Notes under the pieces: generated by a model
Database searches by the model: none
What the model saw: the letters and a program-made list of their open reading frames with translations, nothing else
What the model was told of the DNA's origin: nothing
From: Algoriphagus winogradskyi
GTDB lineage: Bacteria; Bacteroidota; Bacteroidia; Cytophagales; Cyclobacteriaceae
DNA: 64,000 nt
NCBI RefSeq assembly: GCF_900182815.1
Contig: NZ_FXUA01000001.1
Location: 620,001 to 684,000, forward strand
Direction of reading: 5' to 3'
In this document: one piece after another, positions 1 through 64,000 of the stretch
Numbering within the stretch: position 1 is the stretch's first letter
How the letters are laid out: each line of letters starts with the position of its first letter
Translations under genes and position numbers: made by a program

Positions 1-1241
1 GTAGACCTCATGATCACCTCTGGCTCTCTACCACACAGCCTGGGTTGATATGGTATGAAATGACCAGAGCCTATCAAAACGGAGCCAAAAAACTGTGGAT
101 TGCCAATGTAGGAGATATTAAGCCTGCTGAATACGATATAGAGTTTTTCCTAGACCTAGCTTGGGACATCAATAGCATCTCTGAAACTACCATAAATTCC
201 CATTTGGAGGCTTGGAGTTCTCGAGAGTTTGGGGAAGTCCATGGGGAAGAGATCGCCAAGATCTTTGCGGAATATTATCGTTTGGCATTTCTACGCAAAC
301 CCGAATATATGGGATGGAGCCAAACTGAGCCGACCACAACAACAAGGATCACGGAGTTTAACTCCGAGGAAGCAAACCGCAGATTGGAAGCTTATGCTAA
401 GCTGGTAGAAAAAGTAAATGCGATAAAGTCTTCCCTATCCAAAGAGCGTCTTGACTCCTATTTCCAATTAGTGGAATATCCAATAAAAGGTGCTGCGCTA
501 ATGAATGAGAAATTTATCCTTGCTCAGGAATCATACCTCAATCCAACTAGTGATCTAAAGGATAAACTCGCGAAGCAATCGCAACAAGCATATGATAATA
601 TTGTGGTGCTTACCGAAGAATATAACCTCAAAATCAGCAATGGTAAGTGGAATAAAATGATGTCTATGCATCCTCGAGACCTACCTGTTTTCTCCATGCC
701 AAACTATCATCAGACAGACCAGTTGCCTGAGAGCAAAAATACAGCAGGAGGCCCCACTCTTTCTCCGCCTATTTTTATGCAGGGAAATGAATATTCTAAC
801 GCCCAAGGTGCAGCAAATTACCAATGGAAAGCAGTGGAAGGATTAGGTTACAGCAATGCCGCTATGACGCTATTCCCTTTTGCAAACCTGCTATTTGAAT
901 CAGAAAAACCATACTTGGAATATCAATTTGACCTGCAAAATCCAGGAAAGCATGTAGTGGAACTACGATTCTTACCTACTCATTCAAACAATTTTGATCA
1001 GAAGATATGGGTATCAATCGATGATCAGGAGCCCAAAGAATTCTCTTTAAATACTCGTGGAAGAACTGAAGAGTGGAAGGAAAATGTATTGAGGAATTTT
1101 GTAAAAGTGACTTACCCGATTCTCATTGATAAATCAGGGAAACACAGCCTGAAAATATCAGTCAATCAGGTTGGAATAGTACTAGATCAACTCGCTATTA
1201 GTCAAGAGGGGCAGGAGAAATTCTATGAAATAGTGAAATGA
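1..1241 (+). CDS. GH115 family glycoside hydrolase, C-terminal part (5' truncated)
   Basis: This is the 3' part of a gene that enters the window already open: the frame reads without a stop from base 3, so the first ATG at 45 is internal. GH115 enzymes are alpha-glucuronidases that remove glucuronic acid or its 4-O-methyl form from xylan-type polysaccharides. The segment beginning YEMTRAYQNGAKKLWIANVGD, followed by KPAEYDIEFFLDLAWD, is the conserved end of the GH115 catalytic region. The last about 170 residues (from PPIFMQGNEYSNAQGAANY) look like the beta-rich GH115 C-terminal domain. The catalytic centre and signal peptide lie outside the window. The downstream genes are on the opposite strand, so its operon partners must be to the left. 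Family assignment is by remembered sequence pattern; the exact substrate is unknown. Confidence 0.85.
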   Translation, partial: RPHDHLWLSTTQPGLIWYEMTRAYQNGAKKLWIANVGDIKPAEYDIEFFLDLAWDINSISETTINSHLEAWSSREFGEVHGEEIAKIFAEYYRLAFLRKPEYMGWSQTEPTTTTRITEFNSEEANRRLEAYAKLVEKVNAIKSSLSKERLDSYFQLVEYPIKGAALMNEKFILAQESYLNPTSDLKDKLAKQSQQAYDNIVVLTEEYNLKISNGKWNKMMSMHPRDLPVFSMPNYHQTDQLPESKNTAGGPTLSPPIFMQGNEYSNAQGAANYQWKAVEGLGYSNAAMTLFPFANLLFESEKPYLEYQFDLQNPGKHVVELRFLPTHSNNFDQKIWVSIDDQEPKEFSLNTRGRTEEWKENVLRNFVKVTYPILIDKSGKHSLKISVNQVGIVLDQLAISQEGQEKFYEIVK

Positions 1242-1440
1242 CCGAATGACCAACAGCTGCATAGAGCGCCTACCTTAAAATTTCAACTTCCCCCAAGTGA
1301 ATCGCTACCTTATTGACTAGAAAGGGAAAGTATGGTACTACTATCTAGAGACAAAACTAGTTCACCCCTTGCTAGGCAAGAAAATAAACCCAGTGCTCCT
1401 TCACGCTTTCTTCGAGCCCTTTGTGGCTAAAAACTTAAAC

Positions 1441-1468
1441 AAAAAAACCGAGCTTCTCTGCCCGGTTT
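1441..1468 (-). terminator. Intrinsic terminator after folE
   Basis: Read on the minus strand, AAACCGGGC and GCTCGGTTT form a 9-bp stem with one G-U pair around a 6-nt loop, followed by a T-run. It lies about 25 bases past the folE stop codon, so it probably ends the queD-folE transcript. Confidence 0.75.
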
Positions 1469-1492
1469 AGATGTTGGTTCTTGTTTTCTTAA

Positions 1493-2197
1493 TTACTTCT
1501 CAAGACTTATGTATTGCATGAACTCGGTACGCGATTGCTCGTCTTTTTCAAACTTTCCAGAATAGAAAGAGGTAACTGTAGAACTTTGCGTGTCTTTCAC
1601 TCCTCTAGAGCTCACACACATATGATAGGCATCGATAATGACAGCCACGTCATCTGTTCCGAGCGCTTCTTTCAGTTCATTACCGATCTGCATGGTCAAT
1701 CGCTCCTGAACCTGAGGCCTTTGAGCGAAATACTGAACGATTCTATTGATTTTAGAAAGTCCAATTACGTTTCCATTGGAAATGTAAGCCACATGGGCTT
1801 TACCGTAAATCGGCACAAAATGATGCTCGCAGTGAGAATGCACAGTGATATCTTTCTCCACCAGCATCTCATTGTATTTGTATTTATTTTCAAAAAGCTT
1901 AGCCACAGGCTTGTTCTTCGGATTCAAACCTGAAAACACTTCCTTCACGTACATTTTTGCAACGCGATGTGGAGTTCCTTTTAAGCTATCATCCGTGAGA
2001 TCCAATCCCATGATATGCATGATTTCTCTGAAATGCTTTTCAATTAACTCGACTTTCAGTTCATCATCCATTTCGAAAGCGTCCTCCCGAAGTGGCGTTT
2101 CTAGGGAAGTTCCCACATGCTCATCTCCAATATCCTCAGCAGATGCTCTTGCGATATTAATTCCCATCGTATTCAACAAAGTTTCTTTCTGTTTCAT
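1493..2197 (-). CDS. folE: GTP cyclohydrolase I (type I FolE)
   Basis: Converts GTP to 7,8-dihydroneopterin triphosphate, the first step of tetrahydrofolate and of the queuosine branch; cytoplasmic homodecamer in the known family. The 234-residue protein carries the zinc ligands Cys123, His126 (in HSHCEHHFVPIYG) and Cys194 (in HMCVSSRGV); the 71-residue spacing between the two cysteines equals that of the E. coli enzyme. SLKGTPHRVAKMYV and the C-terminal SSRGVKDTQSSTVTSFYSG are family signatures. Length is normal, with a variable N-terminal extension of about 35 residues. The start codon lies inside the end of the upstream queD gene (about 40 bases overlap), suggesting translational coupling. 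A terminator follows. Confidence 0.96.
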   Translation of the reverse strand: MKQKETLLNTMGINIARASAEDIGDEHVGTSLETPLREDAFEMDDELKVELIEKHFREIMHIMGLDLTDDSLKGTPHRVAKMYVKEVFSGLNPKNKPVAKLFENKYKYNEMLVEKDITVHSHCEHHFVPIYGKAHVAYISNGNVIGLSKINRIVQYFAQRPQVQERLTMQIGNELKEALGTDDVAVIIDAYHMCVSSRGVKDTQSSTVTSFYSGKFEKDEQSRTEFMQYISLEK

Positions 2198-2567
2198 AAA
2201 GTCGAATTGTTAACTCGAATTTTCGATCAATTTTTTCCCTTAAAATATTCCAAATAACCACTGCAATATTCTCAGCGGTTGGGTTAAGTTCTTTGAATTC
2301 ATCGGTATCCAGGTTTAAATTTTTATGATCTAATTTTCTTAATACATGCTCTTTGATCAAATCACTGAGCACTTTCATATCGTAAACATACCCAGTTCGC
2401 GGATCCACTTCTCCTCTCAATTTCACTATCAATTCATAGTTGTGGCCATGAAAATGAGGATTATTACACTTTCCAAAAACGGCTTGATTTTGCTCGTCCG
2501 ACCACTCAGGGTTATGAAGACGATGCGCTGCGTTGAAATGTTCTTTTCTATAAACTGATACTTTCAT
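2157..2567 (-). CDS. queD: 6-carboxy-/6-pyruvoyl-tetrahydropterin synthase family protein
   Basis: Acts on dihydroneopterin triphosphate, the product of the overlapping folE gene. QueD makes 6-carboxytetrahydropterin for queuosine and archaeosine-type deazapurines; the homologous PTPS makes 6-pyruvoyl-tetrahydropterin. The 136-residue protein has zinc ligand motifs HFNAAHRL near the N-terminus and CNNPHFHGHNYEL with the probable catalytic Cys34, plus LDHKNLN and PTAENIAVVIW, all typical of the family. The CNNPxxHGHNY version resembles both Bacteroidota QueD and animal PTPS, so the exact product is not settled by sequence. Joint transcription with folE from an upstream promoter at 2674-2703 seems likely. 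No queC, queE or queF lies in the window. Confidence 0.9.
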   Translation of the reverse strand: MKVSVYRKEHFNAAHRLHNPEWSDEQNQAVFGKCNNPHFHGHNYELIVKLRGEVDPRTGYVYDMKVLSDLIKEHVLRKLDHKNLNLDTDEFKELNPTAENIAVVIWNILREKIDRKFELTIRLYETERNFVEYDGN

Positions 2568-2673
2568 TGAATGCTGAAACAGCCGCTTTTCTGTTTTTGT
2601 TTGAATTATTTTCCTATTTATCTGTTAGGATACTTGGAGCGTCCTGAATGACAGTGAAATAATTTTGGGAAGG

Positions 2674-2703
2674 CAAAATTACAGAATAATAATTTGTACC
2701 AAA
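2674..2703 (-). promoter_or_regulatory. Bacteroidota-type promoter for queD-folE
   Basis: On the minus strand a TTTG box is followed after 18 bases by TAATTTTG, a full match to the Bacteroidota -7 consensus TAnnTTTG. It lies about 105 bases before the queD start, leaving a leader of roughly 100 nt. No riboswitch fold was recognised in that leader. Confidence 0.6.
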
Positions 2704-2814
2704 ATCTAAGGCTATCCTTCACCACCCGAAGAACTGAGAAAGTCACTTAGAAGGTTCCCTGAGAAATTTCACATATTTAATGACCAAAATCATAAGATAC
2801 TGACTTCAAGCTCG

Positions 2815-2845
2815 TTTGATCTCATGGTATATCCTATTAAATTTG
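2815..2845 (+). promoter_or_regulatory. Bacteroidota-type promoter for the 2859 gene
   Basis: TTTG at 2815-2818, a 19-base spacer and TAAATTTG at 2838-2845 match the -33/-7 consensus of Bacteroidota sigma factor ABfA at ideal spacing. Transcription would begin only about 7 to 10 bases before the ATG at 2859, giving a very short leader. Confidence 0.7.
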
Positions 2846-2858
2846 CAAAATCACCCAA

Positions 2859-3554
2859 ATGCTTATGCTTAATCAAACCATTGCGATTACCCTCCTATTG
2901 TTCATAGGGATTTTCCCAAACCCAGAATTCAAAGAAAACTCAACAAACATCCTAACTCCCATCGATCCAGTCTCTGTGACTTACGATGCATTACAGGCAA
3001 AAAATGGAGTTTTACCTTCCAAAGAAGTTTTCAATTTAGCTATCCAAGGCTGGAATAAAATGAAGGACAATTTAAAGTCAAAAGTCCTTACAGTTATTGA
3101 TTTTAGCCTTCCATCCACCGAAAAGCGCATGTGGATTATTGATCCTGAAAAAGGAGAAATTCTACTGAACTCTGTAGTTTCTCACGGAAGAAATTCTGGA
3201 GACCTGATGGCAAAAACCTTCTCAAATGTGCCTGAATCATTCAAAAGCAGTTTGGGTTTTTATAAAACTGCAGAAACCTATTCTGGCAAACATGGCTATT
3301 CTTTAAGACTAGATGGTTTGGAAAAAGGCTTCAATGATCAAGCTAGAAATAGAGCAATTGTAATTCACGGAGCTGACTATGCCAAAGAAGAATTTGCTAA
3401 ATCTGTCGGTAGATTAGGTAGAAGTTTAGGTTGCCCAGCGCTTCCAAGTGAACTTTCTGCCCAAGCAATTGATCTGATAAAAGACGGTTCACTACTTTTT
3501 ATCTTTGGAAAGGATCAAAATTACTTAACTAAATCAAGCCTGATCAAGGCTTGA
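2859..3554 (+). CDS. Exported murein L,D-transpeptidase, YkuD_2 type
   Basis: Likely peptidoglycan-modifying enzyme of the YkuD_2 family (single-domain, 231 residues). A hydrophobic N-terminal segment (residues 5-20) suggests export or membrane anchoring. The catalytic signature is seen as RAIVIHGADY with His170 and GRLGRSLGCPAL with Cys192, matching the HG...(S/G)xGC(P/R) arrangement of L,D-transpeptidases that attack the third residue of stem peptides. The start is supported by a consensus promoter just upstream. The gene converges on another L,D-transpeptidase gene and overlaps its 3' end by 21 bases inside a perfect palindrome. Specific reaction (3-3 crosslinking, carboxypeptidase-like trimming or protein attachment) cannot be told from sequence. 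Confidence 0.85.
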   Translation: MLMLNQTIAITLLLFIGIFPNPEFKENSTNILTPIDPVSVTYDALQAKNGVLPSKEVFNLAIQGWNKMKDNLKSKVLTVIDFSLPSTEKRMWIIDPEKGEILLNSVVSHGRNSGDLMAKTFSNVPESFKSSLGFYKTAETYSGKHGYSLRLDGLEKGFNDQARNRAIVIHGADYAKEEFAKSVGRLGRSLGCPALPSELSAQAIDLIKDGSLLFIFGKDQNYLTKSSLIKA

Positions 3555-3558
3555 TTTA
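3530..3558. terminator. Perfect palindrome over both convergent stop codons
   Basis: TAAATCAAGCC and GGCTTGATTTA form a perfect 11-bp stem with a 7-nt loop. The stop codons of the 2859 gene (3552-3554) and of the convergent gene (3534-3536) lie within its arms. It is symmetric, so it could act as a bidirectional terminator or 3'-end stabilising hairpin, although neither side has a strong T-run. Confidence 0.65.
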
Positions 3559-5189
3559 GAACTTCTAAGCGCTTTCAGTAGGGCCGCATCTCTTTCATAT
3601 ACATCAGATCGGAAATTAGCTTTTCCATCTTTATCCGCCCAGAAAGTCATATAGACTAGCACGACTGGGATTTCTCTTTCCAATTTCACCACTTCCTCAG
3701 TTTCCTGATGCATGGCTTCCTGGATTTTTTCATCATCCCAAGACTTGTCATTGATCAATATCTTAGCGAATTGATCTGGATTCTGAATTCGGATGCATCC
3801 GTGACTAAGCGCTCTTGTTTCTCTTTCAAAAAGGCTTCTCGCCGGTGTATCGTGAATGTAAATATTGTAATCGTTTGGAAACATGAACTTTACCAACCCT
3901 AAGGAATTATCTCCTCCAGGCTTTTGACGAACACGGTAGCCTGTTTCTTTAGCCAAATTGACTTGGGAAGCTTTTACTACCGCTCCATTTCCGTCTACTA
4001 CTTCCATGTTTTTCTGAGAGAGGTAATTCGGATTCTTTTTTACAGAAGGTATAATCTCATCATTGGTAATAGATTCCGGGATATTCCAATACGGGCTAAA
4101 TACAATGTAACTCATCGGTGCTGTGAAAGTCGGTGACTCATTATATTCTTTACCAACAATCACTTTTGCTGTAAAAGCCGTATCCTGATTTTTCATATAG
4201 TCTAACTGATAATTGGCAATATTTACCAGGACCATCTCCTGATCCCAATCCATCTTGGGCATCCATCGTAGTCTTTCCATATTTATGGAAGCTATATCGA
4301 TCAGGTTTTGAGGGGATTTATTAAGTGATTCGGCTACTAATGCTCCAATTATTCCGTCAGGATTCATACCATTTGACTCCTGATATTTCTGAAGTCCAGC
4401 AAACATGGTGGAATCAAAAAGCGTAGGATCCGCCATTTCATAAGGTTTCAAAAAGTCCCAAAACATGAGACGCTTACGTAAAGCAGGAATAGCAGCGTGC
4501 TGATCTCCTACTTCAATCGCACCTTCCACAGGTTCAAATTCCCAGGTAAGCGTATCATTTTTTTGGATTGTATACAATTCCTGTATAGCCTTCCTTCCTT
4601 GCGCATACAGATCTGAATTTGGGTAAAGTTTTTCAAAAGTCTTCTCTACTGAACTTCCTCCAGCTACTTCCTTCAGCATTTCCGAATAGTTATTTTCTGT
4701 CTCCTTCTCCTCAAACTTCCAATTTGGATCAAGAGAGGACGGATTTACTTTCCCATTTTCCAAATCATGAGCTAGACGGAAAAAGGCATCGGTAAGCAAT
4801 AACTCAAGGCTAACTTTCTCATCTGAAGATAAATTTCTGAATTTCTTGTTTTCCTTTTCAGGAGTGGATGATAGTGCATAGATCCGCTCTAGATGGTAAT
4901 CTTCAGGTTGCAAGCCATCGTATTTCGAATCCTCTATTTGCTCTAATAACTCTTCTCCATTTTTTGAAAGGGACCCGTTGAAGAGCCATACTTCCATATA
5001 TTCTCGATCAGTATAAAACTCTTCAATGGAAACCGCATAATCTGATTCAGCTAAAACTCCAGCTTCTCCGGATATAAAATACTGCTCAAGTTCGTCAGTG
5101 ATATCAGATCTTCTTTGGTTAAAAAACCAGAGGAGACCTACAGCAAGTAAAACAACTGCAGCGATGGGGATAAATATTTTCTTATTCAT
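3534..5189 (-). CDS. L,D-transpeptidase with peptidoglycan-binding domain (YcbB/LdtD-like), copy 1
   Basis: Cell-envelope L,D-transpeptidase of the large YcbB (LdtD) architecture. I choose the ATG at 5189 because it gives MNKKIFIPIAAVVLLAVGLL, a clean signal anchor; a longer frame to 5246 adds 19 unconvincing residues. Seen in order: membrane anchor (residues 5-22), a scaffold region (about 40-240), a peptidoglycan-binding repeat near 270 (LQKYQESNGMNPDGIIGALV), then the YkuD catalytic domain ending in HDTPARSLF...LSHGCIRI with the nucleophile near Cys465. In the family this enzyme forms 3-3 crosslinks between stem peptides. It is followed upstream by a paralogue (5380-7020) with which it shares long blocks such as MSYIVFSPYWN and RALSHGCIRIQ. 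Confidence 0.9.
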   Translation of the reverse strand: MNKKIFIPIAAVVLLAVGLLWFFNQRRSDITDELEQYFISGEAGVLAESDYAVSIEEFYTDREYMEVWLFNGSLSKNGEELLEQIEDSKYDGLQPEDYHLERIYALSSTPEKENKKFRNLSSDEKVSLELLLTDAFFRLAHDLENGKVNPSSLDPNWKFEEKETENNYSEMLKEVAGGSSVEKTFEKLYPNSDLYAQGRKAIQELYTIQKNDTLTWEFEPVEGAIEVGDQHAAIPALRKRLMFWDFLKPYEMADPTLFDSTMFAGLQKYQESNGMNPDGIIGALVAESLNKSPQNLIDIASINMERLRWMPKMDWDQEMVLVNIANYQLDYMKNQDTAFTAKVIVGKEYNESPTFTAPMSYIVFSPYWNIPESITNDEIIPSVKKNPNYLSQKNMEVVDGNGAVVKASQVNLAKETGYRVRQKPGGDNSLGLVKFMFPNDYNIYIHDTPARSLFERETRALSHGCIRIQNPDQFAKILINDKSWDDEKIQEAMHQETEEVVKLEREIPVVLVYMTFWADKDGKANFRSDVYERDAALLKALRSSKSSLDQA

Positions 5190-5379
5190 AAAAGGTGTAT
5201 TGTACAGCCTTATATTAGTCAAAGTTCGTACGCTTAAATAGCACAACCGATAATAGCCCCAGATTTAAACCTTTCTAATTCATTTTCAAACCCTTAAGAA
5301 AAATTCAAACTATGAAGTCAAATCTAAGGAGACTGATCACTGAGACTGTTATTACCCAAGTTGGGGCAAAACACCTGAT

Positions 5380-7020
5380 TTAATCTCGAAGAGCTTCCAA
5401 AACCTCAGCATCGCGATCGTAGATATCCTGACGAAAATGTCCTTGTCCTTTGGAATCTGCCCAGAATGTTAAGTACAATAATACTACAGGAATTTTACGA
5501 TCAAGATTGACAATCTCCTCTCTGTTCTGGTGCATCGCCGAATTAATCTTATCCGAAGTCCACGCTTTGTTATTACGCAGCAAAAGTTCAGCAAAAGTTG
5601 CAGGATCTTGAATACGAATACAGCCGTGACTTAAGGCGCGATCTTCTCTTGTAAAAAGACTTCTTGCTGGCGTATCGTGAATGTAAACACTGTGCTCATT
5701 TGGAAACATAAACTTCACCAATCCCAAGGAATTAGTAGCACCTGGCTTCTGCCTTACCATGTAAGGAATAGATTTACCACTCCAATTCACAGATGCAGGA
5801 TCTACTGCTTTGCCTGAAAAAGTGACCACTTCCATATTTTTCTGTGACAGGTAATTCGGGTTTTTTCGCACAGCAGGCATCACTTCATTTCGCACAATAG
5901 AAGTTGGAAGATTCCAATACGGGCTAAAAACTATGTAACTCATGGCTGAAGAGAAAATCGGTGATTCATGATATTTCTTTCCCACGATCACACGCGTCGA
6001 AAAAAGTGTATCCCGATTGCTTAGGTAATCCAATTGATAATTGGCAATATTAACCAAGATCATTTCGGCACCACGTAACGTATCAGGCAACCAGCGCAGT
6101 CGCTCCATATTCACAGAAGCCTTGTCAATCAAATCTGTCGGAGATTGATTGAGAGCATTAATCGTATTTTTACCCAATGCTCCGTCAGGTTCTAAGCCAT
6201 TTCTTTGTTGGAATTTCTGAACAGCCAAAAACATTGTGGAATCATACTGCTTTTCATCTTCAAAAACGTAAGGTTCCAAAAATTTCCAAAAAGCTAGCCG
6301 CTCCCTTAAGTTTGGAATTCCCCCGTGAGTTTCCCCAACTTTGATAGTTTTCGAAACTTTGACAGCTTTCCAATTGAGAGTATCCTGCTTGCGGATTTCA
6401 TCTAAACCCCGGATGACCTCGCGACCTTTTTTGTAAACCGTGATCGTAGGATAAAGAGTCTCTAGGGTTTGACGAATTTGCTTCTTTTCTACAGCTGCTT
6501 TGAGTAAATCGGGGTAGGAAACTTTAGAAATCTTTGTGGTAATTTCCCAATCCCCAGCTAACTTCTTTGGATCTACTTTCCCTACTTCCAGATGTGCTGC
6601 CAAATGGAAAAAAGCGTCAGAAAGCAATAAATCAACATCAGCTAAGTCATCCAAGGCATTAGGGGTGGCTTGTTTTTTATTGGATTCAAATTGAAAAAAG
6701 AATTGATTGATTAAGTCTAGGTGATAATCCTGTGGATTCAGCCCGTCAAACTTACTTTGATTAATTTCAAACCGTAGCTCATAAGCCAATTCTGTAAGCA
6801 CTCCCTTTTCTGTCCAAACAGGATTAAATAACCTATTGGAATAGAAATGATAAATTTCGCCTTTGGCATAAAGCTCCTGCTGTAGCACATTAAGTGGAAC
6901 ATCTGGCTGATCCAGCTCCAGTCTGATACGAATATTATCCTGGAGGTCGGTGTTTTGACCAAAACAAAAAAGCCCCTGAGTAGTACTCAGGAGCAAAAGG
7001 AGTATAAATCTCTTGATCAT
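5380..7020 (-). CDS. L,D-transpeptidase with peptidoglycan-binding domain (YcbB/LdtD-like), copy 2
   Basis: Paralogue of the neighbouring 3534-5189 gene with the same layout: N-terminal export signal, scaffold region, peptidoglycan-binding segment (VQKFQQRNGLEPDGALGKNTI) and YkuD catalytic domain with VYIHDTPARSLFTREDRALSHGCIRI, nucleophile near Cys467. The ATG at 7020 gives MIKRFILLLLLSTTQGLFCFGQ, a cleavable signal peptide, rather than the longer frame from 7068, which would overlap kdsA. Spacing to the kdsA stop is 13 bases, so it reads as the last gene of the GNAT/nitrilase-kdsC-kdsA transcript. Oddly, its signal-peptide codons contain a terminator-like hairpin plus U-tract on the coding strand (6966-6994). 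Tandem duplication is inferred from architecture and shared motifs. Confidence 0.9.
   Translation of the reverse strand: MIKRFILLLLLSTTQGLFCFGQNTDLQDNIRIRLELDQPDVPLNVLQQELYAKGEIYHFYSNRLFNPVWTEKGVLTELAYELRFEINQSKFDGLNPQDYHLDLINQFFFQFESNKKQATPNALDDLADVDLLLSDAFFHLAAHLEVGKVDPKKLAGDWEITTKISKVSYPDLLKAAVEKKQIRQTLETLYPTITVYKKGREVIRGLDEIRKQDTLNWKAVKVSKTIKVGETHGGIPNLRERLAFWKFLEPYVFEDEKQYDSTMFLAVQKFQQRNGLEPDGALGKNTINALNQSPTDLIDKASVNMERLRWLPDTLRGAEMILVNIANYQLDYLSNRDTLFSTRVIVGKKYHESPIFSSAMSYIVFSPYWNLPTSIVRNEVMPAVRKNPNYLSQKNMEVVTFSGKAVDPASVNWSGKSIPYMVRQKPGATNSLGLVKFMFPNEHSVYIHDTPARSLFTREDRALSHGCIRIQDPATFAELLLRNNKAWTSDKINSAMHQNREEIVNLDRKIPVVLLYLTFWADSKGQGHFRQDIYDRDAEVLEALRD
6966..6994 (-). terminator. Terminator-like hairpin inside the signal-peptide codons of copy 2 transpeptidase
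   Basis: On the minus strand GCTCCTGAG, loop TACTA and CTCAGGGGC make a 9-bp stem with one wobble pair, followed directly by six T. The same bases encode residues LLSTTQGLF of the signal peptide. It may terminate or attenuate transcription arriving from kdsA. Confidence 0.55.
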
Positions 7021-7033
7021 ATAGCTTGAAAGA

Positions 7034-7882
7034 TTATTCAACTTCGAAGTCCTGATACTTTCTACCAAGTGTCCATGCTTCTTTTAGCATTTCCAGAAAG
7101 CCTTCCATTTTGTGAAGGGGAATCAAATTTGGACCATCGCTGAGTGCTTTGGAAGGATCTGGATGTGTTTCTATAAAAAACCCATCTATACCCGTCGCCG
7201 CTGCAGCCCGCGCCAAAATCGGCGCAAATTCCCGCTGTCCTCCGCTACTTCCGCCTTGTCCTCCTGGTTGCTGTACGGAATGCGTGATGTCAAAAACCAC
7301 TGGAGCAAACTGACGCATGATAGGAAGTCCGCGCATGTCAACAACTAGATTGTGGTAACCTAGGGAAAAACCTCTCTCAGTGAGGCATACATTCTCATTT
7401 CCAGTTGACCGCACTTTGGTCACCGCATACTGCATATCCTCAGGTGCCATGAACTGACCTCTCTTGATTTTGACAGCTTTTCCACTTTCGCCTGCGGCTA
7501 AAAGCAAATCCGTCTGCCGACATAGGAAAGCTGGAATCTGAAGCACATCCACGACTTCAGCCACATCTTTCACCTGATAGCTTTCATGGATATCTGTCAC
7601 CAAAGGAACGTTCAAAGAATTCCCGACACGCTGTAAAACTTCCAGCGATTTATCCATACCAATACTTCTGAACGAACCAGATGAAGTTCTATTTGCCTTA
7701 TCAAAAGAAGCTTTGAACACATAAGAAAATCCGTGCTGTTCGGCCCAATCTTTTACTTTGGTACCAATCTCCAGGCAGATATCAAAGCTCTCTACAGCAC
7801 AGGGACCGGCAAATAAAACAGGTTTTTCTTCTCCCAAAATCACCGAATCAGTGATCCGCATGGGCTTATTATTTCTTATCAT
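7034..7882 (-). CDS. kdsA: 3-deoxy-8-phosphooctulonate (KDO-8-P) synthase
   Basis: Condenses phosphoenolpyruvate with arabinose 5-phosphate to KDO 8-phosphate for the lipopolysaccharide inner core; cytoplasmic TIM barrel. Family motifs are plain: FAGPCAVES, KASFDKANRTS, GSFRSIG, LVTDIHE, IPAFLCRQTDLL, KRGQFMAPED, VFDITHSVQQPGG and FIETHPDP. Cysteine in GPC (Cys28 from the chosen start) replaces the asparagine of the E. coli-type enzyme, so this should be the metal-dependent class. Possible starts are 7906, 7882 and 7861; 7882 gives a 14-base overlap with kdsC, and 7861 would also be acceptable. Next to kdsC, which acts on its product. Confidence 0.95.
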   Translation of the reverse strand: MIRNNKPMRITDSVILGEEKPVLFAGPCAVESFDICLEIGTKVKDWAEQHGFSYVFKASFDKANRTSSGSFRSIGMDKSLEVLQRVGNSLNVPLVTDIHESYQVKDVAEVVDVLQIPAFLCRQTDLLLAAGESGKAVKIKRGQFMAPEDMQYAVTKVRSTGNENVCLTERGFSLGYHNLVVDMRGLPIMRQFAPVVFDITHSVQQPGGQGGSSGGQREFAPILARAAAATGIDGFFIETHPDPSKALSDGPNLIPLHKMEGFLEMLKEAWTLGRKYQDFEVE

Positions 7883-8453
7883 TTTCGGTTTGGGATAAAG
7901 TGTCAATTAAGGGTACAAGTTGTTCGTTTGAATGAAGAAGCAAATCTCCTACTTCTCTAAAAACGCCCTCTCCTCCTTTAAATCTAGAAACATAGTGCGC
8001 AATCGGCTTCACGTATTCCATTGCATCGCTAGAAACTACCGCCAAGCCTACACGAGATAAAATAGGCAAATCAATTAAGTCGTCACCGATGAAAGCGACT
8101 TCCTCAGCCTGCAACTCAAGAGTTTCCAAAACCTCATTAAACTTCTTACCCTTGTTCTTGACCCCATGGTAATGAAAGTCAAACTTTAGCTCTTCACAGC
8201 GGTTTTGCACTACGTAAGATTCTCTCCCCGTGATGGCACCTACCATTAAGCCACTTTTGCGAAGGTGATAGACGATCAATCCGTCTTTGACATTGAACTT
8301 TTTAAACTCCAGCTTATTATCATCGTAGATAATTCCGCCGTCTGTCATCACTCCATCGATGTCCGTGATGATTAATTTTATTTTGGCTGCTCTCTCCCAC
8401 ACTTCATCAGAAATGTGAGCGAAGTATGCAGCTACTATTTTTTCTGTTTCCAT
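7869..8453 (-). CDS. kdsC: KDO-8-phosphate phosphatase (HAD superfamily)
   Basis: Removes phosphate from KDO 8-phosphate made by KdsA, giving free KDO. It is a 194-residue HAD phosphatase without a cap domain, as normal for KdsC. Seen: motif I LIITDIDGVMTDGG with the two catalytic aspartates, motif II region GAITGRES, and motif III/IV with GKKFNEV and VAFIGDDLIDLP. FKGGEGVFREV near the C-terminus is also typical of the KdsC family. The start overlaps the end of the upstream GNAT-nitrilase gene by 19 bases and the stop overlaps kdsA, so the three are translationally packed. kdsB and waaA are not in the window. Confidence 0.94.
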   Translation of the reverse strand: METEKIVAAYFAHISDEVWERAAKIKLIITDIDGVMTDGGIIYDDNKLEFKKFNVKDGLIVYHLRKSGLMVGAITGRESYVVQNRCEELKFDFHYHGVKNKGKKFNEVLETLELQAEEVAFIGDDLIDLPILSRVGLAVVSSDAMEYVKPIAHYVSRFKGGEGVFREVGDLLLHSNEQLVPLIDTLSQTENDKK

Positions 8454-9976
8454 TGAATTGAATAAAGATCGAGCCTTCTTTGCTCGAGGTTTCGTACACT
8501 TCCCGCTTTCCGCTGCTTTGTCAATAAATCCAAATCCACATCCGCCACAATAATCGTTTCCTCATTTTCGGAGGCCATAGCAACTACTGCATCATGCGGA
8601 AAGGAAAAGTCTGAAGGAGAATAAATCGCAGCCTGGGAATATTGAATATCCATGTTTTCTACTTTTGGTAGATTCCCCACAGATCCTGTGATAGCAACAT
8701 AACATTCATTTTCTATTGCTCTGGATTTTGCGCAGGTATTTACCCGAAGGAAAGCATTCTTGGTATCTGTCCAAAAAGGAACGAACATAATGTCCATTTC
8801 CTGTTCAGCGAGGATTCTTCCCAATTCTGGGAATTCCACATCATAGCAGATCAAAATCCCGATTCTACCTGCATCGGTATCGAACACATTGATCCCGTTT
8901 CCACCTTGAAGACCCCAGTAGGATGCCTCATCAGGCGTAATGTGCAGCTTGTATTGCTTATCCTGCGTACCATCTCTACGACAGAGGTAACTTACGTTTC
9001 TTAGCTTTTTACCATCGTACTCTGGCATAGAACCCGCAACGATATTCACATTATAAGAAACAGCCAAGTCACTCATCCTGCTGACAATCTCATCTGTATA
9101 ATCTGCCAGATTACGGATGGCTTCAGAAGCATCCATATCATTGAATTCTGCCAAAAGTGGTGCATTGAAGAATTCTGGGAGTAGGCAGAAATCGGACTTA
9201 TACCCAGACACCGTATCCACGAAAAATTCCACCTGCTGCATCAGATCGTCCACATTGGAGAAGCGGCGCATCTTCCATTGAACTAATCCAAGACGGACAA
9301 TTGACTTCTTGTTACCGATTAGCTTTTCGTCCTTTTCGTAATAAATATTGATCCACTCGAGAAGCGTGGCATAAGCTCTGGAATCAGTGTCTGATGGTAA
9401 ATATTTGGTAATAACTTTTCTTACGTGAAATTCATTAGCCAGCTGGAAAGACAAGACTGAGTCAAAAATCTCCTTGTTTTTTACCAGATCTATATATTTC
9501 CGAGGAGTCATCTCGTCAGCGTAATTCGTGTATCCAGGAATTCTACCTCCTGCGATTATAGATCGAAGATTAAGATTCTCGCAAAGCTCTTTTCGCACAT
9601 CATACAATCTACGCCCAAGCCTCATTCCCCTATAATCGGTATGTACAAACACATCTGTTCCGTATAGGGTGTCGCCATCCATATCGTGGGTGTCGAACTT
9701 CCCAAAACCCGTGATCTGATCGTAGGTGTGGTTGTCGCCAAATTTATTGTAGTCGACCACCAGACTCATCGCTGCGGCCACTACTTTACCATTATCTTCT
9801 ATCGCAATCTGGCCTTCAGGAAATGCTTTTAACTGGTTCTTAAGCTCTTCTTTGGTCCAGGCCCCACCTTGATTTTTATAAATAGAGACCATGATTTCCC
9901 GGATATCATCGTAATCCGAGAGTTTAATATTTCTAAGCTTCAGCCTATGCTCCAGCTCTTCTTTTTGCTTGCTCAT
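8435..9976 (-). CDS. Bifunctional GNAT acetyltransferase / carbon-nitrogen hydrolase
   Basis: A 513-residue fusion. The N-terminal about 200 residues look like a GNAT acyltransferase (TDYRGMRLGRRLYDVRKELC is the acetyl-CoA loop). The C-terminal about 290 residues are a nitrilase-superfamily amidohydrolase with the Glu-Lys-Cys triad visible as LLPEFFNAPL, QYKLHITPDEASYWGL and GILICYDVEFPELGR. The fusion is known as an uncharacterised family in several phyla; substrates are not established. It is the first gene of the kdsC-kdsA cluster (19-base overlap with kdsC), but whether it works on KDO or lipopolysaccharide precursors is only suggested by position. No signal peptide, so cytoplasmic. Confidence 0.9.
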   Translation of the reverse strand: MSKQKEELEHRLKLRNIKLSDYDDIREIMVSIYKNQGGAWTKEELKNQLKAFPEGQIAIEDNGKVVAAAMSLVVDYNKFGDNHTYDQITGFGKFDTHDMDGDTLYGTDVFVHTDYRGMRLGRRLYDVRKELCENLNLRSIIAGGRIPGYTNYADEMTPRKYIDLVKNKEIFDSVLSFQLANEFHVRKVITKYLPSDTDSRAYATLLEWINIYYEKDEKLIGNKKSIVRLGLVQWKMRRFSNVDDLMQQVEFFVDTVSGYKSDFCLLPEFFNAPLLAEFNDMDASEAIRNLADYTDEIVSRMSDLAVSYNVNIVAGSMPEYDGKKLRNVSYLCRRDGTQDKQYKLHITPDEASYWGLQGGNGINVFDTDAGRIGILICYDVEFPELGRILAEQEMDIMFVPFWTDTKNAFLRVNTCAKSRAIENECYVAITGSVGNLPKVENMDIQYSQAAIYSPSDFSFPHDAVVAMASENEETIIVADVDLDLLTKQRKAGSVRNLEQRRLDLYSIQWKQKK

Positions 9977-10140
9977 GTTTCAAAATTAGCCAAATTCAAT
10001 TAAATATCTCCATTCACTCTTATCCAACAAAAAGAAAGCGAACAATGCAAAGGATTGCATGTTTTAACAGAATTATAGTACATTAAATGCAATTCTGGAT
10101 AGTTGGGGCTAGAAGAAAAATAAAAGTAAGTAAGAATTAA

Positions 10141-11043
10141 ATGCAACAAGAAATAAAAGAAGTGGCAGAGGAAAAAGCGCAGGGTTTTATTGAGTGGATT
10201 GAGCAAGTATTCAACTACAGCCTGGTTAACCTTGGAGATTCTAAGCTAACCGTGGGGCTGATTCTCACCTTAATTATCTCATTTGTAATACTTTTTATAG
10301 TTACTGAATGGATCAGAAGATTTCTGGTCCACAAGATCTTAAATCGCTATCAGATTGATTCGGGCACAAGAGCTTCGATAGGAATGATAGTGAAGTATGT
10401 GCTCATTCTGGCAGGAGTATTCTCAATTCTTCAGACAAATGGCGTTGACTTAAGTGCTTTCGGAATTCTTGCAGGTGCCTTGGGTGTAGGTATTGGTTTT
10501 GGTCTACAAAACATTACAAATAACTTTATTTCAGGGTTAATTATACTCTTTGAGCAACCCATAAAAGTGGGAGATCGCATCGAGGTAGGTGATGTGACGG
10601 GAGATGTAATTAGAATTTCGGCTCGATCCACCACCATTGTGACAAATGACAACATTACCATAATCGTCCCGAACAGCCAGTTTATTGACAGTCCAGTAAT
10701 AAACTGGTCCCATAATGATCGAAATATTCGCTTCAATTTTCCGGTAGGCGTGTCCTATAAAGAGGACCCTGAAAAAATAAAAGGCATCTTAATCGAAGCA
10801 GCAAAAGAAAATGCTGGAGTCCTAAATACTCCTGCCCCTGACGTACTTTTTGACAGCTATGGAGACAATAGCATCAACTTTACGCTTAGAGTTTGGTCTT
10901 CAGAGTATATTAATAGACCAAAAGTGCTGAAAAGCCAATTATATTATGCCATCTTCAAAAAATTTGGTGAGCAAGGAGTTGAGATACCATTCCCTCAACG
11001 AGATCTTCACCTTAAATCGGGGTTTGATAAGTTAGAAAATTAG
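10141..11043 (+). CDS. Small-conductance mechanosensitive channel, MscS family
   Basis: Inner-membrane tension-gated channel that releases solutes on osmotic downshock. The 300-residue protein has three hydrophobic segments (about 37-58, 78-98 and 105-130), the third being the glycine/alanine-rich pore helix in ILAGALGVGIGFGLQNITNNFISG. The beta domain follows with KVGDRIEVGDVTGDVIRISARSTTI and the VPNSQF motif, then a C-terminal alpha/beta domain. This is the normal MscS size. It is divergent from the GNAT-nitrilase gene across a 164-base spacer and about 50 bases before an outer-membrane protein gene. Confidence 0.93.
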   Translation: MQQEIKEVAEEKAQGFIEWIEQVFNYSLVNLGDSKLTVGLILTLIISFVILFIVTEWIRRFLVHKILNRYQIDSGTRASIGMIVKYVLILAGVFSILQTNGVDLSAFGILAGALGVGIGFGLQNITNNFISGLIILFEQPIKVGDRIEVGDVTGDVIRISARSTTIVTNDNITIIVPNSQFIDSPVINWSHNDRNIRFNFPVGVSYKEDPEKIKGILIEAAKENAGVLNTPAPDVLFDSYGDNSINFTLRVWSSEYINRPKVLKSQLYYAIFKKFGEQGVEIPFPQRDLHLKSGFDKLEN

Positions 11044-11094
11044 CCTAATTTTCACCCATGATCCCTTTTACGGAAGATCAAGTGGAGGCTTTCT

Positions 11095-12018
11095 ATGAAA
11101 AAAATTCTATTCATAATTCTATTACTTTCAACGACAGAAGCCTTCTCGCAAAGTTTTTATCGTTTTCGGTTTGAAGAACCTTGGTCATTTTCTGCAAGTG
11201 CTGGAATGACACAGTATTATGGAGAATTGTATTCCTTTTGGAAGTATAATGAAGGTATCCAACCTGACTGGAATGCGAATATAGCAGCACATTATACTTT
11301 TGGGACTAATCTCAGAGCTAGAATGGATTTCTCCTACATCAAAATGTCAGGTCAAGATCCCCCCTCAGACCCGAGAGCATACAGAACCCCCAGAAACCTA
11401 CATTTCAGAGCACAAAACTGGGAGGCTACAGCTATGGTGGAATACTATTTAAATCCTGTAAAAGTCCCAAATATCCATCGCTCCCTACTGAATCCATATA
11501 TTTTTGCGGGACTCGGTATGTCTACTAACAACCCTACCGCTGAGCTGGATGATGAGTGGGTAGATTTGCGACCTCTGCAACTGGAAAACAATCCTTACAA
11601 CCGATATATCATCACATTTCCGATGGGGTTAGGATTAAAGTATAAGATGAACGTGTATATGGATCTTTTCCTGGAAGGAAATTACAGATTTACTCTTACT
11701 GACTATATGGATGATATTTCAGCCTATAATATCAGTGAATTTTATCTAGACTTGGTAGATGATTATGTGACCGGAAACAATCCGGATAGACTACGATTAG
11801 CAGTTAGAAACCCGCATTTCCTTGATGATAATGGGTTACCAGATGTGGATAAGATCCTACGAAATAACGGGAGAATACGCCGTGGTTCTGGCCTGACGCA
11901 TCGGTATGATGGCTACATGACTATAAATTTTGGAGTGGAAATTTATCTCTCTCCTGACATTTGGGACAACTTCTTCTTTAGAAACAGAGTGTACGAAAAA
12001 GCATTCAGATTCTGGTAA
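11095..12018 (+). CDS. Outer-membrane beta-barrel protein, DUF6089-like
   Basis: A 307-residue exported protein with a signal peptide MKKILFIILLLSTTEAFSQ. The mature part is full of aromatic, alternating beta strands (ASAGMTQYYGELYSFWKY, FAGLGMSTNNP, FPMGLGLKYKMN, LEGNYRFTLTDYMDD) and ends in YEKAFRFW, as in small outer-membrane barrels; the final aromatic residue fits a barrel insertion signal. It resembles Bacteroidota DUF6089-type proteins by memory, whose role is unknown. It follows the MscS gene on the same strand after 51 bases and may be cotranscribed. It ends one base before the convergent universal stress protein gene. Confidence 0.7.
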   Translation: MKKILFIILLLSTTEAFSQSFYRFRFEEPWSFSASAGMTQYYGELYSFWKYNEGIQPDWNANIAAHYTFGTNLRARMDFSYIKMSGQDPPSDPRAYRTPRNLHFRAQNWEATAMVEYYLNPVKVPNIHRSLLNPYIFAGLGMSTNNPTAELDDEWVDLRPLQLENNPYNRYIITFPMGLGLKYKMNVYMDLFLEGNYRFTLTDYMDDISAYNISEFYLDLVDDYVTGNNPDRLRLAVRNPHFLDDNGLPDVDKILRNNGRIRRGSGLTHRYDGYMTINFGVEIYLSPDIWDNFFFRNRVYEKAFRFW

Positions 12019-12019
12019 G

Positions 12020-12844
12020 CTAGCTTTTAACACTTAGCACACCCAAACCACTTTTGAAAATCAAAGTTTCGGTAGTTTCTACTAGATAGGAAGGAGCAAG
12101 ACTATGATCACCCGTTACCAAAATAAGCCATTTAATATTCTGGGTTTCGGCGAATGCAATCATGCCCTTTTCTACTTCTGTGTCATTGAAAATATGCTTA
12201 TAAAAAGTCAATTCCTCGTGTCCTTTCTTAAACCAATCCATTCTTGAAGTGATTTCTTGAGTGGATGTGAAATGAGCAGGAATATTGACGAAAAGTAAGT
12301 GGACGGTGCTTTTGAAAAGCTTTATAAGTGGCTTGATTTTTTCAAAAGCTACTTTGGATTTTGGTTCAAAATTGGATGCAAAAACAACTTTCCGGAAATC
12401 ATTTCCACCTAGAGGTTCTTTCACTGCCAAAACAGGGCAATTAGATTTTCTAAGTACCCTCTGTAAGGTTGATCCAATGAAGTTTCCTTCTTCATACCCT
12501 TTACCATAAGCACCAAGCACCAGCATATCAGGATTTTCCTCTTGAACTACCCGAAGGATTAATTCATTAGGAACACCTATTCTAACAATTTGTCGGATTG
12601 GGGCTTTGGCTGGCGCAATCTTAAGAATATAATCCGGCAGCACTTCCTGAGCTTCTTCAAATTCTTCGATTAAATCCGGATAGTTTTTTTTCGCCTCATC
12701 GGAGAGTAATTCCCAATCCACTTCGGATGGAATAACTGTAACACAGAGTATCTCTGCACCCGATTTAGCACTGATTTTTTGAGCAGTTTTGAGTGCCACC
12801 ACTGAGTACGAGGAAAAATCAAAGGGAACGAGGATCTTTTTCAT
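12020..12844 (-). CDS. Universal stress protein with two UspA domains
   Basis: Cytoplasmic stress-associated protein of 274 residues made of two tandem Usp folds. The first half starts KKILVPFDFSSYSVVALKTA and has the nucleotide-binding pattern LVLGAYGKGYEEGNFIGSTLQRVLRKSNCPVLAV (G-x2-G-x9-G(S/T) type), so it could bind ATP. The second half (from FRKVVFASNF) lacks this glycine-rich loop and is probably non-binding. Target or stress signal cannot be inferred. It stands alone, convergent with the outer-membrane protein gene one base away. Confidence 0.9.
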   Translation of the reverse strand: MKKILVPFDFSSYSVVALKTAQKISAKSGAEILCVTVIPSEVDWELLSDEAKKNYPDLIEEFEEAQEVLPDYILKIAPAKAPIRQIVRIGVPNELILRVVQEENPDMLVLGAYGKGYEEGNFIGSTLQRVLRKSNCPVLAVKEPLGGNDFRKVVFASNFEPKSKVAFEKIKPLIKLFKSTVHLLFVNIPAHFTSTQEITSRMDWFKKGHEELTFYKHIFNDTEVEKGMIAFAETQNIKWLILVTGDHSLAPSYLVETTETLIFKSGLGVLSVKS

Positions 12845-12945
12845 GATAGAAAGGGAAATGATTGATCCTAAATCTCTACATATTCAACTCATTTTTAACT
12901 GTCAAAAATCAGTTAAACTCATGATAAAAATTAGTATAAGTCATT

Positions 12946-13407
12946 CTACAGATCCATTTCCATTTTGATATCGCAGCGACAGTATTTGCCAGGCTCAAGG
13001 TCAGAATCTTTAAACCCTAATTTCTCATAGATTCTCAGAGCTGGAATTAGCTTGGAATGGGTGTAGAGCACCACCTCCTTCCCTCCCATTTCCTTGGCTT
13101 TTTCTAAAATCGCCTGAGCCAGCATCATCCCTATTCCTTTTCCTTTCGCCTGCGAGGATACCCCCATTTTGATAAGTTCATAAACCTCATCAGAAACCTT
13201 ATGCAGACCTACGGTACCAATGATTTGCTCTCCCTGCTTGGCAAAAATAATCGTTCCACCAGGCTGGATAATCGTCTCCTCTGGACGATCGAACTGAGCC
13301 TGATCAAATGGCTCGATCGAAAAATAATCTTCCACCCAAGCTTGGTTTATTAATTTGAAAAAAGGGCTTAATTCAGGTGAATAGGGTACTATCTCAATCT
13401 GATCCAT
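12946..13407 (-). CDS. GNAT family N-acetyltransferase
   Basis: A 153-residue single-domain acetyltransferase. The acetyl-CoA-binding motif A is seen as VSSQAKGKGIGMMLAQAILEKAKEMG, and the motif B region as LYTHSKLIPALRIYEKLGFKDS, both typical of the family. Substrate unknown. A TACTTTTG motif (13435-13442, minus strand) fits the -7 promoter box about 28 bases ahead of the start, with no clear -33 partner. It stands divergent from the exported RidA gene. Confidence 0.88.
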   Translation of the reverse strand: MDQIEIVPYSPELSPFFKLINQAWVEDYFSIEPFDQAQFDRPEETIIQPGGTIIFAKQGEQIIGTVGLHKVSDEVYELIKMGVSSQAKGKGIGMMLAQAILEKAKEMGGKEVVLYTHSKLIPALRIYEKLGFKDSDLEPGKYCRCDIKMEMDL

Positions 13408-13488
13408 CTCAACAACTTTTTAGAATATGAATGCCAAAAGTAAAAAGAATCACTTAGCTTAGAAATACTAAAACCACACTTCCTTCTT

Positions 13489-13995
13489 ATGCTAAACAAG
13501 ACCTATCTCTTCTTTCTACCCTTACTTTTTTTATCATTTCTTGCAAATGCTCAGACACCGGAGCAAAATCTGGAAAAACTGGGTCTCACCCTACCCGAAG
13601 TTGGTGCGCCAATAGCAAACTATGTGAAATGGAAACAAGTAGGCAATCTACTCTACCTGTCAGGTACTGGACCTGATGTCATAGGGAAAGTTGGCGCAGA
13701 GCTGACAATCGAAGAAGGATATCAGGCAGCACGCGAAACAGGACTGGAAGTCATCGCTATGCTAAAAGCTGCAACTGGTGATCTAAGCAAAGTGAAACAG
13801 TTTGTGAAAGTATTGGGAATGGTTAACTCCGATCCAAAATTCGATAAACAGCCCGCTGTAATCAATGGCTTTTCTGATCTTATGGTAGAAGTCTTTGGAG
13901 AAAAAGGAAAGCATGCCAGATCGGCCGTAGGAGTCGCTGCATTACCAAATAATATGGCTGTCGAGATTGAGGTGATAGTGGAGTTGGAAGATTGA
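13489..13995 (+). CDS. Exported RidA (YjgF/YER057c/UK114) family protein
   Basis: RidA proteins deaminate reactive enamine/imine intermediates, normally in the cytoplasm. This 168-residue copy has a cleavable signal peptide MLNKTYLFFLPLLFLSFLANAQ and therefore acts outside the inner membrane. The mature domain carries the YjgF fold pattern LYLSGTGPD, ETGLEVIAMLKAATGDLSKVKQFVKVLGMV and the C-terminal GKHARSAVGVAALPNNMAVEIEVIVEL, where the arginine in HARSAVGV sits at the usual carboxylate-binding site and the glutamate near the end at the water-activating site. It resembles the YjgF_endoribonc-like branch. Monocistronic by layout. Confidence 0.88.
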   Translation: MLNKTYLFFLPLLFLSFLANAQTPEQNLEKLGLTLPEVGAPIANYVKWKQVGNLLYLSGTGPDVIGKVGAELTIEEGYQAARETGLEVIAMLKAATGDLSKVKQFVKVLGMVNSDPKFDKQPAVINGFSDLMVEVFGEKGKHARSAVGVAALPNNMAVEIEVIVELED

Positions 13996-14005
13996 AATCC
14001 CAGAC

Positions 14006-14701
14006 CTACTTAAACACATAATGTATCTTTCCATTTACCGAGGTATCTACATCTACTTTCTCTGTTTTTCTAGGAATTCCGAGCCCAGCATAATTTCCTA
14101 TAATTCCTGAAATCTCCTCGATTTCACCAAAAACATTACAATTATCCTCTGTAAGGGAAAGGCTAAATTCTTTAGCAGATTTGATGGTTAAATCGAATTT
14201 TGGTTCTGATTTGAGATATAGAAATGAAAATTCAGAGTTCTTTGAGATAGTCACATTACTATTCAAGGAATTGATCAAAAGAGAATCCTGAGAAAAGCCT
14301 ATCAAATCAACACTATAAGTATTCCTAACTATCAGATAATTCAGGTTCTTAACTCTCAACGTGTATCCACCATTACTTGCATTTCGTAGATTTTTAATAA
14401 AAAGTGTATCATTTTCCACTATAAAATCTTGAATTGGTTCGGTCTTGGGCGGCTTAAGACCTTCTCCAATTAACTCTTCATAATCTAGCCGATTGCTATC
14501 GCTAGGAACGATCTGAAGGCGTGAAGCTTCATCGATTGTAATCACTGAAAAATCTGCTAAATCAGTCTCTGATTTCACTACTTTACGCATTCCCGGAATA
14601 TTATTATAATCTGCGAATTGATGGGAAATTAATAAAGTAGCCATAATGCTTACCCAAGCAATGGTCAAAAAGGAAAAGATGATTTTATTACTAGTTTGCA
14701 T
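14006..14701 (-). CDS. Hypothetical membrane-anchored beta-rich protein in the GntR/ABC operon
   Basis: Not recognised. The 231-residue protein has one N-terminal membrane segment (about residues 8-28, IIFSFLTIAWVSIMATLLI) and a long outward beta-rich part with repeating short strands such as LFIKNLRNASNGGYTLRVKNLNYLIVRN and SLLINSLNSNVTISKNSEFSFLYL. The stacked pattern recalls DUF2807/GIN-type adhesin folds but is not clear enough to name. It overlaps the end of the GntR regulator gene by 11 bases and is the last of a four-gene operon (ABC ATPase, permease, GntR regulator, this protein), so it probably serves the same response. Confidence 0.6.
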   Translation of the reverse strand: MQTSNKIIFSFLTIAWVSIMATLLISHQFADYNNIPGMRKVVKSETDLADFSVITIDEASRLQIVPSDSNRLDYEELIGEGLKPPKTEPIQDFIVENDTLFIKNLRNASNGGYTLRVKNLNYLIVRNTYSVDLIGFSQDSLLINSLNSNVTISKNSEFSFLYLKSEPKFDLTIKSAKEFSLSLTEDNCNVFGEIEEISGIIGNYAGLGIPRKTEKVDVDTSVNGKIHYVFK

Positions 14702-15065
14702 GGTCGTTGGATTGAATGGTTTGAATCAGGATTTGCAGATCCTCTGAGTTAAGTTTGAGCACTTCTATTTGGTGTAGAATAGAAGGAAGTTCATCTTGCA
14801 AAAATATCTGTTTTTGCATCTTGAGTAAGTTTCTCTTTGCGTCAGCCACTACGAAAAAGCCAATACCCCGCTTGTTTTCAATGATTCCCTCCTCCTCCAT
14901 CAGGCTGTAACTTCTCATCACCGTATTGCGGTTTACTTCCATATCCACGGCGAGTTCCCGAACCGAAGGAATCTTCTCGCCAGCTACAATTTCCCCTTGT
15001 AGAATCTGGTCGGCTACCCAGTCCCTAATCTGGAGGAAGATGTTTTTTGTTTCGTTAAACTCCAT
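14691..15065 (-). CDS. GntR family transcriptional regulator, short YtrA type
   Basis: A 124-residue DNA-binding repressor-type protein. The winged helix is seen as IRDWVADQILQGEIVAGEKIPSVRELAVDMEVNRNTVMRSYSLMEEEGIIENKRGIGFFV, a canonical GntR helix-turn-helix. The remaining about 45 residues form a short helical dimerisation tail, as in the YtrA subfamily, which usually sits with ABC transporters and controls its own operon. One base separates it from the permease gene upstream. The palindrome 16750-16786 in front of the operon is the obvious operator candidate. Confidence 0.92.
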   Translation of the reverse strand: MEFNETKNIFLQIRDWVADQILQGEIVAGEKIPSVRELAVDMEVNRNTVMRSYSLMEEEGIIENKRGIGFFVVADAKRNLLKMQKQIFLQDELPSILHQIEVLKLNSEDLQILIQTIQSNDHAN

Positions 15066-15066
15066 C

Positions 15067-15891
15067 TTAAACTTCCCGCTCTTTGAGCTTTAGATAAGTG
15101 ACAATAAATGGCAGAAAAACAGCAGTCCAGACCAGAATTAAGCATACTAGAATAAATAAAGGAACACCTTCAAACACCTCAGGATTACCAATCTCAATGT
15201 AAAAATTACTTCCAGGAGCAAAAGTATTTGGATCCAGTAGCAAACTCAATACATAGTATACTCCGATGAAAAACATCAGAAAAATTGCTATAGCAGTTGG
15301 CATTGCAATAAAACCCCACTTTCCAAAAAAAATACCCCCCAGAAACATCAGCACAGGAAGTGAAACAATCATCCCAAAAAGTATCCAATAACCAATATCT
15401 AAACTTGCATTTGGAATCCAGTACAAATACAAAACCTCCACCTTTTCAATCTCAGGAAGCGCAGTTTTTCCTAATAGCGAATGCTGAATGAAATAATATA
15501 CATCAACTGATAAATTTGCTCCCAACCAAAAAACGATAGGATAAACAGTCAATGGTAAGAGTAAGCGAAGAAAGACTTGGACTAGGTACTTTTCCAGAGT
15601 ACTTGCTGGCAAAGTCAAATACCGAATAGAGGAGGATTTTTCTCTCAAATCAATAAAACTCTGACTGACCCCAAAGACAGACAAAAAGGCAAATCCTCCG
15701 AAAAAAACTGAATTATAATCCACAGACCTCCATGTAAACCCTACATATTGATTAAACCAAACGGTCAAAAACACACCAAATGCGATCATGAATATCCCCA
15801 AGGTTCCAAATAGGTAAAACCTTTTATCCAATGCCCATTCGTATCGAATCAGGTTTTTCACTCGATGTAAACTGATTGAGTTAGCATTCAT
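15067..15891 (-). CDS. ABC transporter permease subunit (ABC-2 type)
   Basis: A 274-residue integral membrane protein with about six hydrophobic helices (for example FYLFGTLGIFMIAFGVFLTVW, FFGGFAFLSVFGVSQSFI, ILFGMIVSLPVLMFLGGIFF, IAIFLMFFIGVYYVLSLLL, LFILVCLILVWTAVFLPFIV). The gene overlaps the ATP-binding subunit by 4 bases and precedes the GntR regulator, the usual YtrA-type arrangement. Transported substrate unknown; homologous systems in Firmicutes respond to cell-wall antibiotics, which may not hold here. Confidence 0.85.
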   Translation of the reverse strand: MNANSISLHRVKNLIRYEWALDKRFYLFGTLGIFMIAFGVFLTVWFNQYVGFTWRSVDYNSVFFGGFAFLSVFGVSQSFIDLREKSSSIRYLTLPASTLEKYLVQVFLRLLLPLTVYPIVFWLGANLSVDVYYFIQHSLLGKTALPEIEKVEVLYLYWIPNASLDIGYWILFGMIVSLPVLMFLGGIFFGKWGFIAMPTAIAIFLMFFIGVYYVLSLLLDPNTFAPGSNFYIEIGNPEVFEGVPLFILVCLILVWTAVFLPFIVTYLKLKEREV

Positions 15892-16745
15892 AGGGCTTCG
15901 GAATTTTGAGTTTGAAAAATGGAGTTACTGCTTAAACTTCTGTTCAGAACGGCATTGAAAAGCAGTTCCAGATTGATAGGAGTTTGCGCTTCCTGTTCTT
16001 TTCTAGACCGGATAAACTGGTAACCCGTCCCAAACTTCTCAGCATGCAATGCATCATCAGGTAGATTTGTAGACGAACTGAAAAGTAAGCGATCAGAAAG
16101 CTCCAATAAATCAGCATCCAGCTGAATCTTACCGTCATATAAAATCGCCACTCGATCTATCAACTTCTCCACATCAGCCACTAAGTGCGTGGATATAATA
16201 AGCGTCTGCTCATCTTTGAGATTTCCGGCAACTACTTTCCTGAAGACGCTTTTGGAAGGAATATCCAGCCCGTTAGTAGGCTCATCGAAAAGCAAAAACC
16301 TGCAATTCGTACTCAGCCCAAAGGAAAGGAACACCTTCTTTCGCTCTCCCAAGGAAAGCTCTTTAAGTTTGACTTTCTTTTCCAGACCGAAGTCAGTTAA
16401 TATCTTTTCAAATTGTTCGGAGTCAAACGCTGGATAAAAAGCTCCCATTACTTTCTCGTATTGTCCTATGCTCATATTTCCTGAATAGGCGACATCATCG
16501 GCTAAAAAGAAAATCTCTTCCAAGAAAGCAGGGCTCCTATCTTTTGGACAATGTCGTCCTAGGTATATGGAACCACTTTTGGGAAACAATAAACCGGCAA
16601 GCAAATGAAGTAAGGTGGATTTACCCGCACCATTTTTTCCGAGTAAACCTACCACAGAACCTTCTGGTAAAGACCACTGAAGCCCTTCAAAAAGCAAAGG
16701 TTTCTTTCGGTATGAAAAATCTAATTCTTTGACTGAGATTACCAT
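15888..16745 (-). CDS. ABC transporter ATP-binding protein
   Basis: Nucleotide-binding subunit of the transporter encoded with the next gene. Seen: Walker A GLLGKNGAGKSTLLHLLAG, signature LKELSLGERKKVFLSFGL, Walker B RFLLFDEPTNGLDIPSKS, H-loop IISTHLVADVEKL. The 285 residues include a C-terminal extension of about 70 residues. First gene of the operon; its start is 10 bases inside the palindromic region boundary at 16750-16786, so a repressor bound there would block transcription or initiation. Confidence 0.93.
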   Translation of the reverse strand: MVISVKELDFSYRKKPLLFEGLQWSLPEGSVVGLLGKNGAGKSTLLHLLAGLLFPKSGSIYLGRHCPKDRSPAFLEEIFFLADDVAYSGNMSIGQYEKVMGAFYPAFDSEQFEKILTDFGLEKKVKLKELSLGERKKVFLSFGLSTNCRFLLFDEPTNGLDIPSKSVFRKVVAGNLKDEQTLIISTHLVADVEKLIDRVAILYDGKIQLDADLLELSDRLLFSSSTNLPDDALHAEKFGTGYQFIRSRKEQEAQTPINLELLFNAVLNRSLSSNSIFQTQNSEAL

Positions 16746-16749
16746 TGTG

Positions 16750-16786
16750 TTATACTGTCATAGTGTATTATGACACTAATGTATAA
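16750..16786. promoter_or_regulatory. Nested palindromes, candidate operator of the GntR regulator
   Basis: TGTCATA-N6-TATGACA (16756-16775) is a perfect 7-bp inverted repeat; TAGTGT-N6-ACACTA (16761-16778) overlaps it; and TTATAC/GTATAA flank both (16750-16755, 16781-16786). This dense symmetry directly before the ABC/GntR operon fits a dimeric GntR operator. Confidence 0.65.
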
Positions 16787-16845
16787 ACTAAATCTGAAAT
16801 ACAAAAAATCCAGTCAACTATTTTTTGAAACTATTAAATTCAACC

Positions 16846-17379
16846 ATGAATTCACCCTATCTTTTTCAAAGTCAGCGCCTAGGATTTCGAACTTGGCTTC
16901 CTTCAGACCTTCCTGCTTTTACAGCCATGAATGCTGATGCGGAAACCATGACTTTTTTCCAGCAACCACTTTCGAAGAAGGAATCACAAGCATTGATGGA
17001 TAGAATGATAAGGCTATATGCTGATCGCGGGCATTGTTACTTCGCTGTCGACTTATTGGAAAGTGGGGAATTCTTAGGAATGATTGGCTTGGGCACTAAA
17101 TCATTCAAAGCAGACTTCACCCCTTGTGTGGATATTGGTTGGCGGATCAGAAAAGAATATTGGAATAAAGGATATGCCAGCGAGGGCGCAGCAAGATGCC
17201 TTGAATTCGCAAAGGAATTAACAATCAAGAAAGTCTATTCCCTAGCCTCTTCGAAAAATTTAGCCTCCATTAGAGTAATGCAAAAAATCGGTATGAGCTA
17301 CGAATATGACTTTGAACACCCAGACCTATTGGAATACCCAAGATTGCAGCCTTGTGCTTTGTATAAGATCGAGCTATAA
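16846..17379 (+). CDS. GNAT family N-acetyltransferase, RimJ/RimL-like
   Basis: A 177-residue acetyltransferase of the RimJ/RimL subgroup, which acetylate protein N-termini, amines or antibiotics. Signatures: LGFRTWLPSDLPAF at the N-terminus, the central GYHI-like strand GMIGLGTKSF, and the acetyl-CoA motif IGWRIRKEYWNKGYASEGAARCLEFAKE, followed by NLASIRVMQKIGM. I prefer the ATG at 16846 (MNSPYLF) to the in-frame ATG at 16825. Divergent from the ABC operon, so the palindrome at 16750-16786 lies between the two transcription units. Confidence 0.88.
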   Translation: MNSPYLFQSQRLGFRTWLPSDLPAFTAMNADAETMTFFQQPLSKKESQALMDRMIRLYADRGHCYFAVDLLESGEFLGMIGLGTKSFKADFTPCVDIGWRIRKEYWNKGYASEGAARCLEFAKELTIKKVYSLASSKNLASIRVMQKIGMSYEYDFEHPDLLEYPRLQPCALYKIEL

Positions 17380-17571
17380 TCTCTCAAAGCGCATATTATA
17401 AGCTAGCGAGTAATAAGCAGAATAAAATCTGCAGGAATCTAAGAATTTTTATCTCTGCCTATCTGCGGGAGATTCTCAAGAAAGTCCCGGTAAAACCCGG
17501 CTTCTGGAGAAGCAGTATAACGATAACAAATAGCTGCCTTCTCTACGTTTCCCTCTGGGTGCTATGCGGTT

Positions 17572-17613
17572 AAAAAAAAAAAAAGATGCCACCTCCAAAC
17601 GGAAGTGACATCT
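17572..17613 (-). terminator. Strong intrinsic terminator after the ferritin-like genes
   Basis: On the minus strand AGATGTCACTTCC and GGAGGTGGCATCT form a 13-bp stem with two wobble pairs and a 4-nt loop, followed by a run of about 12 T. It lies about 30 bases after the stop of the 17643 gene. Confidence 0.85.
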
Positions 17614-17642
17614 AACCACTTAACCCCAACTAATCACTCTTT

Positions 17643-18461
17643 CTATGCAAGGAAAAGCGAAGCAATCCCTAACACTTGATCTTTGTTAAGCGGTTCATCC
17701 CATCCTTCAGCAACTGCCGCCGCATCTATTCCAGTTAGATTTACCACGTTTACACCCCCGTGTGATACGTTATCTTCACCAGCATAAATCGGTTGAGTCG
17801 CTGCTGGAAGTGATCCTATAGAGTCATTGGTGATCCATCCTTTCACATCATCCTGACCTTTCTTTGTTCTCAATCTTCTGACCATAGAAGCATGCCTAGC
17901 TTCCACTGAGTGTATAGAAAGTGCAGCAGTCAAAACCACATCATTTTCCATAACATTTCCTGCCTGTCCCTTATACGCTCTCACTCCTGTGTCTTCAAAA
18001 GCTTGAGAAAGCGCCAAGAATGTAGGGTAATCAGAGAATGGCATAAAGTTGCCTCCAGCCGTAAAATCAAATTCCGGTTCAGCTACTGGTGTTCCCATTA
18101 ACACGTTAGAAATTACCTCTTGAAGGAAATTCACATGAGCCAATTCATGATCTCTGATTTTGGTGAAAATAGCCATATCAGCACCATCAATTACGCCTGA
18201 CTCTATCCCCATCTGGTAATATCTATACTCCAAATGCTCCAAGGTTAAGGCGTAATTCAATACACCTATCAAACTTGCAGTATCTGCCTTTGCTACTTTA
18301 GGCAAAGCTGACAGAATTCCAAGAGGCACAGCAGCCATAGCTACTTTTTTACTCATGTCTCCAAACTGGCGAAAGGCCTCTCTTCTGGAGAAAAAAACTT
18401 CCTTCTCTTCCGGACTATTTGTATCCGGGCACATTTTATCTAGCAATTTTAATAAGTTCAT
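17643..18461 (-). CDS. Ferritin-like domain protein (Ferritin_2/DUF4439-type), exported
   Basis: A 272-residue helical protein of the exported ferritin-like group common in Bacteroidota. The N-terminal region SRREAFRQFGDMSKKVAMAAVPLGIL is a Tat-like signal, preceded by about 25 cytoplasmic residues. The four-helix bundle is seen as LNYALTLEHLEYRYYQMGI, FTKIRDHELAHVNFLQEVI, FLALSQAFEDTGVRAYKGQA and AALSIHSVEARHASMVRRLR; its glutamate/histidine pairs (EHLEY, DHELAH, E(D)TG, EARH) could bind metal. Activity is not established for this family. It follows the paralogous 18487 gene with 25 bases between, in one operon ended by a strong terminator. Confidence 0.83.
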   Translation of the reverse strand: MNLLKLLDKMCPDTNSPEEKEVFFSRREAFRQFGDMSKKVAMAAVPLGILSALPKVAKADTASLIGVLNYALTLEHLEYRYYQMGIESGVIDGADMAIFTKIRDHELAHVNFLQEVISNVLMGTPVAEPEFDFTAGGNFMPFSDYPTFLALSQAFEDTGVRAYKGQAGNVMENDVVLTAALSIHSVEARHASMVRRLRTKKGQDDVKGWITNDSIGSLPAATQPIYAGEDNVSHGGVNVVNLTGIDAAAVAEGWDEPLNKDQVLGIASLFLA

Positions 18462-18486
18462 ATCTAGTGTAGTTTAAAGTGGTTGA

Positions 18487-19194
18487 TTATGATGTTGGTA
18501 GTTGGCTAAAATCTATTGGTGTAGTCACGTACGTACTTGCGGCAGTCAATACCTGGCTGAAAGTCAGCGTACGCTCAAGCCCATTGGCATCGATCAAATC
18601 ATCACCTGCAAAATCAGCAGAACCTGGATTGATCAAATCTCTGATCGCAGCTGCATGTCTAGCTTCTACCGATACAATTTTCCCTGCTATCAAAAGGTAA
18701 TCTACGTTTTGAATATACTGACCAGCCCCATTGTATGCAGCTACTCCCAAGTCTTCAAAAGTTTTGGCAGCGCCAAGCACTGATGTTCTGCTGCTGAAAT
18801 CTATAGAACTAAAATCAACTTCCAGATCCGCAATGGCTGCATCTCCTAATGCTGCTTTGAAAAACTCTCGGTGCGCTCTTTCGTGCTTTTCCAAGTCGCC
18901 CATGATCGTTTTTTCTTCCGCACTGGCATTGTTGAAATAGGATCCTTGCAACACTGCAGCATAAAACGCTGCTTCCAATTGCTCGAGTGCATAAGCATAA
19001 TTTAAAATCCCGATATCTCCTGAGCCTAGCATTACGCCATCTCCTACAGGAGGCATTGGATTCAGATCTTCTACATCTTTACAGCCTACCATGATCAATC
19101 CCGCAGCGGCTACTGATAGTGAGCCTGTTTTTAGGAATTGTCGGCGGTTGGCATTTTTGACCAGTCCTTGTGGCTTAATTACTTCATTTTTCAT
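18487..19194 (-). CDS. Ferritin-like domain protein, Tat lipoprotein-like signal
   Basis: A 235-residue paralogue of the 17643 product. NRRQFLKTGSLSVAAAGLIMVGC is a clear twin-arginine signal that ends in a lipobox-like VGC, so the protein is probably folded in the cytoplasm, exported by Tat and lipidated. Helices ILNYAYALEQLEAAFYAAVL, GDLEKHERAHREFFKAAL, AAKTFEDLGVAAYNG and AGKIVSVEARHAAAIRDL repeat the ferritin-like metal-ligand pattern. Tat export of a preloaded metal cofactor would make sense of the signal type, but that is inference. Confidence 0.85.
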   Translation of the reverse strand: MKNEVIKPQGLVKNANRRQFLKTGSLSVAAAGLIMVGCKDVEDLNPMPPVGDGVMLGSGDIGILNYAYALEQLEAAFYAAVLQGSYFNNASAEEKTIMGDLEKHERAHREFFKAALGDAAIADLEVDFSSIDFSSRTSVLGAAKTFEDLGVAAYNGAGQYIQNVDYLLIAGKIVSVEARHAAAIRDLINPGSADFAGDDLIDANGLERTLTFSQVLTAASTYVTTPIDFSQLPTS

Positions 19195-19424
19195 TTTCTG
19201 AGTGTTTAGGTTAATAATCCGGTTATGGTTTTCATTTGAAAAGAATCAATCACGCATCAGAATTAGAAGAGGTGATTTGAAAAAGAGTTACGAGCTAGGT
19301 TGGTCGATTGGATTTAGGACAAGAGGAATTATTCTAAAAAAAATTGGAAAAAGGACCTAAGTATGAAATGACATAGGTTAAATTGTAGGTTACACCCTAT
19401 ATAATGCCCGCTAAAATCTAAAAC

Positions 19425-20240
19425 ATGAAATTATTTTTAGTGCCAATTTTAATCGCTCTCAATGCTACTGTTCTTTTTGCCCAGCAAAATCCTTCCTCAC
19501 GAGAGATGGACAGAATCAATTGGATGGAATTTGCAGAGTTTGTTCCCGAGAAAATCCCCACTGTTCTCTTGCCTACAGGCACCCTCGAACCGCATGGCGT
19601 GGTCAATAACGGAGCAGATAATACCGCTCCTACAGCTATGGCAAAAGAAATAGCAGAAGATGTGAATGCGCTCATTGCCCCTACCCTAAATTATGGGATC
19701 ACCGGTAGCATGGCTGCATATCCAGGAGCATTTCAAATCACAGAAGAAGCCTATCGTCCTTTTATCAGAGATATCTTAAAAGGTCTTGCCAGAAATGGAT
19801 TTAAAAATATTATCATTTTAAACGGCCATGGAGGAGGACAAACTAAAGTTCTGCAAGAAGTAACGGCCGAAATTTCAAATGAACTTGGCGTGAGAACCTT
19901 GGTAATAAATTGGTGGTCGTTTGCATCCGATGTTACTATGGAGGTTTTCAAAGAAGATGGTGGGCATGCCGGACTGAATGAGACTGCTTACATTCAGGCA
20001 ATTGACCCTACCCTGGTTCATAAAGAAAGATACAGAGCCGATTTGGCAACTGCCTATCCTGAAGCGGGAACCTGGTCCGCCACTCCATTCCCTTCCTCTA
20101 TAGGATTATATCAGGAGGGACAGGGATACCCAAATTTTAATCAAGCTCAGGCAGATGAATACTTCCAGAAAGTAAATGCAAAGGTTTCTAAATTTATTAA
20201 AGAAATAATTCAAAAATGGGACATGGCTGGACTACACTAA
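19425..20240 (+). CDS. Exported creatininase family protein
   Basis: Metal-dependent amidohydrolase-like fold related to creatinine amidohydrolase, FAPy deformylase ArfB and MftE. The 271-residue protein starts with signal peptide MKLFLVPILIALNATVLFAQ. Metal-binding motifs are LPTGTLEPHGVVNNGADN (usual form GSxExHGPHLPxxTD), ILNGHGGG and DGGHAGLNETAY (usual HAGExET). In the first motif the pattern EPHG retains Glu and His, and NGADN keeps the Asp; the usual glutamate in HAGE is replaced by leucine-asparagine-glutamate order, so the metal site may be altered. It precedes two exported proteins on the same strand. Confidence 0.83.
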   Translation: MKLFLVPILIALNATVLFAQQNPSSREMDRINWMEFAEFVPEKIPTVLLPTGTLEPHGVVNNGADNTAPTAMAKEIAEDVNALIAPTLNYGITGSMAAYPGAFQITEEAYRPFIRDILKGLARNGFKNIIILNGHGGGQTKVLQEVTAEISNELGVRTLVINWWSFASDVTMEVFKEDGGHAGLNETAYIQAIDPTLVHKERYRADLATAYPEAGTWSATPFPSSIGLYQEGQGYPNFNQAQADEYFQKVNAKVSKFIKEIIQKWDMAGLH

Positions 20241-20315
20241 GCATGTAACCGAAGTCTTTGAAGAAAAACAAAAAAGGAATCAATAGTCACTACTTGAATT
20301 TAAATAGCACCGATT

Positions 20316-21494
20316 ATGAAGCGAAACATTTTTAAACTTGGGTATCAACGGTTATGCGTCATTATGACTTTATTCCTCTTTACTAATCCAGCTTTTAGCC
20401 AAGAACATGAACTAGAATTCAAAAAAACTGTAATTACACGCGATTTTCTCTCTGAAGGAGTGGCTGTGGGCGATATGAATAAAGATGGTCAGCTGGATAT
20501 AATAGCAGGCTACTATTGGTTTGAAGCGCCGGATTGGACACGTCATGAGATATCTCCTTCTAAAGTTTTTAACCCAAGAAAAGAATACAGCAATTCCTTT
20601 TTAAACCTAGGGATGGATGTAAATCTCGATGGCTGGGATGATGTGGTCATAATAGATTATCCGGGCACTCCTGCATATTGGTTTGAAAACCCAAAAACAG
20701 AAAGTAACAACTGGAAAAAGCATATCATCGCAGACCGAGTGGGCATCTCAAATGAGTCGCCTGCATTTGTGGACATTGATGGGGACGGCCGCCTCGACAT
20801 CTTGTGTGGTGACTATGAAAAAAGACAAATTATCTGGCTCCAAGCTCCAACCACACCTGAAGCAACTGAATGGAAGCGCTTTAATATTTCAGAAGAAAAT
20901 GTACCTGGAACTGATCGTTTTTCGCATGGCTTAGGCTACGGAGATGTTAACGGGGATAAAATCAAAGACGTAGTGATCTCCGAGGGTTGGTTTGAAGGCA
21001 AAGCGGATAAGAATTCCGGAGACTGGATTTTCCATCCAGTGCTCATAAGTGATCCTGCTTCCCACATGCAGGTTCTCGATGTCAACGGAGACATGGATAA
21101 TGACGTGGTCAGTTCCTCAGCGCATTCTATGGGTATATGGTGGCATGAGTACAGGAATGATACAACTTTCAAAACTCACCTCATGAGTAACATAACAGCC
21201 CAAACCCATTCCACAATTATGGCTGATCTGAACGGAGATGGAGATATGGAAATGATCACTGGAAAGAGGTACTTGGCACACAATGGAAATGACGCGGGAG
21301 ACGAGGACACCCCCTACTTGCTATATTTCGAATTCACCCCGATGATAGGCCCGTTTTTCCGCGAGCACATCATTGATAATGACTCGGGAGCCGGTCTAAA
21401 CATTGCCGTTGAAGACATGAATAAGGATGGAAAACCTGATATCATTATTGCAAATAAGAACGGGATATTTTTGTTTGAAAATCAACTGAAGTAA
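20316..21494 (+). CDS. Exported VCBS/FG-GAP repeat beta-propeller protein
   Basis: A 392-residue exported protein with signal peptide ending near FTNPAFSQ. At least five repeats carry a calcium-loop pattern of the form D-x-(D/N)-x-D-G-x-x-D: VGDMNKDGQLDIIAGYYW, VDIDGDGRLDILCGD, YGDVNGDKIKDVVISEGW, VLDVNGDMDNDVVSS, MADLNGDGDMEMITGKR and VEDMNKDGKPDIIIANKNGIF. This is the FG-GAP/VCBS propeller fold, common in secreted proteins of polysaccharide degraders and often paired with catalytic partners. No catalytic residues are recognisable. It lies 75 bases after the creatininase-like gene and could share its transcript. Confidence 0.85.
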   Translation: MKRNIFKLGYQRLCVIMTLFLFTNPAFSQEHELEFKKTVITRDFLSEGVAVGDMNKDGQLDIIAGYYWFEAPDWTRHEISPSKVFNPRKEYSNSFLNLGMDVNLDGWDDVVIIDYPGTPAYWFENPKTESNNWKKHIIADRVGISNESPAFVDIDGDGRLDILCGDYEKRQIIWLQAPTTPEATEWKRFNISEENVPGTDRFSHGLGYGDVNGDKIKDVVISEGWFEGKADKNSGDWIFHPVLISDPASHMQVLDVNGDMDNDVVSSSAHSMGIWWHEYRNDTTFKTHLMSNITAQTHSTIMADLNGDGDMEMITGKRYLAHNGNDAGDEDTPYLLYFEFTPMIGPFFREHIIDNDSGAGLNIAVEDMNKDGKPDIIIANKNGIFLFENQLK

Positions 21495-21615
21495 AACAGA
21501 GAATCAGGCTAACCTTCAATTGGTAACCGTAGTGGAGTCTTTAACTGTGCCCATAAATACACATTTAACCGCTAAGCATCACTTATGCGCCAAAATTCAC
21601 TGGTACTGAGCTTCT

Positions 21616-21658
21616 ATTGATAATAACTTACCTTTTATCAATGAACCTGATATATTTG
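21616..21658 (+). promoter_or_regulatory. Inverted repeat and -7-type box before the cytochrome c fusion gene
   Basis: ATTGATAA/TTATCAAT (21616-21623, 21635-21642) is a perfect 8-bp inverted repeat. TATATTTG at 21651-21658 matches the -7 consensus TAnnTTTG; the -33 box is weak. The gene starts at 21711. Confidence 0.4.
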
Positions 21659-21710
21659 AGGGTGCAAATCGCATATTCCGAAATAATAAACCTCTAATAT
21701 TATTTTTAGC

Positions 21711-24374
21711 ATGTCTAAAATTTCCCTTCCTATAATAGCAATTATAGGCACCTTTCTAGCATTCGGATGCTCAAAACCCGACACCAGAAAAGCTGACTTA
21801 GAAGAACTTACCAATTACTATCCACAGTACCCCCTAGACACAGCCAAGCATGGCGCAGACAGTACCGAGCTGATCATGACTAATTTTGCGGGACCGGATA
21901 TAGTTCCATCACCTGCAGCATTGGCGGTATCTCCAGACGGCAACGTGTTTGTTGGGGTAGATATGATGGGTTCACTTGGTAAAGAGCCTGGAAAAGGAGC
22001 AATTGTACGACTCGTGGATAGTAACAATGATGGCGAACTGGATGCCCACACGGAGTTTGTCAAAGTGGATAACCCACGTGGGATAATCGCTGTAAGAGAT
22101 CAAGTCTTTGTTCTCCACACGCAATTTTCCGAAGAAACTGGAAAAGCCGAGGGAATGAACTTGGTAGTTTATGAAGATAAGGATAACGACGGTGTAGCTG
22201 ATGGTCCATCCAAAATGCTAATTGAGGGAATCTCATCACCTGAATCCATACGTTCCCGTGGCACAGATCACTCTACTAATGGAATCAGAATGGGTATCGA
22301 TGGCTGGATTTACATCGCAGTTGGAGATTTTGGGTTCCACAATGCTACTGACAGAGATGGAACGCAAATGACTATGCTGGGTGGAGGTATAGTCCGAGTA
22401 CGGCCAGACGGAACCGAAATGGAAGAATACATCCATGGAACAAGAAATATCTACGATGTCGCGATAGATCCATTTATGAATATTTATACGCGTGGCAATA
22501 CCAATGATGGAGGTGGCTGGAATATTCGTTTCATTCACTATACCCAATCCGGTGAATACGGGTACCCTAACTTTTTCAAAAACTTCACGGAAGAAACCAT
22601 ACCAGCACTGGTTGATCTAGGTGGCGGATCAGGTACTGGTAGTTACTTTATGGATGATGATCGCTGGCCAGCAAAATACAATCACGTGCCAATGATGGCG
22701 GATTGGGGCCGCAGTCAATTGTACATTCACAGGGTAACTATGGATGGCCCTGGTTTTACTCAGCAGACTGAAGAATTCATCAAACTTCCTCAAATCTCAG
22801 ATTTAGATGTCGATGCCTCCGGACGCATGTTTCTCGCTGCATGGGATGGGGCTGGCTATTTTGGCAGTGAAGAAAAAGGATATGTAGTAAGAGTAGTACC
22901 TAAGGATTGGACTTACGAAGCTTTCCCAGACTTGAAAGCCGCAACTCTTGACGAATTAACCGCTTTACTTAAAGCCACTAATTCCGTTGCTCGCTTTCAT
23001 GCTCAGCGTGAAATGCTAGCTCGTTTCCCTGAGGAAGCTGGTGCAGCAGCACTTTCTGTTGCAACTGATAAAACTTTACCGCTGGAAGCTAGAGTTGCGG
23101 GTATCTACACTTATGCGCAGGCTACTTGTGAAAATGGAAATGGAGAATTGGTAAAACTTAGTCAGGAAGAGAAAATCAGAGAATTTGCTCTAAGAGCTCT
23201 GGCGGATCGTAAAACCTGCCTTCAGGGAGTTCCACTAGACCCATTCATTGAGGGAGTCACTGATCCTAATGACCGTGTGAAGTCCGCGGCAATTGTTGCT
23301 CTGGGAAGAATAGGCAATCCAGAAGCTGCTGAGGAATTGCTAAAAGTGAAAGTACCAGCTTCATTCAAGCAGCCAGAGAAAGGCACCGAAGGCCCACACG
23401 CTACACCTAATTCAGCCATTATTCTTCCACACGTAGCTGTGAAATCACTGGTTAAACTTCATGCGGTGGATGCAGCTGTAGAAGCTATTGGAACAGAGAA
23501 TTCAAAAATCGCACTTTGGACTTTGCGCTACATGCATGATCCGAAAGCAGTGGATGGCTTGATCAAAGCCTATGGCGATACTGATGACATGGAGTTGAAA
23601 GCTGAGATTTTGGGTACACTTTCTAGATTGTATAAGAAAGAAGCTCCTTATGACGGTTCATGGTGGTGGGGAACTCGCCCAGACACGCATGGTCCGTATT
23701 ACAAAGGCATCACTTGGGAGGCTTCAGACAAAATCAAAGACTTCTTGGTAGGTGAACGTAATGCGCTAGAGGACCCAACGAAAAGACAATTCTTCACTGA
23801 GCTAAACGAGCGTAATCGAATGGATATAGAAGAGTTTGGTGAAGAGCAATCCAACTTGGTGATTCAGGAAACAGAAGTGGATCTGGAGAAAATCAAAAGC
23901 AAAAAAGGACAGGTCGGAGCTTCTTCTATCGAAGATGTGATGATCGCAGTACAAGATCTCAAAGGAGATCCAGTGAAAGGCAAAACCCTCTTCACCAGCC
24001 AAGGATGCATAGCATGTCATAGTATCGAGAAAGGTCAGCCGCTGAAAGGTCCATTTATGGGGCAGATAGGTTCTATTATGAACCGTTCTCAGATCACTGA
24101 ATCTATTCTGAAGCCGAATGCATCTATCTCACAAGGTTTTGCATCAGTTCTGATCGACACAAATGACAACAAATCTTATATGGGGTTTGTCACAGCTGAG
24201 ACCGCGGACGAAGTTGTAATTCAGGACATTACTGGTACAGCAACTAAACTTGACAAAAGCACTATCAAGACTCGTAAGGTGATGGAAACTTCCATGATGC
24301 CTCCAGGACTTGCTAATTCACTTTCTTATGAAGAGCTAGCTTCGTTAGTGACCTATTTGGAACAGCAGAAATAA
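21711..24374 (+). CDS. Lipoprotein with beta-propeller, HEAT-like repeats and C-terminal cytochrome c domain
   Basis: An 887-residue protein of the PVC/Bacteroidota type with a membrane-bound dehydrogenase-like propeller, HEAT-type helices and a heme-binding tail. Signal with lipobox FLAFGCSK; residues about 60-395 form a sugar-dehydrogenase-like propeller (VFVGVDMMGSLG, DNPRGIIAVRDQVFVL, GIRMGIDGWIYIAVGDFG, TRNIYDVAIDP); about 420-640 hold HEAT-like helices (RVKSAAIVALGRIGNPEAAEELL); the end carries a single c-type heme site CIACHS near residue 766 with a distal Met candidate in KVMETSMMPPGLAN. This suggests periplasmic or surface electron transfer coupled to oxidation of an unknown substrate. 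The tail matches the putative heme-binding domain family seen in planctomycetes. Confidence 0.82.
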   Translation: MSKISLPIIAIIGTFLAFGCSKPDTRKADLEELTNYYPQYPLDTAKHGADSTELIMTNFAGPDIVPSPAALAVSPDGNVFVGVDMMGSLGKEPGKGAIVRLVDSNNDGELDAHTEFVKVDNPRGIIAVRDQVFVLHTQFSEETGKAEGMNLVVYEDKDNDGVADGPSKMLIEGISSPESIRSRGTDHSTNGIRMGIDGWIYIAVGDFGFHNATDRDGTQMTMLGGGIVRVRPDGTEMEEYIHGTRNIYDVAIDPFMNIYTRGNTNDGGGWNIRFIHYTQSGEYGYPNFFKNFTEETIPALVDLGGGSGTGSYFMDDDRWPAKYNHVPMMADWGRSQLYIHRVTMDGPGFTQQTEEFIKLPQISDLDVDASGRMFLAAWDGAGYFGSEEKGYVVRVVPKDWTYEAFPDLKAATLDELTALLKATNSVARFHAQREMLARFPEEAGAAALSVATDKTLPLEARVAGIYTYAQATCENGNGELVKLSQEEKIREFALRALADRKTCLQGVPLDPFIEGVTDPNDRVKSAAIVALGRIGNPEAAEELLKVKVPASFKQPEKGTEGPHATPNSAIILPHVAVKSLVKLHAVDAAVEAIGTENSKIALWTLRYMHDPKAVDGLIKAYGDTDDMELKAEILGTLSRLYKKEAPYDGSWWWGTRPDTHGPYYKGITWEASDKIKDFLVGERNALEDPTKRQFFTELNERNRMDIEEFGEEQSNLVIQETEVDLEKIKSKKGQVGASSIEDVMIAVQDLKGDPVKGKTLFTSQGCIACHSIEKGQPLKGPFMGQIGSIMNRSQITESILKPNASISQGFASVLIDTNDNKSYMGFVTAETADEVVIQDITGTATKLDKSTIKTRKVMETSMMPPGLANSLSYEELASLVTYLEQQK

Positions 24375-24401
24375 AAGACTGCGAGATTTATACCATTTCG
24401 A

Positions 24402-24440
24402 AAACACCTTGGGATTTTAAGATTTCAAGGTGTTTTTTTT
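24402..24440 (+). terminator. Intrinsic terminator after the cytochrome c fusion gene
   Basis: AAACACCTTG (24402-24411) and CAAGGTGTTT (24426-24435) form a 10-bp stem followed by a T-run of eight, about 28 bases after the stop codon. Confidence 0.8.
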
Positions 24441-24490
24441 GATTTAATGCACTACTCTCCATAATCAAAAAATTGCAAACTGTGTAGAAC

Positions 24491-24526
24491 AAAAAATGCC
24501 GTGGCATATACACATACACCACGGCA
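24491..24526 (-). terminator. Intrinsic terminator after yceI
   Basis: TGCCGTGG (24497-24504) and CCACGGCA (24519-24526) form an 8-bp stem; read on the minus strand it is followed by six T. It lies about 25 bases past the stop of the YceI gene. Confidence 0.75.
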
Positions 24527-24548
24527 AATTATAACTAGTGAGCCAAAT

Positions 24549-25091
24549 TTATTTTTTGACTAGCACCATACTTCCTGACACATCCACTATTTCAGCGATT
24601 TTGGAGAATACAATTGTCGGAATCTCAATTTTGTAATCTTCCAGTTTCACGGGGAATTTGAAGTCTAGCTTTAGCTGCTTTCCATCAGACACAATCGTAC
24701 CGGGAATCAACACCTGATGGGTCACACCATGCATAGTCAAGGTGCCTTCAGCCGTTACCTGATACCTGCCTGCTACAGTAAGATCTGCTTGCTCTTTGAT
24801 CTTTCCCTTAAACACACTAGTCGGAAATTTCTCACTTTCCAAGTAGTTTTCATTGAAATGCTCCTGCATCAATTTATTTGAAAACTCAAAGTCAATAACC
24901 CGCATCTGCACTGCCATTTCATTAGTTTCAGCATTGATGATGGCAGCGGTTTTTACATTGTCTGCCTGAATATCTTCCAGTGGAGCATCAGAATAGAATG
25001 AGACGGTTCCTTTAGCGGTGGAGAATAAATTCTGCGCAAACAGGTTAAGACTAAAACAGCTCAACAAGAGTACTAGAGATAGCTTTTTCAT
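24549..25091 (-). CDS. YceI family lipid-binding-like exported protein
   Basis: A 180-residue periplasmic protein with signal peptide MKKLSLVLLLSCFSLNLFAQ and a YceI-type lipocalin-like beta-barrel, a family that binds isoprenoid quinone-like molecules in known structures. Seen: GTVSFYSDAPLEDIQADN at the N-terminus, QMRVIDFEFSNKLMQEHFNENYLESEKFPTSVFKGKI (the characteristic FxxxxMxxH(F)xxxYxxxxxyP motif) and AEGTLTMHGVTHQV. The gene overlaps the upstream DUF5777 gene by 4 bases. With the Rieske protein two genes upstream, a redox or lipid-carrier role in the envelope is plausible but not shown. Confidence 0.9.
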   Translation of the reverse strand: MKKLSLVLLLSCFSLNLFAQNLFSTAKGTVSFYSDAPLEDIQADNVKTAAIINAETNEMAVQMRVIDFEFSNKLMQEHFNENYLESEKFPTSVFKGKIKEQADLTVAGRYQVTAEGTLTMHGVTHQVLIPGTIVSDGKQLKLDFKFPVKLEDYKIEIPTIVFSKIAEIVDVSGSMVLVKK

Positions 25092-26029
25092 TTTGATTTC
25101 TTTTTATTATCACGTCCTAAACTGAATGTTCTTGCTATGTTAAATCCATAATAGATATCAGCATTTTCCCAAGTACCCGTATTTAACGCAATGAAATGGC
25201 GCTCTACCATTCCTCTGGCATTGGTGAAATGTAACTGGAATACGTGCCCGCCAGTATCTATATCCACTCCTAGGGAAAGTGAGTTATGATAGGGATAAGG
25301 TGTACCTGTTTCGAGTTGATAAGCATCTCGATCTGTGAAATTATAATAGTATTCGGCAGACAAGGTCACCCTATTACTCACTTTATATCTTCCCCCCATT
25401 CCTAGGGAGAATAGATTATTGTCCATGTATGGATTTTCCACCTTGTTGATGTGGATGAAGGTTGGAACCAATTGCATGGAGATTTTCTCGCTGAATTTCC
25501 TACCGATCAACAGTTGGCTGGTATAGGTTAATCTTTCTGCATTCGAATAGAATTTCATCTGACTTTCCGAATTCATCACATAGCCTGTTGCCATCGTGTT
25601 CACAGCCATACTGCCGTAGGCAGAAAGAGTGAAAGGAAATACATTGGACTGTCTCAGGAATTTGTACTTGCTGTAGAAGTCATACGTTTTCTCTTCAGAA
25701 CTCCTCCCTACTCCGACCAGCAGTCTATCTGTGATTCCATATTCCAATCCCAGACGAATTCTAGCCTCATCCAGTCCAAAGAAATTGGAAATAAACCCAC
25801 TGTTTACCGAGCCAAATCTATGGGAAATCCAAAAGTTCAAATGGTTCTTGGAAATAGTCTCCATGGTTTGTCCATTGATCAAGCGGGTTGCTTTGAAGGT
25901 TGCCTGAGTATAGACTGTTTCCTTTGGCAGCTCTTGATTCAGCATATTCAGCAAATCATCCTGCCCATAGGAGACCTTAGCCCCCATAAGGAAAATGATT
26001 AATACTGCAGTTTTCTTAAGTCTTTTCAT
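25088..26029 (-). CDS. DUF5777 family outer-membrane barrel-like protein
   Basis: A 313-residue exported protein of the Bacteroidota DUF5777 family (by memory of KATRLINGQTMETISKNHLNFWISHRFG, a family hallmark). Signal peptide MKRLKKTAVLIIFLMGAKVSYGQ, then alternating amphipathic strands (RIRLGLEYGITDRLLVGVGRSS, FTLSAYGSMAVNTMATGYVMN, LFSLGMGGRYKVSNRVTLSAEYYYNF, SLGVDIDTGGHVFQLHFTNA), consistent with an outer-membrane barrel. Function unknown. It sits between a Rieske lipoprotein and YceI, an arrangement I believe recurs in Bacteroidota. Confidence 0.78.
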   Translation of the reverse strand: MKRLKKTAVLIIFLMGAKVSYGQDDLLNMLNQELPKETVYTQATFKATRLINGQTMETISKNHLNFWISHRFGSVNSGFISNFFGLDEARIRLGLEYGITDRLLVGVGRSSEEKTYDFYSKYKFLRQSNVFPFTLSAYGSMAVNTMATGYVMNSESQMKFYSNAERLTYTSQLLIGRKFSEKISMQLVPTFIHINKVENPYMDNNLFSLGMGGRYKVSNRVTLSAEYYYNFTDRDAYQLETGTPYPYHNSLSLGVDIDTGGHVFQLHFTNARGMVERHFIALNTGTWENADIYYGFNIARTFSLGRDNKKKSK

Positions 26030-26046
26030 CTCAGTTTATCAAAAGA

Positions 26047-26487
26047 TTAAGCAAAGACATGAACTGATGTACCCGTAAATTCCGTGTTATAGGCTTTGAT
26101 TCCTTTCTTTCCTTCAGAATTAAGTCCTTTGCCTTCCAGCGTATATCTTGCTCCATGTTCGGTACAATAGAATTCATCGTTTCTAAACACCACCTTGGAT
26201 CTGTTTTCATGGGAACAAACTTGCGTGACAGCCGCAAAAGCATCTGTTGAAACTCTGGCTACTACAATCTTATTAATAACCAAATAGCCTCCGGTATTCA
26301 GGAGTTGCGCGTTCGCAGGATCATTTAGATCTAGGGTAAAATCTATTGCAGTAGGTCCATTTGTAGGATCACCTGCTTCATTGATACAGGATGATATAGC
26401 GGATGCACCGCAATAAATAGCCAAAAGAGAAGCGCCTTTGAATCCCATTGATTTAAGGAATTCCATTCTTGAGATTTTCTCGGTCAT
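26047..26487 (-). CDS. Rieske [2Fe-2S] lipoprotein
   Basis: A 146-residue single-domain Rieske protein. The cluster ligands are Cys91-x-His93 (QVCSHENR) and Cys108-x2-His111 (FYCTEHGARY), 14 residues apart between His93 and Cys108. The leader SRMEFLKSMGFKGASLLAIYCGASAISSC has a Tat-like hydrophobic stretch but only one arginine and ends with a lipobox-like cysteine, so export and lipidation are likely. It is a high-potential electron carrier in the family, outside any bc1 complex here. It starts 17 bases before the DUF5777 gene and about 90 bases after the VIT gene, with a palindrome (26531-26546) between. Confidence 0.88.
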   Translation of the reverse strand: MTEKISRMEFLKSMGFKGASLLAIYCGASAISSCINEAGDPTNGPTAIDFTLDLNDPANAQLLNTGGYLVINKIVVARVSTDAFAAVTQVCSHENRSKVVFRNDEFYCTEHGARYTLEGKGLNSEGKKGIKAYNTEFTGTSVHVFA

Positions 26488-26530
26488 GAGTTCTAGTAGT
26501 TAAGTTTAAGATTTAGGGTAAGTATTGTAG

Positions 26531-26546
26531 GTGAGTAGGTACTCAC
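26531..26546. promoter_or_regulatory. Perfect palindrome ahead of the Rieske gene
   Basis: GTGAGTA-gg-TACTCAC is a 7-bp inverted repeat with a two-base centre, in the 91-base spacer between the VIT stop and the Rieske start. It is a candidate repressor site or short hairpin. Confidence 0.45.
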
Positions 26547-26578
26547 AAGGGTAATTTGTAGTTAGGTAAGGTAGGCTC

Positions 26579-27289
26579 TTATGCCAAATTCACTCCGAAT
26601 ACGTAACCAATTAGTGCAGTGATTCCCATAGCCACTGTACCCCAGAAAGTAATCCGAAGTACTGGTTTGAGGATTGGAGAGCCTCCCGTTCGGGCGGAAA
26701 CTGCTCCTAGAATTGCTAAAAATAAAATTGCAGAACCGTAGAGATAGATTTCCATCTGTTCTATGGGCATAAATAAAGCCACAAGTAAGGGGAGAATTCC
26801 TCCCACCGTAAATGAGGCTCCTGAAGCCATAGCTGCCTGAATCGGATGTGCTTGTGATATTTGATTAATACCCAATTCATCTCTGACATGGGCTGCCAAT
26901 GCATCCTTTTGGGTGAGTTCTAGGGCGACAAGTTGTGCAGTTTGTTTACTTAACCCTCGCTCTTCATAGATAGAAGCCAATCTCTGGAGTTCAATTTCAG
27001 GCATTTCTTCAAGCTCCACTTTTTCACGCTTGATATCAGCTTTCTCTACGTCAGTCTGGGAACTTACACTCACGTATTCTCCAGCAGCCATAGAAAGTGC
27101 TCCAGCTACAAGTCCAGCTAGAGTCGCCAGGATAATAGGATCCCGCAGATTCGAAGCTGCTGCCACTCCAATAGCCAAACTGGAAGTGGACAAAATCCCG
27201 TCATTCGCTCCCAAAACAGCAGCTCTCAGCCAGTTGCTTCGCTGCACATAATGCACTGCCAAATAATCATCAACCAGTTCTGATTTCAT
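26579..27289 (-). CDS. VIT1/CCC1 family transporter-like membrane protein
   Basis: A 236-residue membrane protein of the VIT1/CCC1 family, whose plant and yeast members move Fe2+ or Mn2+. Seen: the N-terminal signature NWLRAAVLGANDGILSTSSLAIGV with the usual Asn-Asp-Gly, then GLVAGALSMAAGEYVSVSSQTD and a cytoplasmic helical metal-binding-like domain rich in glutamate (KREKVELEEMPEIELQRL), followed by three C-terminal membrane helices (ASFTVGGILPLLVALFMP, AILFLAILGAVSA, GTVAMGITALIGYVFG). About five helices in all, as known. Its start lies 59 bases after a four-copy CTTAAG array, so it may be a target of an OmpR-type response regulator. Confidence 0.9.
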   Translation of the reverse strand: MKSELVDDYLAVHYVQRSNWLRAAVLGANDGILSTSSLAIGVAAASNLRDPIILATLAGLVAGALSMAAGEYVSVSSQTDVEKADIKREKVELEEMPEIELQRLASIYEERGLSKQTAQLVALELTQKDALAAHVRDELGINQISQAHPIQAAMASGASFTVGGILPLLVALFMPIEQMEIYLYGSAILFLAILGAVSARTGGSPILKPVLRITFWGTVAMGITALIGYVFGVNLA

Positions 27290-27348
27290 ATCTCTAATTT
27301 ATTCCTTTTGACTTTATTAGCTCTCTAGTACTAAGCTCTGGATCATAT

Positions 27349-27387
27349 CTTAAGTATATCTTAATCAATCCTTAAGCTAATCTTAAG
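27349..27387. promoter_or_regulatory. Four CTTAA(G/T) hexamers at an 11-bp period, OmpR/PmrA-type site
   Basis: CTTAAG (27349-27354), CTTAAT (27360-27365), CTTAAG (27371-27376) and CTTAAG (27382-27387) are separated by exactly five bases each. This is the layout of the PmrA box (YTTAAK-N5-YTTAAK) and of OmpR-family direct repeats in general. It lies 60-98 bases before the VIT start and just after the stop of the ArnT-like gene, in a genome stretch that also encodes an OmpR-type regulator (34626-35300). Confidence 0.7.
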
Positions 27388-27393
27388 CTTCAC

Positions 27394-29655
27394 TCATTCT
27401 GCTCTTTGGAACTGGGTTATTCTCCATCCATCTACTACCTGAAGTTCCATCCATGATCCTCTTTCTTTTAGATCGGGCAGTTCCTTTTTTTCCTTTGAAA
27501 TCCAAATCGAATTATTAGGTGCTTTATCAATAATCCACGCAGAATCCGATTGCAAATCGATCAACTCAGATTCCCATTTTTTATTCTGTTGAAATTGCGT
27601 TTCTCTGTTTAGGCTTTCATCTCCGTCATATACGGAGATCACTTCCAACACAGAATTGAATAGCACTGAAGGCAATCGCTTATTGAAAATGATCACTTCT
27701 TTTGTTGCTGGCTTATTTTTCATAATCCATTCCGTAACCCGATGCGTATCATTTGTCAAACCCGGATTTTGGCTCATGAAATAGGTCGACATCCCAGTCA
27801 AACCCATCGTGAAAATAAAAGCTGAAATCACAGCTCTCTCCATTCTTCGAATGTCAACTTTCTGCAAAGTCAAAAGAAGGGAAGCAGTCATAAACCAGAT
27901 AAAGTAAAATTTGTAATTCAGCGTGATCTTCGGCCCTATCAAAGTCAAAGAAGCCAAGACAATCATCAATATCACATGAAAACCCAGTTGCCACCGCTCC
28001 CATAATCTCTGTTGAGAATCGCTCAGCTTTTCCCAATAATAGATCGCTCCTATAGCCAAACCAGAATAAAGGGGTAAAATATAAAGCACCAGTTTGGACT
28101 GACTGAGAGAGAAAAACACCAGCGGTAAAAGCACCCACATCACCAGCAAAGCTCCTTGCTTCACGAAATCAACTCGTTTGAGCGGAATCTTCTTCAAAAG
28201 AATACTTACCCAAGGAAAAGCTGTCCCCAGTAATACTGCTCCGTAAAACCAGAAGGGTTGACCCCGGTGGAAGGTATCTGTCGCGAATCGATCAATCGTA
28301 TGTTTGAACAGGAAGTAATTGAGGAAGCGATCATCTTCCAAATACAAGAAGACAAACCAACTCAGCCCAATTCCCAGCATCAGTACTATTCCAGCCAAGT
28401 GGATTTTGAATGACCCCATTTTCTGCTTTATCACAAGAACTTGATAAATCCAGATCAAAAGCGGCACAATCAGCACCACCGGGCCTTTTGTCAAAAAGCC
28501 AATTCCCAGAAAAGCATAGCACACAAGTAGTTTCCACGGCTTTTTATCCTCCAAAAAAACAAACCAGAAATACAATGCAGCCAAAACGAAAAGTGCCAAA
28601 AATGTGTCCGTAGTCAGCGCTCTACTTCCTATGATCAAAGTAGGAAATGAAGCATAAAGCATAGCGGAAAGAAACGCAGGATTGGATCGCCTAAAGAAAA
28701 TTAAAGCGATCTTATACACTAGCCAGATCTGAAGAAGCACTGAAATCTGAAGTAGGAATCTAGCCGAAAATGGAGAAATCCCCAGAACCTTATAGCTCAA
28801 TGCCGTTAGCCAATAAGCCACAGGCGGCTTATGGTAATGGTAGATCCCCATCAGTTGAGGATGTAACCAATCTCCGGTTTGCACCATTTCTTTGGCGATC
28901 TCAGCATAGCGTGCTTCGCTGGATTCGGTAACTGACCAAGCTCCCAAGTTGAAGAATAAGGCCATTCCCACTAAAGCGAGTAACAAAATCATTCTCATGC
29001 TTTTGATCCGATCCAAGAAACTGAGCTTTGCTTCATTGGCTGCCCCGTAGTGTATCATCAGATTTCTTCCATACACCAAAACCCCAAAGGCCTGCCCAAT
29101 AAATAGCACAGAGTCTTTGCGCAGAATCGCATAAGAAGCGATCAGGACTGCACCCACCAAACTGATGTACCAAAAACTCAACGGAAACTCAGATTCTTTG
29201 CTTCGTTCGGATTCAAACCATTGTACCACAAATCGGGTCGTAAAAATAACCTGACCCAGCGTCCCCCAAGTGAGCAGCATTCCACTGATCTCAGGATTAT
29301 GCACCAAGCTGCGGAAGTCGTAGTGCGCATGAAATACCAAATATCCCAGAAATAGGATTGGCAGGAAAACAAAGCCCAATTGAATCCATTTCGGAAAAAG
29401 CTGCCATGCATTTTGGATTTTAAGGTTTCGGATATAAATAAAGTATCCCACTAATTGACCACCCACGATTACGAGATCTTGGCGAAATGTCCCATAAACC
29501 AGCAATAGAAAGGAAGCAACTAAGCTGAGTTGCCAAAAAATAACCGGAGAAAGCACTTTTCCTGCTTTCTCAGACTTCACCAATTGAATCAGAAATCGAG
29601 CTGAGAACAAGCCTTGAGCGAGAAAACCAATCCAAAGTAGAAAGGAGCTATTCAT
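27394..29655 (-). CDS. Two LAB_N domains fused to an ArnT-like GT-C glycosyltransferase
   Basis: A 753-residue integral membrane protein. Residues 1-85 and 125-205 are two copies of the LAB_N (lipid A biosynthesis N-terminal) membrane domain: each shows an (S/T)ARF(L/V)xQ start, a PxSFWxxSLV helix and a YxxxR(K/Q)D plus GQxxGxxxYxRN end. From about 220 on it is a GT-C transferase of the PMT/ArnT type with SVTESSEARYAEIAKEM near 245, HKPPVAYWL near 277 and about ten further helices. ArnT transfers a sugar from undecaprenyl phosphate to lipid A. It overlaps the GT2 gene by 8 bases, which would supply the polyprenyl-phosphate sugar. Fusion of LAB_N to the transferase is the odd point. Confidence 0.86.
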   Translation of the reverse strand: MNSSFLLWIGFLAQGLFSARFLIQLVKSEKAGKVLSPVIFWQLSLVASFLLLVYGTFRQDLVIVGGQLVGYFIYIRNLKIQNAWQLFPKWIQLGFVFLPILFLGYLVFHAHYDFRSLVHNPEISGMLLTWGTLGQVIFTTRFVVQWFESERSKESEFPLSFWYISLVGAVLIASYAILRKDSVLFIGQAFGVLVYGRNLMIHYGAANEAKLSFLDRIKSMRMILLLALVGMALFFNLGAWSVTESSEARYAEIAKEMVQTGDWLHPQLMGIYHYHKPPVAYWLTALSYKVLGISPFSARFLLQISVLLQIWLVYKIALIFFRRSNPAFLSAMLYASFPTLIIGSRALTTDTFLALFVLAALYFWFVFLEDKKPWKLLVCYAFLGIGFLTKGPVVLIVPLLIWIYQVLVIKQKMGSFKIHLAGIVLMLGIGLSWFVFLYLEDDRFLNYFLFKHTIDRFATDTFHRGQPFWFYGAVLLGTAFPWVSILLKKIPLKRVDFVKQGALLVMWVLLPLVFFSLSQSKLVLYILPLYSGLAIGAIYYWEKLSDSQQRLWERWQLGFHVILMIVLASLTLIGPKITLNYKFYFIWFMTASLLLTLQKVDIRRMERAVISAFIFTMGLTGMSTYFMSQNPGLTNDTHRVTEWIMKNKPATKEVIIFNKRLPSVLFNSVLEVISVYDGDESLNRETQFQQNKKWESELIDLQSDSAWIIDKAPNNSIWISKEKKELPDLKERGSWMELQVVDGWRITQFQRAE

Positions 29656-30400
29656 GGATTACTGCTTTATGTCTTTTGATAGAATTCTCAGAAATGGTAT
29701 AAACAGACTGACGCTTCATCATCCAGCGCAGCGCAAGGGTATCCTGAAGTGGTGATAAAAGCCGATTCCAAAGATTGAACTTAGATTTGCCAGTAATTCT
29801 TGGGAAGTGTTTCACGGGTATTTCTATCACTTTTTTACCTTGAATCAATGCCAACGCAGGAAAGAACCGATGCATACCTTTGAAAAAAGGCATTTCCATG
29901 GCGACCGATCTTCTCATAATTTTCAGCGGACAGCCTGAATCATGCACCCCGTCATGCAGCATGGAATCCCGAAACCAATTAGCAAAACTGGAAGACATTT
30001 TCTTAACTGTGCTGTCCTTACGTCCCTCTCTTCTACCTGTCACCAGATCGTAATGAGGGATCATTGCTTCCAGCTTGAGGAAGTCGATAGGGTCTGTCTG
30101 CAAGTCAGCATCTATATACCCTACCCATTTGGTCATAGATCTTTCAAATCCCGCGCGAATTGCTGCACTCAGTCCTGCATTTTTATTAAAAGAGAGATAC
30201 TCAACATACGCATCATGATCAGCAAGTTTCTTAATTTCAATCAGGCTATTATCTGTAGAACCATCATTGACCAAGAGTAGCTTCACTTCAAATTTGGAAG
30301 AGTTGATATACTCTTCAAATGCAGGTAAAAGCCGAGCAATCCCCTCTTCTTCATTGAAGATGGGGATGATGATAGTGATTCCGTAAGCATTTTCTTTCAT
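29648..30400 (-). CDS. Glycosyltransferase family 2, polyprenyl-phosphate sugar synthase-like
   Basis: A cytoplasmic GT2 enzyme, probably loading a sugar onto undecaprenyl phosphate. Seen: TIIIPIFNEEEGIARLLPAFEEYI, LLLVNDGSTDNSL, FNKNAGLSAAIRAGFE, the DxD motif VGYIDADLQTDPIDF and a ArnC/DPM1-like YDLVTGRREGRKDS. No C-terminal membrane helices, which distinguishes it from full ArnC/GtrB proteins. I take the ATG at 30400; an in-frame ATG at 30415 is 15 bases upstream. It sits 20 bases after the outer-membrane receptor stop and overlaps the ArnT-like gene, so its product most likely supplies that transferase. Confidence 0.9.
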   Translation of the reverse strand: MKENAYGITIIIPIFNEEEGIARLLPAFEEYINSSKFEVKLLLVNDGSTDNSLIEIKKLADHDAYVEYLSFNKNAGLSAAIRAGFERSMTKWVGYIDADLQTDPIDFLKLEAMIPHYDLVTGRREGRKDSTVKKMSSSFANWFRDSMLHDGVHDSGCPLKIMRRSVAMEMPFFKGMHRFFPALALIQGKKVIEIPVKHFPRITGKSKFNLWNRLLSPLQDTLALRWMMKRQSVYTISENSIKRHKAVIHE

Positions 30401-30420
30401 GGGAAATCCAGTCAAAACCG

Positions 30421-32829
30421 TTAAAATTTATAACTATAGCCTACCCTGATTACCTGAGTCTCGTAATAATCGGTGCTAGTGTAGCTGAAGTCATTTCCAT
30501 CAATCGTCTTCTTGATCATCATAGTGTTCAGCAAATCAGTGGCGTTGAGAAACAACTCTCCATTTCCTTGCTGTACCGTTCTCTTCAATCCCATGTCCAG
30601 TGAGAACCTAGCCTGGATTTTTCCCTGTGGAATAATATCCGGTGCCAAATAGATAGCTGTCAACTGTCCAGAAAAACCATCCGAAAATTTGAATTTCGAG
30701 TTCCACTTTACGTTTCCCGAAAAAATCTCCTGCTTGTCTGCGGAGAATAAATGTGGCGTAGGGTATTGGTTTTCCACTGTAAATGCATCGATCTGATTAT
30801 GATATCCAGTCAGATTCAGGTCAAAGGAATACCAATCTGTGACATCCTGATCCCAAAAAATTTCCAAACCAGAGTTGTAGCTTTTGTCAGCATTCTGATA
30901 GATCGCGTAGATCAGTGTACTTCCCGGCACTGTCGTAGATATTCGCGTGATCGTGCCATCGACCATCCGGTAATATGCCGCGGTGTATAGATAGCCAGTA
31001 CTCCACCCTGCTTTCCAGCCCAGTTCATAGAAATTAGTGAATTGAGGTTTCAAAGCTGGATTTCCCACTTTGATAATCTCAGCATCATCATACTTTGGAA
31101 AAATCCTGATATCAACTTCATTTGGTCTATCTACACGCCTGTTGTAAGATAGCGTAAGTTTATTTAACTCATTGATTTTAAAAGATATCCGTGCATTCGG
31201 AAAAGGTTGGAAGTAATTATAGCCATCACTTTTGTAAGTTGGATGATTTGGATTTACCTCGTAATCCAGATCTATGTATTCCAGTCTCAGTCCTATTTCC
31301 CATTCCCACTTTTTACTTTCATAAATATAATTTCCATAGACCGCGGGAATTATCTCCCTGTAAGTAGCCGATCCACCGGCTAAAGAATCAATCGGAGAAT
31401 TCAAGCCTGGAAAAAACTGCATGTTGGTAGGAATCCAGCGTCTCCGTAATTTCAAGCCAGTTTCAAGACGACCATTTTTCAAGGGTTTTACATAATCTAG
31501 CGTCAGATCTATGACATTCTCATCGGAAAGCAATTTGAATGCATCCTCTCCTGTATAGCTCGGCAAGGTATTGGTGAAAAAATACTGTTCGTCTTCCCGG
31601 TGAAAGGTATAATTCAAGCCAGCGAAAAGGCTATGTCCCGGGTCTGTAAAATTGTGTTTGAAATCGACTGTCGCCATCACAGTAGTCTTCAACTCATCTT
31701 CCAGAAACTGCCAAAATCTCAATTGCTCCGAGTAATCTCCATTATAAAAAGGCTGATCTCCACGATCGATGATTTTTTCACTTCCGAACATCCCAGAAAC
31801 AGTGAGCGTGTTCGCAGCATCAATTGCCCAATCCACTCCCGCCCGAGTGGTCAGGAAATTAGTATTTCTGTTACGTTTCAGTTGCTGATTGATGACCGTG
31901 CCATCATCGTATGTCCGTGTCACGAACTCATTTTTATTCAATGTTTGAGTATAGAGATTATCCGCCTGAAGGAAAAAATTCACATCCTTCTTTCGATAAT
32001 TCAGCGAAAGTGATGGGTTGATTTTTGGCGTAGCCTGATACTGTGGACGAATTCCAGGAAGGTTTGCTTTCTTTTCCCAAAGCGCACCAAGCCCAAGTGC
32101 CATACCTACCGTTCCATTAAACCCTTCCTGCTTCTCCTTTTTGAGAATGATGTTGATGATCCCACCATTTCCATTGGCATCAAACTTAGCGGAGGGATTA
32201 TTGATGATTTCAATCTTTTGGACAGAAGATGCAGGCAAATTATCCAGTCCAGACTGATTGCCAAAGCCAGTCAAGGCGGTCTGTTTTCCATCGATCAGTA
32301 CGGTCACGCGGTTATTTCCACGGATTTGAACTTGTCCCTCCACTACAGCAACACCAGGAAGATTGGACATAGACTGAAGAACAGAACCGCCACTTTGGCT
32401 AATATTCTCGCTCAAATCGTAGGTCTTCTTATCCATCTTGGAGCTTAAGGCATCCTGAACTCCCACCACTTCCACCGCACCCAATTCTTGATAGGAGTCC
32501 GTCATCACGATTTCCCCTATATTCAAAAATGCAGAGCTGGAACCGACAAATAAGGAGGTCTTGCTCGTCTGGAATCCAATAAAGCTAGCCTCCAACACAT
32601 AGTCTCCCGGCGCTACATCCGAGAGGGTGAAAAGTCCTGACTCATCAGAAATCGCACCTGTGACGAACCCTGAATCTGAGGCAGTTTTGAGTATTACATT
32701 TACGAAAGACAAAGCTTCCTGAGAAGCTTTGTCCGTAATTTTTCCTGAAAGTTTCACTTTTGTTTCTTGGGCGAAAACTGCCTGAGAAACTACTAATAGG
32801 GCTATCAGGAGTTGGTTTTTAATCTTCAT
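30421..32829 (-). CDS. TonB-family outer-membrane beta-barrel receptor with carboxypeptidase-like domain
   Basis: An 802-residue outer-membrane protein. Signal peptide ends near QAVFAQE; residues 25-110 form a carboxypeptidase-regulatory-like beta sandwich (LSGKITDKASQEALSFVNVILK); 130-230 the plug (SVLQSMSNLPGVAVVEGQVQIRGNNRVTVLIDGK, NPSAKFDANGNGGIINIILKK); the rest is the C-terminal barrel of the Bacteroidota outer membrane beta-barrel family (PF14905-like), ending in QVIRVGYSYKF. Ligand unknown. The gene overlaps the PepSY-like gene upstream by 11 bases and precedes the GT2 gene, so it is the centre of a six-gene unit that begins with a two-component system. Its kind is often regulated in response to metals or antimicrobial peptides. 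Confidence 0.88.
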   Translation of the reverse strand: MKIKNQLLIALLVVSQAVFAQETKVKLSGKITDKASQEALSFVNVILKTASDSGFVTGAISDESGLFTLSDVAPGDYVLEASFIGFQTSKTSLFVGSSSAFLNIGEIVMTDSYQELGAVEVVGVQDALSSKMDKKTYDLSENISQSGGSVLQSMSNLPGVAVVEGQVQIRGNNRVTVLIDGKQTALTGFGNQSGLDNLPASSVQKIEIINNPSAKFDANGNGGIINIILKKEKQEGFNGTVGMALGLGALWEKKANLPGIRPQYQATPKINPSLSLNYRKKDVNFFLQADNLYTQTLNKNEFVTRTYDDGTVINQQLKRNRNTNFLTTRAGVDWAIDAANTLTVSGMFGSEKIIDRGDQPFYNGDYSEQLRFWQFLEDELKTTVMATVDFKHNFTDPGHSLFAGLNYTFHREDEQYFFTNTLPSYTGEDAFKLLSDENVIDLTLDYVKPLKNGRLETGLKLRRRWIPTNMQFFPGLNSPIDSLAGGSATYREIIPAVYGNYIYESKKWEWEIGLRLEYIDLDYEVNPNHPTYKSDGYNYFQPFPNARISFKINELNKLTLSYNRRVDRPNEVDIRIFPKYDDAEIIKVGNPALKPQFTNFYELGWKAGWSTGYLYTAAYYRMVDGTITRISTTVPGSTLIYAIYQNADKSYNSGLEIFWDQDVTDWYSFDLNLTGYHNQIDAFTVENQYPTPHLFSADKQEIFSGNVKWNSKFKFSDGFSGQLTAIYLAPDIIPQGKIQARFSLDMGLKRTVQQGNGELFLNATDLLNTMMIKKTIDGNDFSYTSTDYYETQVIRVGYSYKF

Positions 32830-33280
32830 CGTCTTCTTCGATCGCTTTCTTTTCCAGTAATTTTTCCTCGAGGTCGAACACCAATTCCCATTCTTCTTCG
32901 CCTTTTTCTACTGCAACTTCATAGACGCTACCATCCGCTTTTTCAGAGATTTCAGCCTCTTCGATTTTGAATCCTGCAAAATCCTGAGCTAAAGTCTGTT
33001 TGATCGCTTCTGGAATTTCAGTTGTTTTGATCTCGTGCTCGGTCTCTTGCCATGTTCCGCCTGTTAAAAAATTGGCTGAGTATTCTTTTCCATCCTGATT
33101 GAATTCTGCTTCCCATTCGGTCGCAGATTCCATATCCCAGTTCACTTTTTTTGCTTTAGGAAATTTCTGAAAAAAAGCATTTTTTACAGCTGATGGCACT
33201 TCATTTTCAGTATGCTCTTGGGCACATACACCTGCCGAAAGCAAAAGGCCAATCGATAAAATTGTAAAGTACTTTTGCAT
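32819..33280 (-). CDS. Exported PepSY-like protein (DUF2874 type)
   Basis: A 153-residue periplasmic protein with signal peptide ending near SAGVCAQE. It contains two PepSY-like repeats: VPSAVKNAFFQKFPKAKKVNWDMESATEWEAEFNQDGKEYSANF and IPEAIKQTLAQDFAGFKIEEAEISEKADGSVYEVAVEKGEEEWELVFD, the latter followed by an acidic tail EKLLEKKAIEEDDED that may bind cations. Such proteins are common beside Bacteroidota two-component systems and are thought to act as periplasmic inhibitors or modulators. It follows the sensor kinase gene by 59 bases, and a leader with paired direct and inverted repeats (33292-33345) hints at its own promoter. Confidence 0.85.
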   Translation of the reverse strand: MQKYFTILSIGLLLSAGVCAQEHTENEVPSAVKNAFFQKFPKAKKVNWDMESATEWEAEFNQDGKEYSANFLTGGTWQETEHEIKTTEIPEAIKQTLAQDFAGFKIEEAEISEKADGSVYEVAVEKGEEEWELVFDLEEKLLEKKAIEEDDED

Positions 33281-33291
33281 TAGAAATTTGG

Positions 33292-33345
33292 GTTTGGTAA
33301 AAATGATTACCCAAACTTCACATGAGATTTAGAAGACATTTAGAA
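33292..33345 (-). promoter_or_regulatory. Direct repeats and inverted repeat before the PepSY gene
   Basis: On the minus strand TTCTAAA occurs twice, 11 bases apart (33339-33345 and 33328-33334), the spacing of OmpR-type direct repeats. Nearer the start is an imperfect inverted repeat GTTTGGTAA/TTACCCAAAC (33292-33300, 33307-33316). Both overlap or follow the end of the kinase gene. Confidence 0.45.
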
Positions 33346-34638
33346 TTTCCCGAAGCGCACGGAAAAAATGTGGAAATGATCCAAAAAGTTATAGTTGATA
33401 TCCCAGCCATTTTGCTTGCAAATCTCTTTCACGATGGCCAACCCCAATCCACTGTTAGTGGTCTCAGTGGTGGAAATAGAAAAACGCTTAAACAGTAAAT
33501 CCTGATTTAACGCCTCATTGCCTGAATTCTTAAAAGAAAAGCCAGTTTCATCCCATTCCACACTGACTTCACCATTTTTGGAAGTGTGTCTAATTGCATT
33601 GGAAAGCAGATTATTAACTACTGTTTCCGCCAGAAATTTACTGCACAGAAACACGCATTTTCCAAGTGCTTTTTTATGAAAGTCCAACTGCTTTTCAACA
33701 ATATAATCCTGAAGCAGCTCTTCACTTTTTTCTACTTTCTCCGCAAAATCTATTTCTGAAATATCTGAAAACTTGCTGTTGTCAATTCTAGCCAGTAAAA
33801 GTAAATTTTTGTTCACCCGAGTAAGTCTTGCCAGTGGAATCTGTATGGCATTTACCAATTCCGACTGCTCAGAACTGAGTTTTTCATCCTGAAAAAGCAT
33901 GTCCAACTTGGATTTCAGCAAGGCAATCGGAGTTTGCAGTTCATGAGAAGCATTGGCAACAAAGGCTTTCTGTTGATTGTATGCGCTAACATTTTCAGAT
34001 ATCAGCTTAGATATCGTTCGATTCAATGCGTCAAATTCCTCAATATCAGTAGGCTCAAAACTCACTTCCTTACTCATGCTCAAGTCAAAAGATTTCAACT
34101 TATTCAGTGTACTTTCAAATGGGTCCCAGACACTTTTAGAAATCTTCCTGTTGAGCTGTATAAATCCAAAAACTAAAATCCCATAGAGAACGACCGTCAC
34201 AAGGCCTATTGCAAAAATAGTCTCATAGGCTTCCTCCACGTTGGTCTCAATATTGAGCAGGTAAGGCTTCTTATCAATCTGAATTACCGTTTGAAGACCA
34301 CGAAAACGATCCCATTCACCCTCGTATTCATTGTATTTAGTTACTTCATAAATACTGTCCTGTCTTGTTATATTTTCAGAAATCGCCATAATGGATGAAC
34401 TCGGCTGCAAGGTATTCCAGGTGTGGAGAATCGTTTCCAAGTCATGTCCCGACACATGAGCCTGCTCAAATCGGTTCTCGATCCGCTCCATGATTATCTC
34501 ATGATTATCATCTATCTCTGTCACCCAGATCCAGTCCACTACCAGAAAATATAGTGGGATGCTGACCAACAGTATGACCATAGCATATATTGTAAAAGCT
34601 TTGAAAGGCTTGTCGAGAAGTTTGATCATAGTTCCCAT
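33340..34638 (-). CDS. Sensor histidine kinase of the OmpR-type two-component pair
   Basis: A 432-residue inner-membrane kinase. Two membrane helices (about 15-35 and 140-162) bracket a periplasmic sensor of about 105 residues; then a HAMP-like linker, the H-box FVANASHELQTPIALLKSKLDML (phosphorylated His near 232), N-box TVVNNLLSNAIRHTSKNG and G-box NSGLGLAIVKEICKQNGW. No recognisable named sensor domain. The gene overlaps the response regulator gene by 13 bases; together with PepSY, receptor and the two glycosyltransferases it reads as one operon, which suggests the signal is envelope-related. Confidence 0.93.
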   Translation of the reverse strand: MGTMIKLLDKPFKAFTIYAMVILLVSIPLYFLVVDWIWVTEIDDNHEIIMERIENRFEQAHVSGHDLETILHTWNTLQPSSSIMAISENITRQDSIYEVTKYNEYEGEWDRFRGLQTVIQIDKKPYLLNIETNVEEAYETIFAIGLVTVVLYGILVFGFIQLNRKISKSVWDPFESTLNKLKSFDLSMSKEVSFEPTDIEEFDALNRTISKLISENVSAYNQQKAFVANASHELQTPIALLKSKLDMLFQDEKLSSEQSELVNAIQIPLARLTRVNKNLLLLARIDNSKFSDISEIDFAEKVEKSEELLQDYIVEKQLDFHKKALGKCVFLCSKFLAETVVNNLLSNAIRHTSKNGEVSVEWDETGFSFKNSGNEALNQDLLFKRFSISTTETTNSGLGLAIVKEICKQNGWDINYNFLDHFHIFSVRFGKF

Positions 34639-35300
34639 TTATATCCCGTGCCATACATCGTTTTCAAATAGTTACCATAGCCCGCTTCGCTAAGCTTTTT
34701 CTTCAGATTTTTGACATGGGCATAGACGAAATCATGACTATCAAACATATCCGCCAAATCCCCCGAAAGATGCTCTGCCAAAGCACTTTTTGATAAAACC
34801 CGATTCTTATTCCCAATGAAAAATAATAATAAGTCGTATTCTTTCTTGGTCAAAAGAATAGCGATATTTCCTATGTGGACTGTTTTTGAAAGTAAATCAA
34901 TTTTTATCTCATTCTGGATAATAAGGTTGGAGGGATCAAATTGCTTCCTACGAATCACTGAGTGAATCCGTGCCGCCAACTCGGAGTGGTGAAATGGCTT
35001 GGCTAAGTAATCATCCGCGCCGATGTTTAAACCCTTGATCTTGTCTTCCAAGGTATTCTTGGCAGAAATAATAATCACGCCGTCCTGCTTATTCTGACTT
35101 CTCAGATGCTCCAGAATATCAAACCCATCTCCACCGGGCAGCATTAGGTCAAGCAAAATGCAATCGTATTGGTAGAGACTCACTTTTTCTTTAGCTGTCG
35201 CAAAGTCGCTAGCTGTTTCACAGCGATAATCCTCCTCGGAGAGGTATTTCACAATATCCCTTGCTAGCTCCTTTTCGTCTTCAATCACCAAGATTTTCAT
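34626..35300 (-). CDS. OmpR/PmrA-type response regulator
   Basis: A 224-residue regulator with a receiver domain (acidic pocket IEDEKE, phosphoacceptor Asp51 in YDCILLDLMLPGGDGF, Lys101 in DDYLAKPF) and an OmpR winged helix ending in KNLKKKLSEAGYGNYLKTMYGTGYKWEL. It is the first gene of the operon with the sensor kinase, PepSY-like protein, barrel receptor, GT2 and ArnT-like transferase. OmpR-family dimers read direct repeats with 11-bp period; the array at 27349-27387 and the pair at 33328-33345 are candidate targets. Confidence 0.94.
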   Translation of the reverse strand: MKILVIEDEKELARDIVKYLSEEDYRCETASDFATAKEKVSLYQYDCILLDLMLPGGDGFDILEHLRSQNKQDGVIIISAKNTLEDKIKGLNIGADDYLAKPFHHSELAARIHSVIRRKQFDPSNLIIQNEIKIDLLSKTVHIGNIAILLTKKEYDLLLFFIGNKNRVLSKSALAEHLSGDLADMFDSHDFVYAHVKNLKKKLSEAGYGNYLKTMYGTGYKWEL

Positions 35301-35698
35301 TGTTTCAAATTAAGCATTGAATTTGGAAGGAAATTAGAAGATGTGAATATTCAGTGATCAATTTTCAAATTCAATGATCAAGAAAGAAGAAAAATTCTTT
35401 TCACCGCAACCTCGTGAAGACTTCGGAGTTTTAGCAAAGAAACTTTAAATTGAATCCTTTGCAATTTTCTTTGCGTCTTGTCGCCGTGGCGGGATGATAA
35501 ATGTTTAATGACCAATTTTCAAACTCAATTGTCAAGGAAAAACCCGCCCTATCCCTGGCGTCGCTGCGACGCCGCGAGCCAATTTCTGGCACATCCCAAA
35601 CTCAATCATTATGTTTCTGTGAATTCTTACAACTGGGTATCTTCCTATCAAACGATTTTTTACTTTTGAAGAGTTAGTATTTACTAAACCTTACACCT
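35301..35698. repeat. Intergenic region of degraded repeats
   Basis: Between the regulator operon and the glycerophosphodiesterase gene (398 bases) no convincing gene is seen. It holds a direct repeat of 30 bases with 25 matches (35353-35382 and 35507-35536, core CAATTTTCAAA), a short palindrome CGCCGTGGCG (35482-35491) also found at 62602 and 62685, and a GC-rich inverted piece near 35560 (GGCGTCGCTGCGACGCC). A single TACTTTTG (35661-35668) fits a -7 promoter box for the next gene. Confidence 0.55.
35661..35668 (+). promoter_or_regulatory. -7-type promoter box before the glycerophosphodiesterase gene
   Basis: TACTTTTG matches TAnnTTTG and lies 32 bases before the ATG at 35699. No good TTTG box is found at the -33 distance. 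Confidence 0.4.
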
Positions 35699-36481
35699 AT
35701 GCGTTTCGCACTTTTCACTCTTCTTACTTTTTTGATAGCAAGCTCCGCTTCCTTTGCACAAAAAACATTTCACAAAAATAAAGTAATCGCTCACCGTGGC
35801 GCGTGGAAAGCACAAGCACATCCTCAGAACTCTTTGGCTTCTCTCAAAGAAGCTGTGAAGCTAGGCTGTGAAGGTTCTGAGTTTGATGTGTGGATGACTT
35901 CCGATGGAGTTTTAGTAGTAAATCATGATGCGGATTTCGAAGGTATGGAAATCGAAACCTCTACTTATAAAGACCTTTTAACCATTAAACATGAAAATGG
36001 CGAGAAGCTTTCTACCGTAGAAGAATACCTAAAAGCTGGCAAAAAACAGAAAGGCACCAAGTTGATTTTTGAAATCAAGCCATCCAAAATCTCTGTGGAA
36101 CGCAGCATAGAGGTTGCAGAAAAATCCGTGTTGGCTGTCAAGAAAATGAAAGCTCAAAAATGGGTGGATTACATCACATTCAGCTACGAAGGCGGTTTGA
36201 AGGCTATTGAAATGGATCCCAATGCAAATGTAGCTTACTTGACAGGAGACAAGACTCCAGCAGAATTGAAAGAGGCTGGATTTTTCGGCTTTGATTACAA
36301 TATTAATCTGCTGAAAAAGAATCCTCAATGGATCAAAGAAGCACAGGATCTGGGGCTAACAGTAAATGCTTGGACAGTGAACTCTGCGGAAGATTTGAAT
36401 TGGTTTCTTGATCAAAACCCGGATTTCATCACCACAGATGAGCCGGAGTTATTATTTAAACTGATCCAAGAAAGGAAGTAA
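35699..36481 (+). CDS. Exported glycerophosphodiester phosphodiesterase
   Basis: Hydrolyses glycerophosphodiesters to glycerol 3-phosphate and an alcohol. The 260-residue protein has signal peptide MRFALFTLLTFLIASSASFAQ, so it is periplasmic or secreted. GDPD signatures: KVIAHRGAWKAQAHPQNSLASLKEAVKLGCEGSEFDVWMTSDGVLVVNHDADFEG, which contains the catalytic His-Arg and the metal-binding Glu/Asp pair and second His, then KLIFEIKP and, at the end, GLTVNAWTVNSAEDLNWFLDQNPDFITTDEP. Normal length. Single gene; the next gene downstream is the 7TM sensor, 108 bases away. Confidence 0.94.
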   Translation: MRFALFTLLTFLIASSASFAQKTFHKNKVIAHRGAWKAQAHPQNSLASLKEAVKLGCEGSEFDVWMTSDGVLVVNHDADFEGMEIETSTYKDLLTIKHENGEKLSTVEEYLKAGKKQKGTKLIFEIKPSKISVERSIEVAEKSVLAVKKMKAQKWVDYITFSYEGGLKAIEMDPNANVAYLTGDKTPAELKEAGFFGFDYNINLLKKNPQWIKEAQDLGLTVNAWTVNSAEDLNWFLDQNPDFITTDEPELLFKLIQERK

Positions 36482-36541
36482 TCACGGCGCTTCGACTGCT
36501 GACTATTTTCAAATAAACCCTTCGATTTCACAAACCAAAAG

Positions 36542-36585
36542 CATTGGGTGTCGTTTTTGTTCCTTCTACAGGAATATACCCAATG
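36542..36585 (+). promoter_or_regulatory. Inverted repeat in front of the 7TM sensor gene
   Basis: CATTGGGT (36542-36549) and ACCCAATG (36578-36585) form a perfect 8-bp inverted repeat with 28 bases between, ending 4 bases before the ATG at 36590. It may occlude the start in RNA or be a protein site. Confidence 0.35.
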
Positions 36586-36589
36586 TTTT

Positions 36590-38470
36590 ATGGACAAGTT
36601 TTATCGAAATGTATTTGTACTCCTGAGTGCAGTGAGCAGTTTGTTGTCTTCCTATGCACTTGCCCAATCATCCCAGTACACTTTTCAAATCAACGATCAG
36701 CTTGACGAAAGAATCTATGCGATAGACCGCCTTACTTTCTATGAAGACCAGAGCAACGAGCTGGAGCTTAGCGACATACTCTCCAATCCAATTAACGGCA
36801 AACTCAAGATCAATCCTGACTTCAACAAAAATAAGTTTTCAACCGAAAGTACCTATTGGGTCAAAGTTGCAATTCAGAAAACACCGCAAAGTAACAAGCA
36901 GTGGCTGATGGAATTTTATGATCAGACGATTGATCAAATAACAGCATACATACCCTCAGAAAGCGGATATAAAGAATTAAAACTCGGTGATAAGGCACCT
37001 TTTGGAGACAGAATCTTTGCACATAAAAACTTTCACATCCCTGTAGAAAATGAAACTCCAGGAATAGCCACCTATTATTTCAAAATCAAATCTTCGCAGA
37101 AGGCTGACATACGAATTGCCTTCAGATCCTACAATCGCTTCATCTATTATGCACTAAATGAGTACTTCCTTTATGGCATTTTCTATGGAATGATTCTGAT
37201 TATTTCACTTTACAATGGATTGATTTATCTGGCTATTAAAGAGGTGAAATACTTGTATTATGTATTCTACTTACTAAGCGTAGGTATTTTTGCAGCTTGT
37301 GTAGATGGGATCGCATTCCAGTATTTATGGCCCAATCATCCCGAGTGGAACCAGCCTATATCGGGCCTCTCCAGCTTTTTGATCATCGTATTTGCGCTGC
37401 TTTTCTCCACTCACTTCCTCAATTTGAAGAGGAGATTCCCCAGCATGCATCGCTGCTTTCATGTATTGCTCTTAGCTAAAACAATTCTTTTCGCAGCTGG
37501 AATTGCTTTTTTTCCAGCGCTGTTAGAAATTCAGATTTACGATATCATTCCCTTCTTTCTCATACTTTTTTCCAGCGTTTATGTCTTGGTAAAAGGCTAC
37601 AGCGTAGCACGTTTATTTGTAATTGCTTATGCTATTCTTTTTTTGGGAGTAGCACTGAAAGCAATGGTCCACACAGCCATTATTCCACACAGCACAGTAA
37701 TTTACTACAGTTTGCACATTGCCTTTCTGATGGAGATGTTGCTGCTAACTTTGGCACTTGGTGATCGGGTGAAAATTCTAAAAGACAATCGTGATCGGGC
37801 ATTACTTCGCTCTCTTCGTCAAGCAGAGGCAAATGCCCAGCTGAAAGAAAAGGTCAATAGAGAATTGGAGCAAAGAGTCAATGAAAGAACTCAGGAACTG
37901 GCTAAAAAGAACCAACTCCTCCTAGAATACAATCAGCAGATCCTAGAAAAGGATGAAGAAATTAAGCGTATTAACTCCATTTTGGATAAAGACATCTGGA
38001 AGCTAAAGTCTCAGATCAAGGAGAACCTACAGGCGAGAATCACCAATAAACGGATGAGCTATGAAGATTTCAAAAAGATATTCCCAGATTCTACCGCTTG
38101 CCTTCGCTACTTGGAGCAAGTCAAATGGGACAATGGATTTTCATGCAAAGCTTGTGAGCATACTAAATTCTCGAAGAGCTCAAAGGTTTTTCACCGTCGA
38201 TGCTCACGTTGCGGTCATATAGAATCAGCTACTGCCGGGACGATTTTCCACGGTATCCGTCTCCCGATTGAAAAAGCATTTTACCTGTCCTACACCGTCA
38301 TTTCCGAGCATAGCAAACTCACGCTGGAAGAGCTTTCCCAGTTGCTGGATCTCAGAGTAAACGCGATAAGTAGCTTCAGGGTAAAGGTCAAATTGCAACT
38401 TGAAATGAAGGGGATTCATCAACCTGAATGGGAGGACATCGTGCTGGAGCGATCGCATGAACTCAACTGA
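36590..38470 (+). CDS. 7TM-DISM sensor with transposase-derived zinc ribbon (IS1595 type) at the C-terminus
   Basis: A 626-residue membrane protein. I choose the ATG at 36590, which begins the signal peptide MDKFYRNVFVLLSAVSSLL...ALAQ. Seen in order: extracytoplasmic 7TMR-DISMED2-like beta domain (about 27-180, with STYWVKVAI and FHIPV), seven hydrophobic helices (about 190-390), a long coiled coil (about 395-480), then a zinc ribbon with C519-x2-C522 and C538-x2-C541, followed by SATAGTIFHGIRLPIEKAFYLSY and a helix-turn-helix-like LTLEELSQLLDLRVNAISSFRVKV. The last 120 residues align with the N-terminus of the IS1595-type transposase at 48859 (shared FPD...C, GxxCKxC, CxxCG, SGT/AGT, LPI, L..LGM/L.LR) but no DDE domain follows. 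It lies directly before SusC, so it may be a membrane-tethered regulator of that locus. Confidence 0.8.
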   Translation: MDKFYRNVFVLLSAVSSLLSSYALAQSSQYTFQINDQLDERIYAIDRLTFYEDQSNELELSDILSNPINGKLKINPDFNKNKFSTESTYWVKVAIQKTPQSNKQWLMEFYDQTIDQITAYIPSESGYKELKLGDKAPFGDRIFAHKNFHIPVENETPGIATYYFKIKSSQKADIRIAFRSYNRFIYYALNEYFLYGIFYGMILIISLYNGLIYLAIKEVKYLYYVFYLLSVGIFAACVDGIAFQYLWPNHPEWNQPISGLSSFLIIVFALLFSTHFLNLKRRFPSMHRCFHVLLLAKTILFAAGIAFFPALLEIQIYDIIPFFLILFSSVYVLVKGYSVARLFVIAYAILFLGVALKAMVHTAIIPHSTVIYYSLHIAFLMEMLLLTLALGDRVKILKDNRDRALLRSLRQAEANAQLKEKVNRELEQRVNERTQELAKKNQLLLEYNQQILEKDEEIKRINSILDKDIWKLKSQIKENLQARITNKRMSYEDFKKIFPDSTACLRYLEQVKWDNGFSCKACEHTKFSKSSKVFHRRCSRCGHIESATAGTIFHGIRLPIEKAFYLSYTVISEHSKLTLEELSQLLDLRVNAISSFRVKVKLQLEMKGIHQPEWEDIVLERSHELN

Positions 38471-38653
38471 TTTCAAGCAATTATCATTGGTAGTCAAATC
38501 CTGATAATAAAGCGTGAACGAATTTCTAAAAACCCCCTAAATTAATTAAATAGACGTTTTTTCAATGAAAACAAAGCAGGAATTGACATCCAGAAATCGT
38601 TAGTTCCCAAACATTTTTTCAATCGATTTCGAAGTTATTTTTTCTTAAAATCT

Positions 38654-38684
38654 TCCAGTGGTGGTAGTTTCATTTACCACTGGA
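38654..38684 (+). promoter_or_regulatory. Perfect inverted repeat upstream of susC
   Basis: TCCAGTGGT (38654-38662) and ACCACTGGA (38676-38684) form a 9-bp inverted repeat with a 13-base loop, 49 bases before the SusC start. Candidate operator, or leader hairpin in the susCD mRNA. Confidence 0.5.
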
Positions 38685-38732
38685 GCAAGTATGTGTCTCT
38701 AGTTATTAACTAAACCAAACCCAATACGCCAA

Positions 38733-41700
38733 ATGGAAAAATTGCTACCTGAGCGGGGAAATACTTGGCATCTGAACAAGTATATAATTTTAGCCCTTCT
38801 CCTATTCTCATTCTTTACTGTCCATGATTCGTTTGGACAAAATGTTCCGGTCAGCGGCACTGTTGTCGATGACACTGGATTTCCTCTTCCAGGAGTGAAT
38901 GTGGTCATCAAAGGAACCACCAACGGAACTGTCACTGACCTTGATGGTAAGTATTCCTTAGAAGTCCCAGAAGCCGCAGTTTTGGTATTCACCTTCGTGG
39001 GATTTCAAACGGTAGAGGAGCCAATAAATGGAAGAACTACCATTAACGTGACACTTGGAGAAGATCTATCTGATCTTGATGAGTTTGTAGTCGTCGGATA
39101 TGGTATTCAGCGTAAAAGCGATTTGACAGGTGCGATCTCCAGTGTCAAATCTGAAGATATCAGTCGACTGCCTGTTTCCGATGTGACCCAATCCCTTCAA
39201 GGACGCGTCAGTGGTGTTCAGATTACCCAAAATTCCGGTGCTCCAGGAGCGGGCTCTACAGTTAGGATTCGTGGTGTCGGTACATTGAACAATTCAAATC
39301 CTCTGTATGTAGTCGACGGGATGCTGCTTGATGATATCAATTTCCTAAACCCAAATGATGTGGAATCCATGGAGGTATTGAAAGATGCCTCTGCCACGGC
39401 TATTTACGGATCGAGAGGTGCAAATGGGGTAATCATCGTCACTACGAAACAAGGTTCATTTGACACAGATACGCGAGTAACTGTGGATGCATACACAGGT
39501 GTGCAGCAAGTAGCTAATAAAATCAACCTCGTAAACGCCCGTGAATTTGCGCAGCTGGCAAATGAGCTGGAACAAAATGTAGGGAATCAGCCAATTTATA
39601 ATGTAAATGATTACCAGGAAGGAACAGATTGGCAAGATTACATCTTCAGAAATGCTCCAATCAATAACATTAGCATTGGCGCGAATGGAGGTTCAGCGAA
39701 AACAAACTTCAACCTAAGTGCGAATTACTTCAATCAACAAGGTGTGGTCAAAGAATCAGAATTCGAACGTTTGACAATCCGATTGAACAACCAGTACAAA
39801 ATGAGCGAAGCAGTGACTTTTGGTCACAACCTTTCTTTCATCTATTACAATCAGCAAAATGAGCCTGGGGTAATTGGAAATGCATATCGTGCGTATCCGA
39901 TTTTCGAGCCTACTCAGCCTGATGGAAGCTATACCAACACAGCTCCAGTAGGAAATCCCGCTGCACAATTTGAGTACAACTCAAATAACCGCACCAACAA
40001 CTACCGTGGAGTGGGTAACTTCTTCATGGATGTGAAATTCCTTAAGAACTTCACCTTCCGAAGTAATGTTGGGCTAGACCTGGTATTTCAGGACTCTAAG
40101 AGCTTTACTCCTGTTTACTTTGTCTCCCCTACCCAGCAGAATCCCGAGAATTCTGTAAATGTTTCCAATATGAGAAATACAAATATTCTCTGGGAGAATA
40201 CACTGAACTACAGCAAAGAGTGGGAAGACCATCGGCTTAACTTGCTGGGCGGTATTACCACCCAAGATTTCTATACAGAATCCCTAGGTGGAGGAAGAAG
40301 GAATCTTCCAGGTGAAGACCCTTCACTTTGGTATTTGAATGCCGGTGAACTGACCTCCCAGACCAATTCTAATTCAGGAGAGTCCTGGGCTATGCTTTCC
40401 TACCTTTTCAGAGCAAATTATACGTTCAAAAACAAGTTTCTCTTTACAGGTACATTTAGAAGAGATGGATCTAGCCGATTTGGGGAAGAGAGAAGATATG
40501 GAAATTTCCCTTCCATTGCACTTGGGTATAATATCATCGAAGAAGGATTCCTTCAAAACCAAAATTTTCTTTCCAATCTGAAAATACGCGGTAGCTGGGG
40601 AAAAATCGGAAACGACAAGATCTATGTATATGAAGGCCGTCCTGTAGTAAATGGAAATCAAAACGCCGTATTCGGTGAAAATGAAGAGTTGGTTTACGGT
40701 GCGACAATAACCAGGCTTTCTAATCCATTTATTCAATGGGAAGAAACAGTTACCTCAAATATTGGTTTCGAGTTTGGCTTTTTTAATGAGAAATTGACAG
40801 GTGAGTTGGACTATTACACTAGAACCACCAACGACATCCTGGTAGCAGTTCCGATTCCATCTTATGTTGGTGCATCCAACAATCCTGTTGTCAATGCAGC
40901 AAATGTGAAGAATTCAGGGGTTGACCTTACGTTAAATTGGAGAGATCAAAAAGGTGACTTTTCCTACAATTTTGGAATCGTTGCTTCCACTGTGAATAAC
41001 GAAGTATTGGATTTGGGAGATGGTAATGAGGCTATCTTCGGAGGAGCTGTAGGAATCTCAGGCTACCTCGGGTCCAGAACGATCGTAGGTGAATCAATCG
41101 GACATTACTATGGCTACAAGACAGCAGGTGTGTTCCAAAATGAAGCTGACCTTTCTTCCATTCCAAAGCGAGGACCAGAAGTAGCTGGTGACTTAATCTA
41201 TGAAGATACCAATGGAGACGGAGTTGTCAACAGCAATGACCGGGTAATTCTTGGAAGCCCAATTCCTGATCTGGTTTACGGTTTCAATTTCGGCTTTGAC
41301 TACAAAGGCTTTGATCTAAGTGCAGATTTCAACGGTACACTCGGAAACGAAATCTACAATGCGAAGAAGCAAACCCGCTTCAACACCTACAATTTTGAAA
41401 CAAGCTACTTAGACAGATGGACCGGTGAAGGCACAAGTAATTCTGAACCTAGAGTTACGAATGGCGGACACAACTACGAAGTCTCTGATAGATTTGTAGA
41501 AGACGGTTCATTCTTGAGATTGAGAAACATCCAAGTTGGCTACAACTTCTCTGAGGTTGTTTTAAGTAAGGTAAAGCTTCAAAACTTCCGAGTTTACCTA
41601 TCCGGCACAAATGTCTTGACATGGACAAAATACTCAGGATACACGCCTGAAATCGGCGGTGGAAATGTACTAGGAACTGGATATGACAGCGGTCTATACC

Positions 41701-41744
41701 CAGTAGCAAGAACGTTTAACGTAGGCGTCTCAGCCAGCTTCTAA
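38733..41744 (+). CDS. SusC/RagA family TonB-linked outer-membrane transporter
   Basis: Imports oligosaccharides across the outer membrane together with its SusD partner, driven by TonB. The 1003-residue protein has a signal peptide (ending near VHDSFGQ), a carboxypeptidase-like domain (about 37-112: VSGTVVDDTGFPLPGVNVVIKGTTNGTVTDLDGKYSL), the SusC-type TonB box region DEFVVVGYGIQRKSDLTGAISSV, the plug (LQGRVSGVQITQNSGAPGAGSTVRIRGVGTLNNSNPLYVVDGM, DASATAIYGSRGANGVIIVTTK) and a barrel ending in ARTFNVGVSASF. The neighbour SusD begins 12 bases after its stop. Ligand is likely a beta-1,2-glucan oligosaccharide, judged from the GH144-like gene that follows. Confidence 0.95.
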   Translation: MEKLLPERGNTWHLNKYIILALLLFSFFTVHDSFGQNVPVSGTVVDDTGFPLPGVNVVIKGTTNGTVTDLDGKYSLEVPEAAVLVFTFVGFQTVEEPINGRTTINVTLGEDLSDLDEFVVVGYGIQRKSDLTGAISSVKSEDISRLPVSDVTQSLQGRVSGVQITQNSGAPGAGSTVRIRGVGTLNNSNPLYVVDGMLLDDINFLNPNDVESMEVLKDASATAIYGSRGANGVIIVTTKQGSFDTDTRVTVDAYTGVQQVANKINLVNAREFAQLANELEQNVGNQPIYNVNDYQEGTDWQDYIFRNAPINNISIGANGGSAKTNFNLSANYFNQQGVVKESEFERLTIRLNNQYKMSEAVTFGHNLSFIYYNQQNEPGVIGNAYRAYPIFEPTQPDGSYTNTAPVGNPAAQFEYNSNNRTNNYRGVGNFFMDVKFLKNFTFRSNVGLDLVFQDSKSFTPVYFVSPTQQNPENSVNVSNMRNTNILWENTLNYSKEWEDHRLNLLGGITTQDFYTESLGGGRRNLPGEDPSLWYLNAGELTSQTNSNSGESWAMLSYLFRANYTFKNKFLFTGTFRRDGSSRFGEERRYGNFPSIALGYNIIEEGFLQNQNFLSNLKIRGSWGKIGNDKIYVYEGRPVVNGNQNAVFGENEELVYGATITRLSNPFIQWEETVTSNIGFEFGFFNEKLTGELDYYTRTTNDILVAVPIPSYVGASNNPVVNAANVKNSGVDLTLNWRDQKGDFSYNFGIVASTVNNEVLDLGDGNEAIFGGAVGISGYLGSRTIVGESIGHYYGYKTAGVFQNEADLSSIPKRGPEVAGDLIYEDTNGDGVVNSNDRVILGSPIPDLVYGFNFGFDYKGFDLSADFNGTLGNEIYNAKKQTRFNTYNFETSYLDRWTGEGTSNSEPRVTNGGHNYEVSDRFVEDGSFLRLRNIQVGYNFSEVVLSKVKLQNFRVYLSGTNVLTWTKYSGYTPEIGGGNVLGTGYDSGLYPVARTFNVGVSASF

Positions 41745-41756
41745 ACCCAAAAACAA

Positions 41757-43241
41757 ATGAAAAATAAGATAAACCATAAAATAGCAGTCCTAGGCCTCGG
41801 CATTCTGATGAGTTTTGGGATAGTATCCTGCGAAGATTACTTGGAGAAAGCACCATTAGGTCAACTCACTTCTGAGAATTTCTTCAAAGATGCAACTCAG
41901 GCAACTCAAGCGGTTAATGCGATTTACGCGCATCTGAGAAGTTTCAATGTGCATGTATTTTCCTATATAGGTGTCACAGACATCGCTTCAGATGATGCAG
42001 ACAAAGGTTCTGTGCCCGGCGATGCGGGATTCCTGCAGGACATCAATGACTTCACCTTTGACGCAAATAATTCTGCAGTAAACGGAATATGGTCAGGTTA
42101 TTTTCAAGGAATTTTCCGCGCTAATCAGGTGATCGCAAATGTCCCTGAAATCGATATGGATGAGGAACTAAAAACCAGATTGATCGGCGAGGCAAGATTT
42201 CTAAGAGCCTATTTCTACTTCTTTTTAGTGAGAACTTATGGAGACTTGCCTTTGATCGAAACCCCGTTGAACCCTGATGAGTATCAACAAGCGCGTGTAT
42301 CCAAAGAAACGATTTATGCATTCATAGAGGAAGATTTAGAATTTGCGGCAGCAAATCTGCCAGAGAAGTCTGAATATCCGGCTTCTGAACTAGGTAGAGC
42401 TACAGCTGGAGCTGCAAAGTCATTTTTGGCTAAAGTGCACCTTTTTCAAAATGAATTTCAGGAAGCCTATGATATGGCTCAGGAAGTGATTGCCAGTGGT
42501 GAATATGAGCTTTATCCCGATTACGAAGGCATTTTCCGTAGAGAAGGTGAGCATTCTTCGGAAAGTATTTTCGAAGTGTCCACCGTTGCGCTCGAAGCTG
42601 GTGGTGGCGGATCTCAGTTTAACGAGGTGCAGGGAATCCGTGGCAATCCAAATAACGGCTGGGGCTTCAATGGACCATCGGATGATTTGATGGCTGCTTA
42701 TGAAGAGAATGATCCAAGACTTGCAGCGACCATAATTAACGAAGGTGATACTTTGCCTTCAGGAGAGATTGTGATGCCAGATCCAAATATGGGTGCTAAT
42801 GCCCGTTTTAGTAGAAAAGCTTGGTTGCCGGAAAGACCACCGTCTGGCTTTGGTAACAGTGGTGCAAATATCCGCTTATTCAGATATGCTGATTTGCTTT
42901 TGATCGCAGCAGAGGCGGCTAACGAAATCGGGAATTCTAGCCAAGCGTTGGAATATGTCAACCTGGTGAGAGAAAGAGCCCGTCAAGGCAATGAGGATAT
43001 TTTACCAGACTTGACTATGACTGAGCAGTCCGAACTAAGAGAAGCCATCTATCATGAGAGAAGAGTGGAATTAGCCATGGAGCAACACAGATATTTTGAT
43101 TTGGTGAGACAAGGAAGAGCACAGGAAGTGTTCGCAGCACTAGGAATCACCTGGACTCCTGGCAAGCATGAAGTTTATCCAATACCTCAGTCAGAAATCG
43201 ACATTAGCGGAGGTTCAATCATCCAGAATCCGGGGTACTAA
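41757..43241 (+). CDS. SusD/RagB family surface glycan-binding lipoprotein
   Basis: Surface lipoprotein that captures glycan and caps the SusC channel. The 494 residues begin with a lipoprotein signal (GILMSFGIVSCEDYLEKAPLGQLTSENFF; the cysteine after VS is the lipidated residue), then TPR-like helices typical of the family (AVNAIYAHLRSFN, ARFLRAYFYFFLVRTYGDLPLIE, ATAGAAKSFLAKVHLFQNEFQEAYDMAQEVIASG) and the C-terminal RYADLLLIAAEAANEIGNSSQALEYVNLVRERA and EAIYHERRVELAMEQHRYFDLVRQGR motifs. Forms an operon with SusC; a hairpin (43249-43290) follows and separates it from the hydrolase gene. Confidence 0.95.
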   Translation: MKNKINHKIAVLGLGILMSFGIVSCEDYLEKAPLGQLTSENFFKDATQATQAVNAIYAHLRSFNVHVFSYIGVTDIASDDADKGSVPGDAGFLQDINDFTFDANNSAVNGIWSGYFQGIFRANQVIANVPEIDMDEELKTRLIGEARFLRAYFYFFLVRTYGDLPLIETPLNPDEYQQARVSKETIYAFIEEDLEFAAANLPEKSEYPASELGRATAGAAKSFLAKVHLFQNEFQEAYDMAQEVIASGEYELYPDYEGIFRREGEHSSESIFEVSTVALEAGGGGSQFNEVQGIRGNPNNGWGFNGPSDDLMAAYEENDPRLAATIINEGDTLPSGEIVMPDPNMGANARFSRKAWLPERPPSGFGNSGANIRLFRYADLLLIAAEAANEIGNSSQALEYVNLVRERARQGNEDILPDLTMTEQSELREAIYHERRVELAMEQHRYFDLVRQGRAQEVFAALGITWTPGKHEVYPIPQSEIDISGGSIIQNPGY

Positions 43242-43248
43242 ACCCCTT

Positions 43249-43290
43249 GACTCCCGCTTACTTGCTGTGGTGGGAGTCTCCTTTTCTTTT
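43249..43290 (+). terminator. Hairpin with U-rich tail between susD and the GH144-like gene
   Basis: GACTCCC (43249-43255) and GGGAGTC (43272-43278) form a perfect 7-bp stem followed by TCCTTTTCTTTT. It could be a partial terminator that lowers expression of the downstream hydrolase relative to SusCD. Confidence 0.6.
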
Positions 43291-43313
43291 ATATTTCACC
43301 TAATTTTTAAGCT

Positions 43314-43397
43314 ATGAAATCGAACATCAATCAGTCCATACACCAAGGAATGATCATCCGCGATGTGAGATTCCACGTGACAATTAAAATCAAGTAA
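43314..43397 (+). other. Short open reading frame / element A before the hydrolase gene
   Basis: An ATG-initiated frame of 27 codons (MKSNINQSIHQGMIIRDVRF...) ends 4 bases before the GH144-like ATG. A related stretch occurs at 47028-47093 before the UbiA gene (shared ATGAAATCGA start and GCGA..GATTCCA..TGAC end). Whether it is translated, a leader peptide or a repeat remnant is unclear. Confidence 0.25.
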
Positions 43398-43400
43398 CAC

Positions 43401-44987
43401 ATGAAAAACCCTTTGCCCCTCCCCATTCTCACCTTAGCTGTATTTTCATTTGCTTGCCAACAAGCAGATGAAAATACCAATACCATCAAGGCGACACCAT
43501 ATGATATTCATGTGGAACTCTCTTGGGATAAAGATCCAAAAGCAGACTCCTATGGAGTATGGATAAGTATGGATGATGATCACTATACCAGACGGGCTGT
43601 GCTAGAGGACACGATTTACTTGGATTTCGTGAATGACCTCGGGATGGAACTGGATCTGAACTACGAGGTCAGAGCTTATTCCGGTGAGGATTCTACCATC
43701 GTTGGAAGAGCGGCCACCAAAACTCATAAAATGACGGATGAAGAACTTCTGGATATGGTGGAGTTCTATACCTTCCGCTATTTCTGGGATGGAGCTGAAC
43801 CGAATTCTGGTCTAGCTCCAGAGCGAATTCACATCGATGGAGAATATCCGCAAAACGATGCCCACGTCATAACAACAGGAGGTTCTGGAATGGGCATCTT
43901 CGGTCTGATCGCAGGGATGGAAAGAGGCTGGATCACCAAAGAACAAGGAGTAGCACGATTTGAGAAAATCGTGGGTTTTCTGGAAAAAGCAGACAAATTC
44001 AAAGGGGTTTGGCCGCACTGGATAAACGGACAAACCGGAAAAGTGCAGCCTTTTGGCCAAAAAGATAATGGGGGCGATCTGGTAGAGTCTGCCTACCTGA
44101 TGCAAAGCCTTATCGCCGTTCGGGAATATTTCAAAGATGGAGATGATAGACAAAAAGCGGTTGCAGACCGAATAGATCAACTCTGGAAAGAAATGGACTG
44201 GACATGGTACACTCGAGATGGGCAGGATGTGTTGTATTGGCACTGGTCACCGGAGTTTGCTTGGGACATGAATTTCCCACTGGAAGGATACAACGAATGT
44301 CTTATCACCTATGTACTCGCAGCTTCCTCTCCTACTCACACGATTGATCCAGCGGCTTACCACAAGGGATGGGCAAGAAGCGGAGGAATCAAATCCGAAA
44401 AGGAAGCTTTTGGCTATGAATTGGTCTTAAAGCATAATGGAGCTGAAGAAAAGGGCGGACCCCTTTTCTGGGCCCATTATTCCTATTTGGGCTTAAATCC
44501 TATGGGATTGAAAGATAAATATGCAGACTATCAAAAGCTAAATACTAACCATACGCTTATCAACCGAGCACACGTAGTTGAAAATCCAAATGGATTTGCC
44601 GGCTACGGAGAAGATCTCTGGGGACTGACTGCTTCCTACTCTATCAACGGCTATAATGCGCATTTTCCTAGAAATGATACAGGAGTAATTTCGCCAACTG
44701 CTGCGATTTCATCTATTCCTTACACTCCGGAAGAGTCCATGAAAGTGATCAAAAACCTCTATTACAATTATGGTAAAAAGGTGCTTGGAAGATATGGTTT
44801 CTATGATGCTATGAGTCCTGAGCATGATTATTATCCTGAGCGATACCTTGCGATCGATCAGGGCCCGATGGTCGCTATGATAGAAAACTATAGAACTGGA
44901 CTAGGTTGGAAATTATTTATGGGCGCACCTGAAGTTCAGGAAGGATTGAAAAAGCTGGGCTTTGAAGGTCCAAACATTGCCAAATAG
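43401..44987 (+). CDS. Glucoamylase-fold family protein, GH144-like endo-beta-1,2-glucanase
   Basis: Probable hydrolase of the susCD locus. The 528-residue lipoprotein (signal ending in FSFACQQ) has an Fn3-like beta domain (about 30-105) and an (alpha/alpha)6 catalytic region from residue 115: FYTFRYFWDGAEPNSGLAPER, DAHVITTGGSGMGIFGLIAGMERGWIT, RFEKIVGFLEKADKFKGVWPHWINGQTGKVQPFGQKDNGGDLVESAYLMQSLI, WHWSPEFAWDMNFPLEGYNECLITYVLAASSPTHTI and DQGPMVAMIENYRTGL. This is the pattern of GH144 endo-beta-1,2-glucanases and the Glycoamylase family. A beta-1,2-glucan target is inferred from the family. The lone hydrolase means partner glucosidases lie elsewhere. Confidence 0.85.
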   Translation: MKNPLPLPILTLAVFSFACQQADENTNTIKATPYDIHVELSWDKDPKADSYGVWISMDDDHYTRRAVLEDTIYLDFVNDLGMELDLNYEVRAYSGEDSTIVGRAATKTHKMTDEELLDMVEFYTFRYFWDGAEPNSGLAPERIHIDGEYPQNDAHVITTGGSGMGIFGLIAGMERGWITKEQGVARFEKIVGFLEKADKFKGVWPHWINGQTGKVQPFGQKDNGGDLVESAYLMQSLIAVREYFKDGDDRQKAVADRIDQLWKEMDWTWYTRDGQDVLYWHWSPEFAWDMNFPLEGYNECLITYVLAASSPTHTIDPAAYHKGWARSGGIKSEKEAFGYELVLKHNGAEEKGGPLFWAHYSYLGLNPMGLKDKYADYQKLNTNHTLINRAHVVENPNGFAGYGEDLWGLTASYSINGYNAHFPRNDTGVISPTAAISSIPYTPEESMKVIKNLYYNYGKKVLGRYGFYDAMSPEHDYYPERYLAIDQGPMVAMIENYRTGLGWKLFMGAPEVQEGLKKLGFEGPNIAK

Positions 44988-45014
44988 AAAAGTTGATATA
45001 CTTTTACGATCAGT

Positions 45015-45054
45015 TAATCCCCCTATCCATAGTTGGTTAGGGGGATTACTTTTT
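45015..45054 (+). terminator. Strong intrinsic terminator of the SusCD-hydrolase locus
   Basis: TAATCCCCCTA (45015-45025) and TAGGGGGATTA (45038-45048) form a perfect 11-bp stem, followed by CTTTTTA. It lies 28 bases after the hydrolase stop. Confidence 0.85.
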
Positions 45055-45117
45055 ACAGGCTCACTTCACTTTGATCGAAGATCACAATCCTGTAATTTCC
45101 GATCAAAATCCCCTATC

Positions 45118-46092
45118 ATGACATCCTCCAATCTTCTGAAAGTAGCGCTAGCTCAAATTTCACCCGTTTGGCTAGACAAATTTGCCACACTTGAGAAAGT
45201 AAAAACTTCTATCAAAGAAGCTGCGGCTCAAGGTTGTGAGTTAGTTGTATTTGGAGAGGGGCTGGTACCTGGTTATCCTTTTTGGATGTCAATTACCAAT
45301 GGATCCGCTTGGGATGATAAAGTGCAAAAGGAAATTCACGCACATTATTTAAGAAATTCGGTTCAGATTGAAAAAGGAGATTTGCTGGAGATTCAAGAGC
45401 TAGCTAAAAGTTTGAAAATTGCCATTTACTTGGGAATTATCGAAAGACCCATAGATAAAGGTGGCCACAGTATCTATTGCTCGCTGGTGTATATTAACAC
45501 TGATGGTGATATTAAATCCGTTCATCGCAAACTTCAACCTACCTACGAAGAACGGCTCACTTGGGCTCCTGGCGATGGAAATGGGCTACAAGTTCATACG
45601 TTAAAGGAATTTACTGTCGGAGGGCTCAATTGCTGGGAAAACTGGATGCCTTTGGCAAGAACGGCCTTGTATGGTTTGGGAGAAAATCTCCATATCGCAG
45701 TTTGGCCAGGAGCTGTCAGAAACACAGAAAATATCACCCGGTTGATTGCTCAGGAAAGTAGATCCTTTGTTATTTCTGTTTCAAGTTTGATGAGTAAAAC
45801 TGACTTTCCAGCTGGAACACCTCACCTAGATTTGATTCTTGAAAACGCTCCCGAAATTTTAGCGGATGGCGGTTCCTGCATTACAGGTCCAGATGGCAAA
45901 TGGATCTTGGAGCCTGTGGCAAATAAGGAAGGTCTTTTGATTGAGACCTTGGATTTCAATCGGGTTCTGGAAGAGCGCCAGAACTTTGATCCCGTTGGAC
46001 ATTACTCTAGACCTGATGTGCTTCAGTTGAGTGTGAATAGAGAGAGGCAGGCGAGTGTGAAATATGAAAATCAACTCAAATCCATGAAATGA
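45118..46092 (+). CDS. Nitrilase family carbon-nitrogen hydrolase
   Basis: A 324-residue protein of the branch of true nitrilases that convert nitriles to carboxylic acids and ammonia. The catalytic triad is seen as Glu in VVFGEGLVPGYP, Lys in SVHRKLQPTYEE and Cys in GGLNCWENWMPLARTALY, the last a nitrilase hallmark with the Cys-Trp-Glu-(N/H) pattern. The start at 45118 (MTSSNLLKVALAQISP) is preferred; a longer frame begins inside the preceding hydrolase gene and crosses the terminator at 45015-45054. Cytoplasmic. Natural substrate unknown; single gene followed by a TPR lipoprotein gene at the stop. Confidence 0.9.
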   Translation: MTSSNLLKVALAQISPVWLDKFATLEKVKTSIKEAAAQGCELVVFGEGLVPGYPFWMSITNGSAWDDKVQKEIHAHYLRNSVQIEKGDLLEIQELAKSLKIAIYLGIIERPIDKGGHSIYCSLVYINTDGDIKSVHRKLQPTYEERLTWAPGDGNGLQVHTLKEFTVGGLNCWENWMPLARTALYGLGENLHIAVWPGAVRNTENITRLIAQESRSFVISVSSLMSKTDFPAGTPHLDLILENAPEILADGGSCITGPDGKWILEPVANKEGLLIETLDFNRVLEERQNFDPVGHYSRPDVLQLSVNRERQASVKYENQLKSMK

Positions 46093-46148
46093 AGTCTATA
46101 TTATGCTATATATTTTCAATTCCTATCACTAATCACTACACTACCCCC

Positions 46149-46871
46149 ATGCCAATTAAGAATATTCTGATCATATCATTTTCTATACTACTAGTTTCCT
46201 GTACTGTAAAAAGGTCAAAAATGCAGGAGAGTCAATCAGATTTAGAAGGTAATAGAGGGAATTTTGATTTGGCTATTTTACACCTTGATAATGCTATTGT
46301 TTTAACTCCAACCAATAGTAGGTTATTTTATAAAAAAGCAAATTACTTAATTAATTTAGAGCAATTTCAAGAAGCTCTACAAGCTATTAACCTAGGAATA
46401 GAATTTACTGACAAGATGGGTTTATACTATTTAAAAAAGGCCGAAATATTTCATGGACTAAGTCAACTAGACTCTTCCTCATTTTATTACAACCTTTCTA
46501 TTCAAAACAATCAAAACCCTGAAGAAGTCTATGAGAGAAGCGCAAGATCTTATATGAAGTTGGCTTTATATGATTCTGCCCTTTCGGACATTAACAGGGC
46601 TATTCAGATCAACCCCAACTACATTGAAGCTTATAATACAAGGGGTGATATTTATTATGATGAATTTGATTACGAAAATGCCATTAACGATTACACATTT
46701 GTGATTGATAATCCAATAGACGATGATGTCCTGACTGGATCTGCTTTTGTACACAGAGGCGGAAGTTTCTATAGAAGAGGTAATCTAAAATTGGCCTGTA
46801 AGGATTGGAAATTGGCAGTAGAACTAGGTATGCCTCAAGCTTCCATTTTGATAGATGATTTTTGTAATTAA
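46149..46871 (+). CDS. TPR-repeat lipoprotein
   Basis: A 240-residue protein with a lipoprotein signal (MPIKNILIISFSILLVSCTVKRSK) and about five tetratricopeptide-type helical repeats, for example NFDLAILHLDNAIVLTPTNSRLFYKKANYLINLEQFQEALQAINLGIE and MKLALYDSALSDINRAIQINPNYIEAYNTRGDIYYDEFDYENAINDY. TPR proteins are scaffolds; partner unknown. The ATG at 46149 gives the lipobox; an in-frame ATG at 46089 would overlap the nitrilase stop by 4 bases but would place an extra segment before the signal. The gene is visibly more AT-rich than its neighbours. Confidence 0.8.
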   Translation: MPIKNILIISFSILLVSCTVKRSKMQESQSDLEGNRGNFDLAILHLDNAIVLTPTNSRLFYKKANYLINLEQFQEALQAINLGIEFTDKMGLYYLKKAEIFHGLSQLDSSSFYYNLSIQNNQNPEEVYERSARSYMKLALYDSALSDINRAIQINPNYIEAYNTRGDIYYDEFDYENAINDYTFVIDNPIDDDVLTGSAFVHRGGSFYRRGNLKLACKDWKLAVELGMPQASILIDDFCN

Positions 46872-46920
46872 TTTGAAATACTAGACTGGCACTTCAGATA
46901 ATTGCTTTACAAAAAAACCA

Positions 46921-46972
46921 GCGCCCTCTGTGGTGCCTTAGTGTCCTCCGCGGTTAAAAAACCTTTTAATTT
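46921..46972. repeat. Intergenic repeat of the CCCTCTGTGG...CGCGGTTAAAA type
   Basis: GCGCCCTCTGTGGTGCCTTA followed by GTGTCCTCCGCGGTTAAAAA resembles the stretch CCCTCTGGGTGCTATGCGGTTA at 17551-17572. Such decaying CTCTGTGG...GCGGTTAAA strings are common dispersed intergenic sequence in bacterial genomes; no coding potential is seen. Confidence 0.4.
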
Positions 46973-47027
46973 CCACATACCGAGACATTTCCCTAGATGT
47001 GACGGGAATTGAATCTATTTTTGACGT

Positions 47028-47093
47028 ATGAAATCGAGTATGACTAAAAAAGTCACACACTGGCAAGATCTAACCATGCGAGATTCCATCTGA
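47028..47093 (+). other. Short element B before the UbiA gene, related to 43314
   Basis: A 21-codon frame (MKSSMTKKVTHWQDLTMRDSI) starting ATGAAATCGA, and sharing CGAGATTCCATC..TGAC with element A at 43314-43397. It ends 24 bases before the UbiA start. Function unknown. Confidence 0.25.
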
Positions 47094-47117
47094 CCATAAA
47101 AAAGTAATTATTAACAG

Positions 47118-47990
47118 ATGAATACCATGACTGTAGAAAGAACCATATCCATCCGGGGACTTTTTCGGATCAGCAGACCGATTAATCTGTTGATGGTGGG
47201 ATTCGCACAGTTCATGACCGCTTATTTTTTGGTAGGCACTACCAATGCCGGCTTGCCTGTTCTTCAGGATTACAAACTGTACTTGATCATTTTCTCCACC
47301 TTATTGATCACTGCTGCTGGCTACATGATCAATGACTATTACGATGTCAAAATCGACTATGTCAATAGACCAAATGAGGTTGTAGTGGGGAAAGGAATCA
47401 AAAGAAGAGTCATCATTCTGCTTCACTCATTTCTAAATTTCACTGCGATTGGGCTGGGATATCTCGTCAGTCCAAAAATTGCTTTCATCAATTTTGTAGC
47501 GGCATTTTTACTTTGGATTTACAGCAATCAGCTTAAAAGAGAACCTTTTATTGGTAATGTGACCGTTGCATTTCTCACTGGACTTTCTATTTATATCATT
47601 GCTATTCATTACCAGAAAGCTGAGTTACTGGTTCTGACCTATGCCATATTCGCTTTCTTCCTTAATCTCATTCGTGAGATTATTAAAGACATAGAAGATA
47701 GACAGGGAGATAGAAAACACGGTTGCAGAACATTGCCAATTGTACTTGGCTTTCGCAAAACAAAAGCAGTTATTTTCTTGATTGCGGCAGTATTTATCTG
47801 TGCAATTTTGATTGTAATGTTCAAACTTGACCGACCCATTATTTTTGCCTATTTCGGTGGTCTGGGTATCTTTTTTATGTATTTCATGTACCGAATCTAC
47901 CTAGCTGATCGCAAGGATCATTTTACTCAGTTAAGCACCATTGCCAAAATATTGATGTTGGTTGGGACGCTGAGTATGGGGCTTTTATAA
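47118..47990 (+). CDS. UbiA-superfamily prenyltransferase (geranylgeranylglycerol-phosphate geranylgeranyltransferase-like)
   Basis: Intramembrane enzyme that transfers a prenyl chain to a polar acceptor. Of about eight helices expected, most are visible. First aspartate motif: MINDYYDVKIDYVNRPNEVV (NDxxDxxxD); second: IREIIKDIEDRQGDRKHGCRTLP (DxxxDxxxG). In Bacteroidota such proteins are commonly annotated as GGGP-geranylgeranyltransferase-like; the true acceptor (quinone ring, heme, glycerol phosphate) is not determined. Size (290 residues) is normal. It stands alone, convergent with the 48024 gene. Confidence 0.87.
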   Translation: MNTMTVERTISIRGLFRISRPINLLMVGFAQFMTAYFLVGTTNAGLPVLQDYKLYLIIFSTLLITAAGYMINDYYDVKIDYVNRPNEVVVGKGIKRRVIILLHSFLNFTAIGLGYLVSPKIAFINFVAAFLLWIYSNQLKREPFIGNVTVAFLTGLSIYIIAIHYQKAELLVLTYAIFAFFLNLIREIIKDIEDRQGDRKHGCRTLPIVLGFRKTKAVIFLIAAVFICAILIVMFKLDRPIIFAYFGGLGIFFMYFMYRIYLADRKDHFTQLSTIAKILMLVGTLSMGLL

Positions 47991-48023
47991 CTTCATTATT
48001 CGATAGTCAGCATTCAAATTTCA

Positions 48024-48740
48024 TCATTTATTATTCCTAAAGAGTGTATAATAAAGAGTAATACGATTTGAAATAGTCTTTCTTTCAAAACTGTATGATT
48101 TCCCATAGAGCCTATAATCATTGCTTATCGATGAAAAATTATGATTTCTGGTGAAAGCAAGCCCCAGTCTCCAATACTCTAATGAGAATCCATATAGATA
48201 ATTAGTATGGTATTTCTTAGAGATCGTTTCCACTGCATTCAAAGCATCCACAACTTCTTGAGTCCAGTCAATGCCATCAGGGATTTTGTCGAAATGAGGG
48301 CTGGAGGAAAAACTAAAAACCGGTACTATTCCGGCTATTAAATTGAATTTCAAAAGATTAAAACCAAATAAGTTCAATGACCCTCCGATTGGTAATTCCA
48401 AGTTTCTACTCACATAAGAAATCACCTTCTTAGAGTCAATTGGAAATCCTTCAATTGGAGTGGTCGCAAATATGGAAGCATATGATTTATAATATTGTGC
48501 CTCAATAGTTCCTTTAAATCTACTTCCAAAAGAATGTGCATATTGAACATAAGGCATCAACCTAGCATCGGAATTCCTTAAATTGCCTTCATAGATCGCC
48601 AAGGCATCTATTTGAATATAGGAGTTATTAAACTTCTCTTCGTTTGAAACTATTCCGAATCCTACTTTAAACTCCTGACTGCAGGCCAATAAAGGAATCA
48701 GGAATACAGACACAAAAAACAACGAAAATCTATAATTCAT
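48024..48740 (-). CDS. Exported hypothetical protein, probable outer-membrane barrel
   Basis: Not recognised as a named family. The 238 residues begin with a signal peptide (MNYRFSLFFVSVFLIPLLACSQ) and continue with alternating hydrophobic/aromatic strands (LMPYVQYAHSFGSRFKGTIEAQYYKSYASIF, GGSLNLFGFNLLKFNLIAGIVPVFSFSSS, YLYGFSLEYWRLGLAFTRNHNF, KTISNRITLYYTLFRNNK), like a small outer-membrane barrel. AT-rich relative to surrounding genes, and next to the insertion sequence, so recent acquisition is possible. Confidence 0.6.
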   Translation of the reverse strand: MNYRFSLFFVSVFLIPLLACSQEFKVGFGIVSNEEKFNNSYIQIDALAIYEGNLRNSDARLMPYVQYAHSFGSRFKGTIEAQYYKSYASIFATTPIEGFPIDSKKVISYVSRNLELPIGGSLNLFGFNLLKFNLIAGIVPVFSFSSSPHFDKIPDGIDWTQEVVDALNAVETISKKYHTNYLYGFSLEYWRLGLAFTRNHNFSSISNDYRLYGKSYSFERKTISNRITLYYTLFRNNK

Positions 48741-48844
48741 AAATTAAATAATTGAAAAACAATTAGATAGATTTTAAACCAGCAGCATAACTAAATATGA
48801 GCTAAGAAAAGTAAGTGTAAACAAACTCCATAAATATAAACTTA

Positions 48845-48854
48845 AAAAGTTAAT
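48845..48854. repeat. Left target-site duplication of the IS1595-like element
   Basis: AAAAGTTAAT, repeated exactly at 49895-49904, immediately outside the two ends of the insertion sequence. IS1595-family elements usually duplicate 8 bases; the two extra matching bases may be chance. Confidence 0.75.
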
Positions 48855-48879
48855 ATGATTATCCGCAATCATACCAGTA
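48855..48879. repeat. Left terminal inverted repeat of the IS
   Basis: Begins ATGATTATCCGCAATCATAC and pairs with the right end at 49870-49894, 20 of 25 positions matching. Confidence 0.8.
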
Positions 48880-49779
48880 TGGGTAAATTGAAGCAATGAT
48901 GAGTCTGTCAAAGAGTTTTTGACCAAAATATCTTCGGTTGAGTTTGTAACAAAACTCGTCCAGATAGTTCTGCATCATTCGTTCACTGATCATATGGTAT
49001 GTCTGCAGGTGTTTCTTTAAGTTACTGATTGCAATATGAACCCACTTGAGGTTAAAATTGCCTTCTTTGGTTCCAGAGATTTCACTGACATGAACATCAA
49101 TACAATCACTCAGATCTGAGAAGGTGGTACTCTTATCTGTTTGAAGTACAGCGTTTGAATCAATGTAGTCTTTGATTAAATGCTGTGCTGTTTTTGCCTC
49201 CAAGTTCTTTATCTTCTTCATTTTGAAGTATCTGCAGCTCTTGTCACCTTTACCCGACTCAGGATCTTCTAAAGGCGTGGATTCAGCCATGACAGCCACT
49301 TTTGACTGTTTTTGACTGCCTCTTCCTCGCTTGAGTTGGCTTCGGACCTTGGCCTTGGTGGCTTTTCCCACGAATGCCTCATCGTATTCCACCATGTCCT
49401 CCAGTCGGTAGCGGTCATCCCGTTGCCCCATCACCACGCGGAGCTTGTGATACATCCTGAAAACCGGTTCGTAGCGTTTCATTCCCAGCTGTCGCTGGAG
49501 TTCTGCTGCACTGAACCCTTTCTTGGTGGCGGTGATGAACGTAATGGCCATCATCCAGGTCCTAATTGGCAGATTACTGCTCTGCATGACCGTACCACTC
49601 CTGATACTGGTTCTGAATCCACAGGAAGCACACTGGAAGGAAAGCTTATTTTCAAGCCAATAATGATTCAATCCAGCACACTTCTTACAGATAATTCCCT
49701 GATGGATCCTTTGTTCTTTGATGAATTCGATACAAGAAGATTCGTCTGGAAATCGATTAATGAAATTGATAATATTCAT
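48859..49779 (-). CDS. IS1595 family transposase (ISXO2-like DDE)
   Basis: A 306-residue transposase that mobilises the surrounding element. Order: N-terminal INFINRFPDESSCIEFIKE, zinc ribbon CKKCAG...CASCG, SGT...NLPIRTWMMAITFITATKKG with a helix-turn-helix, then the ISXO2-like DDE domain: VEYDEAFVGKATK (Asp), ALQTDKSTTFSDL (Asp) and WVHIAISNLKKHLQTYHMISERMMQNYLDEFCYKLNRR as the third-acid region. Frame is intact. The in-frame ATG at 49779 (MNIINFINRF) is a better start than 49791. The N-terminal half is homologous to the tail of the 36590 sensor. Confidence 0.93.
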   Translation of the reverse strand: MNIINFINRFPDESSCIEFIKEQRIHQGIICKKCAGLNHYWLENKLSFQCASCGFRTSIRSGTVMQSSNLPIRTWMMAITFITATKKGFSAAELQRQLGMKRYEPVFRMYHKLRVVMGQRDDRYRLEDMVEYDEAFVGKATKAKVRSQLKRGRGSQKQSKVAVMAESTPLEDPESGKGDKSCRYFKMKKIKNLEAKTAQHLIKDYIDSNAVLQTDKSTTFSDLSDCIDVHVSEISGTKEGNFNLKWVHIAISNLKKHLQTYHMISERMMQNYLDEFCYKLNRRYFGQKLFDRLIIASIYPYWYDCG

Positions 49780-49869
49780 GGCCAAAACCATTTATTTCGA
49801 CCTAATTTAAAACGAGTTAAAACCTCAATAAAGCAATTGTCACCAACTGTCAATAAGAACTTATTTGGT

Positions 49870-49894
49870 TACTGGTGTCTTTGCGGATATACAT
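49870..49894. repeat. Right terminal inverted repeat of the IS
   Basis: Inverse partner of 48855-48879; on the plus strand it reads TACTGGTGTCTTTGCGGATA before ending in TACAT. Inward of it is an AT-rich transposase leader. Confidence 0.8.
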
Positions 49895-49904
49895 AAAAGT
49901 TAAT
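49895..49904. repeat. Right target-site duplication of the IS1595-like element
   Basis: AAAAGTTAAT, identical to 48845-48854. Confidence 0.75.
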
Positions 49905-50119
49905 TTAAATATTTCCCCATAATATCAAATGTTAATTTTTTTATGATTTTTAGTACAAAAGCTTTCAAATCCCAAACTCTTTTTGATTCTTGATTTTGAA
50001 AAAATAGATATTCTTCAACTTAGCTTAGCTGATCTTTACCTTTAGAATTAACCCCGTAAATCTTAAATCCGAAATCATAAGTCACAAATCTTCCCTATTT
50101 TCAGGCAAATTTTTCAATC
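49905..50119. other. AT-rich spacer before proB
   Basis: Together with the transposase leader this makes 340 bases without a gene. I see no gene, no consensus promoter and no hairpin of note in the part after the IS; only AT-rich sequence with a repeated CTTAGCTTAGCT near 50023. Confidence 0.5.
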
Positions 50120-51202
50120 ATGCTAGACAGCAAATTACTTGTAATCAAGATCGGGTCGAATGTACTGACTCAGGAAAATGGACTTCCTGATTTAGATCGC
50201 ATGGAAAAGCTTGTGGCCCAAATCCAAGCGCTAACCTCTCTCGGTAAGAAAGTCGTCTTGGTAAGTTCGGGCGCAGTAGCTTTTGGGAGACAAGCAATTC
50301 CTCTTCCCGAGAAACTCAACCCAGTTTTCAAAAAACAAATCTGGGCTTCCACCGGTCAAATCCGACTCATCAATCAATACCAGAATTTCTTCGAAAAACA
50401 TAAGCAGCCCGTTGCGCAGATCTTGGTGACCAAGGAGGATTTTCGGGATAGAAAGCATTTCTTGAACATGAAAAACTGTGTGCAAGCCTTGCTTTCACAG
50501 GGCATCTTGCCTATTATCAATGAAAATGACACGGTTACCATTACCGAGCTGATGTTCACCGATAACGATGAACTGGCTAGTCTCACCGCTGCGATGATCA
50601 ATGCAGACACCATGATGCTGCTTACGAATGTGGATGGGATTTTCACTGGAAACCCTTCAGATCCCGATTCTCAACTCATAGAAAAAGTAGCTTCTAAAAT
50701 GCCTGAAGTTTCTAACTATATCTCAGCGTCCAAGTCATCTTTTGGCCGGGGTGGAATGCTTACCAAGTATGCCATGGCCAAGAAATCTGCCGATCTGGGC
50801 ATTCAGGTTATAATCGCTAATGGCAAGCGGGAGAATGTATTGGGAGAATTTGCTGACAAAAGCTTGCGATGTACTTGGTTTGAACCTCAAAAAGCAAAAC
50901 ATGGTGCAAAGAAATGGCTGGCCCATGGAGAGCATTACTACGTAGGAGAGATCACAATCAATGAAGGAGCGAAAAGCTCCCTCACGGCAGAGGTAATCCG
51001 CAGTCTCTTGCCAATTGGAATTATTAAACTTGAAGGAGAGTTTTCCAAAGGAGATATACTTCTGATCAGAGACGAAACAGGTCATAAAATCGGCCTGGGG
51101 AGAGCAGAGTATTCCTCCAAAGTAGCCAATGAACGCATTGGCCAAAAGAACCAAAAAGCATTAATACACTACGATTACCTCTATATTTTCGATCATGACT
51201 GA
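50120..51202 (+). CDS. proB: Glutamate 5-kinase
   Basis: Phosphorylates glutamate to gamma-glutamyl phosphate, first step of proline synthesis, usually feedback-inhibited by proline; cytoplasmic. The 360-residue protein has an amino-acid kinase domain ([126 protein letters not shown]) and a C-terminal PUA domain (residues about 270-360, [24 protein letters not shown]). Operon with proA (8-base overlap). Confidence 0.97.
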
Positions 51203-52436
51203 GTACCAAGATATTTTTGAAGGAGTAAAAAAAGGAGCTAGAAAACTGACTGGACTCAGTAATGAGAAGGTAAATCAGGTTCTGCACAATCTGGCAATTT
51301 TGGCAGTTGAAAACACTTACTTCCTTTTGGAAGAAAACCAGAAAGATCTGGATCTCATGGAGCCAGACAATCCCATGTATGATAGGCTTTTGCTGACAGA
51401 AGAACGAATTCAAACTATCGCTGGGGAAATCATTCAGGTGAGTGCATTACCAAGTCCGCTTCATCATGTCTTGGAAAGTAAAACCCTTGAAAATGGACTT
51501 TCTCTGAAAAAAACTACCGTACCTCTTGGGGTGATCGGGATCATTTACGAGGCTAGACCCAATGTAACTTTTGATGTATTTACACTGGCTCTCAAATCAG
51601 GAAATGGATTGGTACTGAAAGGTGGTTCGGATGCTGATCATTCCAACCGAGCAATCATGAGTTTGATCCATCAAGTGTTAGAACTCAATGAGCTGCCAAC
51701 TGAAGCATTCCAGCTTTTACCTGCGGAAAGAACAGCCACGAAAGCACTCTTGGAAGCAGTTGGTTTTGTCGACGTCATTATTCCACGGGGATCTCAGGGC
51801 TTGATCAATTTTGTCAGAGAAAATGCAAAAGTGCCAGTGATCGAAACTGGAGCCGGCATCGTGCATACTTATGTCGATGAATCCGCGGATTTGGAAAAAG
51901 CGAAAGAGATTGCCTATAATTCAAAAACCCGTAGACCAAGTGTATGTAATTCTCTGGATTGTCTAATAATTCATGAAGCAAAATTGTCCGTTTTAAATGA
52001 CTTGATTCAGCCGATGTTGGAAAGCAAGGTTCAGGTTTTTGCAGATGAAAAGGCTTATGCAGCTCTAGATTCCCACGAATTGATTTCAAAAGCTGATGAG
52101 TCTCACTTTGGAACAGAATTCTTAGGGCTGAAATTAGCCATCAAAACTGTGGCAAATCTGGATGAAGCCTTAGATCATATTGCTATCTATTCTTCAAAGC
52201 ATTCTGAAGCTATAGTTGCTGAAAACCAGGAGACTCTTGATCGCTTTTTACTGGAAGTGGATGCAGCGGCAGTTTATGCAAATGCCTCCACAGCTTTCAC
52301 TGATGGAGCTCAATTTGGTTTGGGTGCAGAAATCGGCATAAGTACCCAAAAGCTCCACGCCCGTGGACCTATGGCGCTGAAAGAGCTTTGTAGCTATAAG
52401 TGGATCGTGAGAGGAAATGGACAGGTCAGAAAGTAG
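51195..52436 (+). CDS. proA: Gamma-glutamyl phosphate reductase (glutamate-5-semialdehyde dehydrogenase)
   Basis: Second proline-synthesis enzyme, NADPH-dependent reduction of the ProB product to glutamate 5-semialdehyde. The 413-residue protein has the ALDH-type fold with [76 protein letters not shown] and the catalytic cysteine in [19 protein letters not shown], and the end [43 protein letters not shown]. Overlaps proB by 8 bases, so coupled translation is likely. proC is not in the window. Confidence 0.97.
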
Positions 52437-52531
52437 TTCGCAGTTTTCAGTGGTCAGTTTTGAGTTTATAGCCCTTCCCTTTTCTTTATGGAAAGATTGA
52501 AAAATTGGCCGGAAATGTCCTTTGAGGTGTA

Positions 52532-52614
52532 ATCCCAAACGCCAGAGGGTTTGGGATCTCCTCGAAGGTCTTCTACTCGAAAACCTTCGAGGTTAGAAAA
52601 AAACCTCAAAGGTT
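52532..52614. repeat. Array of palindromes after proBA
   Basis: Four hairpin units in 83 bases: ATCCCAAAC/GTTTGGGAT (52532-52557), CCTCGAAGGT/ACCTTCGAGG (52560-52592), AACCTTCGAGGTT (52582-52594) and AACCTCAAAGGTT (52602-52614). Units share the AACCT...AGGTT theme and look like an intergenic palindrome cluster (REP-like). It may also end proBA transcription, though no T-run follows. Confidence 0.6.
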
Positions 52615-52675
52615 ACCCTGCGGTACAGTAGATTTCCCTTAATTTCGCATCAACCCATCAAAATCAAATATTCCC

Positions 52676-53233
52676 TTGAAACGTCTCGCAATCTTAGCTT
52701 CAGGATCTGGTAGTAATGCTGAAAAAATCATGGAGCATTTCCAGAATTCAAAAATTGCAGAAATAGCATTGGTTGCTTCAAATAAGTCAGATGCTTTTGT
52801 GTTGGAGCGGGCAAAGAAATTCGACGTTCCTACTTTTACTTTTTCCAGAAAAGAAATGGACGCTGGTGTTCTGCTTGAGAAATTACAGGAAGAAAACATT
52901 GACTGGGTGATTTTGGCAGGCTTTTTACTGAAAATCCCGGTTGAGTTAACCAGAGCTTTCCCTGATCGAATGGTGAATATTCACCCTGCTCTTTTACCCA
53001 AATACGGAGGAAAAGGCATGTATGGAAGTTTTGTCCACGAAGCTGTAAAAGCTGCTGGAGATACAGAAACAGGCATCACCATTCATCTTGTCAATGAAAA
53101 CTACGACGAGGGAAGAATCGTGTTTCAGGCTTCTACCCCACTCACTTCAGAGGACACACCAGATTCAATAGCTCAGAAAGTGCATGCATTGGAGCATAAG
53201 CACTTCCCTGAGGTGATTGAAGGGTTATTGTGA
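52676..53233 (+). CDS. purN: Phosphoribosylglycinamide formyltransferase
   Basis: Transfers a formyl group from 10-formyltetrahydrofolate to GAR in purine synthesis. The 185-residue protein has the family signature RLAILASGSGSNAEKIMEHF at the start, VILAGFLLKIPVELTRAF and VNIHPALLPKYGGKGMYGSFVHEAV with catalytic Asn and His, and DTETGITIHLVNENYDEGRIVFQ with catalytic Asp. The gene starts with TTG (52676): no ATG lies upstream in frame and the next ATG would delete the nucleotide-binding loop. Palindromes precede it. Confidence 0.94.
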   Translation: MKRLAILASGSGSNAEKIMEHFQNSKIAEIALVASNKSDAFVLERAKKFDVPTFTFSRKEMDAGVLLEKLQEENIDWVILAGFLLKIPVELTRAFPDRMVNIHPALLPKYGGKGMYGSFVHEAVKAAGDTETGITIHLVNENYDEGRIVFQASTPLTSEDTPDSIAQKVHALEHKHFPEVIEGLL

Positions 53234-53317
53234 CATATAACAACTTATAAACACATCAAAATCATTAACAAGTGAAGTGAGGTATTAAAGCGAAAATCAA
53301 ATTTATATTCTCACCTA

Positions 53318-53599
53318 TCACCTTACCTGCATCCACTTTTTACTCTCCCGATCCACAAAGGTGATCGGCACAAACTTATCCGTAGGAGCACCGATAAAAT
53401 AAACGGTCCAGTTTGGATCATGTTTAGTGAGCATTTCGGAGATACAGTCTGCTCTGTGAGCAGTAGGATTCAGACAATCATCCCAATAGAATAATTCTAC
53501 TTTGTAATGAAGTGACTTCACTTCATTATTGATGATCACCTGGATGTCTATATTTTGTTTGCCAGGTAGATTCGGGATAGGAATGGCGATGTGACTCAT
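53318..53599 (-). CDS. Small conserved-looking hypothetical protein (93 residues)
   Basis: Not recognised. The frame is clean, without a signal peptide or membrane helix; composition is mixed with many aspartate, histidine and two cysteines (DDCLNP, HRADCISEML). It has an intact start and stop and codon usage like its neighbours. It stands alone between purN and the hybrid sensor gene. Confidence 0.45.
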   Translation of the reverse strand: MSHIAIPIPNLPGKQNIDIQVIINNEVKSLHYKVELFYWDDCLNPTAHRADCISEMLTKHDPNWTVYFIGAPTDKFVPITFVDRESKKWMQVR

Positions 53600-53825
53600 G
53601 TGTTTGTGTGTTTTGGGTAAGGATTAATTCATGAATTGAGGTTGTAAAGTGAAAGCTGGTTTTTCTAAGATTTTAAAATATTGCGGTTTAGAGCAGATTC
53701 TTGATTAGGAAATATCGGGTTCTAGAACCTTCTACGCACCACTTCCTATGACCACTATTGTGCCAGCTAGAATAGCCTAAAACAGACAGTTTGGAAGTTC
53801 AAGCGGCTAAAGGCACTTAAGTCTT

Positions 53826-53841
53826 CGAACAAAATTGTTCG
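53826..53841. promoter_or_regulatory. Palindrome before the hybrid two-component gene
   Basis: CGAACAAAATTGTTCG is a 7-bp inverted repeat with a 2-base centre, 54 bases before the start codon. GGTTCTAGAACC (53718-53729) and AATTCATGAATT (near 53627) are further palindromes in the same 295-base spacer. Confidence 0.4.
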
Positions 53842-53894
53842 CAAATGGGCAAACAGCAGTTAACGTATTCTGCAAAAGATCAGTATCTTGAATC

Positions 53895-56800
53895 ATGTTT
53901 TTTCAACGCTACTGGGTATTATTTTTAAAAAACCGGATTGGATTGAATCTAATCAGCAAGGAATTTCACGACTACTATTTAAGGTTTTTGGCAATACTTA
54001 TTCTAGGTGTTTTTTATTCTAATTCTAATGCACAAACATCAACTACAAGAATCAAGTACTTCGGTCTAGAGGATGGGATTTCACAAGTTTCTATCAATGA
54101 CCTGATACAAGATAAAAGGGGCTTTGTGTGGATTGCTACTCAGGATGGGTTGAACCGCTTCGATGGCAAAGAATTCAAAGTTTACAAATACAGCGAAATA
54201 GATTCAACCACGATTCATGGGAACTACACCAACAAAATCTTTGAAGATACTTCAGGTAAAATCTGGATAGGAACGATCGGAAATGGGCTGAGTTATTATG
54301 AACCTGACCAAGATCGTTTTCATCGTATCACATTAGCGAATTCTACAGATAAAAATGAAATCATCTCCTCTCTACTAAACGATCAAGATGGGAATCTGTG
54401 GGTAGCATCGAGCATCTCTGGACTTCATCAACTATCAAATAAAACTGATAAACAGAGTGCTTTTTTCAAAAACAAACCACTGACTACATTGTCTTTGGAC
54501 AAAAAAAACACACTCTGGATAGGCTCCCAAAATGGAGAAATTTTCAACATAGACCCTACCAACACTAATTCATTTGATGAAGCCCCTGAATTCCTTGTGC
54601 AAGGTCAAGTAAAAGCACTTTACCCAACAGATCAACAGTTGCTAGTAGGAAGTGATTTTGGTTTGTTTATTTATGATTATGCAAAAAAAACTGCCCAGTT
54701 CTTCAACCTCGCCGAATCATCCTCAGCTCCTACCAGACATGTCAACTCATTCTTGAAAGAGAATGATTCAGAAGTATGGGTAGCCACTGGAAGTGGGCTT
54801 TACCTCTTCAATTGGAAAACTAAATCTATTCGAAGAAAAATCCTGAAAGATGATAATCAAAAAATTAGCCTAAGCAATGGCACTGTACAGTCCTTGCTGA
54901 GAATTTCGGATGAACAAATCCTCGTAGGGACGGCGAATTCATTGAATCAGTTGGATTTTTCAGAACCTTATTTTAAAAATATATCCAAGGATCTGAAAGG
55001 GGACCACTTATTAAATGACAACGTAATCTTTTCGATTTTTCGGGATGGGACGGACCTTTGGATAGGTACTTCCGATGGTGGGCTTAATTTGATCAGAGAA
55101 GGAAAAAGTTTCGCTTTTACTGAAAACCAAAATGATTCCTATAGCATTTCTGGGTCAGTAGTTCGGGCAATTCTCAAAGATCAAAAAAACAATAGGTTGT
55201 GGCTAGCTACTACCCGAGGTTTGAATATGATCAACCTAGAAACTTTTAATCCTACTAATCCCAAATTTCACGTATTCCAATTCGATCCTGAAAATGGGAA
55301 TAGCATAAGCGATGATTTCCTAAAGGACCTGGCGCTAGACGCGAATCAAAACCTATGGGGAGCCACCAATGGAAAAGGGATTTTCCGGCTGGAATTCGAC
55401 AATGAAAATAAGTATCAGGTCACAAGAATTAGCAAAAGCACTTCTGATGGCAATTCCTTGATCAACGACGTCGCTCATTGCATACGAGTAGACAACAAAG
55501 GGAACATCTGGGTAGGCACTCAAGCCGGGCTCTCCAAACTTAGCTTTGATGGCCCAGACTATACAAAGCCTGTTTTTGATAACTACTCTAGACTAAATGG
55601 GGAGGATATGGCACTCTCCCATAATTCAGTTTACGACATCTTGTTTGACCAAAGCGATCGAATCTGGCTCGGTACTAGACATGGGTTAAATTTATTCTTG
55701 GGAGACAATAAATTTAAATCCTGGACGGAAAGTCAGCAATTTCCAAATGCTATTATTTACAGTGTTCAGGACGATGAAAATGGAGATCTTTGGCTTGGAA
55801 CGAACAACGGAATTGTGAAATTTGAACCTGAATCAGAGACCTTTACACATTATGGAGTTGAAGATGGCATCCAAAGCAAGGAATTTGATATCCACGCCAA
55901 ATTCAAGGATAAAAGTGGGAAAATTTACCTAGGAGGCATAAGCGGAGTCAGTTATTTTCATCCAGCAGACCTGCTGAATATTGATCACCCAAAACCTCTT
56001 TATTTCTCAGAACTAAGAATCAAAGATGAAACCATAAAAACCAAAAGTGCACCTGATAATATCTTGCAAAAATCGCTTCTAAACACTTCCAGTCTCACGT
56101 TCACCAATAACCAGTTTCCTTTTTTTCTCCAATTCTCTTCCTTGGACTTTCGGATGAATAAAAAGGTAGAATATGGCTACAAGTTGTTGCCAAACAATGA
56201 GGATTGGAATATGCTTAAAGATCCGGAAGTCCAATTTCTTAATCTTCCCTCAGGCACGCACACTTTATTGGTGAATGGATTTGCGAGAGGGAAAGAGTGG
56301 GATCAGCTGCCATTGGAGATCAGCTTAATCATCCTGCCACCATGGTGGGCCTCTTGGTGGGCTAATATGTTGTATATCATCAGCATCGCACTACTCATCT
56401 ATTGGGTATATCACTTCCAACTTTCTCGCAAATTAGCATTGGCAGAAAGCTTAAGACTAAAGGAGGTGAATCAACTTAAGAGCAGTTTGTACACAAATAT
56501 CACCCATGAGTTCCGAACTCCTCTAACCGTGATATTAGGGATGGTCGACACCATTAAGACCAATTTGGATGACAAGGAATCCAACTCAACAGACCGACCG
56601 CTGGCGATGATCGAGCGCAACGGGAAAAAATTACTCAAGCTCGTAAACGAATTGCTGGCTACTGCTAAGGCAGAAAGTGGAGAAATGGGTTTGACCTTGA
56701 TCCAAACTGATGTAGTTCCATTTGTTAAATACATTTGCGAAAGCTTTCAATCCCTCTCAGCAAAGTCAGACATTCAGCTTACAGTGTATTCGGAGGTTGA

Positions 56801-58022
56801 TCATCTAGAGATGGATTTTGACCCAGAAAAACTTTCTGCAATCATCTCCAACCTCATTTCCAATGCCATCAAATTCACCCTTCCAAATGGGAAAATTCTG
56901 GTGCATATGAAGGTGGAAAATAGGAGTGGAAAGCAGTCCTTTTTCGTCAAAGTAAAGGATAATGGAATCGGGATTCCAGCAGAAACCATCCCGCATATTT
57001 TTGATCGTTTCTATCAAGTAGATCACTCCTCTTCTCGCATCGGCGAAGGAACTGGAATAGGTCTTTCACTGACCAACGAATTTGTAACCATGCTGGAAGG
57101 CACTATTTCTGTGAAAAGTGAACTGGAAAAAGGCAGTGAATTTACGGTGCAAATTCCTATTAGCAGAAAAGCCAAATTTGCTACCGAGGTAGATATGGAT
57201 GAGATTCCTTCAGACTATTTAGCCTCTGAAGATTCAGCTCATTTTGAAATTATAACAACTCATGAAGAATCTGATCTGCCACTTGTACTGATCATCGAGG
57301 ACAACATGGACGTTGCCTACTACCTGAAGTCATGTCTCGGTGAAAAGTATGAGCTTGTGCATGGACTCAATGGTGAAGAGGGAATAAACTTAGCTTTTGA
57401 GAGGGTTCCAGATATCATTATTTGTGATCTCATGATGCCAGGCAGAAGTGGCTATGAAGTCTGTGATGCATTGAAATCTGACGAGAGAACGGATCATATT
57501 CCTATTATTATCCTGACCGCCAAAGCCACTGCCAAAGACCGGATTACTGGACTCTCACATGGAGCGGATGCCTACTTGTCCAAGCCGTTTAATAAGGCGG
57601 AGCTTTTCACAAGGATAGAACAGTTGATTTTGCTGAGAAGAAAAATGGCTCAGAAATTCCGGCACGAGGAATTAAGTGGAGTGCTAGCCATCAAAAGTGA
57701 AACCCCAGAGGCAAAATTCCTCAAACGAACTATTGCAATCATCCGCAAGGAGCTCGATGATCCAGCTTTTTCATCCAAGCATTTGGCATTTCGCCTGAAC
57801 ATGAGTGATTCGCAGGTATACCGTAAACTGAAAGCCATTTCCGGGAAATCCACCGCGATTTTTATTCGCTCTATTCGTCTTCAGCAAGCAAAAGAATTAC
57901 TTCAAATGAGTGATAAAACTATTTCGGAAGTGGCCTATGAAGTAGGTTTTAACGATCCTTCCTGGTTTAGCAGAGCATTCAAGGAAGAATTTGGATTTGC
58001 TCCCAGTACAATACATAAGTAA
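53895..58022 (+). CDS. Hybrid two-component system sensor/regulator (HTCS) with AraC output
   Basis: A 1375-residue one-protein signalling chain of the Bacteroidota HTCS type. Order: short N-terminus with a hydrophobic segment (about 28-46); about 14 two-component regulator propeller repeats (for example GFVWIATQDGLNRFDGKEF, GKIWIGTIGNGLSYYEPD, IWVGTQAGLSKLSFDG) to about 720; Y_Y_Y domain (about 735-800); membrane helix near 820; kinase with H-box LYTNITHEFRTPLTVILGM (His871) and HATPase (NAIKFTLPNG, GEGTGIGLSLTNEF); receiver (Asp1178 in IIICDLMMPGRSGYE, Lys in YLSKPF); AraC helix-turn-helix at the end (IRLQQAKELLQMSDKTISEVAYEVGFNDPSWFSRAFKEEFGFAPS). HTCS normally bind a glycan fragment in the periplasm and control a nearby polysaccharide locus; none lies directly beside it here. 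Confidence 0.95.
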   Translation: MFFQRYWVLFLKNRIGLNLISKEFHDYYLRFLAILILGVFYSNSNAQTSTTRIKYFGLEDGISQVSINDLIQDKRGFVWIATQDGLNRFDGKEFKVYKYSEIDSTTIHGNYTNKIFEDTSGKIWIGTIGNGLSYYEPDQDRFHRITLANSTDKNEIISSLLNDQDGNLWVASSISGLHQLSNKTDKQSAFFKNKPLTTLSLDKKNTLWIGSQNGEIFNIDPTNTNSFDEAPEFLVQGQVKALYPTDQQLLVGSDFGLFIYDYAKKTAQFFNLAESSSAPTRHVNSFLKENDSEVWVATGSGLYLFNWKTKSIRRKILKDDNQKISLSNGTVQSLLRISDEQILVGTANSLNQLDFSEPYFKNISKDLKGDHLLNDNVIFSIFRDGTDLWIGTSDGGLNLIREGKSFAFTENQNDSYSISGSVVRAILKDQKNNRLWLATTRGLNMINLETFNPTNPKFHVFQFDPENGNSISDDFLKDLALDANQNLWGATNGKGIFRLEFDNENKYQVTRISKSTSDGNSLINDVAHCIRVDNKGNIWVGTQAGLSKLSFDGPDYTKPVFDNYSRLNGEDMALSHNSVYDILFDQSDRIWLGTRHGLNLFLGDNKFKSWTESQQFPNAIIYSVQDDENGDLWLGTNNGIVKFEPESETFTHYGVEDGIQSKEFDIHAKFKDKSGKIYLGGISGVSYFHPADLLNIDHPKPLYFSELRIKDETIKTKSAPDNILQKSLLNTSSLTFTNNQFPFFLQFSSLDFRMNKKVEYGYKLLPNNEDWNMLKDPEVQFLNLPSGTHTLLVNGFARGKEWDQLPLEISLIILPPWWASWWANMLYIISIALLIYWVYHFQLSRKLALAESLRLKEVNQLKSSLYTNITHEFRTPLTVILGMVDTIKTNLDDKESNSTDRPLAMIERNGKKLLKLVNELLATAKAESGEMGLTLIQTDVVPFVKYICESFQSLSAKSDIQLTVYSEVDHLEMDFDPEKLSAIISNLISNAIKFTLPNGKILVHMKVENRSGKQSFFVKVKDNGIGIPAETIPHIFDRFYQVDHSSSRIGEGTGIGLSLTNEFVTMLEGTISVKSELEKGSEFTVQIPISRKAKFATEVDMDEIPSDYLASEDSAHFEIITTHEESDLPLVLIIEDNMDVAYYLKSCLGEKYELVHGLNGEEGINLAFERVPDIIICDLMMPGRSGYEVCDALKSDERTDHIPIIILTAKATAKDRITGLSHGADAYLSKPFNKAELFTRIEQLILLRRKMAQKFRHEELSGVLAIKSETPEAKFLKRTIAIIRKELDDPAFSSKHLAFRLNMSDSQVYRKLKAISGKSTAIFIRSIRLQQAKELLQMSDKTISEVAYEVGFNDPSWFSRAFKEEFGFAPSTIHK

Positions 58023-58327
58023 TTTTTTATCAGTTAGTTAAACCAATACCGGTCACCATTTTTGAAAGAATGGTACAAGCTATTTTTTGTATTTGAACAA
58101 TAGGTTCAAGCAGTTGCAGAAATACTGAATGTAACTAGAGCTCAGATTTTTTAGAATTGCACAGTAATAAATTGGCACCTCACTCAGTCTGGAATTGAAG
58201 TGAAATAAAGTATCCTTTTAGTGGATACTTCAACCTACAAATTTTTCAAAACAGTAATTCCTATTATTAAAATTTGAAATAGCCCCAAAAAATAAACCAA
58301 ACCTTTTCCCACAATTAATACAATATC
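58023..58327. other. Spacer with a perfect hairpin before the exported pair
   Basis: 305 bases without a gene. AAGTATCC (58208-58215) and GGATACTT (58223-58230) form a perfect 8-bp stem with a 7-base loop, about 98 bases before the next start. The rest is AT-rich and shows no complete TTTG/TAnnTTTG promoter. Confidence 0.5.
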
Positions 58328-59008
58328 ATGAAAAACAACGACGCTAATTCAAGACGAAAATTCATGGGTTCAGTACTCCTAGGAGCTACTTCAGGAACTC
58401 TTGCCATGATCACAAATCCACTAGTTGCTGACAATTCTGCTTTTGATGAAAGACGAATGTCTGACGCAGAAGAGTGGTTCAAAAAAATTAAAGGTAGCCA
58501 TCGTATTGTCTATGATGGATCTACTCCTCATGACGGTTTTCCGATTATCTGGAACTGGGCTTTTTATTTAAGTAATAATGAGACTGGCTCTAGTGATAGT
58601 GACATCACTGCGATGACAGTGCTTCGTCATAATGCAATACCGTTTGCCCTCAAATCCAGCATATGGAAAAAATACAAGTTAGGAGAAGTCTTTGGTGTAA
58701 ATGACAATTCCACCAAAGCTGCCTCATTGAGAAATCCATATTACGAGCCACAGGAAGGTGATTTTCCAATGCCTGTAATCCAAGGTATAAAGGACATGCA
58801 AGCACGGGGTGCTATGTTTTGTGTATGCAATTTGGCACTTTCTGTTTATAGCGGAGCTGTTGCTCAGCAAATGGGGCTTGATGCCACAGAAGTTTATAAG
58901 GAATGGGTAGCTGCCGTTCAGCCGGGAATTCAAATCGTTCCATCTGGTGTTTGGGCACTGGGAAGAGCACAGGAAAATGGTTGCGGGTACATTTTCGCCA
59001 GCAATTAA
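58328..59008 (+). CDS. Exported protein with twin-arginine-type signal, DsrE-like
   Basis: A 226-residue protein with a twin-arginine-type leader NSRRKFMGSVLLGATSGTLAM. The mature region (from about 45) resembles exported DsrE-type proteins: ITAMTVLRHNAIPFALKSSIWKKYKLGE, and MQARGAMFCVCNLALSVYSGAVAQQMG with two cysteines (CVC) where DsrE proteins hold reactive thiols. Family call is by pattern. It is followed after one base by a second small DsrE-family gene, so the two may form a complex, as DsrE-type proteins do in sulfur transfer. Confidence 0.65.
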   Translation: MKNNDANSRRKFMGSVLLGATSGTLAMITNPLVADNSAFDERRMSDAEEWFKKIKGSHRIVYDGSTPHDGFPIIWNWAFYLSNNETGSSDSDITAMTVLRHNAIPFALKSSIWKKYKLGEVFGVNDNSTKAASLRNPYYEPQEGDFPMPVIQGIKDMQARGAMFCVCNLALSVYSGAVAQQMGLDATEVYKEWVAAVQPGIQIVPSGVWALGRAQENGCGYIFASN

Positions 59009-59009
59009 A

Positions 59010-59423
59010 ATGAAAAGACACCTAATTATTGCATTAGCCTTGTTAATAACTACAATGGCTAATGCTCAAAAAACACCTGTAAAAGCAGTGTTTGACGTAT
59101 CAAGTTCGAATGAAGACCTGCATGAAACCGTAGTTCGGCATATAGGATTGATGGCTAAAGCTTATCCTGATTCTGAATTTGAATTGGTAGCTTATGGTGG
59201 AGCTTATGCCATGCTCGTCGACGGTATTTCTACAGTAAAGTCGGGAATATCTGAGATTACAAAGATGGATAACGTATCAGTAGTGGTTTGTCAGGTTGCT
59301 TTAGAAAAGCATGGCAAAAACAAATCTGACCTTATTCCTGGAGTAGGCTCTGTTCCCGATGGAATCTATGAGCTACTTCTGAGACAGCAAGAAGGTTGGG
59401 GCTATATCAAGGAGATGAAGTGA
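59010..59423 (+). CDS. Exported DsrE family protein
   Basis: A 137-residue protein with signal peptide MKRHLIIALALLITTMANAQ and a DsrE/DsrF-like domain: AVFDVSSSNEDLHETVVRHIGLMAKAYPDSEFELVAYGGAYAMLVDG, then MDNVSVVVCQVALEKHGKNKSDLIPGVGSVPDGIYELLLRQQEGWGYIK, with one cysteine at the site where such proteins carry persulfide or thiol chemistry. ATG at 59010 starts one base after the previous gene's stop; a longer frame would begin inside that gene. Function unknown. Confidence 0.8.
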   Translation: MKRHLIIALALLITTMANAQKTPVKAVFDVSSSNEDLHETVVRHIGLMAKAYPDSEFELVAYGGAYAMLVDGISTVKSGISEITKMDNVSVVVCQVALEKHGKNKSDLIPGVGSVPDGIYELLLRQQEGWGYIKEMK

Positions 59424-59570
59424 GCACTGAAATCATTTAACAAGAACCTTGAAATTGTGATTATCGCCCGTTGTGAACTCAAAAACCTAAAACTTATTAT
59501 TCTGGGAAAAAGAAAAAAAATTGACTCTTTTCAAATAACTTATAGAGTTTAAGGCAAACCAGACACAATT

Positions 59571-59936
59571 ATGAGCAGCACCAGTCACCACGATGAGAAA
59601 ATTGCGAAAATGACTTTCTCTTCGGTCTATCCACATTATGTCACCAAAGTGGAGCGAAAAGGAAGGACCAAAGCCGAATTGCATGAGGTCATTACTTGGC
59701 TAACTGGTTTTGATGAACAAGGCATTCAAAACCAAATCGAAGTAAAATCAACTTTTGAGCAATTCTTTGCGGAAGCAAAACTCAACCCTAATGCCAGCCT
59801 AATCACTGGCTCCATCTGTGGCTATAAAGTTCAGGAAATCGAAAATACGCTTACTCAGAAAGTACGCTACCTTGACAAGATCGTAGATGAATTGGCGAAG
59901 GGGAGAAAAATGGAAAAGATACTGAGGAAAGCTTAA
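59571..59936 (+). CDS. DUF2200 family protein
   Basis: A 121-residue cytoplasmic protein of the uncharacterised DUF2200 family, recognised by [44 protein letters not shown] and [46 protein letters not shown]. Members are small helical proteins of unknown role. Monocistronic by spacing. Confidence 0.85.
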
Positions 59937-60080
59937 AATAAAATCTTCACCTTGCTTCGTATCATCACAAACCGAAGTAATCCTAGGAAAGTTTGCCGTT
60001 CGTGATGACACAAACGGCGGCTTGAAAGTTAAGCTGCAAGTTTCTATGGTAGCAAAGTCTTAACTCTAATCCTTGGTTTT

Positions 60081-60146
60081 TAACATCTTGATTCTCGACT
60101 CGTGGCTCCACTATCTTGATACTTATGTCCAGATACTTGATACTCC
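60081..60146. repeat. Repeat A just after the stop of the first ABC permease gene
   Basis: Contains TAACATCTTGA and ends TACTTGATACTCC; the same landmarks occur in the same order at 62750-62787 after the paralogous permease gene. It lies 5 to 70 bases beyond the stop at 60151. Confidence 0.5.
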
Positions 60147-60150
60147 AAGC

Positions 60151-62559
60151 TCACTCACTTTTCAAACTATCCACCGGATTCCTAATCGCTGCTTTAAATG
60201 CCTGGGAACTCACAGTTGCTAAGGCTATTAGTATGGCTACCAAACCTGAAACTGCAAATAACCACCACTCAATATCGATTCTATAGGCAAAATCCTGAAT
60301 CCACTGATTCACTACATACCAGGAAACCGGAACAGCAAGGACGATAGCAACCAATACCAGTTTGATAAAGTCCTTTGAAAGTATAGCGACCACCGTGGTC
60401 ACTGATGCCCCCAGCACTTTTCTGATTCCTATTTCCTTTACGCGTTGCTCCAAAGTGAATGAAACTAGTCCAAAAAGCCCCAAACAGGAAATCAGAATGG
60501 AAAGCCCCGTCAGCATGCCAACGATGGTATTTACCGTTTGGTCAGCTCTATACAATTCTGTAAAGTGATCGTCCAAAAACTGATACTCAAATTCCCGCTC
60601 AGGGGTTTGGGTATTCCAGATGGATTCGATCTGGGCAAGCGCTTCAGGGACATTATCTCCACTTATTTTTACAGATAATTCCTCAAAACCCCAATTACGC
60701 TGATTAAAAATGGTCAAGGTTTCGATTTTATGATGGAGAGAATTAAAGTTGAAATCCTTTACCACTCCCACTATCCTACCTGCCGAGTCCATTCCGCTGA
60801 ATCCAAATTGCGAACCTATCAATGACTCGATATCCCTACCCTCTCCATCTTTCAAAATAAGCTCTTTGGCGAGGGACTCATTGATCAGATAGGTATTTCC
60901 ATTGTCTGCCTCAGTGTCGTTAAAATTTCTCCCCGCTATCAATTCAATTTCATACACATCCAAAAAATTAGGATCCACTACAACCTGCGACGTAGCCAGA
61001 TTTACTGCTGGTCCTGATCCGTGAAATGTAATTCCTGTCTGGTGAAGATTATTGCCAAGTCGCTGTCCGGAAGCAGTGACATCTTGCACTTGCGAGCTTC
61101 CAAGCAAAGCCTGTTTCAATGTCTCATACCGCTCAGTGTATCGCTGACCAAACGGAATTGTTATTACTTGTTCATGTGAAAACCCAAGGTCCTTTTCCTG
61201 CATGAACCTTACTTGCCGAGAAGCAAACAAAGTAGAAATAATCAGGAAAATAGCACAGCTAAACTGCACGACTACCAATACATTTCTGAAATCAGCCTTC
61301 CTTTTACCACTTACTGGAGAGCCTTTCAATACGTTCACTGGATTAAAACTGGATAAGTAAAGCGCAGGATACAAACCGGAAAGAATTCCTACCATAACAG
61401 CCCCCAGCAGCATAAATCCAAAGAATAAAGGATTAGTAAATAAAGGAAATTCAAGTTGGCGCTGACTGAATTGGTTTAATAAGGGTAATGCCAGAAATAC
61501 GAAAACAGCTGCAAGTAACATGGCCATCAAGCTGATCACAATGGACTCACCGATAAATTGCAAATACAATTGAGTTTTGGAAGCGCCGGAAGCTTTTCTC
61601 ACACCAATTTCCATGGCACGGCTTATTGATTTGGCAGAGGATAAATTCACAAAATTGATCCCAGCGATAAATAGCACGATCAACGCGATGTAGAAAAATA
61701 TCCGGGTATAGGCTCCATCAAATTTTTGGTAATTGATATAATCATGAGTGATATCTGTAGATCCTGCATGGACTTCACTTAGAGGTTGAAGAAAAAGCTC
61801 ATACCCACCTGCTCCTTCTTCTCCCATATGGGAAACCAAAAAAGCAGGGAATTTCGATTCCATTGCTTCAATATCCGCCCCTTCACTCAATTCCAAGTAA
61901 GTAGTCAACCAATTTCCTCCCCAATTTCCCATTGCCTGAGGCCCAGCATAGGTATTCAGAGAAACTAAGCCTTCAAACTGCAAATGGGAATTATCGGGAA
62001 TATCAGCCATAATCCCTGTCACGGTGAAAAAAGTACTATCCTGATTAGCCACAGGTAATACTTTGCCTAGTGCAGGTTCATTTCCAAAAATCTTTTCCGA
62101 ACTGGAAGTGGTCAACACAATACTATAAGGCTCCGTTAAGGCATTTTCAGGATCTCCTGCCAATATTTGAAAATCAAACAGAGCAAAGAAGGAATCGTCA
62201 GCAGAAAGTGTAGTAGCCAAAACCACTTGCTTCTCCTCATGTAGCAGCCTCATCTCTCCATTCTGAGTGATCCGGGTATAATTATCTATTTCAGGAAATT
62301 CGTCCAGTAAAGTTGGTCCCATAGGATACATGGACAAGGCTACTTTCTGTGGAGCCACCATACCTTCCCAATTCTGCACTTCGTCTAAACGATAGATATT
62401 CTTGGTGTGAATGCTATCAAAATTCCGCTCATAATTCACAAAAAGCATGATGAGAATACAAACCGCCATTCCTATGGACAGACCGGCAATATTCAGAAAG
62501 GAAAAAAGCTTGTTCTTCCTGATATTTCTGAAGGCGATTTTAAGGTAGTTTTTCCACAT
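60151..62559 (-). CDS. MacB/FtsX-type ABC transporter permease
   Basis: An 802-residue membrane protein with N-terminal helix (LFSFLNIAGLSIGMAVCILIMLFV), a MacB-type periplasmic domain, three helices around 285-420 (YIALIVLFIAGINFVNLSSAKS, SIVISLMAMLLAAVFVFLALPLL, FFGFMLLGAVMVGILSGLYPALYLSSFNPVNVLKG), a second periplasmic domain and three C-terminal helices (ILISCLGLFGLVSFTLEQRVKEIGIRKVLGA). This double-FtsX form is the Bacteroidota stand-alone permease usually working with a separate ATPase; none is adjacent. Such systems move mechanical force or export peptides and lipoproteins in relatives. Paralogue of the next gene. Confidence 0.9.
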   Translation of the reverse strand: MWKNYLKIAFRNIRKNKLFSFLNIAGLSIGMAVCILIMLFVNYERNFDSIHTKNIYRLDEVQNWEGMVAPQKVALSMYPMGPTLLDEFPEIDNYTRITQNGEMRLLHEEKQVVLATTLSADDSFFALFDFQILAGDPENALTEPYSIVLTTSSSEKIFGNEPALGKVLPVANQDSTFFTVTGIMADIPDNSHLQFEGLVSLNTYAGPQAMGNWGGNWLTTYLELSEGADIEAMESKFPAFLVSHMGEEGAGGYELFLQPLSEVHAGSTDITHDYINYQKFDGAYTRIFFYIALIVLFIAGINFVNLSSAKSISRAMEIGVRKASGASKTQLYLQFIGESIVISLMAMLLAAVFVFLALPLLNQFSQRQLEFPLFTNPLFFGFMLLGAVMVGILSGLYPALYLSSFNPVNVLKGSPVSGKRKADFRNVLVVVQFSCAIFLIISTLFASRQVRFMQEKDLGFSHEQVITIPFGQRYTERYETLKQALLGSSQVQDVTASGQRLGNNLHQTGITFHGSGPAVNLATSQVVVDPNFLDVYEIELIAGRNFNDTEADNGNTYLINESLAKELILKDGEGRDIESLIGSQFGFSGMDSAGRIVGVVKDFNFNSLHHKIETLTIFNQRNWGFEELSVKISGDNVPEALAQIESIWNTQTPEREFEYQFLDDHFTELYRADQTVNTIVGMLTGLSILISCLGLFGLVSFTLEQRVKEIGIRKVLGASVTTVVAILSKDFIKLVLVAIVLAVPVSWYVVNQWIQDFAYRIDIEWWLFAVSGLVAILIALATVSSQAFKAAIRNPVDSLKSE

Positions 62560-62601
62560 TTTTTTTGAGATTGAAAGATTGGAAAATTGAAATAACTTGT
62601 C

Positions 62602-62694
62602 CGCCGTGGCGGATTTGAAAATTAAGAGTTCAGGTGTGGGAAAGTGACAAAGTTGTGATAGGTGTCAGACTGAGCAGCTTGCATCGCCGTGGCG
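62602..62694. repeat. Two short CGCCGTGGCG palindromes between the permease genes
   Basis: CGCCGTGGCG at 62602-62611 (extended as TCCGCCGTGGCGGA) and at 62685-62694. A third copy is at 35482-35491. Small dispersed palindromes in otherwise AT-rich spacers. Confidence 0.45.
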
Positions 62695-62749
62695 TGAAGT
62701 CGAAGTGGATCTACTAAAATCTTATGTCTTGATGCTTAATACTTGATTC

Positions 62750-62787
62750 TAACATCTTGAATCTTATGTCTTGCTACTTGATACTCC
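62750..62787. repeat. Repeat B just after the stop of the second ABC permease gene
   Basis: TAACATCTTGA followed by TTATGTC and TACTTGATACTCC, a shorter version of the repeat at 60081-60146, again directly behind a permease stop codon (62791). Confidence 0.5.
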
Positions 62788-62790
62788 CCA

Positions 62791-64000
62791 TCACTCGCTC
62801 TTCAGCGTCCTTGCCGGATTCGTCAGTGCTGCTTTGATAGACTGAAAACCTACGGTGAGCAATGCGATAAGCATCGTGACCATACCAGTGGCGACAAAAA
62901 CCCACCATTCTACTCCCACGCTGTATTGATAATCCTGAAGCCATTGATCCATGATATACCAGGCAATAGGAACTGAAAACAGAAATGCAATTCCAACCAG
63001 CTTTAAGAAGTCCTTAGAAAGTAATAATGATATACTGCCTACACTTGCTCCAAGCACTTTTCTCACTCCTATTTCCTTCAGACGATTGGCAGCCATGTAC
63101 GTGGAAAGTCCAAATAACCCCAAACATGAAATCACAATAGTCAGAATAGTAAAGACAATGGAAAGCTTTGCCGTTCGAGCTGTATCATCAAATTTCCTGG
63201 CATATTGCTCATCAGCAAATTGGTATTCAAAAGGGAAATTTGGGTTAAACTCTTCAAAAACGCTCTGAATTTTAGCGAGATTATCTACTACAGGTTGATC
63301 AGGATTGAGACGGATGTGTAGGTAACTGAACCAGGAAGATGGTCCAAATACCATTAAGGGGTTAACTGGATCATAAGGGGATTCGAAAATAAAATCCTCA
63401 ATAATGCCAACTACCGTATAGTTATCTTCTCCATCAGAAACTATCTGCCCCAAAGGATTTTCCAATCCCATTTTTCTTATCGCTGTTTCATTCAATAAAA
63501 TCGCTGTAGAATCACTAGCAAATTCATAGATATCTATGTCTCTACCTTCTACCAACTTGGTCCCCATTACTTTCATGAAATCGGCATCTGCACTGAACCG
63601 AATGAAATCAAGTTTTTCATCCTCTGGCGTACTACCTTCCCAAGAATACCCCCAGCCATCACTGTAGCGCTGAGTAATCGGACTCATCGATTGCGTGACC
63701 GCAAGGCTGGAGCCACTAGAAAGAAGTGCTTGTTTGATCGCACTATAATGCTTCTCTATATCACCCTGCATGTTGATAAAAATGAGGTTATCCTGATTAT
63801 AACCCAGCTCACGGTTTTGAGCGTGACTTATTTGACGCTGAATAATGATCGTAGAGACGATTAGAATTATAGCAAAGCTAAACTGTATCACAACCAGTAT
63901 TTTTCGGGGATTAACCGCCGAAGCAGCTGAACGGAAAGTTCCTTTAAGCACATTCACTGGACTAAACGAGGAAAGGAAAAATGCAGGATAACTTCCTGCC
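62791..64000 (-). CDS. MacB/FtsX-type ABC transporter permease (5' end beyond the window)
   Basis: C-terminal about 400 residues of a permease paralogous to 60151-62559. The frame stays open to the window edge: bases 63958-64000 continue it as AGSYPAFFLSSFSP before VNVLKG, so the GTG at 63957 is internal. Seen: helix KILVVIQFSFAIILIVSTIII, the second periplasmic domain, and the terminal three-helix FtsX unit (IVISCLGLFGLSTYMAANRLKEIGVRKVLGASVGSISLLLS, LVGIAFLFSVPIAWYIM, WWVFVATGMVTMLIALLTVG). Same order as the neighbour, suggesting tandem duplication. Confidence 0.9.
   Translation of the reverse strand, partial: AGSYPAFFLSSFSPVNVLKGTFRSAASAVNPRKILVVIQFSFAIILIVSTIIIQRQISHAQNRELGYNQDNLIFINMQGDIEKHYSAIKQALLSSGSSLAVTQSMSPITQRYSDGWGYSWEGSTPEDEKLDFIRFSADADFMKVMGTKLVEGRDIDIYEFASDSTAILLNETAIRKMGLENPLGQIVSDGEDNYTVVGIIEDFIFESPYDPVNPLMVFGPSSWFSYLHIRLNPDQPVVDNLAKIQSVFEEFNPNFPFEYQFADEQYARKFDDTARTAKLSIVFTILTIVISCLGLFGLSTYMAANRLKEIGVRKVLGASVGSISLLLSKDFLKLVGIAFLFSVPIAWYIMDQWLQDYQYSVGVEWWVFVATGMVTMLIALLTVGFQSIKAALTNPARTLKSE

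Follow-up and report, generated by a model that had tools for sequence, protein, structure and literature searches.

The gene directly upstream of a susC-susD-GH144 locus in Algoriphagus winogradskyi very probably encodes a membrane-bound one-component regulator, which would activate the locus through two direct-repeat boxes in front of susC. The protein is a seven-transmembrane (7TM) receptor whose C-terminal tail is the zinc ribbon and helix-turn-helix (HTH) of an IS1595-type transposase, and its relatives form an old, conserved family. All positions below refer to the window, the whole stretch of 64,000 nucleotides that was analysed.

The receptor and its transposase-type tail

The receptor gene occupies 36590..38470 on the + strand and encodes 626 aa (Pfam; AlphaFold2). 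Its start is borne out by close relatives, which align from the ATG at 36590; reading from the in-frame GTG at 36548 instead would lengthen the protein to 640 aa. The N-terminus is a hydrophobic helix. It is followed, always on the + strand, by a DISMED2 domain (residues 47-177, 36728-37120; Pfam 7TMR-DISMED2 PF07696, 6.5e-27), a 7TM region (residues 191-393, 37160-37768; Pfam 7TMR-DISM_7TM PF07695, 6.4e-45), a long signalling helix reaching to about residue 483 (38038) and a zinc ribbon of the IS1595 transposase type (residues 500-543, 38087..38218; PF12760). The DISMED2, 7TM and zinc ribbon matches each lie above the Pfam cut-off, and the presence of PF07695 with a DISMED domain preceding the 7TM part places the protein among the 7TMR-DISM receptors. 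Kinase, cyclase, receiver, AraC and sigma domains are absent (Pfam, E<=1), a search of NCBIfam returned no informative match, and a profile search of the DISMED2 part against solved structures gave a best E of 0.93. The AlphaFold2 model of the whole receptor (pLDDT 76) contains a beta-rich periplasmic domain, transmembrane helices and a continuous helix from residue 369 to 483, with the tail poorly modelled. Between helix and tail, at residues 464-466 and 468-487, pLDDT falls below 50; this stretch is conserved in sequence. The first-pass annotation had described a 7TM sensor with a transposase-type zinc ribbon in front of a SusCD locus, which the Pfam domains and the susC, susD and GH144 genes downstream bear out.

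The likeness of the tail to transposase zinc ribbons, for which a significance check had been proposed, is well above the Pfam cut-off (PF12760: E 8.9e-8, 32.4 bits against 25.4). The four zinc ribbon cysteines (Cys 519, 522, 538 and 541) are invariant in 22/22 aligned tails, and the CxxC...CxxC arrangement is kept in all 96 fusion tails examined, in which no more than 15 residues extend beyond the profile match. The HTH ends the DNA-binding tail (approximately residues 560-606, 38267..38407, + strand; tail model and profile match). Modelled alone, the tail forms three zinc ribbon strands and three HTH-type helices, with pLDDT 82 in the best and 53 in the worst of five models. Comparison of the tail profile with solved structures gave a best E of 0.023, to a ribosomal protein; Foldseek returned nothing below E 0.5, and a second structure aligner found mostly homeodomain and other HTH proteins, at Z 5 and less.

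Homology to IS1595-family transposases comes from profile searches: the ribbon is N-terminal in the transposases and C-terminal in the receptor, and the match to transposase N-termini extends through the tail HTH. The tail profile, built from 22 tails and used for whole-genome searches, matches transposase-length frames down to E 2.2e-43 (in genome G507). The transposases have a DDE domain, whereas the receptor lacks it (no PF12762 match; Pfam, E<=1), is fused to a sensor and falls into a separate tree group. One such transposase lies 10 kb away in the window (48859..49791, - strand; PF12762 and PF12760), with 26-nt IS end repeats at 48854-48879 and 49870-49895 found by repeat search; it is not part of the regulator. 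The tail profile matches this copy with E 5.8e-16 in the whole-genome search and with 57.5 bits in a set of 236 sequences.

When 113 tails and transposase N-termini are placed in one tree, a branch supported at 100/98 separates all 96 fusion tails from the transposases, although the tree has limited resolution, being based on 124 columns and containing long branches flagged by the program. The receptor tail thus has one origin among the sampled rows and, provided that the tree is rooted within the transposases, would have been captured once and then passed on by descent with duplication. When receptors are sorted into groups A, B and C by author-chosen cut-offs of 735 and 480 bits, the 59 rows of group A fall into one cluster of the tail tree, which also takes in three rows of group B. 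The grouping of the fusion tails, the intact zinc ligands and the loss of DDE argue for the domesticated transposase DNA-binding module proposed earlier. The homology to the nearby transposase also stands, but in the tail tree that copy is more distant than other IS1595-type frames found in the family, and it was rejected as the tail's source.

The receptor belongs to an old, conserved family. Full-length relatives occur in 16/72 genomes of the genus, and the nearest named relatives with the receptor locus are Algoriphagus species. A whole-receptor match at 1e-45 is found in 151/295 genomes of the host family, covering 47/84 genera. With G258 and G274 left out for having a whole-protein match without a tail match, 149/295 genomes remain in which whole protein and tail are both matched, the two matches being presumed to lie within one protein for part of the 149. 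At class level, 16/395 genomes, belonging to five families, contain a long open frame that includes the tail. Named carriers include Echinicola, Chryseolinea, Ohtaekwangia and Chryseosolibacter, and Pedobacter hiemivivus carries a relative at 36% identity. The architecture, which the first-pass annotation supposed might recur in other Bacteroidota, is thus seen both in the 149 family genomes and in carriers beyond the family.

Gene neighbourhood and a putative operator upstream of susC

The proposed target operon begins with susC (38733..41744) and continues with susD (41757..43241; both + strand, Pfam) and a GH144 endo-beta-1,2-glucanase-type enzyme (43401..44987, + strand; PF10091). The GH144 protein matches the characterised endo-beta-1,2-glucanase 5gzh with E 7.6e-184, so beta-1,2-glucan is the likely substrate.

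How often susC is the next gene, the check named in the first-pass annotation, was counted after five loci with duplicate tails had been dropped, ignoring unannotated ORFs shorter than 120 aa. In group A, susC comes next on the same strand in 51/59 loci, and GH144 lies within six genes in 49/59. The corresponding figure for group B is 13/19 (18/19 within three genes), and for group C it is 1/17 evaluable loci out of 18 (3/17 within three genes). In the genus, susC adjoins the receptor in 15/15 members besides the window, compared with 0/17 for the other 7TMR-DISM proteins of the genus comparison; for one of these 17 the stretch contained no ORF further downstream, and the majority are orthologues of a single kinase, so that they amount to few independent controls.

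Protein families were called for 30 neighbouring proteins, and in the loci with neighbours identified the partner enzyme follows the receptor subfamily. Group B has GH30 in 4/5 identified loci (L129, L133, L136, L139) and GH2 in the fifth (L160). GH10 is present in group C loci L147, L148, L151 and L152, two of which also have GH43 or GH3, and the order-level locus L144 has GH3. Among the group A exceptions, L127 has GH30 and L126 has GH95 and GH3, while susC is divergent from the receptor in L116 and L120.

The spacers between receptor and susC have diverged among the 16 genus members, amid which an alignment reveals two conserved boxes: box 1, TGATAATAAAGCGTGAA (38502..38518, + strand), and box 2, TGAAAACAAAGCAGGAA (38566..38582, + strand), which follows 64 bp after box 1 in the same orientation. 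The two boxes are alike and vary together between species in the genus alignment. As a direct-repeat pair, supported by alignment, offset test and pair fit, they are the probable operator for susC. A further patch, TAGTTTCA (38665..38672, + strand), is conserved in the nearer genus members. The consensus of the -7 promoter element is TAnnTTTG, and the patch is possibly such an element, with an imperfect match.

The spacing was recovered free of alignment by an offset test, in which each spacer is compared with itself at offsets of 20-139. Offset 64 tops all others, with z 10.5 in the 16 genus spacers and z 6.7 in 43 others; spacers from related species are statistically non-independent. The runners-up in the 43 non-genus spacers are 63, 66 and 65. 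These 43 are the susC-next group A loci that remain after removal of the 8 of 51 that sit in the genus set, and together with the 16 genus regions they make up 59 regions for a pair-matrix fit. With spacings of 58-71 allowed, the fit places the boxes 63-66 bp apart in 59/59 regions, all scoring above every one of 1180 shuffled values, the shuffles having kept base doublets rather than the full dinucleotide make-up. Since the matrix is fitted on its own data, the fit was repeated on 12 shuffled sets, which reached mean scores of 11.6-12.6 against 28.9 for the real set. A matrix made from the genus only scores 16/43 held-out regions higher than the 95% null, with a spacing of 64-65 in 14 of the 16, against 8 on the reverse strand of the same regions; with spacing free between 30 and 120, 12/43 fall at 63-66 where 1.9 are expected.

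The start of the matched box 2 lies at a median of 161 bp from the called susC start. An exact match to box 1 occurs in the organism's own genome only at the susC site; a site with one mismatch, inside a gene and on the other strand, was taken as noise, and at up to three mismatches there are 19 box 1 sites and 19 for a reversed control pattern. Counts of 6-mers show that CGATTG, a second element, is also enriched in these promoters.

Loci in which receptor and susC are parted can show with which of the two the boxes belong. In L082, where the receptor is separated from susC by a gene of 255 aa and a small gene in reverse orientation, the box pair immediately precedes susC; the pair of L120 is directed toward the divergent susC. 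Both pairs are thus placed with susC and away from the receptor, which argues that the pair follows the target. The pair ahead of a two-gene insertion at the operon head in L091, and the one preceding the GH30 gene in L127, which has no downstream susC, fit the same pattern without separating target from neighbour. In L073 the pair lies at a contig end, far from the receptor. A pair is found in 5/8 group A exceptions, which were scanned separately, and none exceeds the threshold in the other three (L101, L116, L126).

The syntenic locus of a related species, G006, offers a natural comparison. It keeps the flanking genes and GH144, its place being judged by gene order and lengths, and from it receptor, susC, susD and box pair are all absent. 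The long GH144 is present in 15/15 receptor-bearing genomes of the genus that were compared and otherwise only in G006. Fifteen stand-alone loci, taken from the 23 genomes with only a shorter GH144, yielded no recognisable receptor, SusC or SusD, and their GH144 gene has no pair in front of it; a stray pair in L317 lies away from the GH144 gene. The neighbourhood counts, the conserved repeat pair, the arrangement in L082 and L120 and the joint absence in G006 all favour the SusCD locus as the target, as the first-pass annotation had supposed.

Boxes of other subfamilies and IS1595 end repeats

The receptor subfamilies, which differ in partner enzyme, differ in their predicted boxes as well. 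In group B the core [GC]CGTAT, picked after inspection of the alignments, occurs twice at 78-81 bp in all of L130-L142, that is in 13 of the 22 regions listed. Of the remaining nine, L129, L160 and L128 have spacings of 65, 90 and 206 bp, four have a single site and two have none. The offset test on 13 group B spacers gave no peak at 78-81, its best z being 3.1 at 133. Unrestricted 6-mer counts point the same way and depend on the strand: in the group B and other spacers, GCGTAT is found in 20/25 against 1.8 expected (reverse complement 1 against 1.6) and AAGCGT in 14/25 against 2.1 (reverse complement 1 against 2.3); AAGCGT also occurs in 12/47 group A spacers outside the genus against 2.1 expected (reverse complement 2 against 1.9), all of these counts being non-independent because the spacers are partly related by descent. 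For group C, operators are only weakly suggested by TTTAAGCG, which precedes the divergent gene in L147 and L156 among eight aligned loci, with variants in some others.

A relation between the operator and the end repeats of IS1595 elements is likewise suggested. End repeats were taken from multi-copy elements and local alignment, with the register of the ends set by hand. In elements whose transposases are nearer the tail, their approximate reading from the inner side outward is ATATGAAATTAA..GG.CACCTCT. When the columns of these ends are matched against those of the operator, all 12 near ends give p 0.0055 and 0.006 in two column permutations, and six ends of five elements give p 0.011; the first comparison, with 9/12 near ends (both G200 ends and one G014 end omitted), had given p 0.007. 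The distant end group, which includes the window's IS, gives p 0.048. The likeness has the same orientation in each comparison. Scored singly with the operator matrix, 0/12 near ends and 2/6 far-group ends fall below 0.05. Because the likeness had been spotted before the columns were compared, kinship between operator and end repeat is only suggested.

Proposed mechanism, alternatives and known systems

From the architecture, the origin of the tail in the sampled rows, the conserved linkage and the paired boxes, spacing and orientation included, all established computationally, we infer a mechanism. The periplasmic DISMED2 domain would sense a glucan fragment, and for the subfamily of the window the presence of GH144 within the operon makes beta-1,2-gluco-oligosaccharides the probable ligand. 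The signal would be relayed by the 7TM bundle and the long helix, probably inside a dimer, to the IS1595-derived zinc ribbon-HTH tails, which would bind the two direct-repeat boxes 64 bp apart while still tethered to the membrane. Occupation of the boxes upstream of susC would then activate transcription of susC-susD-GH144.

Binding of the tail to the boxes is a prediction, and another protein could occupy them, in which case the tail would serve as a protein-protein or dimerisation module and the conserved boxes would belong to a different regulator. The enrichment of CGATTG in the same promoters fits such an arrangement, as more than one factor may act there. It is nevertheless improbable: both CxxC pairs are retained in every tail (96/96), the boxes and their spacing differ between receptor subfamilies, the boxes are missing from the sister locus without a receptor (G006), and the box columns resemble those of IS1595 end repeats, with matching orientation (p 0.0055 near, 0.048 far). 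The least credible reading by a wide distance is that the tail stems from a functionless fusion to a degenerate transposase, accidental or recent. An IS1595 copy does lie 10 kb away, but the tail has closer relatives, and the whole-protein matches in 47/84 family genera and the single tail group contradict a chance event, as do the spread over 149/295 family genomes and the conservation of ligands and context.

The sign of control is unreadable from sequence, so the tethered tail might instead block susC transcription until sugar releases it. Such repression is unlikely, as the boxes lie well upstream of susC (median 161 bp), a location more usual for activators. SusR, for which a comparable operator layout is predicted, is moreover described as an activator in passages of PMC3878776. 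Proteolysis on activation, which would free the tail as a soluble factor, has a small chance of being correct: the low-confidence stretch at residues 464-466 and 468-487 could be a cleavable link, yet this stretch is itself conserved, and passages of the same source (PMC3878776) describe SusR, whose predicted operator is alike, as bound to the membrane. A tethered activator therefore remains the preferred account of the receptor.

As a tethered activator, the receptor would resemble the SusR-like regulators of Bacteroides, which are membrane-anchored one-component proteins with a periplasmic sensor and a C-terminal HTH, their genes often adjoining susCD or glycosidase genes. No SusR was found in the 1.5-kb flanks of SusA homologues among 30 loci, so the comparison used DUF6377 instead. 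The DUF6377/PF19904 proteins are what we take to be the SusR-like family, and one DUF6377 gene adjoins a SusA homologue (in G573). Ten DUF6377 proteins have one to three hydrophobic stretches in a crude hydropathy scan and no CxxC, whereas the receptor has 7TM and a zinc ribbon and gives no PF19904 match (Pfam, E<=1). Profile comparison of DUF6377 with the receptor tail aligns only 25 HTH residues, at a probability of 16%, and membership of the receptor in the family was rejected on these grounds. The unfiltered profile scores of the ten proteins, at best 11.5 and 10.5 bits, are weak and leave room for a possible remote kinship of the HTH. By analogy, the receptor would work like SusR while standing outside the DUF6377 family compared (ten proteins).

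Three regulator classes are named for polysaccharide loci in passages of PMC3878776: SusR-like proteins, hybrid two-component systems and ECF factors. The same passages describe the SusR-like proteins as membrane-bound and their predicted operators as direct repeats 67 or 77 bp apart, close to the 63-66 and 78-81 bp predicted for the receptor; this is a likeness of layout, not homology (PMC3878776). Hybrid two-component and ECF systems, as those passages have it, sense envelope glycan signals and control susCD (PMC3878776), as proposed here for the receptor, but they carry kinase, receiver, AraC or sigma domains, of which the receptor has none (Pfam, E<=1). The ChiS family likewise consists of receptors with their own DNA-binding domain, ChiS itself controlling a chitin programme, and passages of PMC8092284 list 7TMR-DISM among the architectures joined to that domain in Proteobacteria. 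Going by the description in those passages, a helix-sheet-helix domain in Proteobacteria sets the ChiS family apart from the IS1595 zinc ribbon-HTH of the receptor, and they leave susCD unmentioned (PMC8092284). The first-pass annotation's remark that it knew of no characterised member with such an output consequently needs narrowing: it holds for the IS1595 version in the literature searched, but 7TMR-DISM with another DNA-binding domain is listed in the passages of PMC8092284. A description of 7TMR-DISM with an IS1595 zinc ribbon is absent from the literature matches listed, among which subscription journals are thinly covered. A precedent for a transposon protein turned bacterial transcription factor, as proposed for the receptor tail, is TldR, which derives from the transposon protein TnpB and has no receptor. 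TldR proteins are characterised as RNA-guided transcription factors in passages of PMC13418256.

A wider reading, tentative though with a real chance of being right, is that the receptors form a further class of polysaccharide-locus regulator, which arose once by capture of the DNA-binding half of an IS1595 transposase. The specificity of the transposase would have been retained and carried over to operons for glucan and xylan, and the operators may descend from, or imitate, the end repeats. The long-spaced repeats match those predicted for the SusR-like proteins, which are a separate family, so membrane control itself would favour a pair of boxes separated by six to eight helix turns. If this is true, Bacteroidota would have another class of regulator for sugar choice, present in about half of the sampled family genomes (149/295), and bacteria a clear case of a transposase DNA-binding module serving as the output of a receptor. 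The predicted operator, combined with tethering, would offer a handle on whether membrane attachment dictates operator geometry. The different partners GH144, GH30 and GH10 suggest that the subfamilies sense different glycans, and the family may thus offer ready-made sugar sensors.

Surroundings of the receptor gene

The receptor gene (36590-38470, forward strand) is preceded in the window by a glycerophosphodiester phosphodiesterase-type gene (35699-36481). A gene of this type also precedes the receptor in four Algoriphagus loci, and none was recognised upstream of it in the other loci scanned; the gene probably has no part in the receptor system. Further along the window lies an IS1595-type element (48854-49895) whose transposase frame is open. 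Its end repeats, each 26 nt long, are 81% complementary, and the terminal part of the transposase gene overlaps with one of them.

In a sister species, a locus syntenic with that of the window (L316, G006:C30:48000-67000) keeps the GH144 gene and is missing the receptor, susC, susD and the paired operator-like boxes, all as a single block, the place of which is taken by two reverse genes encoding 336 and 446 aa. The block was either lost at this locus or never present.

A second promoter element

The promoters that carry the boxes, in the window's spacer between receptor and susC (38471-38732) and in the spacers of many relatives, share a second enriched element, CGATTG/ATCGATT. By 6-mer counts, CGATTG occurs in 14 of 47 group A spacers (2.4 expected) and in 13 of the 25 group B and other spacers, against 1.8 expected. 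The element may be a site for another regulator.

Receptors beside other enzymes

The receptors encoded on a contig labelled uncultured Bacteroides (L073, CABHOV010000027.1) and in Ohtaekwangia koreensis (L082) are nearly identical; the contig is perhaps a mislabelled bin.

Group C receptors (L147-L166) carry the same tail and lie near xylan-type enzymes: GH10 in all four loci scanned, with GH43 or GH3 in two of these. Several are divergent from a GH10-like gene, and putative group C operators are only hinted at in the sequence. The group B locus L160 (G596) has its receptor between a GH13 of cyclomaltodextrinase type and a GH2, and susCD lies further along; this arrangement suggests yet another sugar.
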